A stretch of DNA of 64,000 nucleotides from Hyalangium ruber (lineage in GTDB: Bacteria; Myxococcota; Myxococcia; Myxococcales; Myxococcaceae), in contig NZ_JAXIVS010000002.1 in assembly GCF_034259325.1 (NCBI RefSeq), forward strand, positions 248,001 to 312,000, in the 5' to 3' direction. The position numbers and the translations under genes are program-made. Every line of letters starts with the position of its first letter. The first letter of the stretch is position 1. The notes under the pieces were generated by a model. It had not been told where the DNA came from. It did not search any database and saw only the letters and a program-made list of their open reading frames with translations. Of this stretch, positions 1 through 64,000 are shown one piece after another.

Positions 1-1
1 G

Positions 2-520
2 GCGAAGACGGAGGTGGGCCCCCTGGCCACCGAGGGCATCCGCCAGGGGCTGCACGCGCAGGTGGAGAAGAGCGTGGCGCAGGGCACCCGGCTGCTGGTG
101 GGCGGCAAGCTGTCCTCGGGGCAGGGCTTCTACTACCCGCCCACGGTGCTGGCGGACGCGGCGCCGGGCTCTCCGGCCGCGTGCGAGGAGCTGTTCGGCC
201 CGGTGGCCGTGCTCTCACGCGCACGGGACGTGGAGCACGCCATCACGCTCGCCAATGACTCTCCCTACGGGCTGGGCGCCAGCGTGTGGACGCACGACGA
301 GGCGGAGGCGCGCCGCTTCATCGATGGCATCGAGACGGGCATGGTGTTCGTCAACGCCATGGTGGCCTCGGATCCGCGGCTGCCGTTCGGCGGGGTGAAG
401 CACTCGGGGCACGGCCGCGAGCTGGCGCTGCACGGCATTCGCGAGTTCCTCAACGCGAAGACGGTGCGCATCACCTCGGGCACCACCGCGCCGCCCACCC
501 AGGCCTCCGTCAGCGAGTAG
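2..520 (+). CDS. NAD(P)-dependent aldehyde dehydrogenase, C-terminal part (5' end outside window)
   Basis: Open from the first bases of the window to a TAG at 518-520, so only the last ~172 residues are present. The visible part is the C-terminal half of the aldehyde dehydrogenase fold: CEELFGPV (the family EE-FGP motif that contacts the cofactor ribose), NDSPYGLGASVWT, and the terminal PFGGVKHSGHGRELALHG motif. The nucleophilic Cys and general-base Glu lie upstream of the window. The ending looks most like succinate-semialdehyde dehydrogenase (GabD-type), but substrate cannot be fixed from this fragment. It meets the next gene tail to tail with an 11-bp overlap of coding ends. An osmoprotectant importer nearby makes betaine aldehyde a possible substrate, but nothing visible supports that specifically. 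Confidence 0.9.
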   Translation, partial: AKTEVGPLATEGIRQGLHAQVEKSVAQGTRLLVGGKLSSGQGFYYPPTVLADAAPGSPAACEELFGPVAVLSRARDVEHAITLANDSPYGLGASVWTHDEAEARRFIDGIETGMVFVNAMVASDPRLPFGGVKHSGHGRELALHGIREFLNAKTVRITSGTTAPPTQASVSE

Positions 521-1526
521 GCACCCGCGTGCCGGGGGCGCGGTGGACCTCCTCCAGCGCCTCCGTCACCGCCTCCATCTCCGTGCCCAGCTGCTCCACG
601 CTGCGGCGCAAGCCCGCACCCGCCACGTCCTCCGAGGCCGCGTCCGCCGTGCGCACCCGCAGCACCTGCGTGTAGAGGTTCTCCAGCGTGTAGTAGAGCC
701 GCGTGTGCTCGGCCTCCAGGCGCGCGGCCGCCGTGGCCAGCTCCGCTCGCTGGCGCCGCTGCTCGTCCAGCACCGCCAGCGCCGAGGCGAGGCGCTCCTT
801 CACCACCGCGTCCGCCTCCGCCTCCACCCGGGCCGAGAGCGACGCGCGCTCTTCCGCAAGCCTGCGCTCGTCCTCGGGTGAAATGAGCGTCCGCAGCTCC
901 CGCTCCCGGCTGAGCAGCGCGTGGCAGCTGCGCCGCAGCGCCTCCACCGTCTGTTCGGGGGCATGCACCACGTCGCGCAGCGCCCCTGACCCCGTGCTCA
1001 GCTCGGCCAACAGCTTGTCGCACAGCGCGTCCACCCGGGCCATGCGTGGATCCACGGGCTCCACCGGGAGCGGCTCGGGAAGGGTGGCCCCTTCTGGTTC
1101 CGCGAGGGGCCTGCCCTGCCGCGTCCGCCGGGGGAGGAGCTGGCGCGCCGCCATCTGCCCGAAGACGAAGACGGCGATGAAGATGAGCCACCAGTAGGCC
1201 CGTGGGTAGCGCAGGGCGATGAGCAGCGTCACCAGCGCGCCCACCGCGTACACGATGCCGAGCACCGGGTTGCGAGAGGCCTCCTCGCGGGCCGAGTGCT
1301 CGGCGCGGCGCGTCTTGCGCTCCGCCCGCCTCGCCGCTCGCCTCGCCTGCTTCTTCCACCGCTTCTCCCAGTGGCGGCGCTCTTGCCTGCTCGGCAGGCG
1401 GCCCATCTGCCGCACCCAGGCCTCCATGGCCTGCGCCTGGCGCTCCTGGCCCTCGGCCAGTGCCTGCTCCAGCCGGTACAGCCGGTGCTGTGGGGTTGAG
1501 GACAGCGGGGACGGGTCGTGGTTCAC
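510..1526 (-). CDS. Hypothetical membrane protein with long C-terminal coiled coil
   Basis: A 338-residue protein I do not recognise. Residues 1-80 are charged and helical, with an R/K-rich stretch around 55-80. Two adjacent hydrophobic segments follow at about 88-105 and 110-128, separated by a short RYPRAYW turn, giving a membrane hairpin. The rest (about 150-325) is Glu/Arg/Leu-rich and heptad-like, typical of a long coiled coil, for example the region with SREREL and ARLEAEHTRLYY. No catalytic motif is visible. The layout (basic N-terminus, hairpin, long coiled coil) suggests a scaffold or envelope-associated protein. Its tail overlaps the aldehyde dehydrogenase stop by 11 bp on the other strand. 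ATG start; codon use matches the neighbours. Confidence 0.8.
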   Translation of the reverse strand: MNHDPSPLSSTPQHRLYRLEQALAEGQERQAQAMEAWVRQMGRLPSRQERRHWEKRWKKQARRAARRAERKTRRAEHSAREEASRNPVLGIVYAVGALVTLLIALRYPRAYWWLIFIAVFVFGQMAARQLLPRRTRQGRPLAEPEGATLPEPLPVEPVDPRMARVDALCDKLLAELSTGSGALRDVVHAPEQTVEALRRSCHALLSRERELRTLISPEDERRLAEERASLSARVEAEADAVVKERLASALAVLDEQRRQRAELATAAARLEAEHTRLYYTLENLYTQVLRVRTADAASEDVAGAGLRRSVEQLGTEMEAVTEALEEVHRAPGTRVPTR

Positions 1527-1965
1527 GCAGTGAGGCTAAGCACTGCCCGGAAAAATCGCGTCGCGGACCGGGGGGAGTATCAGGCCCACCCCAATCCGCG
1601 ACGCGCCAACACTCACGAAAGAAGACACTCAACGACCGATGACCGTGGGCCGAGACGGGGGGAGTTCGCCTCAGCCCACGGTCACCTCGGGATGTTGACC
1701 TGGATCCCGAGCCATCCGCTTCGTCAGGGCGGACGGGATGGGCTTAAGCACCTGCCGTGCCAGCACCGGCCCCATGCTCCCGGGACGGGCCAAGTCCTTG
1801 GATCCTCAGGCGGAGGGGGCTCCAGTCCATGCCCTGCCGCAGGGCACAGTGGAGTCACAGTCTCGCCCGGTGGACGGGCGTCCAAGTTCCCGGACTGTGA
1901 AGAGAGGCGCCTGGCGCAAAAGTGCGTTAGGGAGGAGCCCTCCGCCCGCCGGGGTCGCCGCTTCG
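1527..1965. other. Divergent intergenic region upstream of ctaA
   Basis: About 440 bases between the divergently transcribed coiled-coil membrane gene and ctaA. Frames can be read through it, but their composition lacks the codon bias of the neighbouring genes and no protein family is visible. A weak stem-loop at about 1648-1682 pairs GTGGGCCGAG with CTCAGCCCAC with one mismatch. Promoters for both genes presumably lie here, but no convincing -35/-10 pair stands out. Confidence 0.4.
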
Positions 1966-2943
1966 ATGACCTTTCCCGCCTCGTCCCGCCGCTTCCAGGT
2001 CTTCAGCTACGCCGTGCTCCTCTACACCCTGGCCGTGGTGCTCTGGGGCGCCTTCGTGCGCGCCACGGGCTCCGGGGCGGGCTGCGGGGACCACTGGCCG
2101 GTGTGCAACGGGGTGGTCATCCCGCGCGAGCCCACCGTGGCCACCCTCATCGAATACACGCACCGGGTGACGAGCGGCCTGGCGATGGTGCTGGCCGTGG
2201 TCCTGGCCGTGTGGGGCCTGCGAGCCCATGCCCCTGGACACCCGGCGCGGCGCGCTTCGGTGGCGGCGCTCATCCTCATGCTGACCGAGGCGGCGATCGG
2301 CGCGGGGCTGGTGCTCTTCCAGTACGTGGCGCACGACAAGTCCACCGGGCGCGGGTTCTGGATGGCGGCTCACCTCATCAACACCTTCCTGCTCATTGGC
2401 GCCCAGGGGCTGACGGCGTGGTGGGCTGGCGGTCGCTCGCGTGTGGCGCTGCGAGGACAGGGGTTGGCCGGCGGGCTGGTGGCCGCGGTGGTGGCGGGGG
2501 TGATGCTGCTGGGCGTGAGCGGCGCCATCGCGGCGCTGGGAGACACGCTGTTCCCCGCCACGAGCCTCGCGGAGGGCCTGCGGCAGGACATGTCCGAGTC
2601 GGCGCACGTGCTGCTGCGGCTGCGCGTGCTGCACCCGGTGCTGGCCATCGTCGTCGGCGCGCTGGTGGTGGTGGCCGCCTCGCTCCTGGCCCGGCTGCGC
2701 CCCTCGCCCGAGGTGAAGCGAAGCGCGACGGCGGTGGGCGTGCTCTACGCCGTGCAGTTGGGCGCGGGGCTCATCAACCTGGTGCTGCTCGCTCCCGTGT
2801 GGATGCAGCTCGTCCACCTGCTGCTGGCGGACCTCGTGTGGCTCTCCCTCGTGCGGCTGAGCGCGGCGGGGCTGGCGGAGGATGCGCCCCGGGCGGAGCT
2901 TCGGCCTCGCGAGAGCGCCACGCTCCCCTCATCCTCGCTGTGA
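1966..2943 (+). CDS. ctaA: COX15/CtaA family haem A synthase
   Basis: A polytopic membrane protein of 325 residues, matching the COX15/CtaA length of roughly 300-350, with about eight hydrophobic helices. Family hallmarks are visible: the first helix runs into VRATGSGAGCGDHWPVCNG, and EYTHRVTSG follows with a haem-ligand type His. More membrane His residues occur in FWMAAHLIN, in RVLHPVLAIV and near the end in QLVHLLLADLVWLSL. The family oxidises the haem O methyl group to a formyl group for aa3-type oxidases, in the cytoplasmic membrane. I chose ATG 1966 because it directly precedes the first helix; upstream sequence in the same frame is not protein-like. No haem O synthase (ctaB) is adjacent. 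The 3' end overlaps the opposing permease fusion by 15 bp. Confidence 0.9.
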   Translation: MTFPASSRRFQVFSYAVLLYTLAVVLWGAFVRATGSGAGCGDHWPVCNGVVIPREPTVATLIEYTHRVTSGLAMVLAVVLAVWGLRAHAPGHPARRASVAALILMLTEAAIGAGLVLFQYVAHDKSTGRGFWMAAHLINTFLLIGAQGLTAWWAGGRSRVALRGQGLAGGLVAAVVAGVMLLGVSGAIAALGDTLFPATSLAEGLRQDMSESAHVLLRLRVLHPVLAIVVGALVVVAASLLARLRPSPEVKRSATAVGVLYAVQLGAGLINLVLLAPVWMQLVHLLLADLVWLSLVRLSAAGLAEDAPRAELRPRESATLPSSSL

Positions 2944-4431
2944 CACGCGCAGCCCGCGCGGCACCACGAGCCGCTCGAGGCCCTCGAACAGCGCGCTGAC
3001 CCCGAGCGCCAGCAGCGCGGCGGGCACCGCGCCCTCCAGGATGAGCCCCGTGTCGTCCAACCGGATGCCCGTGAGGATGGGCTGCCCGTAGCCCCCCGCG
3101 CCAATCAGGGCCCCCAGCGTCGCCGTGCCCACGTTGATGACCGCCGCCGTCTGGATGCCCGCGAGGATGGACGGCGAGGCCAGCGGCAACTCGATGCGCC
3201 ACAGCCGGGCCAGCGGTGGCAGCCCCAGCGCCTCGGCGGACTCGCGGAGATCCTCTGGAATGCCGCTGAGCCCCGCGGCCGTGTTCCGCACGATGGGCAG
3301 GAGTCCATAGAGGAACAGCGCCACGATGGCCGGCCGGGAGCCGATGCCCAGCAGGGGAATCATCACCACCAGCAGCGCCAGCGAGGGCACCGTCTGGATG
3401 ATGCCCGCGAGCCCCAGCACGCCCCGCCCCACGCGCGCCCACTTCGCCGCGAGCACGCCCAGCGGCACCGCCACCGCCACCGCGCCCAGCAGCGACACCA
3501 GGACCAGGAACAGGTGCTCGCGCGTCCGGCGCCACACGCGCGCGGCCAGGGTCTCCTCGCGGACCTGTGACTCCAGGCCCAGCACGCGGGCAAGGAACTC
3601 CGACGCCACCTGTGACTCGGAGACGCGCTCCAGCCGCGCCCGCGCGTTGAGCGTCACCATCTCCCGCTCGGAGATGTGTCCCTCCAGTTGGAGGATCGCT
3701 TCCAGCGCGCTCGCGTTTCGCGCCGCCCAGTCCTGCCGGTACAGCAGCACGGCGTCGTAGGCGGGGAAGTGCTTCAGGTCATCCTCCAGCACGCGCAGCC
3801 CGTAGGCGGCGATCTCCGCGTCCGTGGAGTACAGGTCCGTCACCTGGATGGCGCCGCTCTCCAGGCCCCGGTAGGCGAGGTCATGGTCCAGCCCGCTCAC
3901 CTCCCGCTGGGGCAGCTGGTACTTGTCTCGCAGGGCCGGCCACCCGTCGGCGCGGTCCATGAACTCATTGCTGAAGCCCAGCCGCAGCTCCGGGTGCGCG
4001 CGCAAGTCCGAGATGCGCCGCAGGCCCAGGCGCTCAGCCTCCGCTTCCTTCACCCCCAGCGCGTAGGTGTTGTTGAAGCCCAGCGGCGCGCTCATCCCCA
4101 GGCCCTCGGCGGCCAGGGCGGCCCGGAGCGCGGCGTCATCCTTCAGGTTGCGTCCGGACAGCAGCTCCTGGCGCAGCGTGCCGGTGTACTCGGGATAGAT
4201 GTCCAGCTCCCCGCGCCGGAGCGCCTCCCAGAGCACCGCCGTGCCGCCCAGCTCGCGCCGGTGTACCGCGCGCGTCCCCGTGGTTCGCGCCAGCCGCGCC
4301 ACCAGCTCCCCGAGGATGACGGACTCGGTGAACTTCTTGGAGCCCACCCGCACCTCGGACGGCGCCTCCGCCGTCTGCGGCAGACACGCGGCCAGCCCCA
4401 CCAGCAGCACGCCCGCGAGCCAGGCCCTCAC
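2929..4431 (-). CDS. Osmoprotectant ABC transporter: fused substrate-binding protein and permease (OpuC/ProX-ProW type)
   Basis: 500 residues. The N-terminus is a lipoprotein-like signal (GLAAC, Cys at ~16). Residues ~26-290 form an OpuAC/ProX-type binding domain beginning VRVGSKKFTES and carrying ELDIYPEYTGT, the motif typical of choline/glycine betaine binding proteins. Residues ~300-490 are the permease: several membrane helices and an EAA loop (DLRESAEALGL...IELPLASPSILAG) that docks on the ATPase. The binding domain precedes the permease. The GTG start (4431-4429) overlaps the ATPase gene's TGA (4430-4428), so translation is coupled. It acts at the cytoplasmic membrane to import quaternary ammonium osmoprotectants; exact substrate is unknown. 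It forms an importer with the upstream ATPase gene. Confidence 0.9.
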   Translation of the reverse strand: MRAWLAGVLLVGLAACLPQTAEAPSEVRVGSKKFTESVILGELVARLARTTGTRAVHRRELGGTAVLWEALRRGELDIYPEYTGTLRQELLSGRNLKDDAALRAALAAEGLGMSAPLGFNNTYALGVKEAEAERLGLRRISDLRAHPELRLGFSNEFMDRADGWPALRDKYQLPQREVSGLDHDLAYRGLESGAIQVTDLYSTDAEIAAYGLRVLEDDLKHFPAYDAVLLYRQDWAARNASALEAILQLEGHISEREMVTLNARARLERVSESQVASEFLARVLGLESQVREETLAARVWRRTREHLFLVLVSLLGAVAVAVPLGVLAAKWARVGRGVLGLAGIIQTVPSLALLVVMIPLLGIGSRPAIVALFLYGLLPIVRNTAAGLSGIPEDLRESAEALGLPPLARLWRIELPLASPSILAGIQTAAVINVGTATLGALIGAGGYGQPILTGIRLDDTGLILEGAVPAALLALGVSALFEGLERLVVPRGLRVSQRG

Positions 4432-5174
4432 GCGCCGCCCTCCAACGTCAGCCGCTGCGCCTGGATGAAGCGGGTGACGAAGGGGTCCGCCGGGCGCGTC
4501 TCCAGCTCGGCGAGCGTCCCCTGCTGCACCACGCGCCCGTCCCGCAGCAGCACCACGTGCTGTCCCAGGAAGGCCGCCTCCGCCAGGTCATGCGTGACGA
4601 GCACCACCGTCTTGCCCAGCCGCGCGAAGATGGCGCGCAGGTCCACCTGCAACTCGGAGCGGACCATCGGATCCAACGCCCCCAGCGGCTCGTCCAGCAG
4701 CAGCACGTCCGGCTCCAGCATCAACGCGCGCATGAGCCCCACCCGCTGGCGCTGCCCACCCGAGAGCTGCGCGGGAAAGCGCTCCAGCGCCTCCGCCGGA
4801 AAGCGCGTCAGCTCCACGAGCGCCTCCAGCCGGGCGCGGATCCGCGCGTGGGGCCACCGCAGGTAGCTCGCCATGAGCGCCACGTTCTGTCCGGCCGTGA
4901 GGTGGGGAAAGAGCCCGCCGCCCTGGAGCGTGTAGCCCATGCGCTGGCGCACCCGCAGCACCGCCGCCTCCTCGCTTGGCAGCGGCTGCCCATCGAACAG
5001 CACCCGGCCCGTGTCCGGCGGCAGCAACCCGTTCATCAGCCGCAGCACCGTGGACTTGCCGCACCCGCTGGGGCCCAGCAGCACCGTGGTGCGTCCGGGC
5101 GGCAGCCGCAGCTCTACCGGGTGCAGCGCCTGGGTGACGCCAAATCGCTTGGAGACGCCTTCGAGCTCGAACAG
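4428..5174 (-). CDS. Osmoprotectant ABC transporter ATP-binding protein (OpuCA/ProV type); non-canonical start
   Basis: Classical ABC ATPase: Walker A GPSGCGKST, Q-loop in YTLQGGGLFPHLT, signature LSGGQRQRVGLMRAL, Walker B DVLLLDEPLGALD and H-loop VTHD. It lacks the C-terminal CBS domains of full-length ProV/OpuCA. The start is odd. The strand A to Walker A segment (LFELEGVSKRFG...) is intact, but no ATG, GTG or TTG lies between the in-frame TAG at 5180-5178 and the GTG at 5084. That GTG would remove the first ~30 conserved residues. I therefore place the start at CTG 5174-5172, three bases after the stop of the V4R-like gene. That implies a rare CTG start, termination-reinitiation, or stop readthrough. 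It energises import by the fused permease, to which it is coupled by a GTGA overlap. Confidence 0.85.
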   Translation of the reverse strand: MFELEGVSKRFGVTQALHPVELRLPPGRTTVLLGPSGCGKSTVLRLMNGLLPPDTGRVLFDGQPLPSEEAAVLRVRQRMGYTLQGGGLFPHLTAGQNVALMASYLRWPHARIRARLEALVELTRFPAEALERFPAQLSGGQRQRVGLMRALMLEPDVLLLDEPLGALDPMVRSELQVDLRAIFARLGKTVVLVTHDLAEAAFLGQHVVLLRDGRVVQQGTLAELETRPADPFVTRFIQAQRLTLEGGA

Positions 5175-5177
5175 AGG

Positions 5178-5771
5178 CTAGGCCCGGACGATGTAGATGC
5201 AGGAGGCGTGGCCCTTCTTGCGGCACGGCGACATCTCGTCATGGAGGATGGAGCCCGTCGCGTTGAGCCGACGCATGCCTCCAAACAGCAGCCCCTTGTC
5301 GAAGGCGCACGGGTACGGGTTGTTGCTCTCCACCTCCATGCTGCCGTCGGGGCGCGGCTTCCACTTGTAGTGGCCAATCCCCTCCTTGATGTGGCCCGTC
5401 GTGGGGTCCCACATCGGCCGCCCGTTCTTGCGGTGCTGCATGTGGTAGCTGGCGTCCATCGCCTCCATCATCGTCTTCACGTCCTTGATGGTCGGCAGCC
5501 ACTCCACCGTCTTCATCACCGACACGCCGATCTGGTGCAGCACCGAGTCGCCCATCTGCTGGCTGGCGCGCGCGAACGCTCGCAGGAACGCGTCGAACGG
5601 GTACCAGGACTGCGTGTCCACCACCACCAGCCCATCAGAGCCCTTGCGCCCCAGCCCCTCGGCCAGGAGGATCTGACTGGCGATGGACTTGAACTGTCCG
5701 AACGCCTGCACCAGACCCAGCACGTTGCGTCCCGACACCTCGATGCCCTTGAACTCGTTGAACGGAATCAT
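5178..5771 (-). CDS. Hypothetical protein with V4R-like (4-vinyl reductase fold) C-terminal pattern
   Basis: 197 residues, ATG start with a GAGGGG element about 9 bases upstream. No signal peptide or membrane helix. The C-terminal ~45 residues (NPYPCAFDKGLLFGG...HDEMSPCRKKGHASCIYIV) resemble the end of V4R/haem-NO-binding-like domains. These typically finish with a C-x-x-x-G-x-x-x-C-x-x-x-V ligand-binding loop. The N-terminal part (GRNVLGLVQAFGQFKSIASQILL) looks helical. V4R-like domains usually bind small hydrophobic ligands or metals and serve as sensors, but this protein has no fused output domain. It stops in the same frame as, and three bases before, the apparent start of the importer ATPase, so the two are probably co-transcribed. 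Family assignment is tentative. Confidence 0.75.
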   Translation of the reverse strand: MIPFNEFKGIEVSGRNVLGLVQAFGQFKSIASQILLAEGLGRKGSDGLVVVDTQSWYPFDAFLRAFARASQQMGDSVLHQIGVSVMKTVEWLPTIKDVKTMMEAMDASYHMQHRKNGRPMWDPTTGHIKEGIGHYKWKPRPDGSMEVESNNPYPCAFDKGLLFGGMRRLNATGSILHDEMSPCRKKGHASCIYIVRA

Positions 5772-6290
5772 GGCGTGAGGCCCCTCCCGGCTTCGGGGAT
5801 GATGGCACGCCTGCTCGTTCGCTCGACATCGAACGGTTTCTCTTCAATGACGGCTCAAAAAATTTAATTCGACCAAAACTGGTTTTCCCCGCTATACGCC
5901 GGCGCTGAAAAGTTCCACCGCCAGTCTGCGCGTGGGAAAAAAAGAGCTGAGGAAACGAGCTGTTAGGGAGTCTTGGGGGTTGCCGACTTCTTACCCTGAG
6001 CATTAGCATGGGGAATAGATATGGCAATCCCAGACCTCTGGATTGTCAGAGGTGCCACCCGCGTCTCACGCGGACAGTTGGGAGCGCGAGCTGAAGCGCG
6101 CACCTGACACAGGGTGGGCAGTGAGCAGCGGGCCTGCCTCTCTGCATCTTCGGGGGATGGTGCAGAGGGGGGCCCGCTGTGGTTTTCGTACCGGCCAGAA
6201 GCCGTCGACCGGCCGTGCCTGGCTACCGTTGCGATCCGACATGCCTCGACGGATCAATGGTATCTGGGCACCCTGCCGAAGCTCCCGACG
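5772..6290. other. AT-rich divergent intergenic region with stem-loop and possible promoter
   Basis: Between the V4R-like gene (minus) and the CHASE kinase (plus). Around 5840-5960 it is much more AT-rich than the flanks, with A/T runs near 5858-5867 and 5937-5944, as expected for promoters. A possible plus-strand sigma70-like pair is TTGCCG at 5980-5985 and TAGCAT at 6004-6009 with an 18-base spacer. A 7-bp hairpin, ACCTCTG (6034-6040) with CAGAGGT (6047-6053), follows the possible -10. The kinase frame stays open back to a GTG at 6114, but 6114-6290 reads as poorly conserved sequence. Confidence 0.4.
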
Positions 6291-8870
6291 GTGAACGTGG
6301 CTCTCCCTTCCATCTCGAGACGCTCGACGCTGGCGCCTTTCGCCGTGCTCGGCTTCTGCCTGGTGCTGACCGCCGCCAGCACCGTGCTCTTCCGAGCCAC
6401 CGCCCGGGCCAGGGACTCGGCGCGCTTCGACAACCTCGTGCGGATGACCGAGGAGCGCATCATCGGTCACCTGGACTCGGATGTGACGCTGCTGCGCGGG
6501 GCGGCGGGCTTCTTCGCCGCCAGCCAGGAGGTGACTCCCGAGGAGTTCCACCTCTACGTGGAGCGGCTCGACCTGAAGCGGCATGACCCTGGGGTGCAGG
6601 GCATCGGCTTCACCCGGCGGATTCCGCGGGCGGACAAGGACGCCTGGGTGGCGCGAATCCAGGCAGGCGGCCAGCCCACGTTCCGCCTGTGGCCCGAGGA
6701 GCCGCGCGAGGAGTACCACGCCATCGTCTACCTGGAGCCCCGGGATGCCCGGAACCAGGCGGCGCTGGGTTACGACATGTTCACCGAGCCCACGCGCCGC
6801 GAGGCGATGGAGCGGGCGTGGCGCTCGGGTTCACCCGCCCTCTCGGGTCGGGTCATCCTCCAGCAGGAGATCGACCCCCTCAAGCAGGCGGGCTTCCTGC
6901 TGTACGTCCCCGTGTACCTGGGCGGCAAGGTGCCTCCGACCGAGGCGGAGCGCCTGGCGACGCTGGAGGGGTTCGTCTACAGCCCCTTCCGAGCCGGAGA
7001 CCTGTTCAACGGCATCTTCCAGAAGGAGCCCCTGCCTCGGGTGGCCTTCCGCGTCTTCGACGGGACGGCGGCCCGCCCCGAGCACCTGCTGTATGACTCG
7101 ATGCCCCAAGCGGAGCGCTTCGACCCGCCCGCCTTCACCACCACCCTGGCCATGGAGGTGGCGGGCCGCCCGTGGACCCTCACCTTCGCCTCGCAGGCCC
7201 GCTTCGAGCAGACGCTGCTGCTGCCCTGGGTCCCCGCGGTGGGGGTGGTGGGCGTGCTGCTCAGCCTGATGGCGTACGCCGTCGCGTGGTTCCAGGTCAG
7301 CGCCCGCCAGCGCGCGGAGAGCGACGAGGCCGAGCGAGCGCAGCTGCTGGCGCGCGAGCAGGCCGCCCACGCTCGGGCCGAGGCCCAGCGCACCTACCTG
7401 CACGAGCTCTTCATGCAGGCGCCGGCCCTCATCATCATCCTGCGCGGGCCCCAGCACGTCTTCGAGTTCGCCAACGCCGCCTACCAGGAGGCGGTGGGCC
7501 ACCGGGAGCTGGATGGCAAGCCCCTCCAGGAGGTGGTGCCGGACATCTCGCCGGAGTTCCTGTCGGTCTTCGACGACACCTATCGCACCGGTGAGCCCCG
7601 GTTCGGCCAGGAGGTGCGGGTCCCCATCGCCTACGCGAACGAACAGCCAGAGGAGAAGTATTGGAACCTCGTCTGGCAGCCGCGCCGCAACCCCCAGGGC
7701 ACGGTGGATGGGGTGCTGATGTTCGCCTTCGAGGTCACCGAGCAGGTCCGCGCGCGCCAGGAGGCGGAGACCAGCCGCGAGGAGGCCCGGCGGAGCGCGG
7801 CACGGCTGCAGACCATCACCGACACGCTGCCGGCGCTCGTCGCCTACGTGGACCAGGAGGAGCGCTACCGCTTCGCCAACCAGGCCTATGAGCCGTGGTT
7901 CGGCCTGAAGCCCGAGCAGATCCTGGGAAGGAAGCTGGTGGAGGTCCTTGGCGAGCCGGGCTACTCCCAGGTGAAGGACAACGTCCACCGGGCACTCGCC
8001 GGAGAGACCATCCGCTACGAGAGCCATTTCACCCAGCCGGATGGGCGCAAGCTGTTCATCCAGTCCAACTCCATCCCCGACCGTGACGCGCAGGGCCGCG
8101 TCCGGGGCTACGTGGGACTCATCCTCGACATCACCGAGCGCAAGCGGGCGGAGGAGGCCGTGCGCAACGCCGTGCGCCTGCGCGACGAGTTCCTGTCCGT
8201 CGCCAGCCATGAGCTGAAGACGCCGCTCACCCCGCTGAGCCTCAAGCTCCAGAGCCTGGCGCGCGAGGCCGAGGCCGAGCCCGACTCCCCCTTCGTGCGC
8301 AAGGTCCGCTCGCACGTGGAGGCCGGGCGCAAGCAGATCAAACGGCTGTCGGACCTCATTGGAGACCTGCTGGACGTCTCGCGCATCACCTCCGGCCAGC
8401 TCAAGCTGCGCTCGGAGCCGGTGGACTTCGCCGCCGTCGCGCGGGACGTGGTCTCCCGGCTGGAGCCCGAGGCCACCCGCGTGGAGTCCCCGCTCACCGT
8501 GGAGGCACCGGAGAGCCTGGTGGGCAACTCGGACCGGATGCGGCTGGAGCAGGTGGTGGAGAACCTGCTCACCAACGCCATCAAGTACGGCGCCGGCAAG
8601 CCCATCCACGTCCGGCTGGTGGCCCAGGCCGAGCGCGTGGTGCTCACCGTGAAGGACGAGGGCATCGGCATCGCGCCGGAGCACCAGGGGCGCATCTTCG
8701 AGCGCTTCGAGCGCGCCGTGTCCGAGCGCAACTACGGCGGCCTGGGCCTGGGCCTCTACATCACCCGCACCATCCTCGAGTCCCTGGGCGGCACCATCCG
8801 CGTCCAGAGCGAGCCGGGTCAGGGCGCGCTCTTCACCGCGGAGTTCCCCTTGGGGCCCTCGGCCCCGTAG
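6291..8870 (+). CDS. CHASE-domain sensor histidine kinase (CHASE-PAS-PAS-HisKA-HATPase)
   Basis: About 859 residues. A first membrane helix ([20 protein letters not shown]) is followed by a periplasmic CHASE domain (~55-250, with [12 protein letters not shown] and [12 protein letters not shown]) and a second helix ([21 protein letters not shown]). Two PAS domains come next, beginning [14 protein letters not shown] and [14 protein letters not shown]. The kinase core has phosphoacceptor [11 protein letters not shown] box [11 protein letters not shown]1 [10 protein letters not shown] and G2 GGLGLGLYI. It should autophosphorylate in response to a small extracellular ligand and pass phosphate to an unlinked regulator, since none is adjacent. 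The start is uncertain: GTG 6291 is nearest the first helix, but the frame is open to GTG 6114. Its end overlaps yfaQ by 52 bp. Confidence 0.9.
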
Positions 8871-11068
8871 GCGCGCTCGAGGATTTCGTCGCTGCGCAGG
8901 CCGCTGGCCTTGGCGGCCTCCACGTCCAGCCCCTCGCCGTGGCCGCGCCCCCGGCCCTCGAAGACGATGCTGGCGCCGTCGAAGGAGGCAGTGCGCGGAC
9001 AGGAGGGCAGCTTCAGCGCCGAGCGCAGCACCTCGCACGGCTGGCTCTCCGTGGTGTCGAAGGTGGCGCCGCCCTCTCGCTCGGCGCGGATGAAGGAGAC
9101 CCGCCCCGCCTCGAAGCGCAGCGAGGCCAGCCCCGAGCCCAGCAGCGCCTCCACCCTCGCCCGGGGGCGCACCTCGCGCCAGGGCTCCTCGCCTCCCTGG
9201 GAGAAGAGCAGCCACTGCTTCCAGCGCAGCGGCGGCAGACTTAGCGCCCGCTCCTCCTCGGGCTTCGCGCGCACCGTGCCGAGGAAGGCCTGGCAGTGCG
9301 TCGTGTCGCAGATGGGCCGGCCTCCGTGCCGACTCTCGGCGTGGCGCTCGTTGTGCGCCACCACGCGCGCCAGCGCCACCCGCGCCTCGCCCTTGGCCGC
9401 CGCGTCCTCGGCCGCCACCACGCCCGCTGTGTATTGCAGGCGCGTGGTGCGGAAGAGGAAGTCCGAGCCTCTCCGCGCGCTGCGCTGGCGCTCGGTGGTC
9501 GGCACTCCCGGGGGCGGCCGGTACGGCGGTGGGGTGGACCACGTGAAGATGCCCGCGTAGTCCCGGCCCTCCGAGGGCAACCCCGGCACTCGCACCCGCC
9601 ATGGGCTGCCCAGGCACACCGCTGGCCCTCGCGCCACCATGTCCCTCATCCGGGAGAAGCCCTGGGGCACTCCGCGCGGCGTGCCTTGGTCCACCGCGAA
9701 GCCCGCGCTGGGACAGCCCGCCTCCACCTCCGAGGCCGAGGCCAACCCCAGCACCTGCACCCTCGCCGCCTCGGTTCCTGCGCGCTCGCGCACCCGCGCG
9801 AGCACCTTGGGCACCTCGCCCGCGAAGCTGCGCGGCATCTTCCCCGGCCGCATCACCACGGCGATGACGTCCGCGTCCACCGCGACGATCCACCCATACT
9901 GCGGCCGGCTTGCCGCGTCCCGCACGGTGCCCGTCTTCGTGGCCACGCCCGCGAACGCTCGGGAGGCGGTCAGCTCCGAGAGCGTCCCGGCCGAGGCGTT
10001 CTCCTTCATCATCTCGATGAGCTCCGGCCGAGCCTCGGCGAGCAACCGGTACGCCTGCGCCATGCCCCATGGGGAGAGCGACAGCGTGGAGCGCAGGCCG
10101 ATGGCGTCCGCCATGTCCGTGGGCTTTCCCGTCAGCCCCACCGCGGACAGCACCGCGCCCCACGGGCCGAAGTCCGCGGCACCTCCGTGGGAGGCCCAGT
10201 CCAGGAAGTACCCGTTGCACGAGCGCAGCAGCGCCGTGCGCCCGTCCACCTGCTTTGGCAGCCGCTCACCACAGGCCCACTCCTGCACGCCCGCGCGCGG
10301 CGAGAGGAGCGGCGGCGGCGCGGCGCTCCCAGCGATGACGAAGGGCTTGAGCGTGGAGCCATAGGGCAGCGCGCGCTGCACCTCTCCCTCCACCAGCAGC
10401 AGCTCGCCCGAATGGCGGCTCACCACCACCGTGGCGGGCAGCGACGCCTGTACCTGCACGTCCGCCAGCTCGTCGATGGAGACGGGCACCACCCAGCGCG
10501 CTCCGTCCTGGCACTGGCGCAGCCTGCGAGAGAGCGCCTTGGGAAAGCCCTGCTGCTCCCCGAGGATGCGCGAAAGCGCTCTTCTCGCCCGAGGCGTATC
10601 CACCGCCGGCGCACGTGCGAGCTCCGCCGCCGCCGCCGTGAGGGACTGGTAGGGCCCCTCGCGCCACTCGGGCAGCTCGCCGCTCACCACCAGCGCGAAG
10701 GCCTCGTGGAAGAGCCGGTCCTCGGCGGCGGCGGGGCACGCCCACCACAGGAGCTGGTGTGCCAGCTCATGCCGCAGCGCCATTCGCAGGCGCGGGTCCA
10801 ACACCCCCGGCATGTTTTGCCGCAGTTCCACCAGGCCGGGCCGGCCCTGGGCGTTGCGCTCCGGCGCCAGCCCCACGCCGCGCTGGAGGCGAATGGAGGC
10901 CGGCGCCTGGGTGGGGCTTCCACCGGCCTCGGCCACGTACCGCGCCTCCAGCTCCTTCCAGGCCACCTCGGCCTCGGCGCGCAGGGCGGCCTCGGGCGTG
11001 ACGTCGCCCTGCGTGTGGAATACCGGGGTGGCCGCCAGCAACGCGGCTGTCACAGCGGCCCACCCCAT
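8819..11068 (-). CDS. yfaQ: YfaQ-like (DUF2300) multidomain envelope enzyme: HExxH, transpeptidase-like and SpoIID-like regions
   Basis: 749 residues with an N-terminal signal sequence ([12 protein letters not shown]). Three sets of enzyme-like motifs are visible. Residues ~95-130 contain HELAH (100-104) followed by FHEAFA, a zinc-metallopeptidase pattern. Residues ~205-415 look like a penicillin-binding transpeptidase fold: STLK (238-241), SCN (283-285) and KTG (378-380). Residues ~545-735 resemble SpoIID/Lyt[36 protein letters not shown] and [11 protein letters not shown] (705-715). The family partners bacterial alpha-2-macroglobulin in the E. coli yfaPATQS cluster. The ATG lies 3 bases after the yfaS stop, making this the last gene of the operon. 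Activity is inferred from motifs; the domains could be non-catalytic relics. It probably acts on peptidoglycan or on proteins in the periplasm. Confidence 0.85.
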
Positions 11069-11071
11069 CGG

Positions 11072-14000
11072 CTACCAGTCCCCCCGCGGCTTCTCGGAGG
11101 GCTTCACCGCCAGCACGTCCGACTTCGTCCGGCCCCGGAGGCTGGTGACATACATGTCCTCGATGGAGGCCGGAGGCGCCGTGAAGGAGCCCGCGAACTG
11201 GGCCCGCATGACGTAGCCCACCGTGCGCGGGCTGTCGCTCCACCACGCCGGCTCCTCGAAGAAGAACGTCGCCCGCTCCGGGCTCAGCACGCGCCGCTTG
11301 AGGGCCTCGGGCGCCAGGGCCAGCGAGTGCGGCGCGCCCCGGAACTCCTTGTCCTCGATGAGCGGCACGAAGCCTGCGGGCACCGCGTCCTCCACCACGT
11401 AGTAGGCCGAGCGCGCCTTGTTGTCCCCGCGCGCGTCGAGGATGAGTTCCACGAAGACTTCCTCGCCCTGCGCCACCTGCTCTCCGGAGGCCAGCGGCAC
11501 CTTGCCGCTGTCGCGCAGCACCCAGTAGCGGCGCTCGATGCTCATGCCCTCGGCGCGCGGCTGCACATCAGGCAGCGGCGTGAGCGTGGTGGCCCGCAGC
11601 GTGGCCACTCCGTCGAACGCGGCCACGTTCACCGAGCGCGTGCCCGGCTCCAGCGTGGCCACCAGGCCCATGCCCCGAGGCGCGAAGCTCACCGTGCCCT
11701 TGGCGCCCTTCACCTGCGGCGGCGGCAGTTGCTTGAAGGCCTTCGCGTCCCGCTCGATGAGCCACAGCGAGTGCAGCAGCGCCGTGCTCCGATCGAACGT
11801 GGAGAGGTTCGGCCGGCTGAGCAGCTCCAGCAGGCTCCGGCGCGCCTTGTCCACGTCCAGCTTGCCGAAGGAGGCCGCGTGGGCGAGCAGCGCCGTGAGG
11901 CCCACGCGCCGCAGCGGATAGCGGAAGAAGGCCTCCTCGCCCTCCCCGTCCGTGTTCATGCCCGCCAGCCGCACGAAGCCCTCGTTGCTCGCCGTCACCA
12001 GCGCGTCCACGCGGGCCTGCAGCGTGGGCTCCTTCATGACGCCCGCCTTCTCCGCCGCCAGCACCGCGAGCGCCAGCGGGTAGAGCTCCCCCGGCGTCGC
12101 CCGGTCGAGCAGCGCGCGCACCCGCGCCGCCTGCCGCTCGCCGTACAGCCGGGACAGCACGTACGCGCGCGTGGCGTCGTACTCGAAGGGCAGGTTCTCC
12201 TGCGCCTCCAGCCAGCGCGCGCTGTCGGCGATGCGCGGGTCATTGGCCTCCACCAGCCCCGCGTCCACCGCGTAGGCCAGTCCGTCCAGGGCGATGAGCG
12301 TCATCGGCAGGTTGGGCGTGTTGTAGCCGCCGAACCAGGTGAAGCCGCCGCCCTTCACCGACAGGGAGAGGATCCGCGCGGTGCCCTGCACCGAGCGGCT
12401 GCGCGCCTCGGCCAGCAGCGCCTGGCTCTCGGGGTCGAGCTTCTCCAGCGCGTCCACCTTCTTGAGCGTCTGGAAGAGCGCCACGTTCGGCACCGTGGTG
12501 GAGACGAGCTGCTCCAGGCAGCCGTACGGGTAGGTGAGCAGTTCGCGCACGTTGGTGAGCGCCGCGTCCACCAGCGAGGGCTGGAGCACCAGCTGCACGT
12601 CCGTCAGCGTCGCGGAGGCCGGTGCCTGCAGCGACAGCTCGCCACCGCCCCAGGAGGACACCTTCACCGGCTCCTCCAGCGCGGCCGGACGCACCGGCAC
12701 CGCGCGCCGGTCCTTCAGCGGCTCCTTGCCGCCCGTCACGTCCACCGCCAGCTCCGCGCTGCCCGGCTGGGTGGCCTTGATCTGCAGACCAATCACCTGC
12801 TCGCCGCCCTGGCCCAGCTCCACCTTCTGCTGCTGGGTGTTGGCCTGGAGCATGCCCGCCGCCGCCAGCTTCACGTCGAGCAGCTGGCTGCCCTTGGAGG
12901 CCTGGCCCGCCGACAGGCGCACCGAGGCGAACGCCTCATCGCCCGCGCGCAGGAACTGCGGCAGCGCGGCGTACAGGTTGAGCCCGCCGCGCGTGGCGAA
13001 CTCGGAGGTGCCCTCGCCGAACCGGCCCGAGGTGTCCGCCGCCACCGCCGTCACCACCCAGAGCGTCTGGTTGGAGGGCAGCTTGAAGCGCACCGTGGCG
13101 CGCCCGTCGCGGTCGGTCACCACATCCGGCTGCCAGTGCGCCGTGTCGCGCTCCTCGTCCTTGGCCTTCCGCGTGGGCGGCTTCACCGAGGCGAAGGAGT
13201 GGTTCGGCAACCCCGCCATCTTGCGCGCCAGCGCCTCGCCGTAGCCGTAGCCCTGGAACTCGGCCGAGTAGAAGTTGGACACGTTGTTGCGCGCCGGCGG
13301 GTAGAAGAAGTCCAGCACCTTGGGGCGGAACTCTGTCTGGATGGCGTAGACGGCCTTGTCCACCACGCCCACCGAGAGCTGAGACACCACGCCGTTGCCC
13401 TCGTGGTCCGTCACCCGCACATCGATGACCTGCTCGGTGAGCGGCGCGGCCTCGGCGCGCCGGGGCGTCAGCTTCACCGAGAGGGTGCGCTCGGCCGGGA
13501 CGATGCGGAAGGACACCGTGCGCTCCTCCCAGCGGCCGGAGCTCGTCGGGTACGCCACGGAGGCGTACACCGCGCTGCCGAAGCGCTTCTCCACCGGGAA
13601 GCTGTGGACCAGCGTGCGGCCCTCCAGGTTCACCACCTGCGTGCCGTACAGCCCCGCGCCGGTGAACGTGAGCCACACCGGGCCTCCGTTCTTGCCACCC
13701 GGGCCCCAGCTGTCGGGCAGCAGGCCCACCAGCTGCGCCGAGTCCCCCGGCGACAGCGTGCCGGACAGCGAGGCCAGCGTGAGGTTGGCCACCTTCGCCA
13801 CCGGCTCGTCACTGCCGCCGATGACGAGCATGGACTGCTCGCCCTCCCACGCCTTGCCGTTCTTGTCCTTGACCGTCATCCGGGCCAGCACCGTGCCCAC
13901 TTCGTCCGTGGGCACCTTCTCGCGGTGGACCCCGTCCGGACCCGTGGTGAAGGTGCGCTTGGCCAGGCTCTTCTCGGTGTCATCCGCCTTGCGCAGTACG

Positions 14001-15781
14001 AACTCCACTTCGGCCTGCGTGGCGCCGTAGGGCTTGCCCGACAGCGTGGTGGCGCGCACCGCCAGCGTCGCCTCGCCGCCCTTCTTCACCACCGCCTCCG
14101 AGAAGCTGCCCGCGCCGAACACCTCCACGTCCGAGAGGAAGAACGGAGCCGTGGCGTTGGCGAACGTCTCCTGGTCATCCCTCGCGCGCACCGTGAGCGT
14201 GTAGCGGTACGGCAGCCGCTCCTCGCCCGCTGCCAGAGGAGGCACGTTAATTTCAATGACGGCCTCACCGTTCTCGTCGAACTTGGGCGCGCTGGACCAC
14301 GGGTCCTCGCCCGCGCCGCGCTCGGCCACCGTGGAGTAGAGGCGCTCGGGCACGCTGAGCTTGCCCTCGGTGCTGGAGGTGGAGCCGTACGTCACCGCGC
14401 TGCCCCCACCGCCCTTGCCCGCGTCATCCACCCAGGCGGGCGCGTCCAGCAGCGAGCGGTAGAGGAACACCTCATAGCGCGCGCCCTCGGGCACGCCGCC
14501 CGCGTAGCGCCGCGCCTTCACCGTGGCCTTCAACGGCTGGCCCGGGACGATGTTCTCCTTCTCCGGAGTGAGCTCCAGGTAGAACGTCGGCTTCACGTAG
14601 TCCTGCACGCGCGCCTCGCCCTGGTGCGACTGCTCGTCCACCGCGGCTGTCACGCGCAGCACGCCAGTGCCCAGGTCCTCCGGCACGGCCATGGTGCCGT
14701 GGAAGCTGCCGAACTCGTCCACCGCCGCGCGCGTCGTCACCTCGCGCCCCTCGGCGGAGGTGAGCTTCACCGCCACCTCCTTCTTCTTCGGGGTGAAGAG
14801 GCGCGCGAGGAAGGTGTCCGGCTGGCGCACCAAGCCCCGGAACTTCACCGTGTCGCCCGGCTTGTAGATGGGCCGATCGCTATAGATGAAGACGTCCGGC
14901 GCCACCGCGAGCGAGGAGTAGAAGTCCGTGTCCACCAGGGCCGTGTCCTGGCCCACCGTGGCGGTGGCGAGCACGCGCGGCTCGGACACCGCCAGCGTCA
15001 CCTCGCCCTTGTCGTTCGTGGTGCCCGTGGGGCCCTCGCCCGTGGGCAGGTACATCTTCACCTGCGCGCCCACGCGCGGCTTCTGGTCCCGGCCCGCCAC
15101 GCGCACCAGCACCTGGTTGTCCGTCTGCTTCATCTGCACGGTGAGGTCGGTGACGACGAGCACCACCTGGCCCTCCACCTTGCCCTGCACGAGTTGGAGC
15201 ACGTAGGTGCCCGCTGGCAGCGGGGCCAGCATCACCCGGCGCTCCTGGAAGCCGCCGCCGCCCCACGTGGAGAAGCCCGGCACGCTGAAGTCCGTGCCCG
15301 CGCCGCCCAGGTCCAGGTTGAGCCACTGGCTGCGCGCCACGGTGAAGCCCGCCGGCACGCCCACCAGCTTCTCGGGGCCCTGCGCCATCTCATTGAGCGC
15401 GGGCGGCGTGTCTTCGGGCCCGCGCGGCGGCAGCGCCGGGGAGACGGCGTCACGGAACTCCGTGCTGAAGGAGTAGAGCAGGTACGTGGTGGGCAGGCGC
15501 ACCGCGTTGAAGCCGCGGCTCAGCGCGCGCCCGGGGTTCTCCAGCAAGGGCGGCTCCTCGTACGCCCGGCGCATGTCCTGCTGCGCCTGGATGAAGGCGC
15601 TCAGGTTGTCCGGCTTGAGCACCCGCAGCTCCACGGGGCCCTTGCTGTCGAAGGCCACGTCCACCGCCACCGGCTCCTCGGGGCCGTAGGCGCGAGGCAC
15701 GGTGATGTACAGCGGCTTGGCGGCCGCGACTCCGGCCAGCGTCAGCGCCGCCAGCAGGCCAAAGCGCATGGAGACCTTCAT
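11072..15781 (-). CDS. yfaS: Bacterial alpha-2-macroglobulin (YfaS-like) with thioester motif
   Basis: 1569 residues, close to the usual 1500-1650 of bacterial A2M. A signal peptide ends near GVAAAKPLY. No lipobox is visible, unlike YfhM-type A2M lipoproteins. Multiple macroglobulin beta domains follow, including the MG2-type IYSDRPIYKPGDTVKFRG at ~305-320. The bait/A2M region has TDRDGRATVRFKLPSNQTLWVV. The thioester-type motif PYGCLEQL has its Cys at ~1088 (codon 12520-12518), followed by an alpha/alpha-toroid-like terpenoid-cyclase region and a receptor-binding-like beta domain. The family traps proteases covalently in the periplasm, analogous to complement C3/A2M. Its ATG (15781) overlaps the yfaA stop as ATGA, so translation is coupled. 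Start ATG 15781 directly begins the signal peptide. Confidence 0.95.
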   Translation of the reverse strand: MKVSMRFGLLAALTLAGVAAAKPLYITVPRAYGPEEPVAVDVAFDSKGPVELRVLKPDNLSAFIQAQQDMRRAYEEPPLLENPGRALSRGFNAVRLPTTYLLYSFSTEFRDAVSPALPPRGPEDTPPALNEMAQGPEKLVGVPAGFTVARSQWLNLDLGGAGTDFSVPGFSTWGGGGFQERRVMLAPLPAGTYVLQLVQGKVEGQVVLVVTDLTVQMKQTDNQVLVRVAGRDQKPRVGAQVKMYLPTGEGPTGTTNDKGEVTLAVSEPRVLATATVGQDTALVDTDFYSSLAVAPDVFIYSDRPIYKPGDTVKFRGLVRQPDTFLARLFTPKKKEVAVKLTSAEGREVTTRAAVDEFGSFHGTMAVPEDLGTGVLRVTAAVDEQSHQGEARVQDYVKPTFYLELTPEKENIVPGQPLKATVKARRYAGGVPEGARYEVFLYRSLLDAPAWVDDAGKGGGGSAVTYGSTSSTEGKLSVPERLYSTVAERGAGEDPWSSAPKFDENGEAVIEINVPPLAAGEERLPYRYTLTVRARDDQETFANATAPFFLSDVEVFGAGSFSEAVVKKGGEATLAVRATTLSGKPYGATQAEVEFVLRKADDTEKSLAKRTFTTGPDGVHREKVPTDEVGTVLARMTVKDKNGKAWEGEQSMLVIGGSDEPVAKVANLTLASLSGTLSPGDSAQLVGLLPDSWGPGGKNGGPVWLTFTGAGLYGTQVVNLEGRTLVHSFPVEKRFGSAVYASVAYPTSSGRWEERTVSFRIVPAERTLSVKLTPRRAEAAPLTEQVIDVRVTDHEGNGVVSQLSVGVVDKAVYAIQTEFRPKVLDFFYPPARNNVSNFYSAEFQGYGYGEALARKMAGLPNHSFASVKPPTRKAKDEERDTAHWQPDVVTDRDGRATVRFKLPSNQTLWVVTAVAADTSGRFGEGTSEFATRGGLNLYAALPQFLRAGDEAFASVRLSAGQASKGSQLLDVKLAAAGMLQANTQQQKVELGQGGEQVIGLQIKATQPGSAELAVDVTGGKEPLKDRRAVPVRPAALEEPVKVSSWGGGELSLQAPASATLTDVQLVLQPSLVDAALTNVRELLTYPYGCLEQLVSTTVPNVALFQTLKKVDALEKLDPESQALLAEARSRSVQGTARILSLSVKGGGFTWFGGYNTPNLPMTLIALDGLAYAVDAGLVEANDPRIADSARWLEAQENLPFEYDATRAYVLSRLYGERQAARVRALLDRATPGELYPLALAVLAAEKAGVMKEPTLQARVDALVTASNEGFVRLAGMNTDGEGEEAFFRYPLRRVGLTALLAHAASFGKLDVDKARRSLLELLSRPNLSTFDRSTALLHSLWLIERDAKAFKQLPPPQVKGAKGTVSFAPRGMGLVATLEPGTRSVNVAAFDGVATLRATTLTPLPDVQPRAEGMSIERRYWVLRDSGKVPLASGEQVAQGEEVFVELILDARGDNKARSAYYVVEDAVPAGFVPLIEDKEFRGAPHSLALAPEALKRRVLSPERATFFFEEPAWWSDSPRTVGYVMRAQFAGSFTAPPASIEDMYVTSLRGRTKSDVLAVKPSEKPRGDW

Positions 15782-17418
15782 GATCCAAACCCTCCCGGAA
15801 CCAGCGAATCACCCTGCACCGTGCCGCGCAGGCCCACGTACGGCAGCGTCTCGAGGTCGCGTCGGGCTTCCTCGATCTCGTCCGGCCCCGTGGCCGGCAG
15901 TGGCTTGCCCTTGCCCAGCTGTTGATCCGACCAGTACCCGTCGGCCAGGAGCCCGCTGAGCAGCGGCCCCATGTTCACTCCCACCGTCACCGAGCCCGGC
16001 GCGCGCAGCCCCGACACCACCGGGCCCGCCGCGTTGAGCAGGTTGGGGCTCTGGCCGTTGCAGGCCTTCTGCAGCCGCCCGAGCACCTCCTCGTTGGAGG
16101 CCAGCACCTGGTGGTTGCAGAACGAGCCCTGCGCCAGCGTGTTGCCTCCGTTGAACATGTTCTGCAGCGCGGGCGCGTCGCTCGCGCGGCCCCAGAGGAT
16201 GGCGAACTCGTGCTCCAGGTCCGCATCCCCGCGCGGGTGCCACACGAACGCCACCTGGCGCGTGCGCACCTGGCCGGGGTCCTCACCCGCCCAGTAGGCC
16301 TTCACCTTGGAGCCCTCGAGCGACTCGGGCAGCTTGAGCTGCAGCGCGATGAGCACCGGCATGTCCGAGGGCACCAGCTTCAGCAGATCATCCGAGAGCG
16401 GCGCCGCGTCCAGCCGCACCTTCTCGGTGAGCGGACCGGCGATGCCGCGTGCCACCAGCTTCGAGCCCTCGGCGGCGAACTGCAGCCGGGTGCCGTTCTC
16501 CAGCCCCAGCGCCTGGCTGACGTACACCATCTCTCGGCCGAGGACCTGGTTGTTGAAGCCCAGCTCCAGGTCCACGCCCTTGGGAGCCGCCAGTCGCTCC
16601 AGCTCGACGCACAGGCCGCGCAGCACCATCTCCGGCTGCCGTGCCACCACCATGCGGTCGGCGGTACGGCCCACGTACAGCGACTGCTCGGCGACGAGCC
16701 AGCGGGACACGCGGAAGCCCTCCTGGGGCGCCGTGACGGAGGGGCTGGCGCCGGAGGGGCAGTTGGAGGCCTTGAAGTCACCGCGCTCGGCCACCTTCTC
16801 CATGGCCTCGTAGGCGGCGGTGGTGGTGCTGCTGGGGCTGGGGATGATGAGGGCCGGCGCGTTCGTGTCGCTGGGGCCGACGAACCACAGCGCGCGGAAG
16901 GGCGAGTCCAGGAGCTGGCCCGCCACCACGTCGAACACCGCGCCCTTGAAGGAGGCGCCCAGGTCCTCACCCGTGGAGCCGAAGAAGGCGGCCCAGGAGC
17001 TGGCGAAGCCCTGGCCCAGCGGCTTCTTCATCTGCTCCTGGAGCCAGCGGTTGTCCACGAGGGCCTGGCGCACCTTGGCCGGCGCGTACACGTCCACCCA
17101 GACGGCGGGCGTGCCCTGGCTGCCCACATATAATGTCTTGGTGCCGGGCGAGGGCGGCTTGCCCTCCACCTTGGCGCCGGCGCTGGGGATGCCCGAGCCC
17201 CCCGGGCCCGAGCCCGTGGAGGAAGAGGGGCTGTCGGTGCCGTCGGGGCCCGCGCTGCGGCGGCCCAGCACGAAGGCGCCGGCCACCGCGCCGCCCACCA
17301 GCACGCTGACGAGGCCGATGAGGAGCCCCTTGGGGAAGCCCTTGTCGGAGGGCGGCGGAGCCGGAGGCGGCGGCTCCGAGGGCGTTGGCGCGCCCGTGGG
17401 GTTTTCCGGAGAGCTCAT
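15778..17418 (-). CDS. yfaA: YfaA-like (DUF2138) membrane-anchored protein
   Basis: 546 residues from ATG 17418, which overlaps the yfaT stop as ATGA; a longer frame to 17481 would invade yfaT. The first ~28 residues are cytoplasmic and Pro/Ser-rich. One membrane helix (KGLLIGLVSVLVGGAVAGAFVLG) follows, then a Gly/Ser-rich linker and a large periplasmic region. Position between YfaT- and YfaS-like genes, length and the start VDVYAPAKVRQALVDNRWL match the DUF2138 family (E. coli YfaA) as I remember it. No catalytic motif was found, and the molecular function of DUF2138 is unknown to me. It is likely a membrane partner that positions the alpha-2-macroglobulin or the YfaQ enzyme. Confidence 0.85.
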   Translation of the reverse strand: MSSPENPTGAPTPSEPPPPAPPPSDKGFPKGLLIGLVSVLVGGAVAGAFVLGRRSAGPDGTDSPSSSTGSGPGGSGIPSAGAKVEGKPPSPGTKTLYVGSQGTPAVWVDVYAPAKVRQALVDNRWLQEQMKKPLGQGFASSWAAFFGSTGEDLGASFKGAVFDVVAGQLLDSPFRALWFVGPSDTNAPALIIPSPSSTTTAAYEAMEKVAERGDFKASNCPSGASPSVTAPQEGFRVSRWLVAEQSLYVGRTADRMVVARQPEMVLRGLCVELERLAAPKGVDLELGFNNQVLGREMVYVSQALGLENGTRLQFAAEGSKLVARGIAGPLTEKVRLDAAPLSDDLLKLVPSDMPVLIALQLKLPESLEGSKVKAYWAGEDPGQVRTRQVAFVWHPRGDADLEHEFAILWGRASDAPALQNMFNGGNTLAQGSFCNHQVLASNEEVLGRLQKACNGQSPNLLNAAGPVVSGLRAPGSVTVGVNMGPLLSGLLADGYWSDQQLGKGKPLPATGPDEIEEARRDLETLPYVGLRGTVQGDSLVPGGFGS

Positions 17419-18044
17419 GGAGTCCACTCCTTGAAGCGGAAGAAGCCGAGGAAGGCGGTGTTCTGGGGCACGGGGCGCCACTCGACGGGCGCCTCGGTGG
17501 CGAGCTGGTGCAGCACGCCGGTGCGCACGGCGGCGCCCTTCTCACCCGGGTGATAGACGACGCGCGCCGGCGCATGCGCCTTGTCCTGCGGGCGCACCAC
17601 CAACATGAGGTGGAAGACGGGGCCGGCCTCCTGCTCCTGGCGGAAGGCCAGCAGGTCCCCGGTGCGCAGCGTCTCGAGCGTGGCCTCATCCCGGCCCAGC
17701 GGCGCGAAGCTGCGCGAGAGCAGCGTCTCCGCGTCCGCGAAGTCCGCGGGCTGGCCTCGCGCATCGAGCCACAGGGGCCGGGCGAGCCGCTCGGGGAAGA
17801 AGCGCTTGTGCGCGCTGCGGTAGGCGAAGCGCACCAGCCCCGCGCAGTCGCGCTGCTCCGGGTGCCAGAGCGGATCCATCTTCCGGACCTGCGCCAGCGC
17901 CACTTGTCCCAGCTCGCGGAGCAAGAGCACGTCTCGCGCCTCGCGCGACTCGGAGGAGGCGGCGGGCGTCTCGGGCGCGGCGGAAGCCGCCGGTGCCGGA
18001 GTCGGAGCGGCGGCGAGCGCCAGGGTGAGGGCCAGGGAGAGCAT
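17415..18044 (-). CDS. yfaT: YfaT-like (DUF1175) exported protein, NlpC/P60-like pattern
   Basis: 209 residues with a clear signal peptide (MLSLALTLALAAAPTPAPAA). The mature part carries WHPEQRDCAGLVRFAYRSAH, the DCAGLVRFAYR motif of DUF1175. This resembles the Cys-containing start of NlpC/P60 papain-like peptidases. A downstream FHLMLVV places a His where NlpC/P60 catalytic His would be. That gives a possible Cys-His cysteine peptidase or amidase acting on peptidoglycan, though E. coli YfaT is, to my knowledge, uncharacterised. Second gene of the yfa operon: it starts 17 bases after the yfaP stop and its TGA overlaps the yfaA ATG. No strong Shine-Dalgarno is visible, consistent with coupling to yfaP. 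Confidence 0.85.
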   Translation of the reverse strand: MLSLALTLALAAAPTPAPAASAAPETPAASSESREARDVLLLRELGQVALAQVRKMDPLWHPEQRDCAGLVRFAYRSAHKRFFPERLARPLWLDARGQPADFADAETLLSRSFAPLGRDEATLETLRTGDLLAFRQEQEAGPVFHLMLVVRPQDKAHAPARVVYHPGEKGAAVRTGVLHQLATEAPVEWRPVPQNTAFLGFFRFKEWTP

Positions 18045-18061
18045 GCGCGGCGGCGAGGCGG

Positions 18062-18982
18062 TCAGTACCCTTCTTCGCTCTCGCCCTCGTAGCCACCTTC
18101 GTCTCCGTAGCCGCCGGAGTTGCCGGCGGAGACTTCGCTGGCGACCGAGTCGAGGTTGGAGGGCCAGGAGGGGTGCTTGGGCGCGGGGTCCTGCGACGGC
18201 ACGTACACCTCGGCCTGGTTGTCGCCGAGGATGTTCACCCAGGCGAGCACGCGCGTGGTACCCGGAGTGGCCAGGGGGATGCGCACCATGCGGCGCACCT
18301 CGCCAGGAGTGCCCTCGAAGAGGGCGACGTTGAGCGTGGCCACGGTGTGGGCCTTGTCGCCGCTGGGCCAGTAGTTGGTGGCGATCAGGTAGACGCCCTT
18401 GGGCGGGGCGCGGTGGATATAGAGGTAGGGGCCGTAGGCGGGCTGATCGAAGTCGCCGCCCTGCTCGTTGAGGAAGAAGGTGCCACCGCTGGGGCTGGCC
18501 GTGTCGGCCCAGTACACGTGCGCCATCTTCGCGCCGTCGATGGTGCCGCCGGCGTCGCTCTCGCTGGTGGGCTCGTAGATGTGGAGGTCCGTGTAGACGC
18601 CCTCGGTGTCGCTGGTGAGGATGGCCTTCATCGGCACGGGAGGAATCTGCGCGTACGTCGTCACCTGGGCGCGCGCGGTGCCGGCCTTGTTGGTGGCCAT
18701 GACGGTGACGATGTTCTTGCCGCTGGCGGCGGGGAACTTGCGGCTGAAGCGCCCGTTGTGGGTGCGCATCAGGTAGCGGTCTCCGTTGATGGAGACGACG
18801 ACGGGGTCGATGCTGGTGTCGCTGAGGGTGCCCTCCACGAGCATCATCCGATCCACGGTCCAGCCGCCGGTGGGGGCGGTGAGGGTGACCTTGGCCAGCT
18901 TCGTGCCCGAGCCGATGGGGACGCCCGTCTGGCGGGGGTTGCCACTCTGGGTGAGGAGAAGGGCCAGGAGTACAGGCAGCAT
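18062..18982 (-). CDS. yfaP: YfaP-like (DUF2135) exported protein
   Basis: 306 residues from ATG 18982, with GGGAG about 7 bases upstream; a GTG lies one codon earlier. Signal peptide MLPVLLALLLTQS. The N-terminal half is an Ig-like beta domain (WTVDRMMLVEGTLSD...NGRFSRKFPAASGKN), found in proteins that bind or decorate cell-surface partners. The C-terminal half is DUF2135: VYTDLHIYEPTSE, then GYDE-like acidic/aromatic strands, YLIATNYWPSG and RVLAWVNILGDN. The last ~25 residues are a Gly/Glu/Tyr-rich acidic tail. It is the first gene of the yfa operon and so probably the one behind its promoter. Family function is not established; a periplasmic binding or assembly role for the alpha-2-macroglobulin is inferred from conserved linkage. 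Confidence 0.9.
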   Translation of the reverse strand: MLPVLLALLLTQSGNPRQTGVPIGSGTKLAKVTLTAPTGGWTVDRMMLVEGTLSDTSIDPVVVSINGDRYLMRTHNGRFSRKFPAASGKNIVTVMATNKAGTARAQVTTYAQIPPVPMKAILTSDTEGVYTDLHIYEPTSESDAGGTIDGAKMAHVYWADTASPSGGTFFLNEQGGDFDQPAYGPYLYIHRAPPKGVYLIATNYWPSGDKAHTVATLNVALFEGTPGEVRRMVRIPLATPGTTRVLAWVNILGDNQAEVYVPSQDPAPKHPSWPSNLDSVASEVSAGNSGGYGDEGGYEGESEEGY

Positions 18983-19092
18983 CACGGGACTCCCCTGGAG
19001 GGGTTGGGACAGCGATGGATGTCGGCGGGACGACAGCGTGCGGCAGCAGGGCGCCTCATTTCAAGCCGCCTGCCGACCCGGACGTGGGGTGC

Positions 19093-19113
19093 AAAAGTGC
19101 CACACTTGTGGCA
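19093..19113 (-). terminator. Stem-loop after the immunity gene / upstream of yfaP
   Basis: Perfect 6-bp inverted repeat TGCCAC (19098-19103) and GTGGCA (19108-19113) with a 4-base loop. Read on the minus strand it is followed by CTTTTGC, a short T-run, and lies 15 bases past the immunity gene stop, so a terminator is likely. It also sits ~110 bases upstream of yfaP, so an operator role is possible. Confidence 0.4.
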
Positions 19114-19127
19114 TGGCCCGGAAAGCT

Positions 19128-19868
19128 TCAGGAGGGCAGGGGCTTCAGCAGTCCTGCCCTGTCCAGCAATTCATGCACGCGGCGGCCCAGGGCGATGTGC
19201 TCGGGGTTGGAGGCGGTGAAGCGCTCGGGGGTGAGGATGACGAGCATGCCGAGTTCACCCACCGGTTCAATTCGTACAGGGGCGGGAAGGGGCGGCACGG
19301 TGCCTCGGCGGTGCGCAAGGTACGTCACCCAGCCCACGTCCGAAGTTCGTTCATCGCCGCGGGGCACAAGCTCCATGAGCGCACGGTTGGTGTTGACCAC
19401 GCCCCAGTCTGGGTCCCAGGCAATAACCATGGAGGTGAGCACCTGAATGAGCGTTGGGAGGCTCAGCATCCGCTCCACGGCCTCTCCCTGGCTGGGCAGC
19501 TCCACGATGCACGTGTTGCTGATCTCCTCTGAGAAGACGCCGCAGTTGATACTCAGCTTCGCCGCCTTGGCATCAGGCAGTTGGTTCCAGACGTCAAGGC
19601 TAAAGCCAAGAGCCTCGATCACCCGCTCGTGGAGATCCGTCCGATTCCTGCCGCGCAGGAACAACTCCTCCAGCGCTCCACGGTCATTTGTCCGCACCAG
19701 ATGGCCCGGCGTGCCGCGCGGCACTCGGCCGCTGCGATACCACTGTCCGAGAGAGACATCACACCGCGCCAGCATGTGGAAGAAGAGCTCCGCGCGCCGG
19801 GAGCACTCTCCGACTTCTTCACGTCGAGCGCCCCAATAAGCCCCCAGGTAGTAGGTCTCTTCCAACAT
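19128..19868 (-). CDS. Imm52-like immunity protein
   Basis: 246 residues, cytosolic (no signal peptide or helices). The N-terminus MLEETYYLGAYWGARREEVGECSRRAELFFHMLARCD matches what I remember of the Imm52 immunity family common in myxobacteria. A conserved W-Y-R-S-G-R segment follows. The ATG at 19868 has GAGGAG about 9 bases upstream and begins 13 bases after the toxin stop, so toxin and immunity are co-transcribed with the toxin first. Imm52 proteins are described as partners of Tox-REase-5 nuclease toxins, consistent with the toxin C-terminus here. Expected role: bind and neutralise the cognate toxin in the cytoplasm of self and sibling cells. Confidence 0.85.
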   Translation of the reverse strand: MLEETYYLGAYWGARREEVGECSRRAELFFHMLARCDVSLGQWYRSGRVPRGTPGHLVRTNDRGALEELFLRGRNRTDLHERVIEALGFSLDVWNQLPDAKAAKLSINCGVFSEEISNTCIVELPSQGEAVERMLSLPTLIQVLTSMVIAWDPDWGVVNTNRALMELVPRGDERTSDVGWVTYLAHRRGTVPPLPAPVRIEPVGELGMLVILTPERFTASNPEHIALGRRVHELLDRAGLLKPLPS

Positions 19869-19881
19869 GGCGCTTCACTCC

Positions 19882-21432
19882 TCAGGGCACCGGCGGCGTG
19901 TAGAGAACCTCGATGCCTGAGATGCGCTCCCGCCTGAAATGGTACCGGAGGATATCGACCATCTCCTGCTCGGCAACATGCCACTCGACTGGCAGGCCAC
20001 GTCTGGCTTCCGACTGCCTCTTGGCCTGGTTGAGCAACCCCTGGAACTCCCCTGAGTTCCTGTACCAATATTCGGGCTGCCCGCCCTTCTCGAATAACTT
20101 GAGGTAGCCAGGGGCCTTGGCTTCCTTCAGCACGCCCTGTCTGAAGCCGTCGTACTCCACACGCTCGATGTAATAGAGTTCATCCGCGGAGCGACCGGTG
20201 ATCTGCTCCTGGTAGCGCCGAGCGCGCTCGGAGCCCGAGAACTTCTTGTGCTTCCACTCTCCAGGTCCGCCCGCCGCTGAGGATGCGCCACCCTTCTTCG
20301 GGGCTTTCTCAGACCCCATGAGGACATAGACAGCCCCTGCCCCCGTTCCGAGCACCGCTGCCGTACTCCCCCCAGGTACCGCTACCTGCTCGATCGTTAA
20401 TACGCCTTCGGCGTTGAGTGCCAGCACGGGCAGCTTCGCCCCCGCGGTGCTGACCCTCGTCGAGGCGCCAGCCGCGCTCCCGTACAGCATGACCAGATGC
20501 GTCGACAGCCGTGCCGCCTCGCGAATCTGCTCCTGCAACGGCCGCGTTCCATACCGAGCGAAGTACTCAGGGGAAGAGAGGAGGAGGCCCGCCACGGCGG
20601 AGGGCAACTGGGCCAGTCCCTCCACGCCACGGATGGGGTCGGTCACCAAGCCCGCCAGCCCCACCACCATCTCCTCCAATGCATCCTCAGCCCCGTCCAG
20701 CGCGGCGTTGAACCAGTCGCGTTCCAGCGCCAACTCGCCCACTGCCGGCTGGGGCAAGAGTTGAAGCGCTTCATCCACCGCGTGGAAAACTCCGCCCCGA
20801 TCCCGATAGAAGGCTCCCACCTCATAGGGGCCTGCCATCAGTCGACCCTCGCGCAGCACCAGTCGCCCCATGCCCTGTAAGGGCCGACCGCTCAACGTCC
20901 CTGTCAGGTAGCCATCCGGGCGCATCACCACCAGGAAGCGGAAGCGCTGGGTGCGCTGCACCAGCTCCTCGTAGGACACGTCCTCCCCTGTAGTGAGCAC
21001 TTGGCGCAGCAACACGACCAGCGTGCGCCTGGGGCCAAAGTGCTTCACCGACGCTTGCGTGCGCGCCAGTGACTCCCACAGCGCTTGTGCGTCCTCAACC
21101 TCCAGTTCCTCTCCCGCCTCATGCCGAGCTCCCGCCTCCAGGCCCGCCGCCTCCTGCAGCACCTGAAACTCGTCCTTCTTCTCACCGAAGAGATCGAAGA
21201 CAGTGCCGCCGCTTCCTGCCCTCGGCGCGTTATCAGGAGCACGGTCCTGTCGAAGTTCGCCCAGGCGGCCCCGCCGATAGGCTCCAGGCTCATGAACAGC
21301 ATTGCCCGTGGCGCAGCCGACGAGCCCCATCAGCACCACCAGCGCCACCCACCCGCACCGGGGCCACCTCTCCTCATGGGGTGGGATCACCCATGACGGG
21401 CATTGCGTTGCCCGAGATCCGATCGTCGCCAT
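19882..21432 (-). CDS. SitA-like lipoprotein polymorphic toxin with C-terminal Tox-REase-5 domain
   Basis: 516 residues. ATG 21432 has a strong GGAGGAG seven bases upstream. A long polar N-region precedes the lipoprotein signal WVALVVLMGLVGC, lipid Cys at 40. Residues ~90-360 form a conserved-looking myxobacterial toxin scaffold (FGPRRTLVVLLRQVL, LVVMRPDGYLTG, SSPEYFARY) that ends in a hydrophobic Gly/Ala-rich stretch. After a variable hinge (~375-388) the C-terminal ~125 residues read as Tox-REase-5 (EWKHKKFSGSERARRYQEQ, YIERVEYDGFR, VEWHVAEQEMVDILRY), a restriction-endonuclease-fold nuclease. Myxococcus SitA toxins are lipoproteins moved between kin by TraA/B outer-membrane exchange; that delivery route is inferred here. 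The immunity gene follows 13 bases downstream. The family number of the Sit toxin is not assigned. Confidence 0.85.
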   Translation of the reverse strand: MATIGSRATQCPSWVIPPHEERWPRCGWVALVVLMGLVGCATGNAVHEPGAYRRGRLGELRQDRAPDNAPRAGSGGTVFDLFGEKKDEFQVLQEAAGLEAGARHEAGEELEVEDAQALWESLARTQASVKHFGPRRTLVVLLRQVLTTGEDVSYEELVQRTQRFRFLVVMRPDGYLTGTLSGRPLQGMGRLVLREGRLMAGPYEVGAFYRDRGGVFHAVDEALQLLPQPAVGELALERDWFNAALDGAEDALEEMVVGLAGLVTDPIRGVEGLAQLPSAVAGLLLSSPEYFARYGTRPLQEQIREAARLSTHLVMLYGSAAGASTRVSTAGAKLPVLALNAEGVLTIEQVAVPGGSTAAVLGTGAGAVYVLMGSEKAPKKGGASSAAGGPGEWKHKKFSGSERARRYQEQITGRSADELYYIERVEYDGFRQGVLKEAKAPGYLKLFEKGGQPEYWYRNSGEFQGLLNQAKRQSEARRGLPVEWHVAEQEMVDILRYHFRRERISGIEVLYTPPVP

Positions 21433-21641
21433 CTGTCTCCTCCCCCACCGGAGTCTTCCACGAGCAGGACTCCGCCGTGGAGCCGCAAGCCTCCCTGGCC
21501 TTCATTCCACCCACGCCAACCAGCCGCTAAGCGGCGTGCGCCGAGCCGTGGTGCTCTCCATGGTCCAGGGGCTGCCGCTGCTGGGGCTCTGGCTCTTCTT
21601 TCGCGAGGGCTTCCGCACGCGCGCGTAGCACCTCCCACGTC

Positions 21642-23942
21642 TCAGGCCCGGGCGATCCGAGGGCTCTCCGCCTCCTCCACCGGTACGCTGAAGCGGAACG
21701 TCGTGCCCTCGCCCGGCGTGCTCTCCACCCAGAGCCGCCCGCCGTGCGCCTCGATGATCTGCCGGCTCAGGTGCAGCCCCAGCCCTACCACCCCTGAGTA
21801 GCCATCCGCCCCCGGCGGCAAGGGCTCGTAGAGCGGCTCGAAGACATGAGGCTGGCGCTCGAGCGGAATGCCCGGCCCGTGGTCCCGCACCGAGAGCACC
21901 GCCTCACCCCGCAGGCCATAAAGCCGCACCTCGATAGCCCCCTCGGGCGGCGAGTAGCGCAGGGCGTTCTCCAGCAGGTGCATCACCACCTCTCCCATGC
22001 GCTGGCGATCGGCGTTCAGCAGGCACGTGCCGCTCACCTCGAAGTCGATCGGATGCTCCGTGGTCCGCGAGAGGCTCTCGATGCGCTCCTCCACCAGCGT
22101 CCTCAGATCGAACCGCTCGCGCTCCAGCCTTGGCAGCCCGGGCGCCATCCACACCGCCGCCAGCAGATGCTCCACCAGCCGGCCGAGCCTCCGCGTGCTG
22201 CGCATGATGGCCGACAGCCCCTTCTGCTTCCGCAGCGAGCCCGGCTCCATCCGCTCGAGGATCTCCGCCCACGTGTGGATGGTCGTCACCGGCGTGCGCA
22301 GCTCGTGGGCCGCCGCCGACATGAACTCCTCGCGCAGCCGCAGCGCCTCGCGCACCTCCTGGAACAGGCGCGCCTTCTCGATGGCCACCGCGAACAACTG
22401 ACCCACCGTGGCGTGGAACTCTCGCTCCCGAGCGGAGACGACACGCGGAGCGTACGTGAGGCACGTCATCACCCCCACCAGGTGCCCCCGCGAGTGCAGC
22501 GGCACCGACACCATGCCCCGGAAGCCCTCCTCCAGCGCCAGCGCCCGCGCCAACACCGGCGTGTCCTCCGACAGCACGTTCTCCACCACCTGGATGGCCT
22601 CGCGCCGCGCGGCCTGGGACGTGAGCAGCGGCTCGTCGAAGGAGAGCTGGTGCAGGCGCTCCCGAAGCCCCGGCATCAGCCCATGGGAGGCCGCCAGGGT
22701 GAGCTGTCGCTGCTCCGGCCGGGCCAGCCACAACCCCACCGCGTCCACCCCCAGCGCGTGGAGGCTCTGCTCGATGGCCACGTGGGCGATCCGATCCAGC
22801 TCCACCTCGCGGACCAGCGCCTGGCCGATGCGCGAGAGCGCCAACTCCCGCTCGAGCAGCCGCGCCACGTCCGCCTCCCTCCGGGCGATGCGCGCCGCCA
22901 TCTCGTTGAAGGCTCCGCCCAGCTCCTCCAGCTCGTCTCCCGAGGAGATCCACACCCGCTGCTGCATCTCACCCCGTCCCAGCGCCTGCGCGACGGACTG
23001 GAGCTGCCGCACCGGGCGGGCATGCATGCGGGCCAGCACCGCCGACATCAGGGTGCTCAACAGCAGGATGCCGACGAACACGGTGAGCTGCGTGCGCAGC
23101 GAGCCGTAGAGCGGCGCCAGGGCGACCTCGCGCGGCGTCGTCACCCCCACCACCCACCCATACTTGGGGATGGGGACGAAGGCTCCCAGCGAGGCGTCCT
23201 TGCTCAGCGGGCTCACGAACTGGTCGAGCTGCACGGGTGTGCCGGCCAGCGCCGCCTGCAGCGGCTCGAACGGAAGGAAGGCTCCGCTCTGCGAGTAGGG
23301 CAGCTCGGGGTAGCCCGTGTGGAAGGCCAGCCGGCCCGAGGGGTCCGTCAGGAAGATCGCCTGCCCAGGCTGGAGCCAGGAGCCCAGGTAGCGCTGCTCC
23401 AGGAGCGCCGTTTGGAGCACCACGTTGACGACACCCACGGGCCGCTCCTCGGGGCCGCGAATGGGCACGGAGACGAGCACGGCGGTGCGAATGGGGCGCC
23501 GCAGCTCGATGACCTGGGAGATGACCGGCGTATTGGTGGCCATCACCTTCTGGAAGTACGGACGGTCGCCGATCCGCAAGCGCGGCTCCGGAGGCTCGCT
23601 CGGATCACCCCACCCCCGGTTGACACCCTCGGCGTCGTAGACCCCGATCGCGTCATAGCGGGGGTTGTGCTCCTTCAACCGCTGCAGGTGCGCGTCCAGC
23701 CGCCACGGGTCCAGGGTCTGGACCACGGGATCATTGGCCAGGGTCCATCCCAGATCGATCGCGGCATCGAAGGTCTCCGCCACCTGCGCGGAGACGGCCT
23801 GCGCCGTGAGGCTCTGCGCCTCGAGGATGGTGTGCTGCGTCCTTCGCACCCCCGACAGGAAGTCGAAGCCCAGCAGCGCCAGCACCGGCAAGAGCACGGC
23901 GAGGAACGCAAGCAGCAGCTTGAAATGGAAACGCAGACGCAT
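21642..23942 (-). CDS. Cache-HAMP-GAF sensor histidine kinase
   Basis: 766 residues from ATG 23942. Domain order: first membrane helix (LLLAFLAVLLPVLALLGF), periplasmic double-Cache sensor (~35-275, with YDAIGVYDAEGVN and VPIPKYGWVVGV), second helix (LTVFVGILLLSTLMSAVL), HAMP (MHARPVRQLQSVAQALGRGEM), GAF (~375-520, starting ERELALSRIGQALVREVELD), HisKA with AAHELRTPVTTIH, and HATPase with N box LLENALRYSPPEG, DHGPGIPLERQP and VGLGLHLS. An extracytoplasmic small-molecule signal is expected. No response regulator is adjacent. The start is uncertain: a TTG frame reaches 23984, but the ATG sits directly before the signal-anchor helix. No clear Shine-Dalgarno is visible. Confidence 0.9.
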   Translation of the reverse strand: MRLRFHFKLLLAFLAVLLPVLALLGFDFLSGVRRTQHTILEAQSLTAQAVSAQVAETFDAAIDLGWTLANDPVVQTLDPWRLDAHLQRLKEHNPRYDAIGVYDAEGVNRGWGDPSEPPEPRLRIGDRPYFQKVMATNTPVISQVIELRRPIRTAVLVSVPIRGPEERPVGVVNVVLQTALLEQRYLGSWLQPGQAIFLTDPSGRLAFHTGYPELPYSQSGAFLPFEPLQAALAGTPVQLDQFVSPLSKDASLGAFVPIPKYGWVVGVTTPREVALAPLYGSLRTQLTVFVGILLLSTLMSAVLARMHARPVRQLQSVAQALGRGEMQQRVWISSGDELEELGGAFNEMAARIARREADVARLLERELALSRIGQALVREVELDRIAHVAIEQSLHALGVDAVGLWLARPEQRQLTLAASHGLMPGLRERLHQLSFDEPLLTSQAARREAIQVVENVLSEDTPVLARALALEEGFRGMVSVPLHSRGHLVGVMTCLTYAPRVVSAREREFHATVGQLFAVAIEKARLFQEVREALRLREEFMSAAAHELRTPVTTIHTWAEILERMEPGSLRKQKGLSAIMRSTRRLGRLVEHLLAAVWMAPGLPRLERERFDLRTLVEERIESLSRTTEHPIDFEVSGTCLLNADRQRMGEVVMHLLENALRYSPPEGAIEVRLYGLRGEAVLSVRDHGPGIPLERQPHVFEPLYEPLPPGADGYSGVVGLGLHLSRQIIEAHGGRLWVESTPGEGTTFRFSVPVEEAESPRIARA

Positions 23943-24004
23943 GGCCGCCCAAGGGGGCGTGCGCCCCCACTTTCCCACTTTCAACCCGGGTGGGTTGCCC
24001 CCTC

Positions 24005-24066
24005 TGCCGCCCGCTCCTGCAAGGGCGAGCGTCGAGGCAAGCCCTCGACCGAGGAGCGGGTGGGCA
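24005..24066 (-). terminator. Nested inverted repeat downstream of the small secreted-protein gene
   Basis: Outer arms CCCGCTCCT (24010-24018) and AGGAGCGGG (24052-24060) are perfect and extend imperfectly with CTGCC/GGCAG. An inner pair, GTCGAGG (24031-24037) and CCTCGAC (24043-24049), makes a second hairpin. The structure starts 12 bases past the stop of the minus-strand gene ending at 24078. No T-run follows, so it may be a structured 3' end rather than a simple intrinsic terminator. Confidence 0.4.
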
Positions 24067-24077
24067 GGCCAGCGCGG

Positions 24078-24635
24078 CTACTTCTTGGGCGCGGGCGGAG
24101 CGGGGTCCGCCTCGAAGGCGCGCAGCGTCCAGAAGGAGCCGGTGTGGTAGCCGGGCAGGTTCTGGGGGTTGAAGATGCTCGCGCTCGTCATGATGCCGCC
24201 CGCGTACTTCGCGGGGAACTCCGTCAGCTTCAGCACGCAGCTGGCGAGCACCACGCCCGCGCGCGGCACCGTGTTGCTCGACACCATGCACTTGCCCACC
24301 GCCGTGAAGCGGCCCTCGGGCAGCGTGAAGCGCGCGTAGAAGTCCACCAGCGAGCCCTCGGTGAAGGTGCGGTCGGTGATGCGCGCGCACGCCAGCCCCG
24401 TGCCCACCTTCTTCTCCCCCGCGAGCAGCACCTTGCCGTCCGCGCCGTGCTTCTCCGCCACCAGCACCTCGGCCGGCAGCCGCACGTTCACCTCGAACGG
24501 CGCCACCTTGCAGCCCTCGGGGTCCTCCGCCTTGGCGGACTCCTGGCTGCGGAACTGGAACACCACCTCCCCGGCCGAAGCGACACCGGGAAGCACGTGG
24601 ACGAACGCAACGAGCACCACCGCCAGCCGCGACAT
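24078..24635 (-). CDS. Small secreted hypothetical protein
   Basis: 185 residues from ATG 24635, chosen because it immediately precedes the signal peptide (MSRLAVVLVAFVHVLPGVASA); the frame extends to 24674, which would overlap the previous gene. The mature protein is beta-rich and has four Cys (EGCKVAP, LACARI, GKCMVS, LASCVL), suggesting two disulfides in the periplasm or outside. A C-terminal Pro/Lys tail ends the chain. I recognise no family. Last gene of a three-gene set with a KASIII-like synthase and a DUF2378 protein, starting 19 bases after the latter's stop. Confidence 0.75.
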   Translation of the reverse strand: MSRLAVVLVAFVHVLPGVASAGEVVFQFRSQESAKAEDPEGCKVAPFEVNVRLPAEVLVAEKHGADGKVLLAGEKKVGTGLACARITDRTFTEGSLVDFYARFTLPEGRFTAVGKCMVSSNTVPRAGVVLASCVLKLTEFPAKYAGGIMTSASIFNPQNLPGYHTGSFWTLRAFEADPAPPAPKK

Positions 24636-24654
24636 GGATGAAGGCCTCACGCAC

Positions 24655-25275
24655 CTACTCCCAGGAGAACTCATATTCGCTGTCGAGCAACCCGGTGGAC
24701 TGACCCTGGACGTGGATCGTCTTGGCCCCCGCCGCCAGCAGCGTGCCGCGCAGCGTGCCCTCGTGGTAGGCGGGCGGCATGAAGTCGTGCTTGATGACCA
24801 TGCGCCCCCGCTGCCCGTCGCACACCAGCGTCCGCTCGCCGTAGCTCACCGCGGCGCGGTAGCTCGAGGGCACCTGGGCGAGCACGCGCTTCACGCTGCC
24901 GCCCGCCAGCACCAGCACCGTCTTGCCCGCCATCGAGGTGAGGAAGTCGCGCGAGGACTGCTCCCCCACCCAGCGCAGCGTCGCCTCGCAACCTCCGAGC
25001 CGCGGCCCCACGTGCCGCACCGCCGTCAGGCACAGCTTCAGGAAGCTCGCCACCGGGTAGCGAAAGAAGTCCACGTGCTTGCGGCGCTCCCCGGTGGACT
25101 GGTGGCACAGCCGCGCCACCTCCTCCCCCGCCAACGAGCGCACCACCTCCAGCGCGCCGTTGAAGAACATGCCCCGCGCGGTGTCATCGGGCATGGCGAG
25201 CGCCATGTTCCGCTCGAGGTGCGCCTCGGTGTTGAGGCCCGCTCCCATCTCCGTGGCCTGACTCTGTACGTGCAT
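24655..25275 (-). CDS. TIGR02265/DUF2378 family protein
   Basis: 206 residues, ATG 25275 with AGGAGG about 10 bases upstream. It matches the Myxococcus-specific paralogous family TIGR02265/DUF2378 in length and in the pattern ARGMFFNGALEVVRSL ... HVDFFRYPVASFLKLCLTAVRHVGPRLGG, followed by a beta-rich C-terminal half ending in a GLLDSEYEFSW motif. No catalytic residues, signal peptide or helices are visible. Members are numerous in myxobacteria, and I know of no assigned function. It follows the KASIII-like gene by 35 bases. A longer frame to 26106 exists on this strand, but that part overlaps the KASIII gene out of frame and reads as noise. Confidence 0.8.
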   Translation of the reverse strand: MHVQSQATEMGAGLNTEAHLERNMALAMPDDTARGMFFNGALEVVRSLAGEEVARLCHQSTGERRKHVDFFRYPVASFLKLCLTAVRHVGPRLGGCEATLRWVGEQSSRDFLTSMAGKTVLVLAGGSVKRVLAQVPSSYRAAVSYGERTLVCDGQRGRMVIKHDFMPPAYHEGTLRGTLLAAGAKTIHVQGQSTGLLDSEYEFSWE

Positions 25276-25310
25276 GGCGGTCTTCCTCCTGCGGGAGAAA
25301 ACGAGAGCTG

Positions 25311-26405
25311 CTACAGCCGAACCAACTGCGCGCCGTAATGGACGTTGGCGCCGACGGCGGCCACCATCACCAGGTCGCCGCTGCCCAGACGCACCCGGCC
25401 CGCCTCCAGGTCCTCGGCGAGCAGGATCAACATGCCCGCCGCGGAGGTGTTGCCGTAGTGGTGGACGTTCATCGCCACGCGCTCGGCCGGCAGGCCCACC
25501 TTCTGGACGAAGTGATCCATCAGCCGCTTGTTGGGCTGGTGGAAGTAATAGCGCTTCACCTCGGAGCGCAGCGCCGGGTGCTCGGCCAGCGCCCCCTCGA
25601 TGCAGCGGCGCATGTAGATGGAGTAGCTCTCGGCCACCTTCAGCCCATCCACCACGAAGGCCATGTCCCCCGGGCGCGCGCGCCCCTGGTGCGCCAGCCG
25701 CATCATCCCGCCCCCGCGCCGCAGCACCAGCTCGCTGTGCGCGTTGCCGGACATGCTCCGGAGGATGCCCTGGCCCTCCTCGCCGTCGGCGCGCAGCACC
25801 ACCGCGCCCGCCCCATCGCCGAACACGTACGCGGACAGGTACGCGTTGAGCGGCTTGCGGCCCGGCGCCGGCACCACCTCGCTGGTGTACACCTCGCGGT
25901 TGAGCTGCGGCGACAGCAGCGAGGAGGCCACCACCGCCACCGTCTTGAAGCGCCCGCTCTCCATCATCTTGCTGGCCATGTCGATGATGTACGGCGTGCC
26001 GCCGCACCCATCGTCCACCACCAGCGCGAAGGTGTCCGAGCGGCACCCCAGGCGCCGGTGCAGCAGCATGGCGTCGTGGTTGAAGTTCAGCTCGTCCGGC
26101 GTACACGTCACCACGAAGAGCGCGTCCAGCTCGCGCCCCTCCACCCCCGCCTGCGTCAGCGCCCGCCGCAGGGCGATTTCACACATGTCCGTGCTGGTGG
26201 CCGGGTACACCGGCAGGTCATCGTCCGGCGGCGGAATGGCATTACCCTGTGCGTCGATCTCCCACAGGTAGCGCCGCTCGAGGATGCCGGTCTTCTCCAG
26301 GATGTGTTCAGCAGTCCACCCCGGGAACGCCTTGGCGATGCGCTCATTGCTGATGGACCGGGATGGGACGAAGGCGCCAGCTCCTGCAAACCGGACAGTC
26401 GGCAT
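25311..26405 (-). CDS. 3-oxoacyl-ACP synthase III-like (KASIII/FabH-fold) condensing enzyme
   Basis: 364 residues. The thiolase-fold catalytic triad is present: Cys ~134 in DDGCGGTPY, His ~289 in HQPNKRL and Asn ~319 in HHYGNTSAAG. Other family marks are GIERR-like GILERRYLW and the VFGDGAGAVVL motif. It is longer than typical FabH (~320), so it could serve a specialised acyl-condensing pathway rather than housekeeping fatty-acid initiation. The start is uncertain between ATG 26405 and ATG 26411. I prefer 26405, where PTVRFAGAGAFVP begins the fold. It leads a three-gene set with a DUF2378 protein and a secreted protein; no acyl carrier protein gene is nearby. Confidence 0.85.
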   Translation of the reverse strand: MPTVRFAGAGAFVPSRSISNERIAKAFPGWTAEHILEKTGILERRYLWEIDAQGNAIPPPDDDLPVYPATSTDMCEIALRRALTQAGVEGRELDALFVVTCTPDELNFNHDAMLLHRRLGCRSDTFALVVDDGCGGTPYIIDMASKMMESGRFKTVAVVASSLLSPQLNREVYTSEVVPAPGRKPLNAYLSAYVFGDGAGAVVLRADGEEGQGILRSMSGNAHSELVLRRGGGMMRLAHQGRARPGDMAFVVDGLKVAESYSIYMRRCIEGALAEHPALRSEVKRYYFHQPNKRLMDHFVQKVGLPAERVAMNVHHYGNTSAAGMLILLAEDLEAGRVRLGSGDLVMVAAVGANVHYGAQLVRL

Positions 26406-26411
26406 AAGCAT

Positions 26412-26823
26412 TTCTCGCTTGCTTGTAAGGTTTCTTACCGGCCGACAGTGAATATCAGCAGGGTTCATGCCAGGAGTAAGCGCGCGGAAAGATTGGGGCC
26501 TTCAGATGTAGGTCTTCAGCTCTGAAAGCTCTTCCAGGGCTGAATTTCCCGTTCCCACTGCTTTTCCCTGGTTTTTTTCTAATGCTTCACGGGCAAACGA
26601 AGGCGGGCCCGGACACGAAATGACCCTGGGGAAAACCCTTACGATCGCGAGCCACAGTGTGAAGCAGTCTGCACATGGGGGCTGACGTGACCTGTGGGGT
26701 CGAAAAAGACTTCAGGGGGATGCCTCTCAGCACACAAATTCTGGGGTCGCTTCCACCCCACCTTGGAGGGCGGCGCCGGCTTCGGTGAGGTAGAAGGGGC
26801 TCGGATCGAGGAGGAGGTGGCGG
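26412..26823. other. Divergent intergenic region between KASIII-like and MFS genes
   Basis: About 410 bases with no gene I can support. It contains locally AT-rich stretches around 26420-26450 and 26560-26585 (a T-run near 26572-26579), consistent with promoters of the two divergent genes. A long minus-strand open frame that enters here is antisense to the MFS gene and has no family features. Confidence 0.4.
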
Positions 26824-28119
26824 GTGTCCGGGCAGGAAGGAGCCGCGCGCGGCCTGAGCGCCCAGCGCGAATTGTGGGCGGACGCGAGCTGGCGCCGCTG
26901 GGTGCTGGCCGTCACATGTGCCCGACTGTGCGCGACGATGATGCCCTTCGCGCTGCTGCTCGCGGGAGAGGCCGCATTGGGCTCGTTCGCCGCAGGCGCG
27001 TGGATGACGAGCGTGTATTCGGTGGGGGCCGCCGTGGCCGCGCCCTTCCGCGGGCGGATGATGGACCGCCGCCGCCTGCCCGAGGCGATGCGCCTTCCCC
27101 TGCTGCTGCTGGCGGGGCTGTGCGCCGCGGTGGCGGTGGCCTGCGCCGTCCGCGCGCCGCTGCCGGTGCTGCTGGGGCTCTCGCTGCTGATGGGCGTCCT
27201 CCCCGCAGGCGTGTTTGGCGCCTACCGTGCGCTGCTGCCCTCTTTCCTCTCCCCCCAGAAGCTGGCGCCCGCCTTCGCCATCGACGCGGTGCTCATCGAG
27301 GTGACGTGGATCGCCGGCCCGCCGCTGGTGGGTGCGCTGGCGCTCGTCCATGTCAGCCTCACGCTGGGCATCATCAGCGCGGGCGCGGTGCTGGCCACCC
27401 TGGCCAGCCGCCTGCTGCCTCCGCGTGAGGCGCCTCCGGCCTCCTCCCCGCGCGCCGCGGGCCTGGCGTTGGGGCCCTTCGTGCACGGGCTGCCGCTGCT
27501 GGTGTACGTGGCGGTGGTGGGCGCCGGGGTGAGCTGGGGCGCGGTGGACTCGGCGCTGCCGCCCTTGCTGGTGCAGTTCGGCTCGCGCGCGGAGATGTGG
27601 GGAGCGCTGGCGGCGCTGCTGTCGGCCGCGAGCGCGGTGGGAGGGCTGGTCTCGGCGAGCGCGGCGCGGCCCGCCTCCACCTCGGCCGCCGTGTGGCGCT
27701 CGCTGCTCTTCCTGGGGCTGTGGGGCGCCCTCCTCCTGCCCCTGGGGCTCACGCGCGGGGTGGTGGGCGCTGGGGGGTGGCTGATCGCCGCCGGCTTCTT
27801 CCTCGCGCCGCTGGTGGGGCTGCTCACCTATCTCTTGCAGCAGGCGCTGCCGGCGGACCGCCAGGCCGAGGGCTTCTCGCTGTACGGCGCCTGCTGGTCG
27901 CTGGGCATCGGCGCGGGCAGCGCGCTCACCGCGGTGCTGCTCGAGCACGCCAGCGCCCGGGCGGCGCTCGCGCTCTCGGGCACGGTGCCCCTGGTGTTGG
28001 CGCTGGTCCTGGCGCTCCGGGTGCGCCCCTGGTTGCGGGCCGCGGCCAGCGCCCCGTCGCCGCTCAACGACGCGCGGGCCCGCGCGCCCGGGGCGGATGC
28101 CGGGGCAAGCGCACCGTGA
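26824..28119 (+). CDS. Major facilitator superfamily transporter
   Basis: 431 residues, GTG start with GAGGAGG about six bases upstream. About twelve hydrophobic helices in two six-helix halves. The loop 2-3 MFS motif is recognisable as PFRGRMMDRRRLPEAM, and a YxxR-type AYRALLPSFLSP follows helix 4. A short cytoplasmic tail is Ala/Pro/Arg-rich. The pattern fits drug/metabolite efflux-type MFS proteins; the substrate cannot be told. It acts in the cytoplasmic membrane as a proton-coupled carrier. It stands alone on the plus strand; its last 56 bases overlap the end of the converging PAS kinase gene. Confidence 0.85.
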   Translation: MSGQEGAARGLSAQRELWADASWRRWVLAVTCARLCATMMPFALLLAGEAALGSFAAGAWMTSVYSVGAAVAAPFRGRMMDRRRLPEAMRLPLLLLAGLCAAVAVACAVRAPLPVLLGLSLLMGVLPAGVFGAYRALLPSFLSPQKLAPAFAIDAVLIEVTWIAGPPLVGALALVHVSLTLGIISAGAVLATLASRLLPPREAPPASSPRAAGLALGPFVHGLPLLVYVAVVGAGVSWGAVDSALPPLLVQFGSRAEMWGALAALLSAASAVGGLVSASAARPASTSAAVWRSLLFLGLWGALLLPLGLTRGVVGAGGWLIAAGFFLAPLVGLLTYLLQQALPADRQAEGFSLYGACWSLGIGAGSALTAVLLEHASARAALALSGTVPLVLALVLALRVRPWLRAAASAPSPLNDARARAPGADAGASAP

Positions 28120-29602
28120 ACGTCGTCCCGTTCGCCTCGGTGGAGTACACGGAGATGCGCCCCCCGTGGGCGTCGACGATGTGCTTGACGATGAAGAGCC
28201 CCAGGCCGATGGAGTGGCTGCTGCCGCCGCCCCCTCGCGCCTCGCCGCGTTTGAGCGGCTGAAAGAGCCGGGGCAGCATCTCCGTCGGAATGGGCGCACC
28301 CAGGTTGTGTACGGACAGCGTCACCGCGTCCTTGCGGCCCTGCGTGCGGATGCGCACCGCGCAGTGCTGCGGCCCATACGTGAGCGCGTTGTTCACCAGG
28401 TTGGTGATGAGCTGCGCCAGCCGGTCCGCGTCCCACTCGCCCTGTGCGTCGCCGCTCTGCTCCAGCACGAGCTGGCGCTGCGGATGCGCCTGCTGCACCT
28501 CTTCCACCACCTGGCGGGTGAGCTCGTGCAGGTCCAACGACCGGGGCTTCACCGGAATGCCCCCACCCAGCCGCGCCTGGGTGAAGTCCAGCAGGTCGCG
28601 CAGCATCCGCGTGGCGCGCTCGGCGCTGGAGAGGATGCGGCGCACGGAGCGGCGCGGCGCCTCGTTCAGCTCGCCCTGCTTGAGCAGCAGCGCGGCGGCC
28701 ATGCTGATGGCGTTGAGGGGGTTGCGAAGGTCATGGCTGACGATGCCGATGAGCAGCTGCTCGAAGTCGGCGCGCCGCCGCTCCTCCTGCTCGGCCACCC
28801 GGCGCTGGGTGATGTCCTCCAGGGCCCCCACCATGCGGTAGGCCCGACCGTTCGCGCCCCGCACCGCGTAGCCCTTGTCGCTGACGATGATGTACGAGCC
28901 GTCCCAGCGCCGGAAGCGGTACTCGTCCACCCAGTGGGCCTCGCCCTCGTCGATGAAGCGGAGCAGGCCGCTCAGCACGCGCTCGCGGTCCTCGGGGTGG
29001 ACGCGCTCGACCCACCACTCCAGGGCGGGATCCACCTCTTCCTGCTCCATGCCCAGGATGCGGTGGATGTTCTCGCTCCAATGCACCTCGTTGGTGGCGA
29101 TGTTCCAGTCCCAGAGGGCATCGCTGGTGGCCAGGGTGGCCAGGCGGTAGCGCGTCTCGGACTCGCGCAGCTCCTCCTCGGCCCGCCGCCGCTCGGAGAT
29201 GTCCAGCGCCATGCCCGCGACGGACACCACCTCGCCGTCCGGCCCACGCTCGGGGATGAAGCGCGTGTCGAACCACACGCCCCGGTACTCCAGCTCCATC
29301 GCGACCGACTCGCCCTGGAGGGCCCGCCGAATCGCCCCCAGCAGCTCCGCGTGCCCCGCGCACAGCTCATAGATTGACGCGCCCACCACCTCTCCCGGCT
29401 GTACTCCGAGCGCCTGGAGCCCCCGTCCCTCGGACAACGTCACCACGCCTTGGACGTCATAGGACCAGAGGACGATGGGCAGGGACGCGAGCACCAGATG
29501 GATGCAGTCTCGCGCCCGCGGCCCATGAGAGAGCTCCGTCGCCTCCGCGCGGCCCTCTCGCCGGCCTTCGGAGGCCTCGCTCACTGGGACCCACGGGTTC
29601 AT
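28064..29602 (-). CDS. PAS-PAS sensor histidine kinase, soluble
   Basis: 512 residues from ATG 29602 (GGGAGGG ~11 bases upstream); the frame continues upstream but with no conserved content. No membrane helix, so cytosolic. The first PAS domain (~35-150) starts LVLASLPIVLWSYDVQG. A second PAS/PAC (~160-280) contains LATSDALWDWNIATNEVHWS and a PAC stretch ending ALEDITQRR. The HisKA motif is IVSHDLRNPLNAISM, the N box NLVNNALTYG, a degenerate G1 HNLGAPIPTE and a G2 SIGLGLFIVKHIVD. It has no adjacent response regulator. The internal signal is unknown; PAS domains may bind a cofactor or metabolite. The terminal RGPARR tail overlaps the MFS gene. Confidence 0.9.
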   Translation of the reverse strand: MNPWVPVSEASEGRREGRAEATELSHGPRARDCIHLVLASLPIVLWSYDVQGVVTLSEGRGLQALGVQPGEVVGASIYELCAGHAELLGAIRRALQGESVAMELEYRGVWFDTRFIPERGPDGEVVSVAGMALDISERRRAEEELRESETRYRLATLATSDALWDWNIATNEVHWSENIHRILGMEQEEVDPALEWWVERVHPEDRERVLSGLLRFIDEGEAHWVDEYRFRRWDGSYIIVSDKGYAVRGANGRAYRMVGALEDITQRRVAEQEERRRADFEQLLIGIVSHDLRNPLNAISMAAALLLKQGELNEAPRRSVRRILSSAERATRMLRDLLDFTQARLGGGIPVKPRSLDLHELTRQVVEEVQQAHPQRQLVLEQSGDAQGEWDADRLAQLITNLVNNALTYGPQHCAVRIRTQGRKDAVTLSVHNLGAPIPTEMLPRLFQPLKRGEARGGGGSSHSIGLGLFIVKHIVDAHGGRISVYSTEANGTTFTVRLPRHPPRARGPARR

Positions 29603-29983
29603 GAGGGCAGCCCTCCCTGCCGGAAGTCCCCATCGCCTCCCAGAGTCGAGCCTGCCGAGGTGCTTTCGCCTGGCAGGATGGCTGTCTTGGGTGGATCTCG
29701 CGCCACCTGTCCTCCTGCTTCCACCATGCGTCGTCAGCGAATGTGGGCATGGCGAGCCCAAAGGGCGAGGCACCCATCGGCACGATGCGCCGCCCGCGGA
29801 GGTGAACAGTGCAGCGGGGACAAGCCTGGGCGGCTCCCCGGACACACGCCGGGTGGACGCATGAAATCCATCAAATGGGAAACCGCGCGCGCTTTCCCCG
29901 GTTGGCCCCTGGTGCGGAGCCATCTATGGTGCGGCCTCCACCGCCGCGGCCTGGCATCTGCCCGGCTGGCCGGTGTCCGCAAC
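29603..29983. other. Divergent intergenic region between PAS kinase and esterase genes
   Basis: About 380 bases. The esterase frame is open upstream through most of it, with an ATG at 29861, but that sequence has no fold-like content, so I treat it as untranslated leader. No clear promoter or strong hairpin was identified. Confidence 0.4.
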
Positions 29984-30757
29984 ATGGGCCACGTGCACAT
30001 CATCCGCGACTTTCCCTCGCCCCAAGAGGGCTTCAACCGAACCCTTCGCATCTACACCCCGGACGGCTACGACGCGCAGAGTGAGCACCGCTACCCGGTG
30101 CTCTACATGCACGATGGGCAGAACGTGTTCGCCCACCCAGAGTCGGCGCTGTACGACACGTGGTGTACCAACCGGGTCCTCGAGGGCATGGTGTCCGAGG
30201 GCCGGCTGGAGCCGTGGATCATCGTCGCGGTGGACTCGGGGCCCGGCAGGCTCCGCGAGTACTCGCCGTGGGAGGGGCCGCACGGCCACCAGGAGGGACA
30301 GGGCGCACGGTACGCGCGCTTCGTGGTGGAGGAGCTCAAGCCCTACGTGGACCGCACCTACCGCACGCGCTCGGGCGCGGAGTGGACGGGGACGATGGGC
30401 TCGTCGCTGGGCGGCCTCATCTCCCTGTACCTGGGGTGGAAGTACCCGGAGGTGTTCGGGCGCATCGGCGCGCTGTCGCCCACGGTGATGTGGCATCAGC
30501 ACAAGCTCTTCGGAGAGTGGACGGCGCATACCCAGCGCTGGAGCCGCATCTACCTGGATGCGGGCAGCACCGAGCACATCGACGCCGGCGACGTGCCGCT
30601 CAACTACGGGGAGGCCACCCGCGAGTTCTACGGGCACCTCAAGCGCCTGGGCTACCACGACCACGAGGTGATTCTGGTGCTGGAGCCGGGAGGGCAACAC
30701 CATGAGCGGGACTGGCAGCGACGGCTGCCGTTCGCGATGCGCTGGCTGTTGGGGTAG
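29984..30757 (+). CDS. Esterase D/feruloyl-esterase-like alpha/beta hydrolase
   Basis: 257 residues. The PF00756-type esterase fold is clear: RTLRIYTPDGYD, YPVLYMHDGQNVF, YVDRTYRTRS, nucleophile elbow GTMGSSLGGLISL (Ser of G-x-S-x-G), and a C-terminal GGQHHERDW with the catalytic His. No signal peptide is present if ATG 29984 is the start, so it is cytosolic; an alternative ATG at 29861 adds residues of no obvious character. Relatives hydrolyse acyl esters such as S-formylglutathione, siderophore or carbohydrate esters; the substrate is unknown. The DUF2378 gene begins 3 bases after the stop, so the two are co-translated. Confidence 0.85.
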   Translation: MGHVHIIRDFPSPQEGFNRTLRIYTPDGYDAQSEHRYPVLYMHDGQNVFAHPESALYDTWCTNRVLEGMVSEGRLEPWIIVAVDSGPGRLREYSPWEGPHGHQEGQGARYARFVVEELKPYVDRTYRTRSGAEWTGTMGSSLGGLISLYLGWKYPEVFGRIGALSPTVMWHQHKLFGEWTAHTQRWSRIYLDAGSTEHIDAGDVPLNYGEATREFYGHLKRLGYHDHEVILVLEPGGQHHERDWQRRLPFAMRWLLG

Positions 30758-30760
30758 CGC

Positions 30761-31330
30761 GTGAAGGCGCGTCCTCTGGTGAAGCTCGAGGACCGCCTCA
30801 TCTACACCGAGGTGGTGGAGGGGCTGGTGCGGCACGGGCTGGGAGGCCAGGTGTCGCCCCGGCTGCGCGAGCGGCTGCGGCACCTGGGGCTGGACGTGGA
30901 CCGGCCGCCGCCCGCGTTCCCGGTGCTGGCGTGGCAGAAGTGCCTGCACGTCATCGTCGAGGAGACGTTCCCGGGAATGCCGCGGGAGGAGGGCTTCCGC
31001 CGGCTGGCCCATCGGCACGTGCAGGGCTACGGGCAGACGTTGATCGGCAAGGCCACGCTGCGGGTGCTGCGGCTGCTCGGGCCACGGCGCATGGTGCTGC
31101 GGCTACCGAAGGTGCTGTCCTCCACGGACAACTACACGGAGGGCTCGGCGGAAGAGCGCGGGCCGATGGAGTACACGGTGAGCATCAACTCGAAGCAGCC
31201 CCTGGGGTACGTCGAGGGCCTGTTCGAGAGCGTGCTGCTCGCCTGCGGCGCGGCGCGGCCCCGGGTGACGCTGCTGGAGGGCAGCGAGGAGCACAGCACG
31301 TTCCTGCTCACCTGGAGCGAGGCGCCCTGA
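30761..31330 (+). CDS. TIGR02265/DUF2378 family protein
   Basis: 189 residues, GTG start three bases after the esterase TAG, indicating coupling. It shows the family pattern more clearly than the copy at 24655-25275: EVVEGLVRHGLG, then LGLDVDRPPPAFPVLAWQKCLHVIVEETFPGMPREEGFRRLAHRHVQGY, QTLIGKATLRVLRLLGPRRMVLRLPK and a C-terminal FLLTWSEA strand. No enzyme motif, signal peptide or helix. The function of this myxobacterial family is unknown. Two copies in one window, each downstream of an acyl-handling enzyme (KASIII-like there, esterase here), hint at an accessory role with lipid or ester chemistry, but this is only a correlation. Confidence 0.85.
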   Translation: MKARPLVKLEDRLIYTEVVEGLVRHGLGGQVSPRLRERLRHLGLDVDRPPPAFPVLAWQKCLHVIVEETFPGMPREEGFRRLAHRHVQGYGQTLIGKATLRVLRLLGPRRMVLRLPKVLSSTDNYTEGSAEERGPMEYTVSINSKQPLGYVEGLFESVLLACGAARPRVTLLEGSEEHSTFLLTWSEAP

Positions 31331-31337
31331 GCCGTGG

Positions 31338-32504
31338 CTAGATCGTACTCTGGATGAAGCGCACGTCCTGGCGCATGGCCTCCAGGTCCAGGTGGCGCGT
31401 GAGGTACATCTGGGTGCCCATGGCGGCCTGGTAGACGCCGGGCAGGTTCGAGGTGTGCATCAGCAGCGAGGGCCCGAGCTTGCGCAGCACCTCCTCGTGG
31501 CTGTGGCGGTAGGAGCGTCCGGCGCGCCGGGCGACGTGACACACGTGGTACTTGGGGGTGACGCGCAGGTCGCCCACGGAGTCGCCGGTGACGACGCGGG
31601 CCCAGAGCCGGTACACGTCCATGTCGCAGGCGTAGTTCATCATGTCCGTCATGAAGCCGCCGGGGGGCCGCAGGTTGGCCTCCAGCGCCATGAAGCGGCC
31701 ATCCGGTAGACGGAAGAACTCGAGGTGGAACCAGCGCTCGCGCAGGCCGAGCGCGGCCACGGCCTTGCGGCCCAGCGTGTCGAGCGCGGCGGGAATCTCC
31801 TTGAGGCTCCAGAAGGAGATGTCGCGCTTCTCGGTCACCACCTCCATCACCCCGTCGCTGTACTCGTGGCTGAGGGTGAAGAGGATGCGGCCCTCTCGGT
31901 CGACGAGGCCGTCATAGGTGACGATGGTGCCCTGGACGAAGGCCTGGGCCACATAGGGGATGGCGGGAGGCTGGGCGAGGGCCTTGTCCACCTCGGCGTC
32001 GCTGCTGACCTTGTAGGTGTGCGCGGCGCCCACGCCCACGTCGGGCTTGAGGACCAGGGGGTAGCCGACGCGCTGGGCGAAGGCCTTCACCTGGGAGGCG
32101 CTCTGGACGCGCTCCAGCTCGGGGTGGGGCACGCCCGCGTCCTTGAAGACGCCGGCCATGCCGGACTTGGTGCGCAGGCGCTGGATGTCGGCCGGAAGAA
32201 GGCCGGGGACGTGGAAGTCCTCGCGCAGGCGGGCCTCCATCTCCAGCCAGGACTCGTTGAGCGACTCGATGAGGCCGATGCGGCCATGGCGCCAGGTGAG
32301 GTAGCCGGTGGCGCGCAGCAGCGCGTCGTAGTCGTTGAGGTTGGGGGTGAAGAAATACTCGTGCAGCGACTCGCGCAGCTCCTGACGGAGCCCCTCGTAG
32401 GGCGAGTCGCCGATGCCGAGGACGTTCACGCCCCGCTCACGCAGGGCAGTGATGAAGTGGAAGTACTGCGGCGGAAAGTGCGGGGAGATGAAGACGAAGT
32501 TCAT
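31338..32504 (-). CDS. ATP-grasp carboxylate-amine ligase-like protein
   Basis: 388 residues, ATG with GAGGAG eight bases upstream. An N-terminal Rossmann-like domain (NFVFISPHFPPQYFHFITALRERGVNVLGIGDSP) is followed by the ATP-grasp domain (~110-310). That domain contains YPLVLKPDVGVGAAHTYKV (nucleotide-binding Lys and glycine loop), the E/Q-rich hinge and the metal-binding HLEFFRLPDGRFMALEANLRPPGG. The family ligates a carboxylate to an amine, thiol or similar via an acylphosphate. The substrate is not predictable. It converges on the DUF2378 gene with 7 bases between stops. A stand-alone ATP-grasp such as this may make a peptide-like small molecule, but no tailoring genes are adjacent. Confidence 0.85.
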   Translation of the reverse strand: MNFVFISPHFPPQYFHFITALRERGVNVLGIGDSPYEGLRQELRESLHEYFFTPNLNDYDALLRATGYLTWRHGRIGLIESLNESWLEMEARLREDFHVPGLLPADIQRLRTKSGMAGVFKDAGVPHPELERVQSASQVKAFAQRVGYPLVLKPDVGVGAAHTYKVSSDAEVDKALAQPPAIPYVAQAFVQGTIVTYDGLVDREGRILFTLSHEYSDGVMEVVTEKRDISFWSLKEIPAALDTLGRKAVAALGLRERWFHLEFFRLPDGRFMALEANLRPPGGFMTDMMNYACDMDVYRLWARVVTGDSVGDLRVTPKYHVCHVARRAGRSYRHSHEEVLRKLGPSLLMHTSNLPGVYQAAMGTQMYLTRHLDLEAMRQDVRFIQSTI

Positions 32505-32617
32505 GGCTCCTCGGGGGGCGGCTCCCGAGAGGGACGACCATAGCGCGGGATCGGCCCAAGCTCACTTCCTTGGTAGTGTCCTCGGGAGGCACGCCCCCTC
32601 TCTCGGAGACAGGGCGA

Positions 32618-32636
32618 GGGGGACGGGTCGTCCCCC
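32618..32636. terminator. Perfect hairpin downstream of the TOPRIM-like gene
   Basis: GGGGGACG (32618-32625) and CGTCCCCC (32629-32636) pair perfectly around a 3-base loop. It lies 7 bases beyond the TAG of the minus-strand TOPRIM-like gene. No T-run follows, so termination is inferred from stem stability and position. Confidence 0.45.
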
Positions 32637-32642
32637 TACCTG

Positions 32643-33410
32643 CTACGGCTCTGGAGCCCGTCCCAGGAAAATTGGTACGAGCCGTTGGCGGACTTCTGCC
32701 AGGTATGCCGCCAGTCCGTTGGACTTTCCACGCTGCTCCAACACTTCGAGCGCTGTCTCATTGAGGCACTGGCGCTCCCGGTCACTCTCTCCTTGGATGA
32801 GTTCATCCAGGGCTCGCTTGATGTCGGTCTTCGCACCGTGTTCTCGAGCATCCAGTTCGTGAGATTTGAGGATGGGGTCGGTGGAGAGCCGCTCGCGGAG
32901 CGCTTGAAGGCGTGCGGATTCATCACGGCTCCGAGGCTCGAAGCCCGCGAGCACCCACGCTTCCCGCTTCGGGTGAGCCACGCCAATCACCACTTGAAAG
33001 GGCCAGGGGTAGGCCTCTCGCACCTGCTTGAGTCCCTGCCCCTCCTGACGATTCCGATACCCATCGCTGTCTCGAATGAGGAGTACAGCGGCAGGATGCT
33101 TCTTCATTGAGCTAAACAGCAAAAGCGCCTTCCGGGCGATGAGCGCATCAGGCTGACCCGCTTCACCATTGAACTTGCCGAAGATAACCTTCGCACCACT
33201 TTGACCCGAGTGTTCGTTGACCTTCCGCCACTCAACGAAGGTATCCACCTCGGATGCTCCTCGCCATCTCCGGCAAGAATCGAGCAGTTCCTCTTCGAGC
33301 CAGTCGATGTCCTTGAGCAAAACTCGGTCTGCGAGTCCGCACGCCGTGAGCTGATCAGCCCGAGCCTCGCAGACGATCCCGAATTCGTAGGAAGACTCAT
33401 TCGCTGGCAC
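32643..33410 (-). CDS. TOPRIM-like (OLD/DUF4276-type) protein paired with AAA ATPase
   Basis: 255 residues from GTG 33410, which overlaps the ATPase stop by 14 bases; an alternative GTG lies at 33464. A TOPRIM-like acidic arrangement is visible: FGIVCEARAD near the N-terminus (conserved Glu), then LLIRDSDGYRN (DxD type) at ~130. A GVAHPKREAWVLAGFEP segment follows that recalls DUF4276-type proteins. Such domains cut or bind nucleic acids in OLD nucleases and several anti-phage systems. Base composition is lower in GC than the flanks, like its partner, suggesting acquisition by transfer. I infer a nuclease effector gated by the ATPase. Catalytic function is unproven, and the family call rests on motif spacing. 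Confidence 0.75.
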   Translation of the reverse strand: MPANESSYEFGIVCEARADQLTACGLADRVLLKDIDWLEEELLDSCRRWRGASEVDTFVEWRKVNEHSGQSGAKVIFGKFNGEAGQPDALIARKALLLFSSMKKHPAAVLLIRDSDGYRNRQEGQGLKQVREAYPWPFQVVIGVAHPKREAWVLAGFEPRSRDESARLQALRERLSTDPILKSHELDAREHGAKTDIKRALDELIQGESDRERQCLNETALEVLEQRGKSNGLAAYLAEVRQRLVPIFLGRAPEP

Positions 33411-34572
33411 TGGCTTCGCCCACCTTCTCCAGCCAGTTCTCGCCCACGGTGCTCCAAAACTCACCCGGGCTCATCAGGTCCTTCCATTTCTCGAACTCGG
33501 GATGGGCAGTAAGCTTTTCGCAGCGAGCAATGCCATTCTCCGAGAGGAACGTCATCCTGACCTCTTTCGGATCAAGGTGGTTCAAGATGAAAGGCGAGTG
33601 GCTGGTTGCAACAATCTGCAATTCTGGATTGTGGGATTGCAGCCCTCGAAGAACTTGGATCAGCTTGCCCTGAGCCATAGGGTGGAGCGCCAGTTCCACA
33701 TCATCTAAAAGAATGAGTTTCGGCCGTGAAGGACCCATCACTACCGCTAAGAGCCCTAGTGCCATGAGAGTGCCTTCCCCAGCAGTATCCGCAGGAACGC
33801 CCTTGGCCCCCACCATATCGAAAACAATCCGATTTCCCCAGAGAGTGCGCGTCTCAGGCACCTTGATCTGCTGCTCATCGAGGGCTACCGTTCTTAGAGC
33901 TGTTTGCTCAACAGCCGCCCTCTCAACACGGATTCTTTGGACCGTCGGGACTATTTGCTTCAAAAAGCTCTCAATGGCGTTGAACTGCTCATCGTCGGTA
34001 AGCTTAAGTTGAGCTAGAACAGCAGCAAGCCCACTTCCATCGCTATCAACGCGTGGAATTTCTTCCTCGCTGTAAGAGGGTTCTGCGAGTCTTCTTGGCT
34101 CGAACCGTAGAACAGCGGTTGACCTCAACTCACTGCGCAGCATTGAGAGCTTTTTTTGATCTACCCTCTGCTGTATTGGATTTAACCCTGGCCGAAAATC
34201 TTGGCCGTCGATCTTGCCTGAAATCGAGAAAACCCATTCCTCTTTCTTTGGGTTTTCGGCTTTTCTCACGGCTCCTCGGAGCCAGAGTTCTGCTTCTGTG
34301 CCCTTCCAATTTCCCGTGATTCCTATTTCGAGTGGCGGAGTCGCATCACGTGTAAGCAACCCCTCTCTCGTGCGAATAACCGGCGAGATAAATGCCATCG
34401 GGTTCGTGGGGGGGTTCTTCTCCTCACTTGCAACATCTGTAGCAAGCAGTAACCCCTCTAGAAGTGTGGTCTTGCCCGAAGCGTTCGGGCCCACCAGCAC
34501 AGTGAAGGGCTCTAGTTCCACATCGAGGGAACGATATGCCTTGAATTTACGGAACAAGACTTTCCGGATCAT
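33397..34572 (-). CDS. AAA/ABC-like ATPase (AAA_21/RecF-like) of a two-gene module
   Basis: 391 residues; ATG with GGAGGGG eight bases upstream. The N-terminus reads FRKFKAYRSLDVELEPFTVLVGPNASGKTTLLEGL: a RecF/SMC-like nucleotide-binding head with Walker A GPNASGKT. A middle insertion (~50-220) is charged. The C-terminal lobe has signature-like AGEGTLMALGLLAVVM, Walker B KLILLDDVELALHP and the H-loop IVATSHSPFILNHL. These are features of OLD-type and defence-island ATPases. The gene is visibly AT-richer than its neighbours (25 of 60 bases G or C in 34141-34200). It is translationally coupled to the TOPRIM-like gene. The arrangement resembles ATPase-TOPRIM defence pairs such as PARIS or OLD-split systems, without clear membership in one. 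Confidence 0.85.
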   Translation of the reverse strand: MIRKVLFRKFKAYRSLDVELEPFTVLVGPNASGKTTLLEGLLLATDVASEEKNPPTNPMAFISPVIRTREGLLTRDATPPLEIGITGNWKGTEAELWLRGAVRKAENPKKEEWVFSISGKIDGQDFRPGLNPIQQRVDQKKLSMLRSELRSTAVLRFEPRRLAEPSYSEEEIPRVDSDGSGLAAVLAQLKLTDDEQFNAIESFLKQIVPTVQRIRVERAAVEQTALRTVALDEQQIKVPETRTLWGNRIVFDMVGAKGVPADTAGEGTLMALGLLAVVMGPSRPKLILLDDVELALHPMAQGKLIQVLRGLQSHNPELQIVATSHSPFILNHLDPKEVRMTFLSENGIARCEKLTAHPEFEKWKDLMSPGEFWSTVGENWLEKVGEASASE

Positions 34573-34603
34573 CAGCGTCCCCTCCTCTAGACTCTCACCC
34601 TAG

Positions 34604-34628
34604 CCCTCTCCCCAAAGCGGGAGAAGGG
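34604..34628. repeat. REP-like imperfect palindrome at the edge of the AAA/TOPRIM island
   Basis: CCCTCTCCCC-AAAGC-GGGAGAAGGG, preceded by CTCACCCTAG. This type of palindrome recurs between genes in many proteobacteria. Here it lies between the ettA stop and the AAA gene start, where base composition changes. It may also act as the ettA terminator. Confidence 0.45.
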
Positions 34629-34641
34629 ACCCACATAGCAC

Positions 34642-36321
<1,680 letters not shown>

Positions 36322-36430
36322 CTCGGGTCTGGTGCCTCCCAATTACGACGTAGACGGTGGCGGATACTAAGGAGGGGCGCGGGGCGCAAGGAACTCCCCG
36401 CCCCCCTGCCCCGGTTGCTCGCTGCCGCAC

Positions 36431-36946
36431 TCAGCGGTGCAAACGCTCGAAAAGGGACTTCGCCGTCAGGTACGCGAAGTCCGCGTCCCCGAAGCGCACC
36501 AGGTCCCCATCCCGCACGAAGAACTCCTTGTGCGCCTCGAGCGTGTGCCCGTTGAGCAGGGTGCCGTTCATCGAGCCCAGGTCCACCACCGTGCAGGCCC
36601 CCGCCTGCCCATGCCAACGCAGCCGCGCGTGCTCCTTGGAGACCGACGGGTCGTTGATGACCAGCTCGCAGCTCGGCAGCCGTCCCACTGTCAGCTCGTC
36701 CTGGCTGCCCAGCGGCGGCAGCGTGGCCACCAGCAGCTCGTCGAAGCGCAGCAGCACCGCCAGCTGCATGGCCTCCAGGCTCGGGCCTGTAGCCACCATG
36801 GTGCTTTGGGCCCCCATCTTCATCGCCATCTGCTCCACCACCGGACGCGGCGGTTTCTGCACGAGCGCGAACGGTCCAACCTGTTTGATGAAGAACGGCT
36901 CGGTGAGCCGGGCGGCCAGGGCCCGTAAGTCCCGTACGTAGAGCAT
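36431..36946 (-). CDS. FHA domain protein
   Basis: 171 residues from ATG 36946. The last ~90 residues form a forkhead-associated domain with its phosphothreonine-binding motifs: VGRLPSCELVINDPSVSKEHARLRW and LGSMNGTLLNG (Gly-Arg, Ser-x-x-His and Asn-Gly signature residues). The N-terminal ~75 residues (LYVRDLRALAARLTEPFFIKQVGPFALVQKP) are a separate domain I do not recognise. FHA modules read Ser/Thr kinase output, and a membrane Ser/Thr kinase gene lies about 2 kb away on the other strand, so a functional link is plausible but not shown. It diverges from the ABC exporter genes with ~90 bases between starts. Confidence 0.85.
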   Translation of the reverse strand: MLYVRDLRALAARLTEPFFIKQVGPFALVQKPPRPVVEQMAMKMGAQSTMVATGPSLEAMQLAVLLRFDELLVATLPPLGSQDELTVGRLPSCELVINDPSVSKEHARLRWHGQAGACTVVDLGSMNGTLLNGHTLEAHKEFFVRDGDLVRFGDADFAYLTAKSLFERLHR

Positions 36947-37037
36947 TCGCCCCCACTCTAGCGCTCCTGGGCCCTGGCGCACCCTGTCTCTCTGCCCAGG
37001 GACACCGGCCCCGGGAAGTGCTAGAGCGCCTCTCGCC

Positions 37038-37973
37038 ATGTCCTCGCCCGTCCTCGAGTTGCAGGGCCTCACCAAGTCCTACGCGAAGCTCACCGCCCTC
37101 TCCAACGTGAACCTCTCCATCCGCCAGGGGGAGATCTTCGCCTTGCTGGGGCCCAACGGCGCCGGGAAGACGACGCTCATCGGCTCCATCTGCGGGCTGG
37201 TGAAGAAGACCAGCGGCCGCATCCTCCTGTTCGGCAAGGACCTGGACCAGGACCCCGTGGGCCCGCGCTATGAAGTGGGCCTGGTGCCACAGGAGATCAA
37301 CTTCGACCCGTTCTTCTCCGTGGCCGAGTCGCTCCACATCCAGCTCGGCTTCTACGGCCGCCCCCGGGACGAGGCGCGCGTGGACGAGATGCTCACCGCG
37401 CTCAACCTCCAGAACAAGAAGGACACGGTGGCCCGCGCGCTCTCCGGCGGCATGAGGCGCCGGCTGCTCATCGCCAAGGCGCTGGTCCACCGCCCCAAGC
37501 TCGTCTTCCTGGACGAGCCCACCGCGGGCGTGGACGTGGAGCTGCGGCGAGACCTGTGGAACTACGTGCGCAAGCTCGCCAGCGAGGGCACCACCATCGT
37601 CCTCACCACCCACTACCTCGAAGAGGCCGAGGAGCTGGCCGACCGGGTGGGCGTCATCAACGAGGGGCGCCTGCTGCTGGTGGAGGACAAGGCCACGGTG
37701 ATGCGGCGCTTCGGCGAGAAGCGCCTCGTGGTCACCTTCGAGCAGCCCCAGTCGGAGCTACCCGAGCCCGCCCGCCGCTTCAACACCACGCTCTCCGAGG
37801 ACCGGCGCACGCTCACCTATCTGGAGCGCGAGGGCAGCGCTCCCGCCGGAGACCTGCTGCGCGTCCTCTATGCCCAGGGCCTGCCCATCTCCGACGTGGA
37901 GACGCGGCGCTCGCGCCTGGAGGACGTGCTCATCGAGATCCTCCGCGGCCCCTCCTCTCCGAAGGCCGCCTGA
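37038..37973 (+). CDS. ABC transporter ATP-binding protein (YadG/CcmA type)
   Basis: 311 residues. ABC motifs: Walker [14 protein letters not shown]-loop LVPQEINFDPFF, signature ALSGGMRRRLLIAKAL, Walker B KLVFLDEPTAGVDVELR and H-loop LTTHYLEEAEEL. The C-terminal ~80 residues form the short beta-rich tail common in ABC-2 exporter ATPases. It is followed by its permease 32 bases downstream, forming a two-gene exporter resembling E. coli YadGH. The exported substrate is unknown. Confidence 0.9.
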   Translation: MSSPVLELQGLTKSYAKLTALSNVNLSIRQGEIFALLGPNGAGKTTLIGSICGLVKKTSGRILLFGKDLDQDPVGPRYEVGLVPQEINFDPFFSVAESLHIQLGFYGRPRDEARVDEMLTALNLQNKKDTVARALSGGMRRRLLIAKALVHRPKLVFLDEPTAGVDVELRRDLWNYVRKLASEGTTIVLTTHYLEEAEELADRVGVINEGRLLLVEDKATVMRRFGEKRLVVTFEQPQSELPEPARRFNTTLSEDRRTLTYLEREGSAPAGDLLRVLYAQGLPISDVETRRSRLEDVLIEILRGPSSPKAA

Positions 37974-38005
37974 CTTCCACCCCGCCTGACGCCCCTCCCC
38001 ACGCC

Positions 38006-38767
38006 ATGAACACCCTTGGGATGAAGACGCTGTTCGCGAAGGAGGTCCGCCGCTTCATGCGCGTGCCGGGCCAGACCGTCCTCTCGCCGCTCATCAGCAC
38101 CACGCTGTATTTCATCGTCTTCGGCTACTCCATCTCCAGCCGCGTCCAGGAAGTGGAGGGAGTGCCCTACCTGTCCTTCATCGTCCCGGGCCTCATCTTC
38201 CTGGGCATCGCCAACAACGCGTTCCTCAACTCCAGCTCCTCGCTCTTCATCACCAAGATTCAAGGCACGGTGGTGGACCTGCTGGTGGCCCCGCTGGGCG
38301 CCGGCGAGCTGATGGCCGGCTTCGTGGGCGGCGCCATGGTGCGCGGGCTGGTGGTGGGCGGGCTCACCTGGGCGGTGGCCCTCTTCTTCACCGGCTTCAG
38401 CCTCCAGCACGCCTGGGTGGCCCTCTACTTCCTGCTGCTGTCCTCCTACGTCTTCAGCGTGCTGGGGCTCCTGGCGGCGGTGTGGGCCGAGAAGTTCGAG
38501 CAGATCAACTTCTTCCCCACCTTCGTGATGATGCCGCTCACGTTCCTGGGCGGCGTCTTCTACTCGGTCAACGCGCTGCCCTCGCCCTGGAACACGATCA
38601 GCCTCTTCAATCCCATGGTCTACATGGTCGAGGGCGTGCGCTACGGCATGGTGGGCCACAGCATCTTCTCGCCCGTGCTGGGCGGCGGCATCCTCCTGGG
38701 GGTCTCGGTGGTCGCCACCGGCCTCACCTACTGGGCGCTGCACTCCGGGTATAAAATGAAGGCCTGA
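38006..38767 (+). CDS. ABC-2 type permease (YadH type)
   Basis: 253 residues from ATG 38006, with six membrane helices and the ABC-2 motif region FLGGVFYSVNALPSPWNTISLFNPMVYMVEGVRYG typical of YadH/NodJ-like permeases. Partner of the ATPase immediately upstream, 32 bases apart. It forms a homodimeric channel in the cytoplasmic membrane; ABC-2 exporters of this type move drugs, lipids or polysaccharides. Nothing visible sets the substrate. Confidence 0.9.
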   Translation: MNTLGMKTLFAKEVRRFMRVPGQTVLSPLISTTLYFIVFGYSISSRVQEVEGVPYLSFIVPGLIFLGIANNAFLNSSSSLFITKIQGTVVDLLVAPLGAGELMAGFVGGAMVRGLVVGGLTWAVALFFTGFSLQHAWVALYFLLLSSYVFSVLGLLAAVWAEKFEQINFFPTFVMMPLTFLGGVFYSVNALPSPWNTISLFNPMVYMVEGVRYGMVGHSIFSPVLGGGILLGVSVVATGLTYWALHSGYKMKA

Positions 38768-38881
38768 GTCTCTCTCCTGGAGAGCACCCGACACTTCTCA
38801 CCGCACGCCTGTCCGCCTGGCGGGGGGTCGGGCACAGGGACTTTCACTCAGGGCCACAGTCCAAGGTATTCTGAGCCGAAC

Positions 38882-40534
38882 ATGGCTGTCGCCTTCGGCA
38901 AATATGAGCTTTTAAGAAAGATCGCCTCCGGGGGCATGGGGCAGGTCTTCTTGGCGCGTGAGAGGGGCGCGGTGGAGCGCCTGGTCGTGCTCAAGCTCAT
39001 CCTTCCGCACCTGGCCGAGGACGATGAGTTCCTCACCATGTTCCTGGACGAGGCCCGGCTGGTTGCCCGGCTCCAGCACCCCAACCTCGTCACCATCCTC
39101 GATTTGGTGGAGATCGAAGGCCGGCACTGCCTGGCCATGGAGTACGTGCAGGGCGACGACGTGCGCCGCATGGACAAGCACGCGCGGCTCAAGGGCAAGC
39201 TGCTGCCCACCGGGCTGGTGCTGCGCATCATCTCCGAGGCGGCCGCCGGGCTGGACCACGCCCACAAGTCGCGCGATGCCCAGGGCCAGCCGCTCAAGCT
39301 GGTCCACCGGGACGTCTCTCCGCAGAACATCCTCATCGGCTTCGACGGGGCGGTGAAGATCATCGACTTCGGCGTGGCCAAGGCGGCCGGCAGCGGCCAG
39401 CAGACGGCCACCGGGGTGCTCAAGGGCAAGTATCCTTATATGTCCCCGGAGCAGGCCTCGGGGCAGCCCATCGACGGGCGCAGCGACCAGTTCGCCCTGG
39501 GCGTGGTGATGTGGGAGCTGCTCACGGGCAAGCGCCTCTTCAAGGGCGACTCGGACCTCATGACGCTGCGGCTGGTGAAGGACTGCCAGGTGCCGCCGCC
39601 CTCGCAGCTCAACCCCAAGCTGCCCCCGGGGTTGGACGAGGTGGTGCTGCGGGCGCTCTCGCCCACGGCGGACAAGCGCTACCCGGACTGCGGCGCCCTG
39701 CGCCTGGCGCTGGAGGACTACATCATCCAGCTGCGCATGCCGGCCAGCAACGCGCACCTGTCGGCGTACCTGCGCGAGCTGTATGCCGAGCGCATCGCCG
39801 CGGAGGCGGACCCCTCGAAGCTGGATCAGCTCGCCGAGGACGCGGACCTGGACTCGAAGTCCAACCCCTCGCGCAGCAACCTGCGCTCGGTGCTGGTGGG
39901 CAATCCCTCCTCCACGCCCTCGCGCTCGCCGGGGACCGGCCAGAGCCCGGGAACGCGCTCGCGCCGCGCGGTGGACGCGCTGGTGGGCCCCGCACCCGCT
40001 CCGCGACAGGAGCCCTCGCGCGGCACCGTCTCCATGGGCGCGGCGCCTGCCCCGCGCCGGCGCTTCCCCGTGGTGCCGGTGGCGGTGGGCGGCGCGGCGC
40101 TCCTGGTGCTCGCGGGCGCGGCCGTCGTCTTCCTGCGCAAGAGCCCTCCTACCGAGCAGCCCACGCCGCCGCAGCAGCACCTGGTGAATGTGCCGCCCGA
40201 GCAGCCGCAGCCACCCATCCAGGTGCCTACGCCGGTGGAGCCCAGCAAGGTGGAGCTGACGCTCATCTCCGAGCCCCTGGGCGCAGCGGTCCAGATGGAA
40301 GGGCTGCCGCTCGGCGTGACGCCGATGAAGTTGCCGCTCACCGAAGGGGCGCCCCCCGTGTCGCTGACGCTGACGCTGGACGGGTACGAGGCCAAGACGC
40401 AGCAGGTGTCCGCCGCGAACGCACCCACCCTCGCCGTCGTGCTGGACCGACGCCCCGCCAACGGCACCAAGCCGGGGATCAAGAAGCCTCCCACGCCGGG
40501 CGGCTCCGGGCTCGGCATCAAGACGGGCCGCTGA
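38882..40534 (+). CDS. Transmembrane Ser/Thr protein kinase with PEGA-like C-terminus
   Basis: 550 residues. Hanks-type kinase domain ~1-280: glycine loop ASGGMGQVFLARE, Lys in VVLKLILPHL, HRDVSPQNILI catalytic loop, IDFGVAK (DFG) and MSPEQ. After a Ser/Pro/Arg-rich juxtamembrane region (~310-390), one helix (VVPVAVGGAALLVLAGAAVVFL) spans the membrane. A Pro-rich linker and a PEGA-like beta domain (~455-525, ELTLISEPLGAAVQMEGLPLGVTP) are extracytoplasmic. Myxobacteria carry many kinases of this design. The FHA gene nearby is a candidate reader. ATG 38882 starts the kinase domain directly. It converges with the hybrid kinase gene, with 24 bases between the ends. Confidence 0.95.
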   Translation: MAVAFGKYELLRKIASGGMGQVFLARERGAVERLVVLKLILPHLAEDDEFLTMFLDEARLVARLQHPNLVTILDLVEIEGRHCLAMEYVQGDDVRRMDKHARLKGKLLPTGLVLRIISEAAAGLDHAHKSRDAQGQPLKLVHRDVSPQNILIGFDGAVKIIDFGVAKAAGSGQQTATGVLKGKYPYMSPEQASGQPIDGRSDQFALGVVMWELLTGKRLFKGDSDLMTLRLVKDCQVPPPSQLNPKLPPGLDEVVLRALSPTADKRYPDCGALRLALEDYIIQLRMPASNAHLSAYLRELYAERIAAEADPSKLDQLAEDADLDSKSNPSRSNLRSVLVGNPSSTPSRSPGTGQSPGTRSRRAVDALVGPAPAPRQEPSRGTVSMGAAPAPRRRFPVVPVAVGGAALLVLAGAAVVFLRKSPPTEQPTPPQQHLVNVPPEQPQPPIQVPTPVEPSKVELTLISEPLGAAVQMEGLPLGVTPMKLPLTEGAPPVSLTLTLDGYEAKTQQVSAANAPTLAVVLDRRPANGTKPGIKKPPTPGGSGLGIKTGR

Positions 40535-40558
40535 AGCGCGCCCGCCGGGCCGTGCGGC

Positions 40559-42583
40559 CTACCGCGGCGGAGACTGCGCCACCAGTCGGCGGATCAGCTC
40601 CGGCTCGAAGGGCTTGTCGATGCGCGGGTGGGAGAAGTTCTGCAGGAAGGCCCGCGCGCGCGCGGTGAAGCCTCCGCCCGTCATGAAGACCAGCCGGGGC
40701 AGGCACTCGGGGTGCTTCCTCGCCAGCTCCGAGTGGACATCCATGCCGGTCAGGTCCGCCATCATCAAGTCGCAGAAGATGCGATCGAAGTCCGTGTCGC
40801 GCTCCAGCACCGTGAGCGCCTCGCGCCCGCTGTGCGCCACCACCACCTCGTTGCCACGGCCGATGATGCGCCGCACCACCGAGGCAATGCCCGGCTCGTC
40901 GTCGATGACGAGCACCCGCTTGCCCTGGACGATCAACGTCTCGGTCGGCGTGTCCATCACCGGCAGCAGCGCCTCGGCCTCCGCGCCGCGGATCGGCAGC
41001 ACCACCCGGAAGGTGCTGCCCTTGCCCTGCGTGCTCACGGCGGTCAGGTCTCCGCGCAGCGCCTTGATGATGCCGTGGCAGATGGACAGCCCCAGCCCCG
41101 TGCCCTCGCCCACCGGCTTGGTGGTGAAGAACGGCTCGAAGGCACGCGCGAGCACCTCCTGCGTCATCCCCTTGCCCGTGTCGGTCACCTCCACCACCAC
41201 GCGATGCTCCTGCGCGTAGGTGGTGAGGATGATGCGGTGCTGCTCGGCATCCCCCTCGGGGATGGCCTGGGCCGCGTTCACCAGCAGGTTGAGGAACACC
41301 TGCCCCAGCTTGGCCTCGTTGCCCCACACCGTCGGCACCTTGCCGAAGCACTTCACCACCTTGGCGCGGTAGCGGATGTGGTTCATCGCCATCGAGAGGC
41401 TGAACTCGAGCGCCGCATGCACGTCCACCGGCCGCAGCTGCGCGTCATCCCCTCGGGCGAACGTCTTCAGATCCCGGACGATGCCGCGGATGCGCTCGGC
41501 GCCCTGGCGTGCCTCCTCCAGCGCCTCCGTCGTCTCCCCCAGCGCCTGGCGCACCATCGCCTCGGGCAGCGAGGACACCTGCTCCAGCGCGAAGTGGATG
41601 TTGCCCATCACGAAGGACAGCGGGTTGTTGATTTCGTGGCCCACGCCGGCCGCGAGCTGGCCCGCCACCGCCAGCTTCTCCGACTGCACCAGCTTCTCGC
41701 GCGCCGCCAGCAGCTCCCGCGCGCGCTGGCGCGCCAGGGCCTCCGCCTCCAGGCGCCCGGAGTGCTCGCGCTCCAGCAGCCCGTCGCGCTCCTGCTCGGT
41801 GCGCTTCTTGTCCGTCACGTCCCGGAAGAAGACGGCGATGCCGGTGCCCGACGGGTACGCGTGCATCTCGAACCAGCGGTCCGTGCCCGGCAACATCAGC
41901 TCGAACACCGAGGAGACGCGCTCGGCCATCACCCGGCGGAACTCCCGCTCCACCAGCGTGCCCCGCAGCTCCGGGCACGTGTCCCACAGCCCGCGCCCGA
42001 AGAGCTTCTCGCGCGACACGCCCTTCATCAGCAGCGCGTTGCGGTTGCAATAGGTGTAGCGCCAGTTGGCATCCACCGAGAGGAAGCAGTCCGGCGTGCC
42101 CTCGAGGATCTCCACCATCCGGTCCCGAGTCTCACGCAGGCCCGTCTCCGCGCGCCGCGCGGCGGTGATGTCGCGCAGGCGCACCAGCACGCCATCCCGG
42201 AACTGCGCCACGGTGGCCTGGAGCCAGCCGTCGAACCCATTGCACGCGTGCGGGAAGACCTGCTGGCACGCCTCGCCCGTCTCCACCACCTGGTGGAAGG
42301 CCTCGAACTGCCCCGCCAGCCCCAGCTCCGGCGGCACCTCGTGCAGGAAGTGCCCCAGCAGCCCTCCCACGCCCCAGCCCAGAATGCGCTCGGCGGCGGG
42401 GTTGGCGTAGATCCACTCGAAGTCGACGATGTTGCCGTCCGCGTCCCGTACGGCACGCAACACCATGCTGCCCTCGGGGTGGAAATGCTCCACCTCCCGG
42501 AGGACTCGCAACACCTCATCGCCTTCCCAGGCGCGAGCGCCTTTCAGGGACTTCAGCGGCTCGGTGAAGGCGGGCTTGGGCAT
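40559..42583 (-). CDS. Hybrid sensor histidine kinase (PAS-PAS-HisKA-HATPase-REC)
   Basis: 674 residues, soluble. Two PAS domains (~25-140, VDFEWIYANPAAERILGWG; ~150-270, MVEILEGTPDCFLSVDANWRYTYCNRNAL). A coiled coil follows, then a HisKA of the GHEINNPLSFVMGN type, N box LVNAAQAIPEG, G1 DTGKGMTQEV and G2 [13 protein letters not shown]. The C-terminal receiver domain (~555-670) has the acidic pair IDDEPG, phosphoacceptor Asp in FCDLMMADLTGMD and switch Lys in RIDKPFE. It probably phosphorylates its own receiver and then an unlinked HPt or regulator. No adjacent regulator. ATG 42583 begins without strong Shine-Dalgarno. Confidence 0.9.
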   Translation of the reverse strand: MPKPAFTEPLKSLKGARAWEGDEVLRVLREVEHFHPEGSMVLRAVRDADGNIVDFEWIYANPAAERILGWGVGGLLGHFLHEVPPELGLAGQFEAFHQVVETGEACQQVFPHACNGFDGWLQATVAQFRDGVLVRLRDITAARRAETGLRETRDRMVEILEGTPDCFLSVDANWRYTYCNRNALLMKGVSREKLFGRGLWDTCPELRGTLVEREFRRVMAERVSSVFELMLPGTDRWFEMHAYPSGTGIAVFFRDVTDKKRTEQERDGLLEREHSGRLEAEALARQRARELLAAREKLVQSEKLAVAGQLAAGVGHEINNPLSFVMGNIHFALEQVSSLPEAMVRQALGETTEALEEARQGAERIRGIVRDLKTFARGDDAQLRPVDVHAALEFSLSMAMNHIRYRAKVVKCFGKVPTVWGNEAKLGQVFLNLLVNAAQAIPEGDAEQHRIILTTYAQEHRVVVEVTDTGKGMTQEVLARAFEPFFTTKPVGEGTGLGLSICHGIIKALRGDLTAVSTQGKGSTFRVVLPIRGAEAEALLPVMDTPTETLIVQGKRVLVIDDEPGIASVVRRIIGRGNEVVVAHSGREALTVLERDTDFDRIFCDLMMADLTGMDVHSELARKHPECLPRLVFMTGGGFTARARAFLQNFSHPRIDKPFEPELIRRLVAQSPPR

Positions 42584-42893
42584 GGCCTGGGTACCTCCGA
42601 CGCACGACGGCCAGACGCTGGGCGGGGGGCCAGGAGCCTTGGCTTGCTCGGCGACTGACAGCTTACCCCCTTGGCGCTCAGGGTACAGAGCCCCTCCCCC
42701 CGCCTACACAGGCAGCCGGTGAACAGTGAAAGGCGCCAGGAGTTAACGATTCCTCGGGGCGTTTTCAAGAACGCCATCGAGTGACAATTGGCCGTAACGC
42801 GAGCCCCTGGATCTCCCAGGAACTCGGCTAGTGGGAAACCCTCAGGCCAACGTGCTCCCAGCGGAATCCTCCACCAAAGACGGAGCTGTCATG
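42584..42893. other. Intergenic region between hybrid kinase and treZ genes
   Basis: About 310 bases upstream of the minus-strand hybrid kinase and downstream of treZ. No gene, strong promoter or clear terminator hairpin was identified. Small open frames here lack family features. Confidence 0.4.
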
Positions 42894-44747
42894 TCACGAC
42901 CGTCTGACACGCACCACCACCGCCGAGGGTCCCTCCAGACTCAGCCGATTCTCACGCAGTGGAGAGGCCTCCACGGCGCCGCCGAAGCGCGGGGCCTCGC
43001 TCCACAGCACCCCCTCGGCGCGTGAGTCGGCCGGCAGCGCGTGTTCCAGCGCACCGCGCACGTTGACGATGATGAGGAGCGATTGATCCGCGCCGCGCCG
43101 CTCGAGCACGAGGGCGTCCTTGCCCAGCACCCGCGCTTCATAGCCGCCTCGGCGTTGATCCTTCAGCGCGGGCTCGGTAGCGCGCAGCCGCAGCAGCTCG
43201 CGGTAGAGCGCTCGCACCGACGCGTGCGGCGGCCGCTGGGCCTCGCTCCAGTCCAGGCGCGAGCGCTCGAAGGTCTCCACCGCCTGCGGATCCGGCACCG
43301 TGTCGCCAGCGAACCGGGCGAAGCCGGAGAACTCCTTGCGCCGCCCCTCGGTGACGAGCCGCCCCAGCTCGGCGTTGTGGTCGGTGAAGTAGAGGAACGG
43401 CGTGCTCGCGTTCCACTCCTGCCCCATGAAGAGCAGCGGCGTGTAGGGCGACAGGAGCAGCAGCGTGCTCATCGCCCGGAAGGCCGCGGGTGACACGTCA
43501 TGGCCGAGCCGCTCGCCGAGCGCTCGGTTGCCCACCTGATCATGGTTCTGGATGCAGTGGACGAAGCAGCGCGGCGGCACCCCCTCGGCGGGCGTGCCCC
43601 GGGCGTGGCCCTGGTTCTTCGACACCTGGCCCTCGTAGAACCAGCCCTGGCGCAGCGTGCGGGCGATGTCCTCGGCGCTGCCCGTGTAGTCCTGGTAGTA
43701 GCCCTCGTGGTCGCCCGCGAAGGCGCGCCGCAGTTGGTGGTGCAGGTCATCCGCCCAGACGCCATCCAGCCCCAGGCCGCGCTGCTCGGGCGAGCGCAGC
43801 AGCCGCGCCTCGTTGCGCTCGTCCTCGGCGATGACGTGTACGCGGCGCCCCGGCGCGCTGGCGCGGGCGCGCTCGGCGATCTCCGTCAGCAGGTGCTTCG
43901 GGCTGTCATCCACGATGGCGTGCGCCGCGTCCAGGCGCAGGCCGTCGGCGTGGTAGTCGCGGATCCACATCTCCACGTTGTCGAGCACCATCTGGCGCAC
44001 GGGCGCGGAGTGCTCGCCGTCATAGTTCACCGCGTCGCCCCACGGCGTGTGGTGGCGCCCGGTGAAGTAGTGCGGCGAGTAGCAGCGCAGGTAGTTCCCG
44101 TCCGGGCCGAAGTGGTTGTAGACGGCGTCGATGAGCACCGCGAGCCCGTGCGCGTGCGCGGCGTCGATCAGCCGGCGCAGGCCGGTGGGGCCGCCGTAGC
44201 TGTGCTGCGGGGCGAAGAGGTCCACCCCGTCGTAGCCCCAGTTGCGCGTGCCCGGGAAGCTCGCCAGCGGCATCAACTCCAGCGCGGTGATGCCCAGCTC
44301 GCGCAACCCGGCGAGCCGGGGAATGAGCGCCTCGAAGGTGCCCTCGGGCGTGGCCGTGCCCACGTGGACTTCATAGATGACCAGCTCCTCCGCCCCGATG
44401 CCCTTCCACCCCGAGTCCGTCCAGGCGAAGTCCGGCGCCACCACCTCGGAGGGGCCATGCACGCCCTGCGGCTGGGAGCGCGACCAGGGGTCCGGGAAGG
44501 GGCCCTCTCCGTCGACGCGAAGCTTGTAGCGAACCCCGGGGCCTTGCTCCTCCAGCACCGCGACGAAGTAACCGCCCGGCTCGGGCGTCATGGGCAGCAC
44601 ACGCCCTGGCTTGCCCGCCGCGTCGTGGAGCACCACCTCCAGCGAGCGGTGGTCTGGCGCCCAGACGCGCCAGCGCACTCGGGGGCCCGGCTCCACCCAC
44701 GCCCCCAACCTCGGAACCGCCGCCCGTGTCTCCTCCGCTGTCTTCAT
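42894..44747 (-). CDS. treZ: Malto-oligosyltrehalose trehalohydrolase (TreZ)
   Basis: 617 residues from ATG 44747, with AAGGA six bases upstream; other ATGs at 44753 and upstream are less well placed. An N-terminal beta domain (~15-100, RVRWRVWAPDHRSLEVVLHD) is followed by a GH13 TIM barrel: ELVIYEVHVGT, region I DAVYNHFGPDGNY, region II DGLRLDAAHAI (nucleophile Asp), general acid Glu in HVIAEDERN, and region IV VHCIQNHDQVGN. This combination, with the VFGYDGV-like NWGYDGVDLFAPQHSYGG, is TreZ rather than GlgB. It releases trehalose from maltooligosyltrehalose made by TreY. TreY is not in the window. Cytosolic. Confidence 0.95.
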   Translation of the reverse strand: MKTAEETRAAVPRLGAWVEPGPRVRWRVWAPDHRSLEVVLHDAAGKPGRVLPMTPEPGGYFVAVLEEQGPGVRYKLRVDGEGPFPDPWSRSQPQGVHGPSEVVAPDFAWTDSGWKGIGAEELVIYEVHVGTATPEGTFEALIPRLAGLRELGITALELMPLASFPGTRNWGYDGVDLFAPQHSYGGPTGLRRLIDAAHAHGLAVLIDAVYNHFGPDGNYLRCYSPHYFTGRHHTPWGDAVNYDGEHSAPVRQMVLDNVEMWIRDYHADGLRLDAAHAIVDDSPKHLLTEIAERARASAPGRRVHVIAEDERNEARLLRSPEQRGLGLDGVWADDLHHQLRRAFAGDHEGYYQDYTGSAEDIARTLRQGWFYEGQVSKNQGHARGTPAEGVPPRCFVHCIQNHDQVGNRALGERLGHDVSPAAFRAMSTLLLLSPYTPLLFMGQEWNASTPFLYFTDHNAELGRLVTEGRRKEFSGFARFAGDTVPDPQAVETFERSRLDWSEAQRPPHASVRALYRELLRLRATEPALKDQRRGGYEARVLGKDALVLERRGADQSLLIIVNVRGALEHALPADSRAEGVLWSEAPRFGGAVEASPLRENRLSLEGPSAVVVRVRRS

Positions 44748-44977
44748 ACCCATTCCTTTAATGCGCGCCTCTCCTACCGAGGAGCACCTTGCGCCCAGGT
44801 CCAATGCTTCGAGGCGGAAAGGTGTTCACTGGTAACCCTAGGGAGTGCGCACCCTCGGACGTTGGCCCAGCCCTCGGGACCGCCGGGTCCCTGCTCACCC
44901 CCTATCCGCCCATCCAACCCAGCAGGTACACTTTCTTCTCTGATTTTCGCGCAATCCCTGTCGGCCTGGTTTTGGAT

Positions 44978-46936
44978 ATGCCATCCCTTCCGAGCGACAG
45001 CATCCCCACGGCATTGCCCGAAGAGAGCGTCGAGGATCTCTACGAGAACGCGCCGTGTGGATACCTCTCCACGCTGCCCAACGGCACCATCGTCCGGGTC
45101 AACCAGACCTTCCTGACCTGGACGGGCTACTCGCGCGAAGAGCTCCTCGTCGGCAAGCGGTTCCGGGACCTGCTGACCATCGGGGGGAAGCTCTTCCACG
45201 AGACGCACTACGCGCCCCTGCTGCGGATGCAAGGGTTCGTCAATGAGATCAGCTTCGAGCTCGTGTGCAAGAACGGCCGACCGCTGCCCGTGTTGATCAA
45301 CAGCGTCCAGAAGCAGGATGCGGCCGGCACGCCCGCCTTCCACCGCACCACGCTCTTCAACATCACCGACCGCAAACTCTACGAGCGAGAGCTGCTCCTG
45401 GCCCGGCGGCAGGCCGAACAAGCCGAGCTGGCCGCCCGCGCCAAGGCGGACTTCGTGTCCATGGTCAGCCACGAAATCCGCACCCCGATGAACGCCATCC
45501 TCGGGCTGGCGGGCCTGCTGCTCCAGACCGAGCTGAACTCGGAGCAACAGAAGTACCTCCACCTGCTCCAGTCCTCGTCCGAGAACCTGCTGGAGCTGCT
45601 CAACAACATCCTGGATCTCAACAAGATCGAAGCGGCCAAGGTGACGCTGGAAGAGCGCCGCTTCGATCTCCGCCAGCTGATCCACGGCCTGCTCCACGGC
45701 CTCCACGTCAAGGCCGAGCAGAAGCAGCTGGCCGTGCGGCTGGAGCTGGACGAGCGGCTCCCGCACGGGCTCCTGGGAGATCCGATCAAGCTCAGCCAGG
45801 TGCTCACCAACCTGGTGGCCAATGCCATCAAGTTCACCGAGCGAGGCGCGGTGACGCTGGCGGCGCACGTCCGGGACTCCTCCCCGCAGGCCGTCTTCGT
45901 GGACTTCCGGGTCACCGACACGGGCATCGGCATTCCCGAGGAGCACCTGGCGCGAATCTTCGAGGAGTTCACCCAGGCCAGCTATGACATCCAGCTGAAG
46001 TACGGCGGCACCGGCCTGGGCCTCTCCATCTGCCGGAAGTTGCTCGCGCTGTATGGCAGCCAGCTCCACGTGGAGAGCGTGCCGGGGAAGGGCTCGTGCT
46101 TCTTCTTCACCCTGCGCCTGAAGGTCGCGGAGGCGGCGGAGGAGCCCGCCGTGAAGCCTCCGCCCTCCGAGCATTGCCTCACCGGCCTCAAGCTGCTGGT
46201 GGCCGAGGACAACAGCCTCAACGTCTTCGTGCTCTCGCAGTTCCTGCGCAAGTGGGGCGCCGACTTCGAGGTGGTGGAGAACGGGCACGGGGCCGTGGCG
46301 AAGGTCCAGCAGGGACACTTCGACCTGATCCTGATGGACCTCCAGATGCCGGAGCTGGATGGCTACGCGGCCACCCGCGCCATCCGGGGCCTGCCCGAGG
46401 AGCGGCTCCACCGCCTGCCCATCCTGGCCCTGTCCGCCTCCAACCGGCTCGGGCTGGAGGAGCAGCTCGCGGCCGCTGGCTTCACGGGCTTCGTGGGCAA
46501 GCCCTTCAAGCCCGATGATCTGCTCTCGAAGATTTCCCTGCACTGCGCCCGCCCGTCCCGCTTCAGCCTGGAGGGCCTCCGGCGCCTGGCCGAGGGAGAC
46601 CGTCACGCCCTGCGAGAGCTCATCGCCGTCGCCATCGCCAACTGCCAGCAGGCCCAGCCCACCTTTCAGAGAGCGCTCGAGGCCGGCGATCTGGAAGGGT
46701 TCGAGTTCCATGCCCACAAAATCAAGATGACCCAGGAGCTGCTCCAAGCGGAGGCCCTTCGGGCGGCGCTGCAACGAGGACGCGCGCTTCTGTCCCGAAG
46801 AGACAGCGACGCGGAGCTGGTCCGTGCCGCGGCTCACGCCCTTCACGCGGAGCTGGAGGACATCATCACGGCCTTGAGGGCGGACCTGGCGACGGTCGCC
46901 GCCGGCCTCCCCGCCGAGGAGGACTCGCGAAACTGA
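44978..46936 (+). CDS. Hybrid histidine kinase (PAS-HisKA-HATPase-REC-HPt)
   Basis: 652 residues from ATG 44978; the frame extends upstream without conserved content. The N-terminal PAS (~15-130) starts [20 protein letters not shown]. The HisKA has [17 protein letters not shown] box [12 protein letters not shown]1 [10 protein letters not shown] and G2 [12 protein letters not shown]. The receiver domain (~405-525) has [11 protein letters not shown], phosphoacceptor Asp in [13 protein letters not shown] and Lys in FVGKPFK. A C-terminal HPt-like helix bundle includes [11 protein letters not shown], whose His is the likely phosphorelay residue. One protein therefore holds the whole kinase-receiver-HPt relay except the output regulator. 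It has no membrane helix. Confidence 0.9.
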
Positions 46937-47057
46937 AGGGTAAGCGGCGGCCAGGCCCGCGAAGGCAAGCCCTCCCGCCTGCCGGGGGCGCCAGCCGGGC
47001 GAGCCTTCTCGCACCATCGTCCTTAGGGTGTGTGGGAGACGCTGGAGGCGGGACGCC

Positions 47058-47447
47058 ATGCATCACACCCGGGAAATTCCTCGCGAGGTCTGGTCCGACT
47101 ACCTGACGCTGCTGAGCAGCATCACCCAAGCTCAGTGCGTCCGCATCGAGGCGGGGAGTCCGGAGATAGGCGAGCAGACGCTGGCCCAACGCCTGCCCCT
47201 CATCGACATCTCCTTCGAGGAGAAGGGCAGCGGCCAGGGCAGCGTCGAGGTGACGGTGGGGCGGCCCGGCGAGGAGATCACCCACCGCATCCTCCACCCC
47301 GACCGCATCTACGCCGACGAGAGCGAGAACGGCGAGCTGGAGTGCCTGGACATCGAGGACGAGGAGCACACCAAGACGCTCATCTTCTTCGAGCCGGCCG
47401 AGGCCTTCGCCGAGAGCAGCGACCGTTGGTCCTCCCCGCCGCTCTGA
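47058..47447 (+). CDS. DUF5335 family protein
   Basis: 129 residues from ATG 47058, starting HHTREIPREVWSDYLTLLSSI, the typical TREIPR-x-W opening of DUF5335. It has conserved-looking SLPL-like QRLPLIDISFEEK and THRILHPDRIYADE strands. It is acidic, soluble, without signal peptide, and of unknown function. It stands alone, about 120 bases after the hybrid kinase, and converges on the S8 protease gene. The protein ends before a strong hairpin. Confidence 0.8.
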   Translation: MHHTREIPREVWSDYLTLLSSITQAQCVRIEAGSPEIGEQTLAQRLPLIDISFEEKGSGQGSVEVTVGRPGEEITHRILHPDRIYADESENGELECLDIEDEEHTKTLIFFEPAEAFAESSDRWSSPPL

Positions 47448-47463
47448 GCCCGGAAAAGCAGAA

Positions 47464-47491
47464 GGGCGGGCCCCCGTCGAGGAGCCCGCCC
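47464..47491. terminator. Hairpin terminator between convergent genes
   Basis: Perfect 8-bp stem, GGGCGGGC (47464-47471) and GCCCGCCC (47484-47491), with a 12-base loop, between the stops of the DUF5335 gene and the S8 protease gene. No T-run follows. Position suggests it can serve either gene. Confidence 0.55.
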
Positions 47492-47515
47492 CGGTGAGAC
47501 GACTGCGAAGGTGCG

Positions 47516-49045
47516 TTACGGGTTGGCGATGGCGTAGTCCAGCGCCGCCTTGGCGCGGATCAGGCCGTTGCCGTAGTAGTTGTCACGACCGGCGGTGCCC
47601 AGGTCCTCGGCCGTCTTCTCGAGGGCGTTGCGCACGCGGGTGGCCGTCCACGCCGGGTTGTAGCTCCACACCAGGGCCGCGATGGCGGACACGTGCGGGG
47701 TCGCCATCGAGGTGCCGTCGTAGGGCTCGTAGCCGCTGGCCGGCTCGACGAACTGGCTGGACACCGTGGAGGACTGGCCCAGGCCGCCCGCCGCCTTGAT
47801 GGCGGTGCCGTCCTCCAGGCTCAGGGAGATGGCCGGGATGGTGCTGGTGACGCCCGTGCCCAGCGTGCCGGCGAAGCCGCCCGCCACGTTGTTGTAGATG
47901 ACCGCGGCCACGCCGCCACCGGCCTTCGCGTTCACCACCTTGGTGTTGAAGTCGATGGTGCCACGCTGGCAGAGGACGACCTTACCCGCCCAGGCGCCCA
48001 CGCTGTCGCACAGGCCGCCGTCCACCAGCGCGCCCGTCACGCCCGCGCTCCGGGCCGCGCCGTCGATGTAGCCGCCGCTGAAGGTGCCGCCGGCCACGGC
48101 GACGCTGTTGGTGTCCACCGCGCCGACGGTGGAGAGCACACCCACGCCCGGGGCCGCGATGTCCACCTCGGTGTTGAACTGCGAGAAGGTGGCGATGGTC
48201 TTGTTCGCGTCCAGCGCGCCCACCGACATGACGATGGGGTAGGAGGCCGGGTAGCTCATGCGGTTGTTGCCGTCATTGCCCGCCGCCGCGATGGAGAGCA
48301 CGCCCGCGCTGAAGGCGTTCTTGAAGGCGTTCTCCTCGGTCTTGCTCTTGGTCGGGCCGCCGAGGCTCATGCTGATGACGTTGGCGCCCGCGCTCACGCA
48401 GCGGTTGGCCGCGTCCGCCAGGGTGGAGGCGTAGGTCCACGAGCAGTCATCGCCGAACACCTTGACGATGTGCAGGTTCACGCCGTTGGGCAGCACGCCC
48501 ACCACGCCGGTGGTGTTGTTGACCGCGGCGATGGTGCCCGCCACGTGCGTGCCGTGGTGGCACTTGTCGGTGTTCCAGCCCGTGGGGTAGCCCGTGATGG
48601 ACTTGCCGCTCTGGTGGTCCTCATGCGCGGCGTAGAGGCCGGAGTCGATGATGCAGATCTTCCGGTTGGCGCCCGTGGCCGAGGCCCACACCTGGTCCGC
48701 CTGGGTCAGCGGAATGCCGTACGGCGTGGTCTGCGCCAGCAGCTTGCGGGGCGCGTCCAGCTCGACGAACTCGACCCCGGCGTGCTTGCTCAGCGCCTCG
48801 ACCGCCTTGGCGGGCAGCTCCACCGCCGACGCGTTCATCCCGTGGATGGACATCAGCTCGCGCCCGCCGGCGGCCGAGACGACCTTGGAGCGGTCGAACC
48901 CGGGCTTGAAGCTGATGATGTAGCGCTCCTTGGCCTCCGAGGCCACGCCCGCCTCCTGCGTGCGTACCTCCGTCTCCTCCGAACCGACTTCCGACGCACA
49001 CGCGGACAGCATCACCAGGGCACCAAACAGCGTCGACTTCTTCAT
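47516..49045 (-). CDS. Lipoprotein subtilisin-like (S8) serine protease with PA-type insertion
   Basis: 509 residues from ATG 49045 (AGGAG eleven bases upstream); signal ends at lipobox LSAC, Cys 16. An inhibitor-I9-like propeptide (~40-100, ERYIISFKPGFDRSKV) precedes the peptidase domain. The catalytic triad is Asp 134 (IIDSGLY), His 164 (HHGTHVAG) and Ser 446 (DGTSMATPH). A PA-like insertion (~310-415, with AGKVVLCQRGTIDFNTKVVNAKAGGGVAAVIYNN) lies between the His and Ser. Secreted or surface-anchored, it would digest prey or extracellular protein, as common in predatory myxobacteria. A sigma70-like promoter is visible upstream. Confidence 0.95.
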   Translation of the reverse strand: MKKSTLFGALVMLSACASEVGSEETEVRTQEAGVASEAKERYIISFKPGFDRSKVVSAAGGRELMSIHGMNASAVELPAKAVEALSKHAGVEFVELDAPRKLLAQTTPYGIPLTQADQVWASATGANRKICIIDSGLYAAHEDHQSGKSITGYPTGWNTDKCHHGTHVAGTIAAVNNTTGVVGVLPNGVNLHIVKVFGDDCSWTYASTLADAANRCVSAGANVISMSLGGPTKSKTEENAFKNAFSAGVLSIAAAGNDGNNRMSYPASYPIVMSVGALDANKTIATFSQFNTEVDIAAPGVGVLSTVGAVDTNSVAVAGGTFSGGYIDGAARSAGVTGALVDGGLCDSVGAWAGKVVLCQRGTIDFNTKVVNAKAGGGVAAVIYNNVAGGFAGTLGTGVTSTIPAISLSLEDGTAIKAAGGLGQSSTVSSQFVEPASGYEPYDGTSMATPHVSAIAALVWSYNPAWTATRVRNALEKTAEDLGTAGRDNYYGNGLIRAKAALDYAIANP

Positions 49046-49120
49046 GGGGGATTGTCTCCTACATCGCGTTAAGCGCACTAACCGGGTTTCACCGAGCAGC
49101 CAGGGTGAAATCCTTCAACC

Positions 49121-49149
49121 CTTATAAATTGAGAATCGGCTTAATACAA
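49121..49149 (-). promoter_or_regulatory. Candidate sigma70-type promoter of the S8 protease gene
   Basis: On the minus strand TTGTAT (complement of 49149-49144) is followed after 17 bases by TATAAG (complement of 49126-49121), about 76 bases upstream of ATG 49045, in an AT-rich stretch unlike the flanks. Confidence 0.4.
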
Positions 49150-49227
49150 GCTTCCCCTGAGAATTCGTTCAGTGGTTTTTGCTTAGATTCTGTGTCTGGC
49201 TTTGATTTCGCCTTATCCGCTGAGAAT

Positions 49228-49273
49228 AAAAAAACCGAGGGCGCTCTCCGCCAAAGTGGGAGAACGCCCTCGG
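49228..49273 (-). terminator. Rho-independent terminator of the metalloprotease gene
   Basis: Perfect 9-bp outer stem, CCGAGGGCG (49235-49243) and CGCCCTCGG (49265-49273), extended inward by CTCTCC/GGAGA-type pairing. On the minus strand it is followed directly by seven T (complement of 49228-49234). It lies ~55 bases beyond the metalloprotease stop: a textbook intrinsic terminator. Confidence 0.85.
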
Positions 49274-49327
49274 TGTCACTGCCACCCCACCGCGGTTCAC
49301 GCGGCGGGGCTCAGGCTGTGAAAGGGA

Positions 49328-50137
49328 TTACGGGTACAGCGCGCGAGCGCCGGTCTTGTCGAGGCTGGTGAGCACCAGGTCGCCGGTGTTGGTGCCAGCG
49401 CACTGGGGGTAGTGCATGACCGAGGCCTTGTCGTAGCTGGTCAGCGCACGCCAGTTGGCGTCCTCGTAGCAGCCGCTGGCGCTGGTGCGGGTGTGCTCGT
49501 GGCGGAAGCCCAGCGCGTGGCCGAGCTCGTGGCGCAGGATGCCCGCCAGCGTGTAGCGGCTGGGGGTGAAGGCGCTGGTGCTGATCAGCACGTTGCGGCC
49601 CGAGCGGCTGGTGTTGGGGAAGAACGCGCGCGCCAGGTAGCTCTGGTCGCTGGTCTGGCGCACGTCGAAGAGCACCGCGCTCTGGCTGGCGGTGCAGTTG
49701 CTGTCGTAGCTGCTGGAGTGGACGAAGTTGACGTTCGCCGTGGCCTCCCAGGCCGCCGTGGCGGTGTTCATCGCGCTCACCACGGTGCTGTAGCGGCTGC
49801 CGAAGCTGCTGCTGCTCACGCAGTAGGTGAGGTTGCGCGCCTGGGTGGCGCTCCACTTGATGTCGCCACCGATGTAGTACACCGCCAGGCCGTCCTGGCT
49901 GGCGCCGTGGCCCGCGGAGGCGACGTTCTGCTCGTAGTACTCGCGCAGCGCCTGCTCGTTCTCGAGCGCGATGTCGAAGTCGACGACGAACACGTCACCG
50001 TCGCCCTTGATGGCGGAGGCCTTGAACTCCTCCCAGCTCATCGGCTGCTCTTCCTGCGCCATCTCCTGGGAACCGCCGCACGCAGAACCAAAGAGAGCCA
50101 CACCCGCCAGCATCGCAACAGTACGGAACTTGAGCAT
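49328..50137 (-). CDS. Lipoprotein zinc metalloprotease (matrixin/M12-like metzincin)
   Basis: 269 residues from ATG 50137, with GAGGAAG upstream. Signal peptide ends at lipobox GSAC, followed by a short acidic stretch. The catalytic zinc site is HELGHALGFRHEH (HExxHxxGxxH, metzincin), and the downstream SVMHYPQC is the Met-turn. The N-terminal ~100 residues are probably a propeptide; its Asp/Glu-rich segment could inhibit the zinc. The mature enzyme would be surface-anchored or secreted. It shares strand and lipoprotein character with the S8 protease but has its own terminator, so they are separate transcription units. Confidence 0.9.
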   Translation of the reverse strand: MLKFRTVAMLAGVALFGSACGGSQEMAQEEQPMSWEEFKASAIKGDGDVFVVDFDIALENEQALREYYEQNVASAGHGASQDGLAVYYIGGDIKWSATQARNLTYCVSSSSFGSRYSTVVSAMNTATAAWEATANVNFVHSSSYDSNCTASQSAVLFDVRQTSDQSYLARAFFPNTSRSGRNVLISTSAFTPSRYTLAGILRHELGHALGFRHEHTRTSASGCYEDANWRALTSYDKASVMHYPQCAGTNTGDLVLTSLDKTGARALYP

Positions 50138-50486
50138 TCGTCTTCCTCGGAAAGCACTTCGGGGGATTGGTGCGCCAGCCGCCTGATCGCCATCAGCCGC
50201 GTCCAGCGCGCCTGCTCGCTTGAGCAACTCCCGGGCCAGAAGTTGGGATAACGAATAATCAGGGTTTATCTAGCACCCCCCGTGATTCCCGGAGCGTCCA
50301 GACTCCAGCAATCCGGACCTGGGGTGTAAAAGAACGTGACGTTTCCGTCACCAAGTGCCTGGGAACATTCAAAAACTCTCACGTTTGCAACACTGACTGA
50401 GAAAAGGTCGGTCCTGTCCTGTTATCGGACATGGGGTTTGGGCGCGGCACGTCCAGGGTCACCATACTTCTGAAGTGCATTGGTCC
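50138..50486. other. Divergent intergenic region between metalloprotease and cardiolipin synthase genes
   Basis: About 350 bases, AT-richer than the flanks around 50225-50280 and 50335-50400. It holds a perfect palindrome, GTGACG (50336-50341) and CGTCAC (50346-50351), separated by four bases, a possible operator. No coding sequence is supported. Promoters of both genes likely lie here. Confidence 0.4.
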
Positions 50487-51938
50487 ATGGAGCTGCTGGA
50501 GCTTCTGAGGGAGGTCGGCCCGCACGTCATGGCGGTGCTCACGGTGCTCGTGAGCGTGCTGGCTTCGGCCCACGTGGTGCTGCGCAAGCGGGACGTGCGC
50601 GCGGCGGTGGCGTGGGTGGGGCTGGTGTGGCTGGTGCCGGTAGTGGGGGCGGTGCTGTACCTGCTGCTGGGCATCAACCGCATCCGCCGCCGGGCGCGCT
50701 CGCTCACGCTGCGGCAGGAGCATGGGCGCTTCCCGCCCACCCCGAGCGTGGCGCCGCTGCCGGCCGAGGCGCTGAGCCAGGCGCTGCCCACCGGGGCGCA
50801 CCTCGCCTCGCTGGCGCGGGTGGTGGAGGCGGTGGTGCATCGGCCGCTGCTGCCGGGCAACCGTGTCACCGTGCTCGAGTCGCGCACGGACGCCTATCCC
50901 TCCATGTTGGAGGCCATCGCCAGCGCGCGCGTGTCGCTCTCACTGTGCAGCTACATCTTCGACAATGACCGGGCGGGCCGGCGCTTCGTCGAGGCGCTGG
51001 CGGAGGCGGCGCGGCGCGGGGTGGAGGTGCGGGTGCTGGTGGACGCGCTGGGCAGCCGCTACACGTGGCCGCCGATTACGGGGCGCTTGCGGCGGGCGGG
51101 GGTGCGGGCCGCGCGCTTCCTGCCCACGCTCATGCCCAAGCGGCTGCCCTTCATGAACCTGCGCAACCACCGCAAGGTGATGGTGGTGGACGGCAAGGTG
51201 GGCTTCACCGGGGGCATGAACATCCGCGCGCACTTCCTACCGGGCGAGGACGCCGCGCGCGACTTGCACTTCCGGCTGGAGGGCCCGGTGGTGGGTCAGC
51301 TCCAGGAGACGTTCGCGGAGGACTGGGCCTTCACCACCAAGGAGCGGCTCTCGGGCGAGGCGTGGTTCCCTCCGCTGGAGCCTGCGGGGCCCGTGGTGGC
51401 CCGGGGCATTCCGGACGGGCCGGACGAGGACTTCGAGAACATCCGCATGGTGTTCCTGGGGGCGCTGGCCTCGGCGCGCGAGCGGGTGCGCATCATTACG
51501 CCGTACTTCCTGCCGGACACGGCGCTGGTCACCGCGCTCAACGTGGCGGCGATGCGCGGGGTGCAGGTGGACATCCTGCTGCCCGCGCGCGGCAACGTGC
51601 CGCTGGTGCAGTGGGCGAGCCGGGCACAGCTGTGGCAGGTGATGCGCCCTGGCTGCCGCATCTTCTTCACCGCGCCGCCGTTCGACCACGCCAAGTTGAT
51701 GGTGGTGGACGGGATGTGGTCGCTCATCGGCTCGGCCAACTGGGACCCGCGCTCGCTGCGCCTCAACTTCGAGTTCGACGTGGAGTGCTACGACGCGGCG
51801 CTGGCCTCGCAACTGGAGGCGGTGGTGGAGGAGCGCTTGGGCCGAGCGCGGCTGCTCACGCGCGAGGAGCTGGACGGGCTGCCGCTGCCCATCCGCCTGC
51901 GCGACGGGCTGGCGCGGCTGATGTCACCTTACCTGTAG
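50487..51938 (+). CDS. cls: Cardiolipin synthase (phospholipase D family)
   Basis: 483 residues from ATG 50487; a GTG lies four codons upstream. Two N-terminal helices form the PLDc_N anchor (VMAVLTVLVSVLASAHVVL and VGLVWLVPVVGAVLYLLLG). Two HKD motifs follow: HRKVMVVDGKVGFTGG at ~230 and HAKLMVVDGMWSLIGS at ~395. The protein condenses two phosphatidylglycerols, or PG with PE, into cardiolipin at the cytoplasmic membrane. Length matches bacterial Cls (~480). It stands alone on the plus strand and converges on the topoisomerase-helicase gene. Confidence 0.95.
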   Translation: MELLELLREVGPHVMAVLTVLVSVLASAHVVLRKRDVRAAVAWVGLVWLVPVVGAVLYLLLGINRIRRRARSLTLRQEHGRFPPTPSVAPLPAEALSQALPTGAHLASLARVVEAVVHRPLLPGNRVTVLESRTDAYPSMLEAIASARVSLSLCSYIFDNDRAGRRFVEALAEAARRGVEVRVLVDALGSRYTWPPITGRLRRAGVRAARFLPTLMPKRLPFMNLRNHRKVMVVDGKVGFTGGMNIRAHFLPGEDAARDLHFRLEGPVVGQLQETFAEDWAFTTKERLSGEAWFPPLEPAGPVVARGIPDGPDEDFENIRMVFLGALASARERVRIITPYFLPDTALVTALNVAAMRGVQVDILLPARGNVPLVQWASRAQLWQVMRPGCRIFFTAPPFDHAKLMVVDGMWSLIGSANWDPRSLRLNFEFDVECYDAALASQLEAVVEERLGRARLLTREELDGLPLPIRLRDGLARLMSPYL

Positions 51939-51946
51939 CCTGGGCC

Positions 51947-54900
51947 TCAGCCCCTGCCCCGGCCGACCAGGGCGAGCAACTGCGCGCCGTAGCGCTCGAC
52001 CAGCTTGGGCCCCACGCCCTGGATGGACATGAGGGCCTCGTTGTCCTCGGGCCGCACGGCGGCGATGACGCCCAACACGCGGTCCGTGAGGATGCGGAAG
52101 GCGGGCACGCGCCGCTTGCGGGCCTCGGCCAGCCGCCACGCCTTGAGCGCCTCTACCAGGGCGGGCGAGGCCTTGGGCAGGGCCTCGCCACGGCTCGGGC
52201 CCCGGCGCACGCCGACGTCCGACTCCTCGTCCCAGCCTCCTGTCTCCGCGTCCTCCTCCCCGTCGCGCACCACTGTCAGCCCGCCGTCGCGTCCTGCTCG
52301 CTCCGGGGGGGCCTTCCACGCGCTGGCGCGGCGCGGCTTCTCGGTGCGTCCCCGGGTGGGCTTCGCCAGCCGGGCCCGGGCCTTCTTCTTCCCGGCCTTG
52401 GCCTCGAGCGCCAGGGGCAACATCACCAGGTTGGGCTCGATGACCCGCGTGCGCTGGCCGTCCGGCGTGAGCGTCAAGCGCTGGAAGGTGATGCGCTGCC
52501 CGTCCTTCTCGAACGCGTCCTCGCCCAGCCGCGCCAGTCCCGCGCGCACCAACCCTCCCACGAGCCGCTCGAACTCGCGGCGCGGCAGCGACTCTCCGAA
52601 GAGCTCTCGGTGCAGGCGGCCGGTGGCCTGCCCATCCCGTTCGTGCAGCGCGTCCAGGATGCGCCCCAGCGCGTGCAGCTCTCCCTCGCCCGGCTCGGCG
52701 AAGCGCAGGGTGACGCACGTCTCCGGGGCGCATACGTCACACAGGCCGCACGCCTTGCCCGAGTCCTGCACATCGCCGAAGTGCGCCACCAGGTGCCGCA
52801 TCCGGCACCCCGAGGCCTCCGCGTAGCGCCCCATCTGCTCCAGGTGGTGCTGCTTGCGCTCGCGCTGCGCCGCGTACGGCTTCACCCAGCCCGGCCCGCC
52901 GCGGCGCACCTGCTCGTCCGGCGTCACCTCCATGCCCCCGTGGATCCACAACTGCTCCAGGGCCTTGTCGAAGACGTCGGGGTCCATGCGCACGCGCGCC
53001 TGGAGCGCCTCCTTGGGCTCCAGCTCGACGCGGGCGGCCCGATAGAGCTGCTCCAGCACACTCGGCTCCGGGTAGTCGCGCTGGTGGAAGAACTCGTGGG
53101 TGCGCCGGTCCACATAGGAGTGGAACAACACCGCGCGCGAGGGCTTGCCATCCCGGCCCGCGCGCCCCAGCTCCTGGTAGTAGCCCTCCAGGCTCGCGGG
53201 CAGCGCGGCGTGAACCACGGTGCGCACGTCCGCCTTGTCGATGCCCATGCCGAAGGCCGTGGTGGCGACGATGACGTCCACCCGCCCCGAGAGGAAGGCG
53301 GCCTGCACGCGGTCGCGCTCCTCGGGCTTCATGCCCGCGTGGTACATGGCGGTGGACAGCTCGCCGTTCAAAAGCTCCGCGAACTGCTCGGTGTGCTTGC
53401 GCGTGGCGGCATAGATGATGGCCGGCCGGTGCTCGGGCTCGGACAGCACCTCGCGGATGGCCTCGCCGCGCTGGCCCGGGTTGAGCTCCCGCACCTCGAT
53501 GGCGATGTTGGTGCGCCGGAAGCCGTGGATGAAGGTGCGAGCCGCCCCGCTCCGGGTGCCCTTCAGCCCGAGCTGCTGGACGATGTCGCGCTGCACATCC
53601 GGCGTCGCCGTGGCGGTGAGCGCCACCACTGGCGCGGGGCGCAGCATCGGCAGCCGAGTGCCCAAGAGCCGGTAGTCCGGCCGGAAGTCATGGCCCCACT
53701 GGGAGATGCAGTGTGCCTCGTCGATGGCGATGAGCGAGGGCGTGCGCCGGGCCAAGAGCTCCACGAAGCCGGGGACTCCCAGCCGTTCGGGCGCGATGAA
53801 GAGGAAGTCCAGCTGCCCCTCCAGGTAGTCCGCGCACACCTGTCGGGAGGTAGCCCGGTCCCGGCCCGAGTGGATGCGCTCCGCCGCGAAGCCGAGGGAC
53901 TGGAGCCGCGTCACCTGGTCCTCCATCAGCGCGATGAGCGGGCTCACCACCAGCGTGGTCCCTGCCCGCGCCAGCCCTGGGAGCTGGTAGCACAGCGACT
54001 TGCCCGCGCCCGTCGGCATGACGAGCAGCAGGTCCTCTCCCGCCGTGGCGGCCCGGCACACCTCCTCCTGGTAGGGCCGGAAGTCCTCGAAGCCGAAGGC
54101 CTGCTTCAAGAGCTTGCGCAGCTCACCGGGAGGAGTGGGCGCCCGGGGTATCCGCGCGACCTTCTTGCCCGTGGGAGCGGCAGCGGACACAGGCGCGGGT
54201 TTGGGACGAGCCGGTGCAGCCTCGCCCTGCCGCTCCTGCACGGGTGCCGGCGGCGCGCTCCGAGGCGGGGGCGGTGGCCGGGGTGGCACTGGGCTCATGG
54301 GCGCCTTGCCCACCACTTCAATGACGTAGGCCTCGATGCTCCTCAGGAAGTCCGACAAATCCCCCCGGCCGCGCTCGATGCGCTGCAGCCACGCCTCCCA
54401 CTGCCCCGTCATCGCCGGCGTCTTCACATCCGGATGCACCACCTGAATGAGCCGGATGCCCTTCTCCGTCGCCTCCAGCGACTTGCCCCGGCGCACCAGG
54501 TACTCGCGCTCCAGCAGCACCTCGATGATGGCGGCGCGCGTGGCCGGTGTCCCCAGCCCCGTCTCCTTCATCGCGTCCGCCAGCTCCTTCTCGTCCAGCG
54601 TCCGCCCCGCCGTCTCCATCGCCGTCAGCAGCGACGCGTCCGTGAAGCGCGGCGGCGGCCGCGTGCGCTTCTTCACCGCCTCCACGTCCTCCACCCGCTG
54701 CGGCTGCCCGCGCTCCAGGCCCGGAGGCAGCTCCTGCGAGTCCTCCTCCTCCTTCCCCTCGCCCTCTTCCTTCTTCCCCTTGCCCTCGCGCCCCTTCGGC
54801 GGCTTCGCGCCCCCGATGTCCAGCACCTTCCACCCCGCGCGCACCACCTGCGTGCCCGAGCTGTGGAAGCGATCCACCTTCGTCGCCCTGCCCGCTACCT

Positions 54901-56293
54901 GGGAGCTCACCGCCGTAATCACCGTCGTCACCGACCAGACGTGCTCCTCGTGCCACGCCGCCAGGAGCCGCCGACACACCAGCTCGTAGATGCGCTGCTC
55001 GTCCGTCGACAACCGCACCCCATCCGGAGACGTGGGCGTGGGCACGATGGCGTGGTGGTCCGTCACCTTCGCGTCATCCACGAAGCGCTTGCCCAGCGGG
55101 CGCTCCCCCGTGCCCGGCGCCAGCAGCGGCTCGTAGGGCCTGCGAATCGCGCGAACCACCTCGGGCAGCGTCTCCGCCACCGACGCCGACAGGTGCCGGC
55201 TGGAGGTGCGCGGATAGCTCAGCAGCTTGTGCTTCTCATACAGCGCCTGCGCCAGCTCCAGCGTCCGCTGCGCGCTGTAGCCGTAGAGCCGGTTCGCGTG
55301 CCGCTGCAGCTCCGTCAAGTCGTACAGAAGCGGAGGCGCCATCCGCTTCGTCTCGGAGGTGAGCGACTCGATGGCCGCCTTCCCCGTCCGCACCCGCGCC
55401 ATCACCTCGCCGGCCTCCACCCCATCGGCCGGAAGGCGCCGGGCCTCGCGCGTCGCCTCCGCCGTGCGCGGCACCTTCGGGTCCAGCTCCCGGAACCACG
55501 TGCCCTGGTAGCGCGTGCCCGCCGCCACGCCGGGCGCCTGGGGCTCGAAGGTGGCCACCACCTCCAGGTAGTCCTCCGGCACGAAGTCGCGGATGACCAG
55601 CTCCCGCTCCACCACCATCGCCAGCGTGGGCGTCTGCACCCGCCCCACCGACAGCATCTCCCCGCCCGCCGAGAGCGTGTACAGGCGCGACAGGTTCATC
55701 CCCACCAGCCAGTCGGCCCGGCTGCGCCCCTTGGCCGCGTCGGCCAGCGCGTCGTACGCCTGCCCCTCCTTGAGCTGGCGGAAGCCCTCGCGGATGGCGC
55801 TCTCCGTCAGAGACGACACCCACAGCCGCTTCACCGGCTTGTGGCACCCGGCCGCCTCGTAGATGTAGCGGAAGATGAGCTCGCCCTCTCGCCCCGCGTC
55901 CGTGGCGCACACCACCCCGCTCACCTCGGGCGCGTTGAGCACCTCGCGCACCACCGCGAACTGCGAGCGCGTGCGCTCCGACACCACCAGCGGCCACTGC
56001 TGGGGCAGCATGGGCAACTGCTCCCGGCTCCAGCGCTTCCACTCCGGCCGCACCTCGTGCGGCTGCGCCAGCCCCACCAGGTGGCCAATGGCCCACGTCA
56101 CCACGTAGCCGTTACCTCGGAAGCACCCCTCGCCCTGCTGCGAGGCCCCCAGCGCCCGGGCGATGTCTCGCGCCACCGCCGGCTTCTCCGCCACCACCGC
56201 CAGCACGGACGCACGGCTCCCGTGAGCCGCCTCGCGGCCCTCCCAGCGAGTCCTCTGTCCTTCGCGTCCTGCGCCCATCACTTCCCACCTCAT
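51947..56293 (-). CDS. DNA topoisomerase III-RecQ helicase fusion with HRDC domain
   Basis: 1448 residues. Residues ~28-665 are type IA topoisomerase III: TOPRIM at [20 protein letters not shown] with [11 protein letters not shown], and active-site Tyr ~360 in [11 protein letters not shown]. After a Pro-rich linker (~668-720) comes a full RecQ helicase (~725-1200): FRPYQEEV, Walker A [24 protein letters not shown], and [24 protein letters not shown]. The RQC zinc Cys cluster CGLCDVC follows. A ~180-residue basic linker leads to a C-terminal HRDC ([16 protein letters not shown]...[11 protein letters not shown]). RecQ and Top3 together dissolve double Holliday junctions (Sgs1-Top3, BLM-TOP3A); here they are one chain. 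ATG 56293 is preceded by GGGAGGGGAAGGT. Confidence 0.9.
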   Translation of the reverse strand: [1448 protein letters not shown]

Positions 56294-56813
56294 ACCTTCC
56301 CCTCCCACCCCGCCCTGGCCAACCCACTGCGTCCAGGCTCCCGTGGCCAACTCTCTTCCTTATCGTGCCCGGCCGACATCGCACCCCGCCGCCGCACCCT
56401 ACCTGGCGAGGCTGCCTCCCCTACCGCCAGGGAGCCTACCTCCCACCTTTCACCGGGGCGCCCCACCGCGCGGAGCCCCTCCACCGGGTGCGCTCATACC
56501 CGGGGCGCGTGGCGTTTTCACGCAAGCGGTTGGCGCTCGTCCGCAAACCTGCTCGCAGGCGCATGGCCATCATCGACGCAGGCTCGCACGCCGTCGCGAC
56601 GCGCGGGCAGGGGGATGTCAGGGGGAGTCGCGGTCGGGCTCGTTCCTCCAGGAGCCGAGCAGGGGTCCAGGCATGGAGGAAGGTGCCGCTCATGCCGGGA
56701 GGGGCACCGGGGTCGGGAGATTCGAGGCGGGAACGCTCACCGGGAGGGGAGAGCGTCCCATCGCAACGAGTCGGCGCGGGGGATGCCTCGGAAGGGGCAT
56801 CCCCCATCGCTTT
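56294..56813. other. Intergenic region upstream of the topoisomerase-helicase fusion gene
   Basis: About 520 bases between the exported epimerase and the topoisomerase-RecQ fusion on the same strand. No gene supported; the long open frames here have no fold features. It contains the stem-loop listed at 56778-56805. The fusion gene's promoter presumably lies here, but no clear -35/-10 pair stands out. Confidence 0.4.
56778..56805 (-). terminator. 10-bp perfect hairpin after the exported epimerase gene
   Basis: GGGGGATGCC (56778-56787) pairs perfectly with GGCATCCCCC (56796-56805) around an 8-base loop. It lies 9 bases past the minus-strand gene stop, so terminator function is likely although no T-run follows on that strand. 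Confidence 0.5.
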
Positions 56814-57956
56814 TCAGGGGGCAGCGGCCTTGGAGCCCTGGCGCTGGTGCCACGCGGCGAGCACCTCGCGCTCCCGCTCCGGCGTGAGGCCCGAGCGCAT
56901 CTTCGCCTGGCGCTCTGCCGGCTGCGTCTTGAACCACGCCAGGGTGTCGCGCGCCGTGTCCTCCACGGGGCGGAGCGTCAGCCCGCGCGCCTCGGCCCGG
57001 GCGTTGCTCACCCGGCCCATGCCCTTCATCTCACTGGAGCGGGGAATCCACACGGGCATGTCCGACCAGGGGCGCACCTTCTGCTCCTCCAGGAAGGCGG
57101 CGTCCGCCCAGGTGAACGAGGCGTCTCCGCCATTGGCCGTCTTGCACGCCTCGAGCAGCTTCCGCATGGGCATGCCGCTGGCGGGACCGGTGGCGTTGTA
57201 GACGCCCATGTCCTTCGTCTCCACCAGGCGGAGGATGAAGGCGGCCAGGTCCTTCACGTCGATGAACTGCACCGGATCCTCTCCATCCCCCGGGGCAAGC
57301 ACCTCGCCGCCACGGGCCACGCGTACCGGCCAGTAGCTGAAGCGGTCGGTCGGATCTCCAGGCCCGACGATGAGGCCGGGGCGCACGACGGCGGCGCGGC
57401 CGGGCATGGCGGCCTGGGCGGCCTTCTCGCTCAGGGCCTTGAGGGCGCCGTAGTGCTGGGAGACGTCCTCCGTCTTCTCGTCCTCCACGGTGGCCACGGG
57501 CGAGTCCTCGTCCACGCCGTAGTTCGCCATGTCCTTATAGACGGAGATGGTGGAGACGAAGATGTACTGCTCCACGTTGGGCGCGAGCAGCTCGGCGCTG
57601 GCCCGCACCACGCGCGGCACGTAGCCGGAGGTGTCGATGACGGCGTCCCACTTGCGGCCCTCCAGGGCCTTGAGGTTGCCGTCCCGATCGCCCTGCAGCT
57701 TCTCCACGTCGGGGAAGAGGTGGGGCTGCGTCTTGCCGCGGTTGAAGAGGGTGAGGGTGTGGCCGCGAGGCTGGGCCAGCTCCACCAGCGCCGGCCCGAG
57801 GAAGCCCGTGCCGCCGAGGATGAGGATCTTCTTCTTCGCCGCGGGCGCCGAGCCGCCGCCTCCTCCGCCGCTCTCCTTGGTGGACGCACACCCCATCGCC
57901 CAGAGCGAGCCGAGCGCGGCCGCTCCCTTCATCAAACCTCTGCGAGACAACGTCAT
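56814..57956 (-). CDS. Exported NAD-dependent epimerase/dehydratase-like protein (Tat and lipobox signals)
   Basis: 380 residues, ATG with AGGAGGGG nine bases upstream. The N-terminus SRRGLMKGAAALGSLWAMGCAS has a twin-arginine motif and a lipobox, followed by a Gly-rich linker. Residues ~42-350 are an extended short-chain dehydrogenase: KKILILGGTGFLGPALVELA (Rossmann GxxGxxG) and a catalytic-like VSTISVYKDM region (YxxxK less clear; HYGALKALSEKA carries Tyr and Lys). It most resembles NAD-epimerases of sugar nucleotides. Export of such an enzyme as a Tat lipoprotein is unusual, since folding with NAD in the cytoplasm before Tat transport would be required. Substrate unknown. It follows the transporter gene (57990) by 34 bases. 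Confidence 0.85.
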   Translation of the reverse strand: MTLSRRGLMKGAAALGSLWAMGCASTKESGGGGGGSAPAAKKKILILGGTGFLGPALVELAQPRGHTLTLFNRGKTQPHLFPDVEKLQGDRDGNLKALEGRKWDAVIDTSGYVPRVVRASAELLAPNVEQYIFVSTISVYKDMANYGVDEDSPVATVEDEKTEDVSQHYGALKALSEKAAQAAMPGRAAVVRPGLIVGPGDPTDRFSYWPVRVARGGEVLAPGDGEDPVQFIDVKDLAAFILRLVETKDMGVYNATGPASGMPMRKLLEACKTANGGDASFTWADAAFLEEQKVRPWSDMPVWIPRSSEMKGMGRVSNARAEARGLTLRPVEDTARDTLAWFKTQPAERQAKMRSGLTPEREREVLAAWHQRQGSKAAAP

Positions 57957-57989
57957 TGCCGTGTTCCCCTCCTGGAAAGGTTCGCGCCC

Positions 57990-59279
57990 CTAGCGGGCCG
58001 GGGCATCGCCGGTCAGCGGCGCCAGCGAGGCCACCCCGGTGCCGCGCCGGACCCGGGGGTGCCGGGCCAGGTACAGGGAGATGCCCAGCCACAGCCCCGC
58101 CACCGGCATGGCCGTCAGCAGCACCCCGCCCGCTCCCAACCCGAGGGCGGTGAGCCCGCCCTCCATCCAGCCCCCCACCACATCACCGCCCCGGTACACC
58201 ACCGTGTCGATGAAGTTCTTGGCCTTGTACTTCTCCTCGCGGGTCACCGTGGTGAAGAGGACTTCTCGCGAGGGCCGCTCCAGCGCGTAGTGCGAGGCGC
58301 CGCGCAGCGAGCGCACGCCGATGAACAGCAGGATGGCGGGCATGATGGCCAGGGCCAGGAAGCCCAGCCCGGTGAGCACCGGCGCCACGGCCATGGCCAC
58401 CGCCAGTCCCAGCTTGGAGATGACGCGCCCGGTGACGAAGGCCTGCAGCACCAACGTGAGCCCCTGCACCCACAGCTCGATGTTGGCGAAGGCGGTGGTG
58501 CGCGCGGCGGCGCCGCTGGCCACGGAGTCCACCAGCTTCACCTGGAGGATGTACAGGAAGGAGGAGGTGACGGTGTAGAAGACCGTCTGCAGGCCCAGCC
58601 CCATCAGGAAGGGCGAGGAGACCAGCAGCTTGAGGCCGGCGAGCACCCCGCCGCCCACGGGCTCTCCGGTCGAGGGCGGGAACTGCACCTCGCGGGCCCA
58701 GTGCCCGAGCCGGCGCACGCACTGGGCGCTGAGCTCCAGCAGCACCACCGTGACGAGGATGAGGTTGATGGGCCCCAGCGGCACGGCGAACTGCCGCACC
58801 AGCAGCAGCCCTATCAGGATGCCCGTGGTGCCGCCTCCGGCGATGAAGCCGAACAGGCGCTTACCCTGCTCGCTGGCGAAGAGGTCCGCCATGAAGCTCC
58901 AGAAGATGGAGACGACGAACAGGTTGTAGACGCTGAGCCAGACGTAGAAGGTGCGCGCCACCGTCTCTCGCGCCACGTCCAGCTTCAGCAGCACGAAGAA
59001 GACGAGCAGGTTGAGCAGGAAGAAGCGGTAGACCAGGGGGATGACGCGCTTGCGTGGCCAGCGCGACACCAGGGCCGAGAAGAGCGGCACCGCCACCAGC
59101 ATCACCACGAAGGTGATGGTCCACAGCGCCTTGAGGTCCTTCACCCCGCCGGCCGTGCCCATCGCGTCACGCAGCGGCTTGAGGATGAAGTAGCCGCACA
59201 TCAGCGTGAAGAAGTAGAGGAAGGACCAGAGGACGGCCCCTACCTCCTCCTCCCGCACGTCCACGAATCGCTTGAGCAT
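57990..59279 (-). CDS. NTP/NDP exchange (Tlc/AAA)-family transporter
   Basis: 429 residues from ATG 59279, with about eleven to twelve membrane helices. The conserved start FTLMCGYFILKPLRDAMG resembles the ADP/ATP translocase (Tlc) family of rickettsiae and chlamydiae, which also occurs in free-living bacteria where its role is less clear. Other features include RFFLLNLLVFFVLL, WSFMADLFASEQGKRLFGFIAGGGTTG and RGASHYALERPSREVLFTTVTREEKYKAKNFIDTVVYRGGD. Candidate substrates are nucleotides or similar phosphorylated molecules. It is followed by the exported epimerase gene. Confidence 0.8.
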   Translation of the reverse strand: MLKRFVDVREEEVGAVLWSFLYFFTLMCGYFILKPLRDAMGTAGGVKDLKALWTITFVVMLVAVPLFSALVSRWPRKRVIPLVYRFFLLNLLVFFVLLKLDVARETVARTFYVWLSVYNLFVVSIFWSFMADLFASEQGKRLFGFIAGGGTTGILIGLLLVRQFAVPLGPINLILVTVVLLELSAQCVRRLGHWAREVQFPPSTGEPVGGGVLAGLKLLVSSPFLMGLGLQTVFYTVTSSFLYILQVKLVDSVASGAAARTTAFANIELWVQGLTLVLQAFVTGRVISKLGLAVAMAVAPVLTGLGFLALAIMPAILLFIGVRSLRGASHYALERPSREVLFTTVTREEKYKAKNFIDTVVYRGGDVVGGWMEGGLTALGLGAGGVLLTAMPVAGLWLGISLYLARHPRVRRGTGVASLAPLTGDAPAR

Positions 59280-59351
59280 GGATGACCGCGCGTCCAACCC
59301 GCGCCCGGAGAGGCTATTCCCGGCGCGGGCCCACCGCCAAGGCGCGGGGCG

Positions 59352-60644
59352 TCAGGCCGCGGAGAGCGTGGCGCGGATGGCGGCCTCCAGCCGAGGCAGC
59401 GCGTCCTGGATCTCCGCCATGGAGACGGCGCCCACCGAGAGTCGGAACCAGCCCGTGTCGTCCTTCAGGCCGAACGCCTGGAAGGGCACCACCCCGAAGC
59501 TGGCCTTCTCCAGCAGCATCTTCCGGATGGCGTCGTTGCTCTGCAGCCCCGCCTTGCCCACCAGGTCGAACTGCACCGACAGGTAGATGGCGCCCTGGGG
59601 AGCAATCGCGCGCACCGGCAGCCCCGCCTCGCGCATCCGGGCGATGCCCTGGTAGAGAGCCTCCAGCCGCTCGTCCACCCGGAGCCGCATCGTCTTCAGG
59701 AACTCGTCGGTGCCGGCCACGTCATCCAGCACACGCGCGGTGGCCACCTGCTCGGGCTTGGGTGCCCACGCCCCCACGTGCCCCAGCACATCGCGCATGC
59801 GCGAGATGATGGACGGCGGGCCCACGCCCCACCCCACGCGCAGGCCCGTGGAGGCGAACGCCTTGGAGATGCCATCCACGAACACCGTGTACTGCGCCAC
59901 CTCGGGCACCAGCGTCACCGGGGTGACGTGCTTGGCCTGGCCGAAGCTGAGCGTCCAGTAGATGTGGTCGTACATCAGGATGAGCGGCTTCTGGCCCCGG
60001 CTCTGGCGCGCGCGGTTCTCGGCGACGACGCGCTCGCAGATGGCCTGCAGCGCCTCGGCGGAGATCATCGTCCCGGTGGGGTTGAGCGGGCTACAGAGGC
60101 ATAGCAGCCGCGCCTGGGGCAGGTGCGGGGCAAGTTGCTCCACCGTGGGCATGAAGCCCTGGTCGGGGTGGGTGGCGACGACGATTTCCTTCGCCCCCAT
60201 CATGTGCGTGTAGTGGTTGTTGTTCCACGAGGGCACCGGGTAGATGACGGTGTCGCCCGCATCCAGCACCGCGCGGTAGGTGCCATAGATGATGGGGCGC
60301 GCGCCGCCAGCGATGACGATGCCCTCCAGCGGGTACTTCACGCCCAGGATGCGCTCGTAGAAGCGCTGCACGCTCTGGCGCAGGTCCAACACGCCGTCCG
60401 AGGGCGGGTAGTTGGTCTCGCCTGCCTGGAGCGCGTTGGCGATGCCCTGGCCCAGCGAGGCGGGGATGGGGAACTCGCGCGGGCTGAAGTCGCCCACGGT
60501 GAGGTTGCACACCTTGCGGCCTTGCGCGGTCAGCTCACGAATCTCCGCCGCGATGCGGAGGATCTCGCTGCCGACGAGGCCGCGCGCCATGGTGCCAACG
60601 TTGGCGTCGTCCCGCTTGGGAAGTTGGGTGAGATCAAGGGCCAT
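59352..60644 (-). CDS. Class I/II PLP-dependent aminotransferase
   Basis: 430 residues from ATG 60644 (ALDLTQLPKRDD). Fold-type I aminotransferase: a phosphate-binding GGARPIIYGTYRAVLD region, SPLNPTGTMISAEAL, the PLP-aldimine Lys in DGISKAFASTGLRVGWGVG, and a C-terminal FRLSVGAV arginine that binds the substrate carboxylate. The overall pattern is AspC/AAT-like, so aspartate or a related amino acid is plausible, but not certain. Cytosolic. It sits 72 bases downstream of the transporter start, on the same strand. Confidence 0.9.
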   Translation of the reverse strand: MALDLTQLPKRDDANVGTMARGLVGSEILRIAAEIRELTAQGRKVCNLTVGDFSPREFPIPASLGQGIANALQAGETNYPPSDGVLDLRQSVQRFYERILGVKYPLEGIVIAGGARPIIYGTYRAVLDAGDTVIYPVPSWNNNHYTHMMGAKEIVVATHPDQGFMPTVEQLAPHLPQARLLCLCSPLNPTGTMISAEALQAICERVVAENRARQSRGQKPLILMYDHIYWTLSFGQAKHVTPVTLVPEVAQYTVFVDGISKAFASTGLRVGWGVGPPSIISRMRDVLGHVGAWAPKPEQVATARVLDDVAGTDEFLKTMRLRVDERLEALYQGIARMREAGLPVRAIAPQGAIYLSVQFDLVGKAGLQSNDAIRKMLLEKASFGVVPFQAFGLKDDTGWFRLSVGAVSMAEIQDALPRLEAAIRATLSAA

Positions 60645-60811
60645 GAAATTGCTCCGGTTGGCGCCCGGGGACTGGAGCACCACGGGCGCACGGACCATAC
60701 ACGCCGCGCGCCGCGCACGCGTCATCCATCGGCTTCAAGGGAGCATGATTGGCACTGATAGCCACGACGCGGCCCGGCATCGCACACCGGGAGTACAGCC
60801 TACCTGGGAGA

Positions 60812-61309
60812 TCAGGCCACCGAGCGCTGTGGCAGGACCATGCCGCTCAGGGCGCTCCACGTCTTGGGGCCCACCACGCCGTCGGCCTCCAGGCCCATGG
60901 CCCGCTGGAAGGCGAGCACGGCGCGCTCCGTCTTCGGGCCGAAGATGCCGTCCTTGGTGCCCGGGTCGAACCCGTGCGCGGCCAGCAGCTTCTGAATCAC
61001 CTCGACCACCGGCTCGCTCAGCCCGCGCTTGAGCACCGGGCGCTGCCCCGAGCCGCGCTGCACATCGAGCGCCGCCCACAGCCGGGGGCCGGCGATGCCG
61101 TCCACCTCGAGGCCCCGGGCGCGCTGGAAGGCCATCACCGCGGCTTTTGTCTTCGGGCCGAAGAGGCCATCGACGTGTCCCGGGTTGAAACCCGCTACCT
61201 GGAGCTGGCGCTGGAGGTACTCGACCTCCGGACTGCTGGCGCCCTGTTTGAGACAGGAGAAGGCCCCGCAGGGGGTGGACAACCCGAGGACAGGAAGCAT
61301 GGAGGGCAT
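60812..61309 (-). CDS. Peptidoglycan-binding protein, two PG_binding_1 repeats
   Basis: 165 residues from ATG 61309 with GGAG eight bases upstream. Two PG_binding_1 repeats: EVEYLQRQLQVAGFNPGHVDGLFGPKTKAAVMAFQRARGLEVDGIAGPRLW and VVEVIQKLLAAHGFDPGTKDGIFGPKTERAVLAFQRAMGLEADGVVGPKTW (only shown by boundary here). Both have the D-G-x-x-G-P-x-T core and the terminal VDGIAGP/ADGVVGP turn. The N-terminal ~25 residues hold two Cys but no convincing signal peptide, so export route is unclear. No enzyme domain is attached, so it is probably a wall-binding accessory. Confidence 0.85.
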   Translation of the reverse strand: MPSMLPVLGLSTPCGAFSCLKQGASSPEVEYLQRQLQVAGFNPGHVDGLFGPKTKAAVMAFQRARGLEVDGIAGPRLWAALDVQRGSGQRPVLKRGLSEPVVEVIQKLLAAHGFDPGTKDGIFGPKTERAVLAFQRAMGLEADGVVGPKTWSALSGMVLPQRSVA

Positions 61310-61594
61310 CGAGGAACTCCAGGCGGTGGGTTTAGCAGGACCGAGGAAGGGCGTTATGGGTGATCCGCGCGTAAGATGCCAGTCCCCCCCGGGCGCACAG
61401 TTCACCTTCTACTACCTCGAAGGTTGGCTGCTGTCAGGGAAATTTCACTCCGTTGGGTGGTCGACCCTGCCGCCGAGCCCCGAATTCTCGGCCCTCCACG
61501 CGAGCCCTCGCAGGCGATCCGCACTGGAACGTAGGGGCCTCCCATGCGAGAGGAGGCCCCGGCCCGGCGGCCCGGGCTCACAGGAGCATGACGG

Positions 61595-62320
61595 ATGACG
61601 CAGGTGAAGGTGTTCTCCCGGTGGATGCAGCCCCTCTGGCTGGCGGGCTGTCTGGTGGTTGCGGGGTGCAGCAAGAAGGAGGAGCCAGCGCCTCCGCCCG
61701 TGCAGACCGTGCCGGCCACGCCCGAGGCGCGGGACTCCGCGCCCCCGCTCTCGCCCCCTCCCCCACCGCCCTCGGGTGAGGCGAATCCGCCCGCGCCCTC
61801 GGAGCCGGCGCCCACCCCGGCGCCCTCGGACACCGCCCCGCCGACGCCGGCCCCGACGGGCTCGGTGGCGCCCGAGGATGCGAAGAACCGCGAGTGGACG
61901 GCGAACGACGTGAAGCTGGAGCGCACGGGCTTTCCGCCGGTGACGCTGCGCTCGGTGCGCGAGGCCCGCAACGAGGGCTTCGATCGGGTGGTGTTCGAGT
62001 TCAACGGGACGCAGGTGCCCGGCTACCGCATCGAGTACGTGGACAAGCCGGTCCACCACTGCGCCTCGGGGAACGAGATTCCGGTGGCGGGCCAGGGCGT
62101 GCTCCAGGTGAGCCTCACCCCTGCCCAGGCGCACGAAGGCGGCCAGGTGACAGTGGCCGAGCGGGAGCGCAAGTCCTCGCTGCCGGTCATCCAGGAGCTG
62201 AAGCTCACCTGCGACTTCGAGGGCGAGGTGACGTGGGTGCTCGGTAACGCGAGCCCGAAGAAGTACCGGGTGATGGAGTTGCGCGAGCCCACCCGCCTCG
62301 TGGTGGACGTGCAGCACTGA
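61595..62320 (+). CDS. Lipoprotein with proline-rich linker and AMIN-like domain
   Basis: 241 residues, second ATG of a close pair, with AGGAG eight bases upstream. Lipobox VVAGC (Cys ~25), then a ~70-residue Pro/Ala/Ser linker. The C-terminal ~130 residues look AMIN-like: VVFEFNGTQVPGYRIEYVDKP, VSLTPAQAHEGG, TCDFEGEVTWVLG and RLVVDVQH at the end. AMIN domains bind peptidoglycan and help localise divisome or secretin complexes. The long linker could let it reach the wall from the outer membrane. It is divergent from the PG_binding_1 gene, with ~285 bases between. Confidence 0.85.
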   Translation: MTQVKVFSRWMQPLWLAGCLVVAGCSKKEEPAPPPVQTVPATPEARDSAPPLSPPPPPPSGEANPPAPSEPAPTPAPSDTAPPTPAPTGSVAPEDAKNREWTANDVKLERTGFPPVTLRSVREARNEGFDRVVFEFNGTQVPGYRIEYVDKPVHHCASGNEIPVAGQGVLQVSLTPAQAHEGGQVTVAERERKSSLPVIQELKLTCDFEGEVTWVLGNASPKKYRVMELREPTRLVVDVQH

Positions 62321-62337
62321 GGCCCCGCGCCGGGGCC
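62321..62337. terminator. Hairpin between the convergent AMIN-like lipoprotein and malQ genes
   Basis: GGCCCCG (62321-62327) pairs with CGGGGCC (62331-62337) around a 3-base loop, filling the 18 bases between the two stops. It could terminate both transcripts. Confidence 0.45.
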
Positions 62338-62338
62338 G

Positions 62339-64000
62339 CTACGGTTCAGCGGCCAGGCGCTCCAGGCCTTCGATGAGCTCGCGGTGTCGCACGCGGGAGT
62401 CGGTTCCTCCCGCGCGAAGGGCCAGGGCCAGGGCCTTGGGCAGGTTGAGCGCAGCGTGGCGGGCGCGCTTCTCGCGGTACTCGCGCGGGTAGTCGGAGGG
62501 GACGCGCAGGGTCCAGTTCTCTTCGTTGACGGTGCCGGGCGCGTTGTAGACGTCGTGCAGCCCGAGCAGGTCCGAGAAGAAGATCATCACGTTGCGCGCG
62601 CGGCTGGCGAAGAGGTCGGCGAACTTCGCCTGCACCAGCAGCCCGGGCTCCTCCACGAGCTGGCGCGCGAAGGCCTCGCGTCCCTCGGGCTCGGGGTGGA
62701 GGCGCCACGCCAGGTATTCGGCCTGCGCGCGGTCCGTGCCGGCCTCCCGCCACGCGGCGGCGACGCGCCACAGGGGCGGCGTGTCGTGGGTGCCCACCAT
62801 GACCCAGTCCTCGGGGGCGGCATTCTCGCTGCGGTAGACGTCGGTCGGGTCCTTCAGGTTGGCCTTCTGGGTGACGCGGAAGCGGCCCAAGCCGTACTGC
62901 GCCAGCACCCGTTGGAGCGGATAGGGCTGCGTGCTGAGCACCTCGCCGAGCAGGTCCGTGAGTTGGCGGCCGTGGCGGCGCGCGGAGGTGACGATGGTGT
63001 CGAAGAGGACGCTGTACTGGCGCACCTGCTCCGGGGTGAGCGTGCGCACCCAGCCATCGCCGTGGCGCGGCGCCGAGGGGTCGAGCTGCTCGGGCGTGGC
63101 GATGGCGTAGCGGGCCAGCTCCGGGTGGTCGATCAGGTCCGGCGAGTCGAAGAGGCGGGCGCCGGTCTGCACCGCGCGCAACCTGTCTGGCAGCTCGACA
63201 CGGTAGACCCAGGGGCACACCAACCCGTGCGGATGGTCGATGCGGATGCCGTCATACTCGCCGAGCATCTTGTCCATGCGCGCGTCCATGAAGCGCAGCA
63301 CGGGGCCGGCACGATGCTCCGGCGAGGCACCTTCCCGCGGCTCGAAGAACCGGTTCGGGTCCAGCACCGGGTAGTTCCACGGCTGGCCCTCGGGGTTGGT
63401 GCGGCTGGGCGGAGCGCCCATCAGATAGGTGCGCAGGAAGAGGCCCTGCCACGACCAGGCATCCTCCAGCGAGAAGCCGATCTGCAGGTCGCCGTAGAGC
63501 TTCAGCCCTGCCTGGGCCGAGCGGGCTCGCAGCTCGTCGTGGGCTGAATGGACGAGGAACTGATGAAAGGCGTAGCGCTCGAGGAGCTCCGCGTACTTCA
63601 CGCGCAGCGCCTGGCGACGGGCGTCGCTCGCGGCTTCCTCTCCAAGCTCCGGGGCATAGAGCCGCGCATCGAGCGCCGCCTCTCCCTGCCCCGCCCACCG
63701 TCTCCAGTCGCGCTGCCCGTGCTCGACACAGAGCGCCTCGAAGAGGGCGTCCCGCCGCAACCAGCCCCGGTGCTCCTTCTCGAAGTCCTCGAAGCGCCGA
63801 GCCATCTCCCGAAGGGCGGGGCGTGCATCCGCTCGGGTCCGCTCGCGCTGGAAGGTGCTCCACGCCTCATCGAGCGCGGCGTAGGAGGCTCGGAAGGCGT
63901 AGCGGTAGCGCTCACCCGGCCCCGCTGCCGTGGGGCGGGAGGAGATCAGCGCCGCGAGCCGCTCGGGACTCAGCAGCCGGCCGCCCTCTTCCTGCGTGAG
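62339..64000 (-). CDS. malQ: 4-alpha-glucanotransferase (MalQ), 5' end outside window
   Basis: The frame is open to the window edge, giving ~553 C-terminal residues; the N-terminus is missing. GH77 motifs are visible: LQIGFSLEDAW, DGIRIDHPHGLV (catalytic nucleophile Asp), and VMVGTHDTPPLWRVA (the THDT stretch of region IV). The general acid should lie in the LLGEVL region near ~360. MalQ transfers alpha-1,4-glucan segments between maltodextrins in the cytosol, feeding glycogen/maltodextrin turnover. Together with treZ about 18 kb away it fits alpha-glucan to trehalose conversion, although the two genes are not in one operon. It ends 18 bases from the AMIN-like lipoprotein gene. Confidence 0.95.
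   Translation of the reverse strand, partial: LTQEEGGRLLSPERLAALISSRPTAAGPGERYRYAFRASYAALDEAWSTFQRERTRADARPALREMARRFEDFEKEHRGWLRRDALFEALCVEHGQRDWRRWAGQGEAALDARLYAPELGEEAASDARRQALRVKYAELLERYAFHQFLVHSAHDELRARSAQAGLKLYGDLQIGFSLEDAWSWQGLFLRTYLMGAPPSRTNPEGQPWNYPVLDPNRFFEPREGASPEHRAGPVLRFMDARMDKMLGEYDGIRIDHPHGLVCPWVYRVELPDRLRAVQTGARLFDSPDLIDHPELARYAIATPEQLDPSAPRHGDGWVRTLTPEQVRQYSVLFDTIVTSARRHGRQLTDLLGEVLSTQPYPLQRVLAQYGLGRFRVTQKANLKDPTDVYRSENAAPEDWVMVGTHDTPPLWRVAAAWREAGTDRAQAEYLAWRLHPEPEGREAFARQLVEEPGLLVQAKFADLFASRARNVMIFFSDLLGLHDVYNAPGTVNEENWTLRVPSDYPREYREKRARHAALNLPKALALALRAGGTDSRVRHRELIEGLERLAAEP

Follow-up and report, generated by a model that had tools for sequence, protein, structure and literature searches.

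Does a single gene of the myxobacterium Hyalangium ruber specify both a topoisomerase III (Top3) and a RecQ helicase, and what might such a joined enzyme do in the cell? We analyzed this locus within a stretch of 64,000 nucleotides, here called the window. A preliminary description had stated that RecQ and Top3 are normally separate proteins, which holds, and had read one uninterrupted Top3-RecQ frame from the DNA. This reading was confirmed: the minus strand is open from an ATG at 56293 to the stop at 51947, and both enzymes stay joined in all 27 related loci of our genome collection as well as in 79 to 80 loci of a phylum survey. That frame encodes the two enzymes in full, and their catalytic motifs are conserved.

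One open frame with two complete enzymes

A TTG at 56350 is a possible alternative start further upstream. Since the N-terminal segment MRWxxMG is common to the homologues from Hyalangium, Myxococcus and Pyxidicoccus, the ATG is favored. The N-terminal extension of a form with 1815 amino acids (L073, genome G010) was rejected: it is upstream DNA read in frame that seems to be untranslated, and the start of this homologue would lie near MVRVVVAEKPS. At its 3' side the fusion gene faces a convergent gene of the PLD family (cardiolipin-synthase-like), and upstream a gene for an NAD-dependent epimerase follows on the same strand after a gap of about 520 bases; because of these neighbors the gene looks monocistronic. 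A sigma-70-type promoter pattern was not found between 51700 and 56900, nor was an SOS-box-like site found upstream of the fusion with the repeat patterns GTTC/GAAC and CTG-N10-CAG, all of these patterns being uninformative in a GC-rich host. Elsewhere in the window, the minus strand encodes a membrane protein of 435 amino acids (57990-59297) that is without a Pfam match and by eye resembles an ATP/ADP translocase or an MFS-like transporter.

Table 1. Features of the fusion gene, with positions in the window and residue numbers of the predicted protein.
Feature	Position	Strand	Basis
Top3-RecQ fusion gene, 1448 aa	51947..56293	-	open frame, ATG start
Toprim domain, residues 33-161	55811..56197	-	Pfam; alignment: E36 and TDAGREGE motif invariant
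Type IA core, Topoisom_bac, residues 180-650	54344..55756	-	Pfam (356 bits); AF2 model; Foldseek to E. coli topo III
Segment opposite the E. coli decatenation-loop region, residues ~267-290	55424..55495	-	HMMER alignment
Predicted catalytic tyrosine Y360, SYPRT motif	55214..55216	-	invariant in alignment; SYPRT in 79/79 loci
Pro-rich flexible linker, residues ~664-725	54119..54304	-	sequence; low pLDDT at both ends; fast evolving
RecA-like domain 1, DEAD, residues 739-901; Walker A MPTGAGKS at 759	53591..54079	-	Pfam, alignment, survey
RecA-like domain 2, Helicase_C, residues 944-1049; QELGRAGRDG	53147..53464	-	Pfam, alignment, survey
Extra winged-helix-like insert at helicase core/zinc domain boundary, residues 1060-1131	52901..53116	-	AF2; spacing comparison
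RecQ zinc-binding domain, invariant Cys 1163, 1182, 1185, 1188	52730..52870	-	Pfam RecQ_Zn_bind 1142-1188; alignment
RQC-like winged helix, residues 1203-1275	52469..52687	-	AF2; structural alignment to RecQ cores
Disordered basic segment, residues 1312-1370	52184..52360	-	pLDDT <50
HRDC, residues 1378-1443	51965..52162	-	Pfam (66 bits); genome search

The first half of the protein scores above the cut-offs of both NCBIfam models for bacterial topB (PRK07726, 659 bits with a cut-off of 597; TIGR01056, 549 bits with a cut-off of 515.75). In the alignment Y360, E36 and D132 are invariant, giving the catalytic tyrosine and the Glu and Asp of the TOPRIM domain, and the second Asp of the TOPRIM DxD motif is a Gly, likewise in Listeria TopB. 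AlphaFold2 (AF2) models were built for each half separately; that of the Top3 half has a pLDDT of 84.3 and most closely resembles E. coli topo III. The segment listed next to the core was labeled according to the position that we take the decatenation loop to have in E. coli topo III.

SF2 motifs and the aromatic-rich loop are present in the second half, which reaches 389 bits with the NCBIfam model recQ_fam (cut-off 219.8). It stays below the cut-off of the 'recQ' equivalog model TIGR01389 (472 vs 640 bits), and so does the separate RecQ encoded on contig 7 of the same genome with 473 bits; judged by these profiles, the fused helicase is assigned to the wider RecQ family only. The model of the RecQ half (residues 700-1448) has a pLDDT of 86.6 and aligns best with the RecQ proteins of Deinococcus and E. 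coli, RECQL5, WRN and BLM. Pfam and NCBIfam models recovered the Top3, RecQ, zinc and HRDC parts that had been listed for this protein before, and the gene coordinates given there are right. The Pfam model for the RQC winged helix found no match in the fusion; however, in the AF2 model the zinc cluster is followed by a winged helix, and the model aligns through this region with the RecQ cores of E. coli and Deinococcus. Between motif VI and the first zinc cysteine the fusions have 110-114 residues, whereas ordinary RecQs have 44-54; other myxobacterial RecQs also carry inserts at this place (124-127 and 202 residues). Two fusion variants (L072 and L018) stop without an HRDC domain.

The linker is only loosely constrained. 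The distance between the end of Top3 and Walker A ranges from 47 to 374 residues across the surveyed fusion loci, and against six close relatives the linker dN is 0.36-0.58. In the same comparison the dN/dS values are about 0.18-0.28 (Top3), 0.13-0.16 (RecQ core) and 0.10-0.25 (HRDC); these low values indicate that both halves are maintained by purifying selection.

Distribution and origin of the fusion

To follow up the distribution of the fusion, for which the preliminary description had called, Top3 loci were retrieved from a sample of 193 Myxococcota genomes. The fusion is not peculiar to H. ruber: a single Top3-RecQ frame was found by BLAST in 79 loci and by Pfam in one further genome (G182), altogether about 80 of the 193 genomes, several of these frames coming from single-contig genomes. 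Several further fusions are split merely by contig ends, and five seemingly unfused cases were rejected because their frames run off the contig. Most fusions belong to the family of H. ruber itself (family code f1), with single cases in f2, f9, f15 and f19. Carriers in the genome collection include Myxococcus xanthus, Corallococcus, Pyxidicoccus, Archangium, Citreicoccus and Hyalangium, and the nearest relatives by fusion gene are Hyalangium and other Archangiaceae/Myxococcaceae. In much of the Myxococcaceae/Archangiaceae, Top3 as a rule takes the fused form, and in other families of the Myxococcota this form turns up sporadically. Stand-alone TopB was found in six genomes and as an extra copy in another one, and some of these proteins carry C-terminal Toprim_Crpt repeats. 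Top3 is missing altogether from some Myxococcaceae and from most of the f2 members sampled, so that parts of the clade can do without its activity.

The DEAH, TAT, Walker A, motif VI and SYPRT motifs are present in all 79 surveyed fusion loci. TOPRIM or zinc motifs are missing in a few loci, among them frames cut by contig ends; in complete copies the TOPRIM Glu, TDAGREGE, the SYPRT tyrosine, Walker A, DEAH, motif VI and the zinc cysteines are invariant. In a protein of 1125 amino acids (L079:245-3619, on contig G012:C54) the Top3 part looks intact, and the RecQ-like module behind it is degenerate: Walker A and DEAH are lost and the zinc cysteines are retained (GCRLSN...CGRCDGCD). This protein may be a variant of the fusion with a dead helicase or may stem from a separate fusion. 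Two copies carry labels from outside the group: the sequences suggest that one from a Bryobacteraceae MAG (L021, on a contig of 3.8 kb) is contamination and that one from 'Comamonas sp. KCTC 72670' (L040) belongs to a misnamed myxobacterium.

The genome of H. ruber (10.8 Mb) encodes two type IA topoisomerases, TopA (890 amino acids) and the fusion. Since TopA is the sole other type IA enzyme, the fusion is the only Top3 of this genome. Three RecQ-family genes score above the cut-off: the fusion, a gene for 693 amino acids on contig 7 and one for 730 amino acids on contig 6. The question of separate copies, raised earlier, is thereby settled for H. ruber, which has separate recQ genes but no separate topB. 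The contig-7 RecQ has an unusual layout, with about 200 residues from motif VI to the zinc cluster, about 119 after it, and no Pfam RQC match.

In a careful RecQ tree, 24 fused RecQs make up one side of a branch with a support of 100/100 and a long stem, and in a quick tree the fused Top3s group together with a support of 89. Because the fused RecQs form a deep clade of their own, the fusion appears to be old and mostly inherited and not a local accident. An enlarged RecQ tree places one unfused sequence inside the fused clade, a stand-alone RecQ of the fused type with 730 amino acids (L201, G192:C1040). The DNA upstream of it encodes the end of an unrelated protein and not Top3, so that L201, which comes from a MAG that is 86% complete, has probably lost the Top3 half. 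An unfused ancestor in family f12 was considered and rejected, since its full-length RecQ matches group outside the fused clade. A phage or plasmid origin was rejected as well: none of the plasmid and phage records matched as much as 80% of the query, and the viral contigs yielded no relative. These data are most simply explained by a single fusion event, after which the gene was mainly passed on vertically, with some losses or transfers. The scattered cases in f2 and f9 come from draft assemblies and could be transfers or binning errors.

Proposed function and alternative explanations

RecQ helicases move in the 3'-5' direction, and topo III opens a single strand transiently and lets strands pass through the break. 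When joined, RecQ and topo III should unwind and unlink joint molecules. We favor, with a probability of roughly 60%, a single-chain RecQ-Top3 enzyme that would unwind and decatenate recombination and replication intermediates. The RecQ half would travel along ssDNA in the 3'-5' direction and would either open joint molecules such as double Holliday junctions (dHJs), D-loops or converging forks or cause them to migrate. The tethered topo III half would cut one strand with Y360, pass the other strand and reseal the break, removing the links that unwinding creates, and the flexible linker would keep a 1:1 partner within reach while leaving the geometry free. Synthesis as one polypeptide, coupled activities and a role in dissolution or decatenation are what we infer; a dissolvasome role is plausible. 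Possible, and put forward here quite tentatively, is a stricter form of the proposal: a one-chain bacterial dissolvasome in which the ATPase steps of RecQ are mechanically coupled to strand passage by Top3, yielding crossover-free dissolution of dHJs by a dedicated RecQ paralogue that serves no Top3 but its own.

The preliminary description had RecQ and Top3 acting together in eukaryotes and in bacteria; the bacterial part of this statement is disputed. A physical interaction of RecQ with topo III has not been observed in E. coli (PMC13244152, 2026), deletion of recQ does not mimic deletion of topB, and RecG has been proposed as the partner of topo III (PMC13244152). According to papers cited in PMC13244152 and PMC7614492, RecQ stimulates topo III of E. 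coli in vitro, and both resolve converging forks together. In Listeria monocytogenes recQ is followed by topB after about 23 bases (L131:3986-7935), in the order opposite to that of the fusion, and this adjacency hints, as an independent pointer, at a functional link.

The two halves might act independently, Top3 as a decatenase for precatenanes or R-loops and RecQ in ordinary repair, so that the fusion merely equalizes expression. We consider this unlikely. The long, variable and disordered linker would suit such independence, RecQ and topo III are separable by E. coli genetics, and the relative G192 has the same type of RecQ unfused. However, the in-frame fusion has been kept in about 80 genomes and H. 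ruber has no free Top3; moreover, other, separate RecQs already exist, so that one more RecQ, retained only in union with Top3, points to a dedicated partner. That the fusion acts in the manner of reverse gyrase and alters supercoiling at the expense of ATP is very improbable. The ingredients are the same, an SF2 helicase and a type IA topoisomerase in one chain, with a weak profile match and a structurally similar topoisomerase half, but the fusion has its helicase at the C-terminus and falls outside the reverse gyrase family, reaching 101.5 bits where the model requires 471.7. In addition, E. coli topo III is its nearest structural match, and its helicase is a RecQ with zinc domain, winged helix and HRDC. 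An assembly, frameshift or gene-calling artefact that joined two adjacent genes has next to no chance and was rejected at the DNA level: long chance frames are common in GC-rich DNA, but the same single frame is conserved in about 80 independent assemblies, single-contig genomes included, with linkers of many lengths.

Comparison with known systems

A paper describing a natural Top3-RecQ fusion was not found in the open-access literature. The gene is plain to see in public genomes, and the fusion is a conserved and apparently unreported joining of two known enzymes. A RecQ-topo III partnership in bacteria, of the kind formed by BLM/Sgs1 and Top3 in eukaryotes, is contested, with E. coli genetics against it (PMC13244152); a natural fusion across a large part of a phylum, together with the lack of a free Top3 in H. 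ruber, is evidence from genomes that at least some bacteria benefit from the pairing. The fusion offers a single purified protein and a tractable carrier, Myxococcus xanthus, for direct dissolution tests. RecQ MXAN_1950 of M. xanthus (PMC12288472) is either the fusion or a separate RecQ.

With bacterial TopB (E. coli 1i7d/2o19; PRK07726/TIGR01056) the fusion shares Toprim, the type IA core, the catalytic tyrosine, the segment at the decatenation-loop region and alignment over the full length; it differs by the RecQ helicase attached after the core and by the motif DAGREGE, also found in Listeria TopB, where E. coli TopB has DPDREGQ. With RecQ helicases (E. coli 1oyw; human BLM 4cgz) it shares the order RecA1-RecA2-Zn-WH-HRDC, the RecQ motifs and the aromatic-rich loop, but this RecQ sits behind Top3, has an extra winged helix of about 65 residues before the zinc domain and belongs to its own deep clade. 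Reverse gyrase is the known single-chain type IA topoisomerase/ATPase (PMC3905885). It likewise joins an SF2 helicase module to a type IA topoisomerase, in the opposite domain order and with a different helicase family. The BLM/Sgs1-TOP3A-RMI dissolvasome also pairs a RecQ helicase with topo III; in the fusion the physical joining known from BLM/Sgs1-Top3-Rmi1 is found at the level of the reading frame, which predicts one polypeptide. Top3 has reportedly been joined to a RecQ helicase before, in yeast Top3-Sgs1 fusions engineered by Bennett and Wang in 2001 and cited in PMC3905885, but those were laboratory constructs, whereas the present fusion is natural and conserved.
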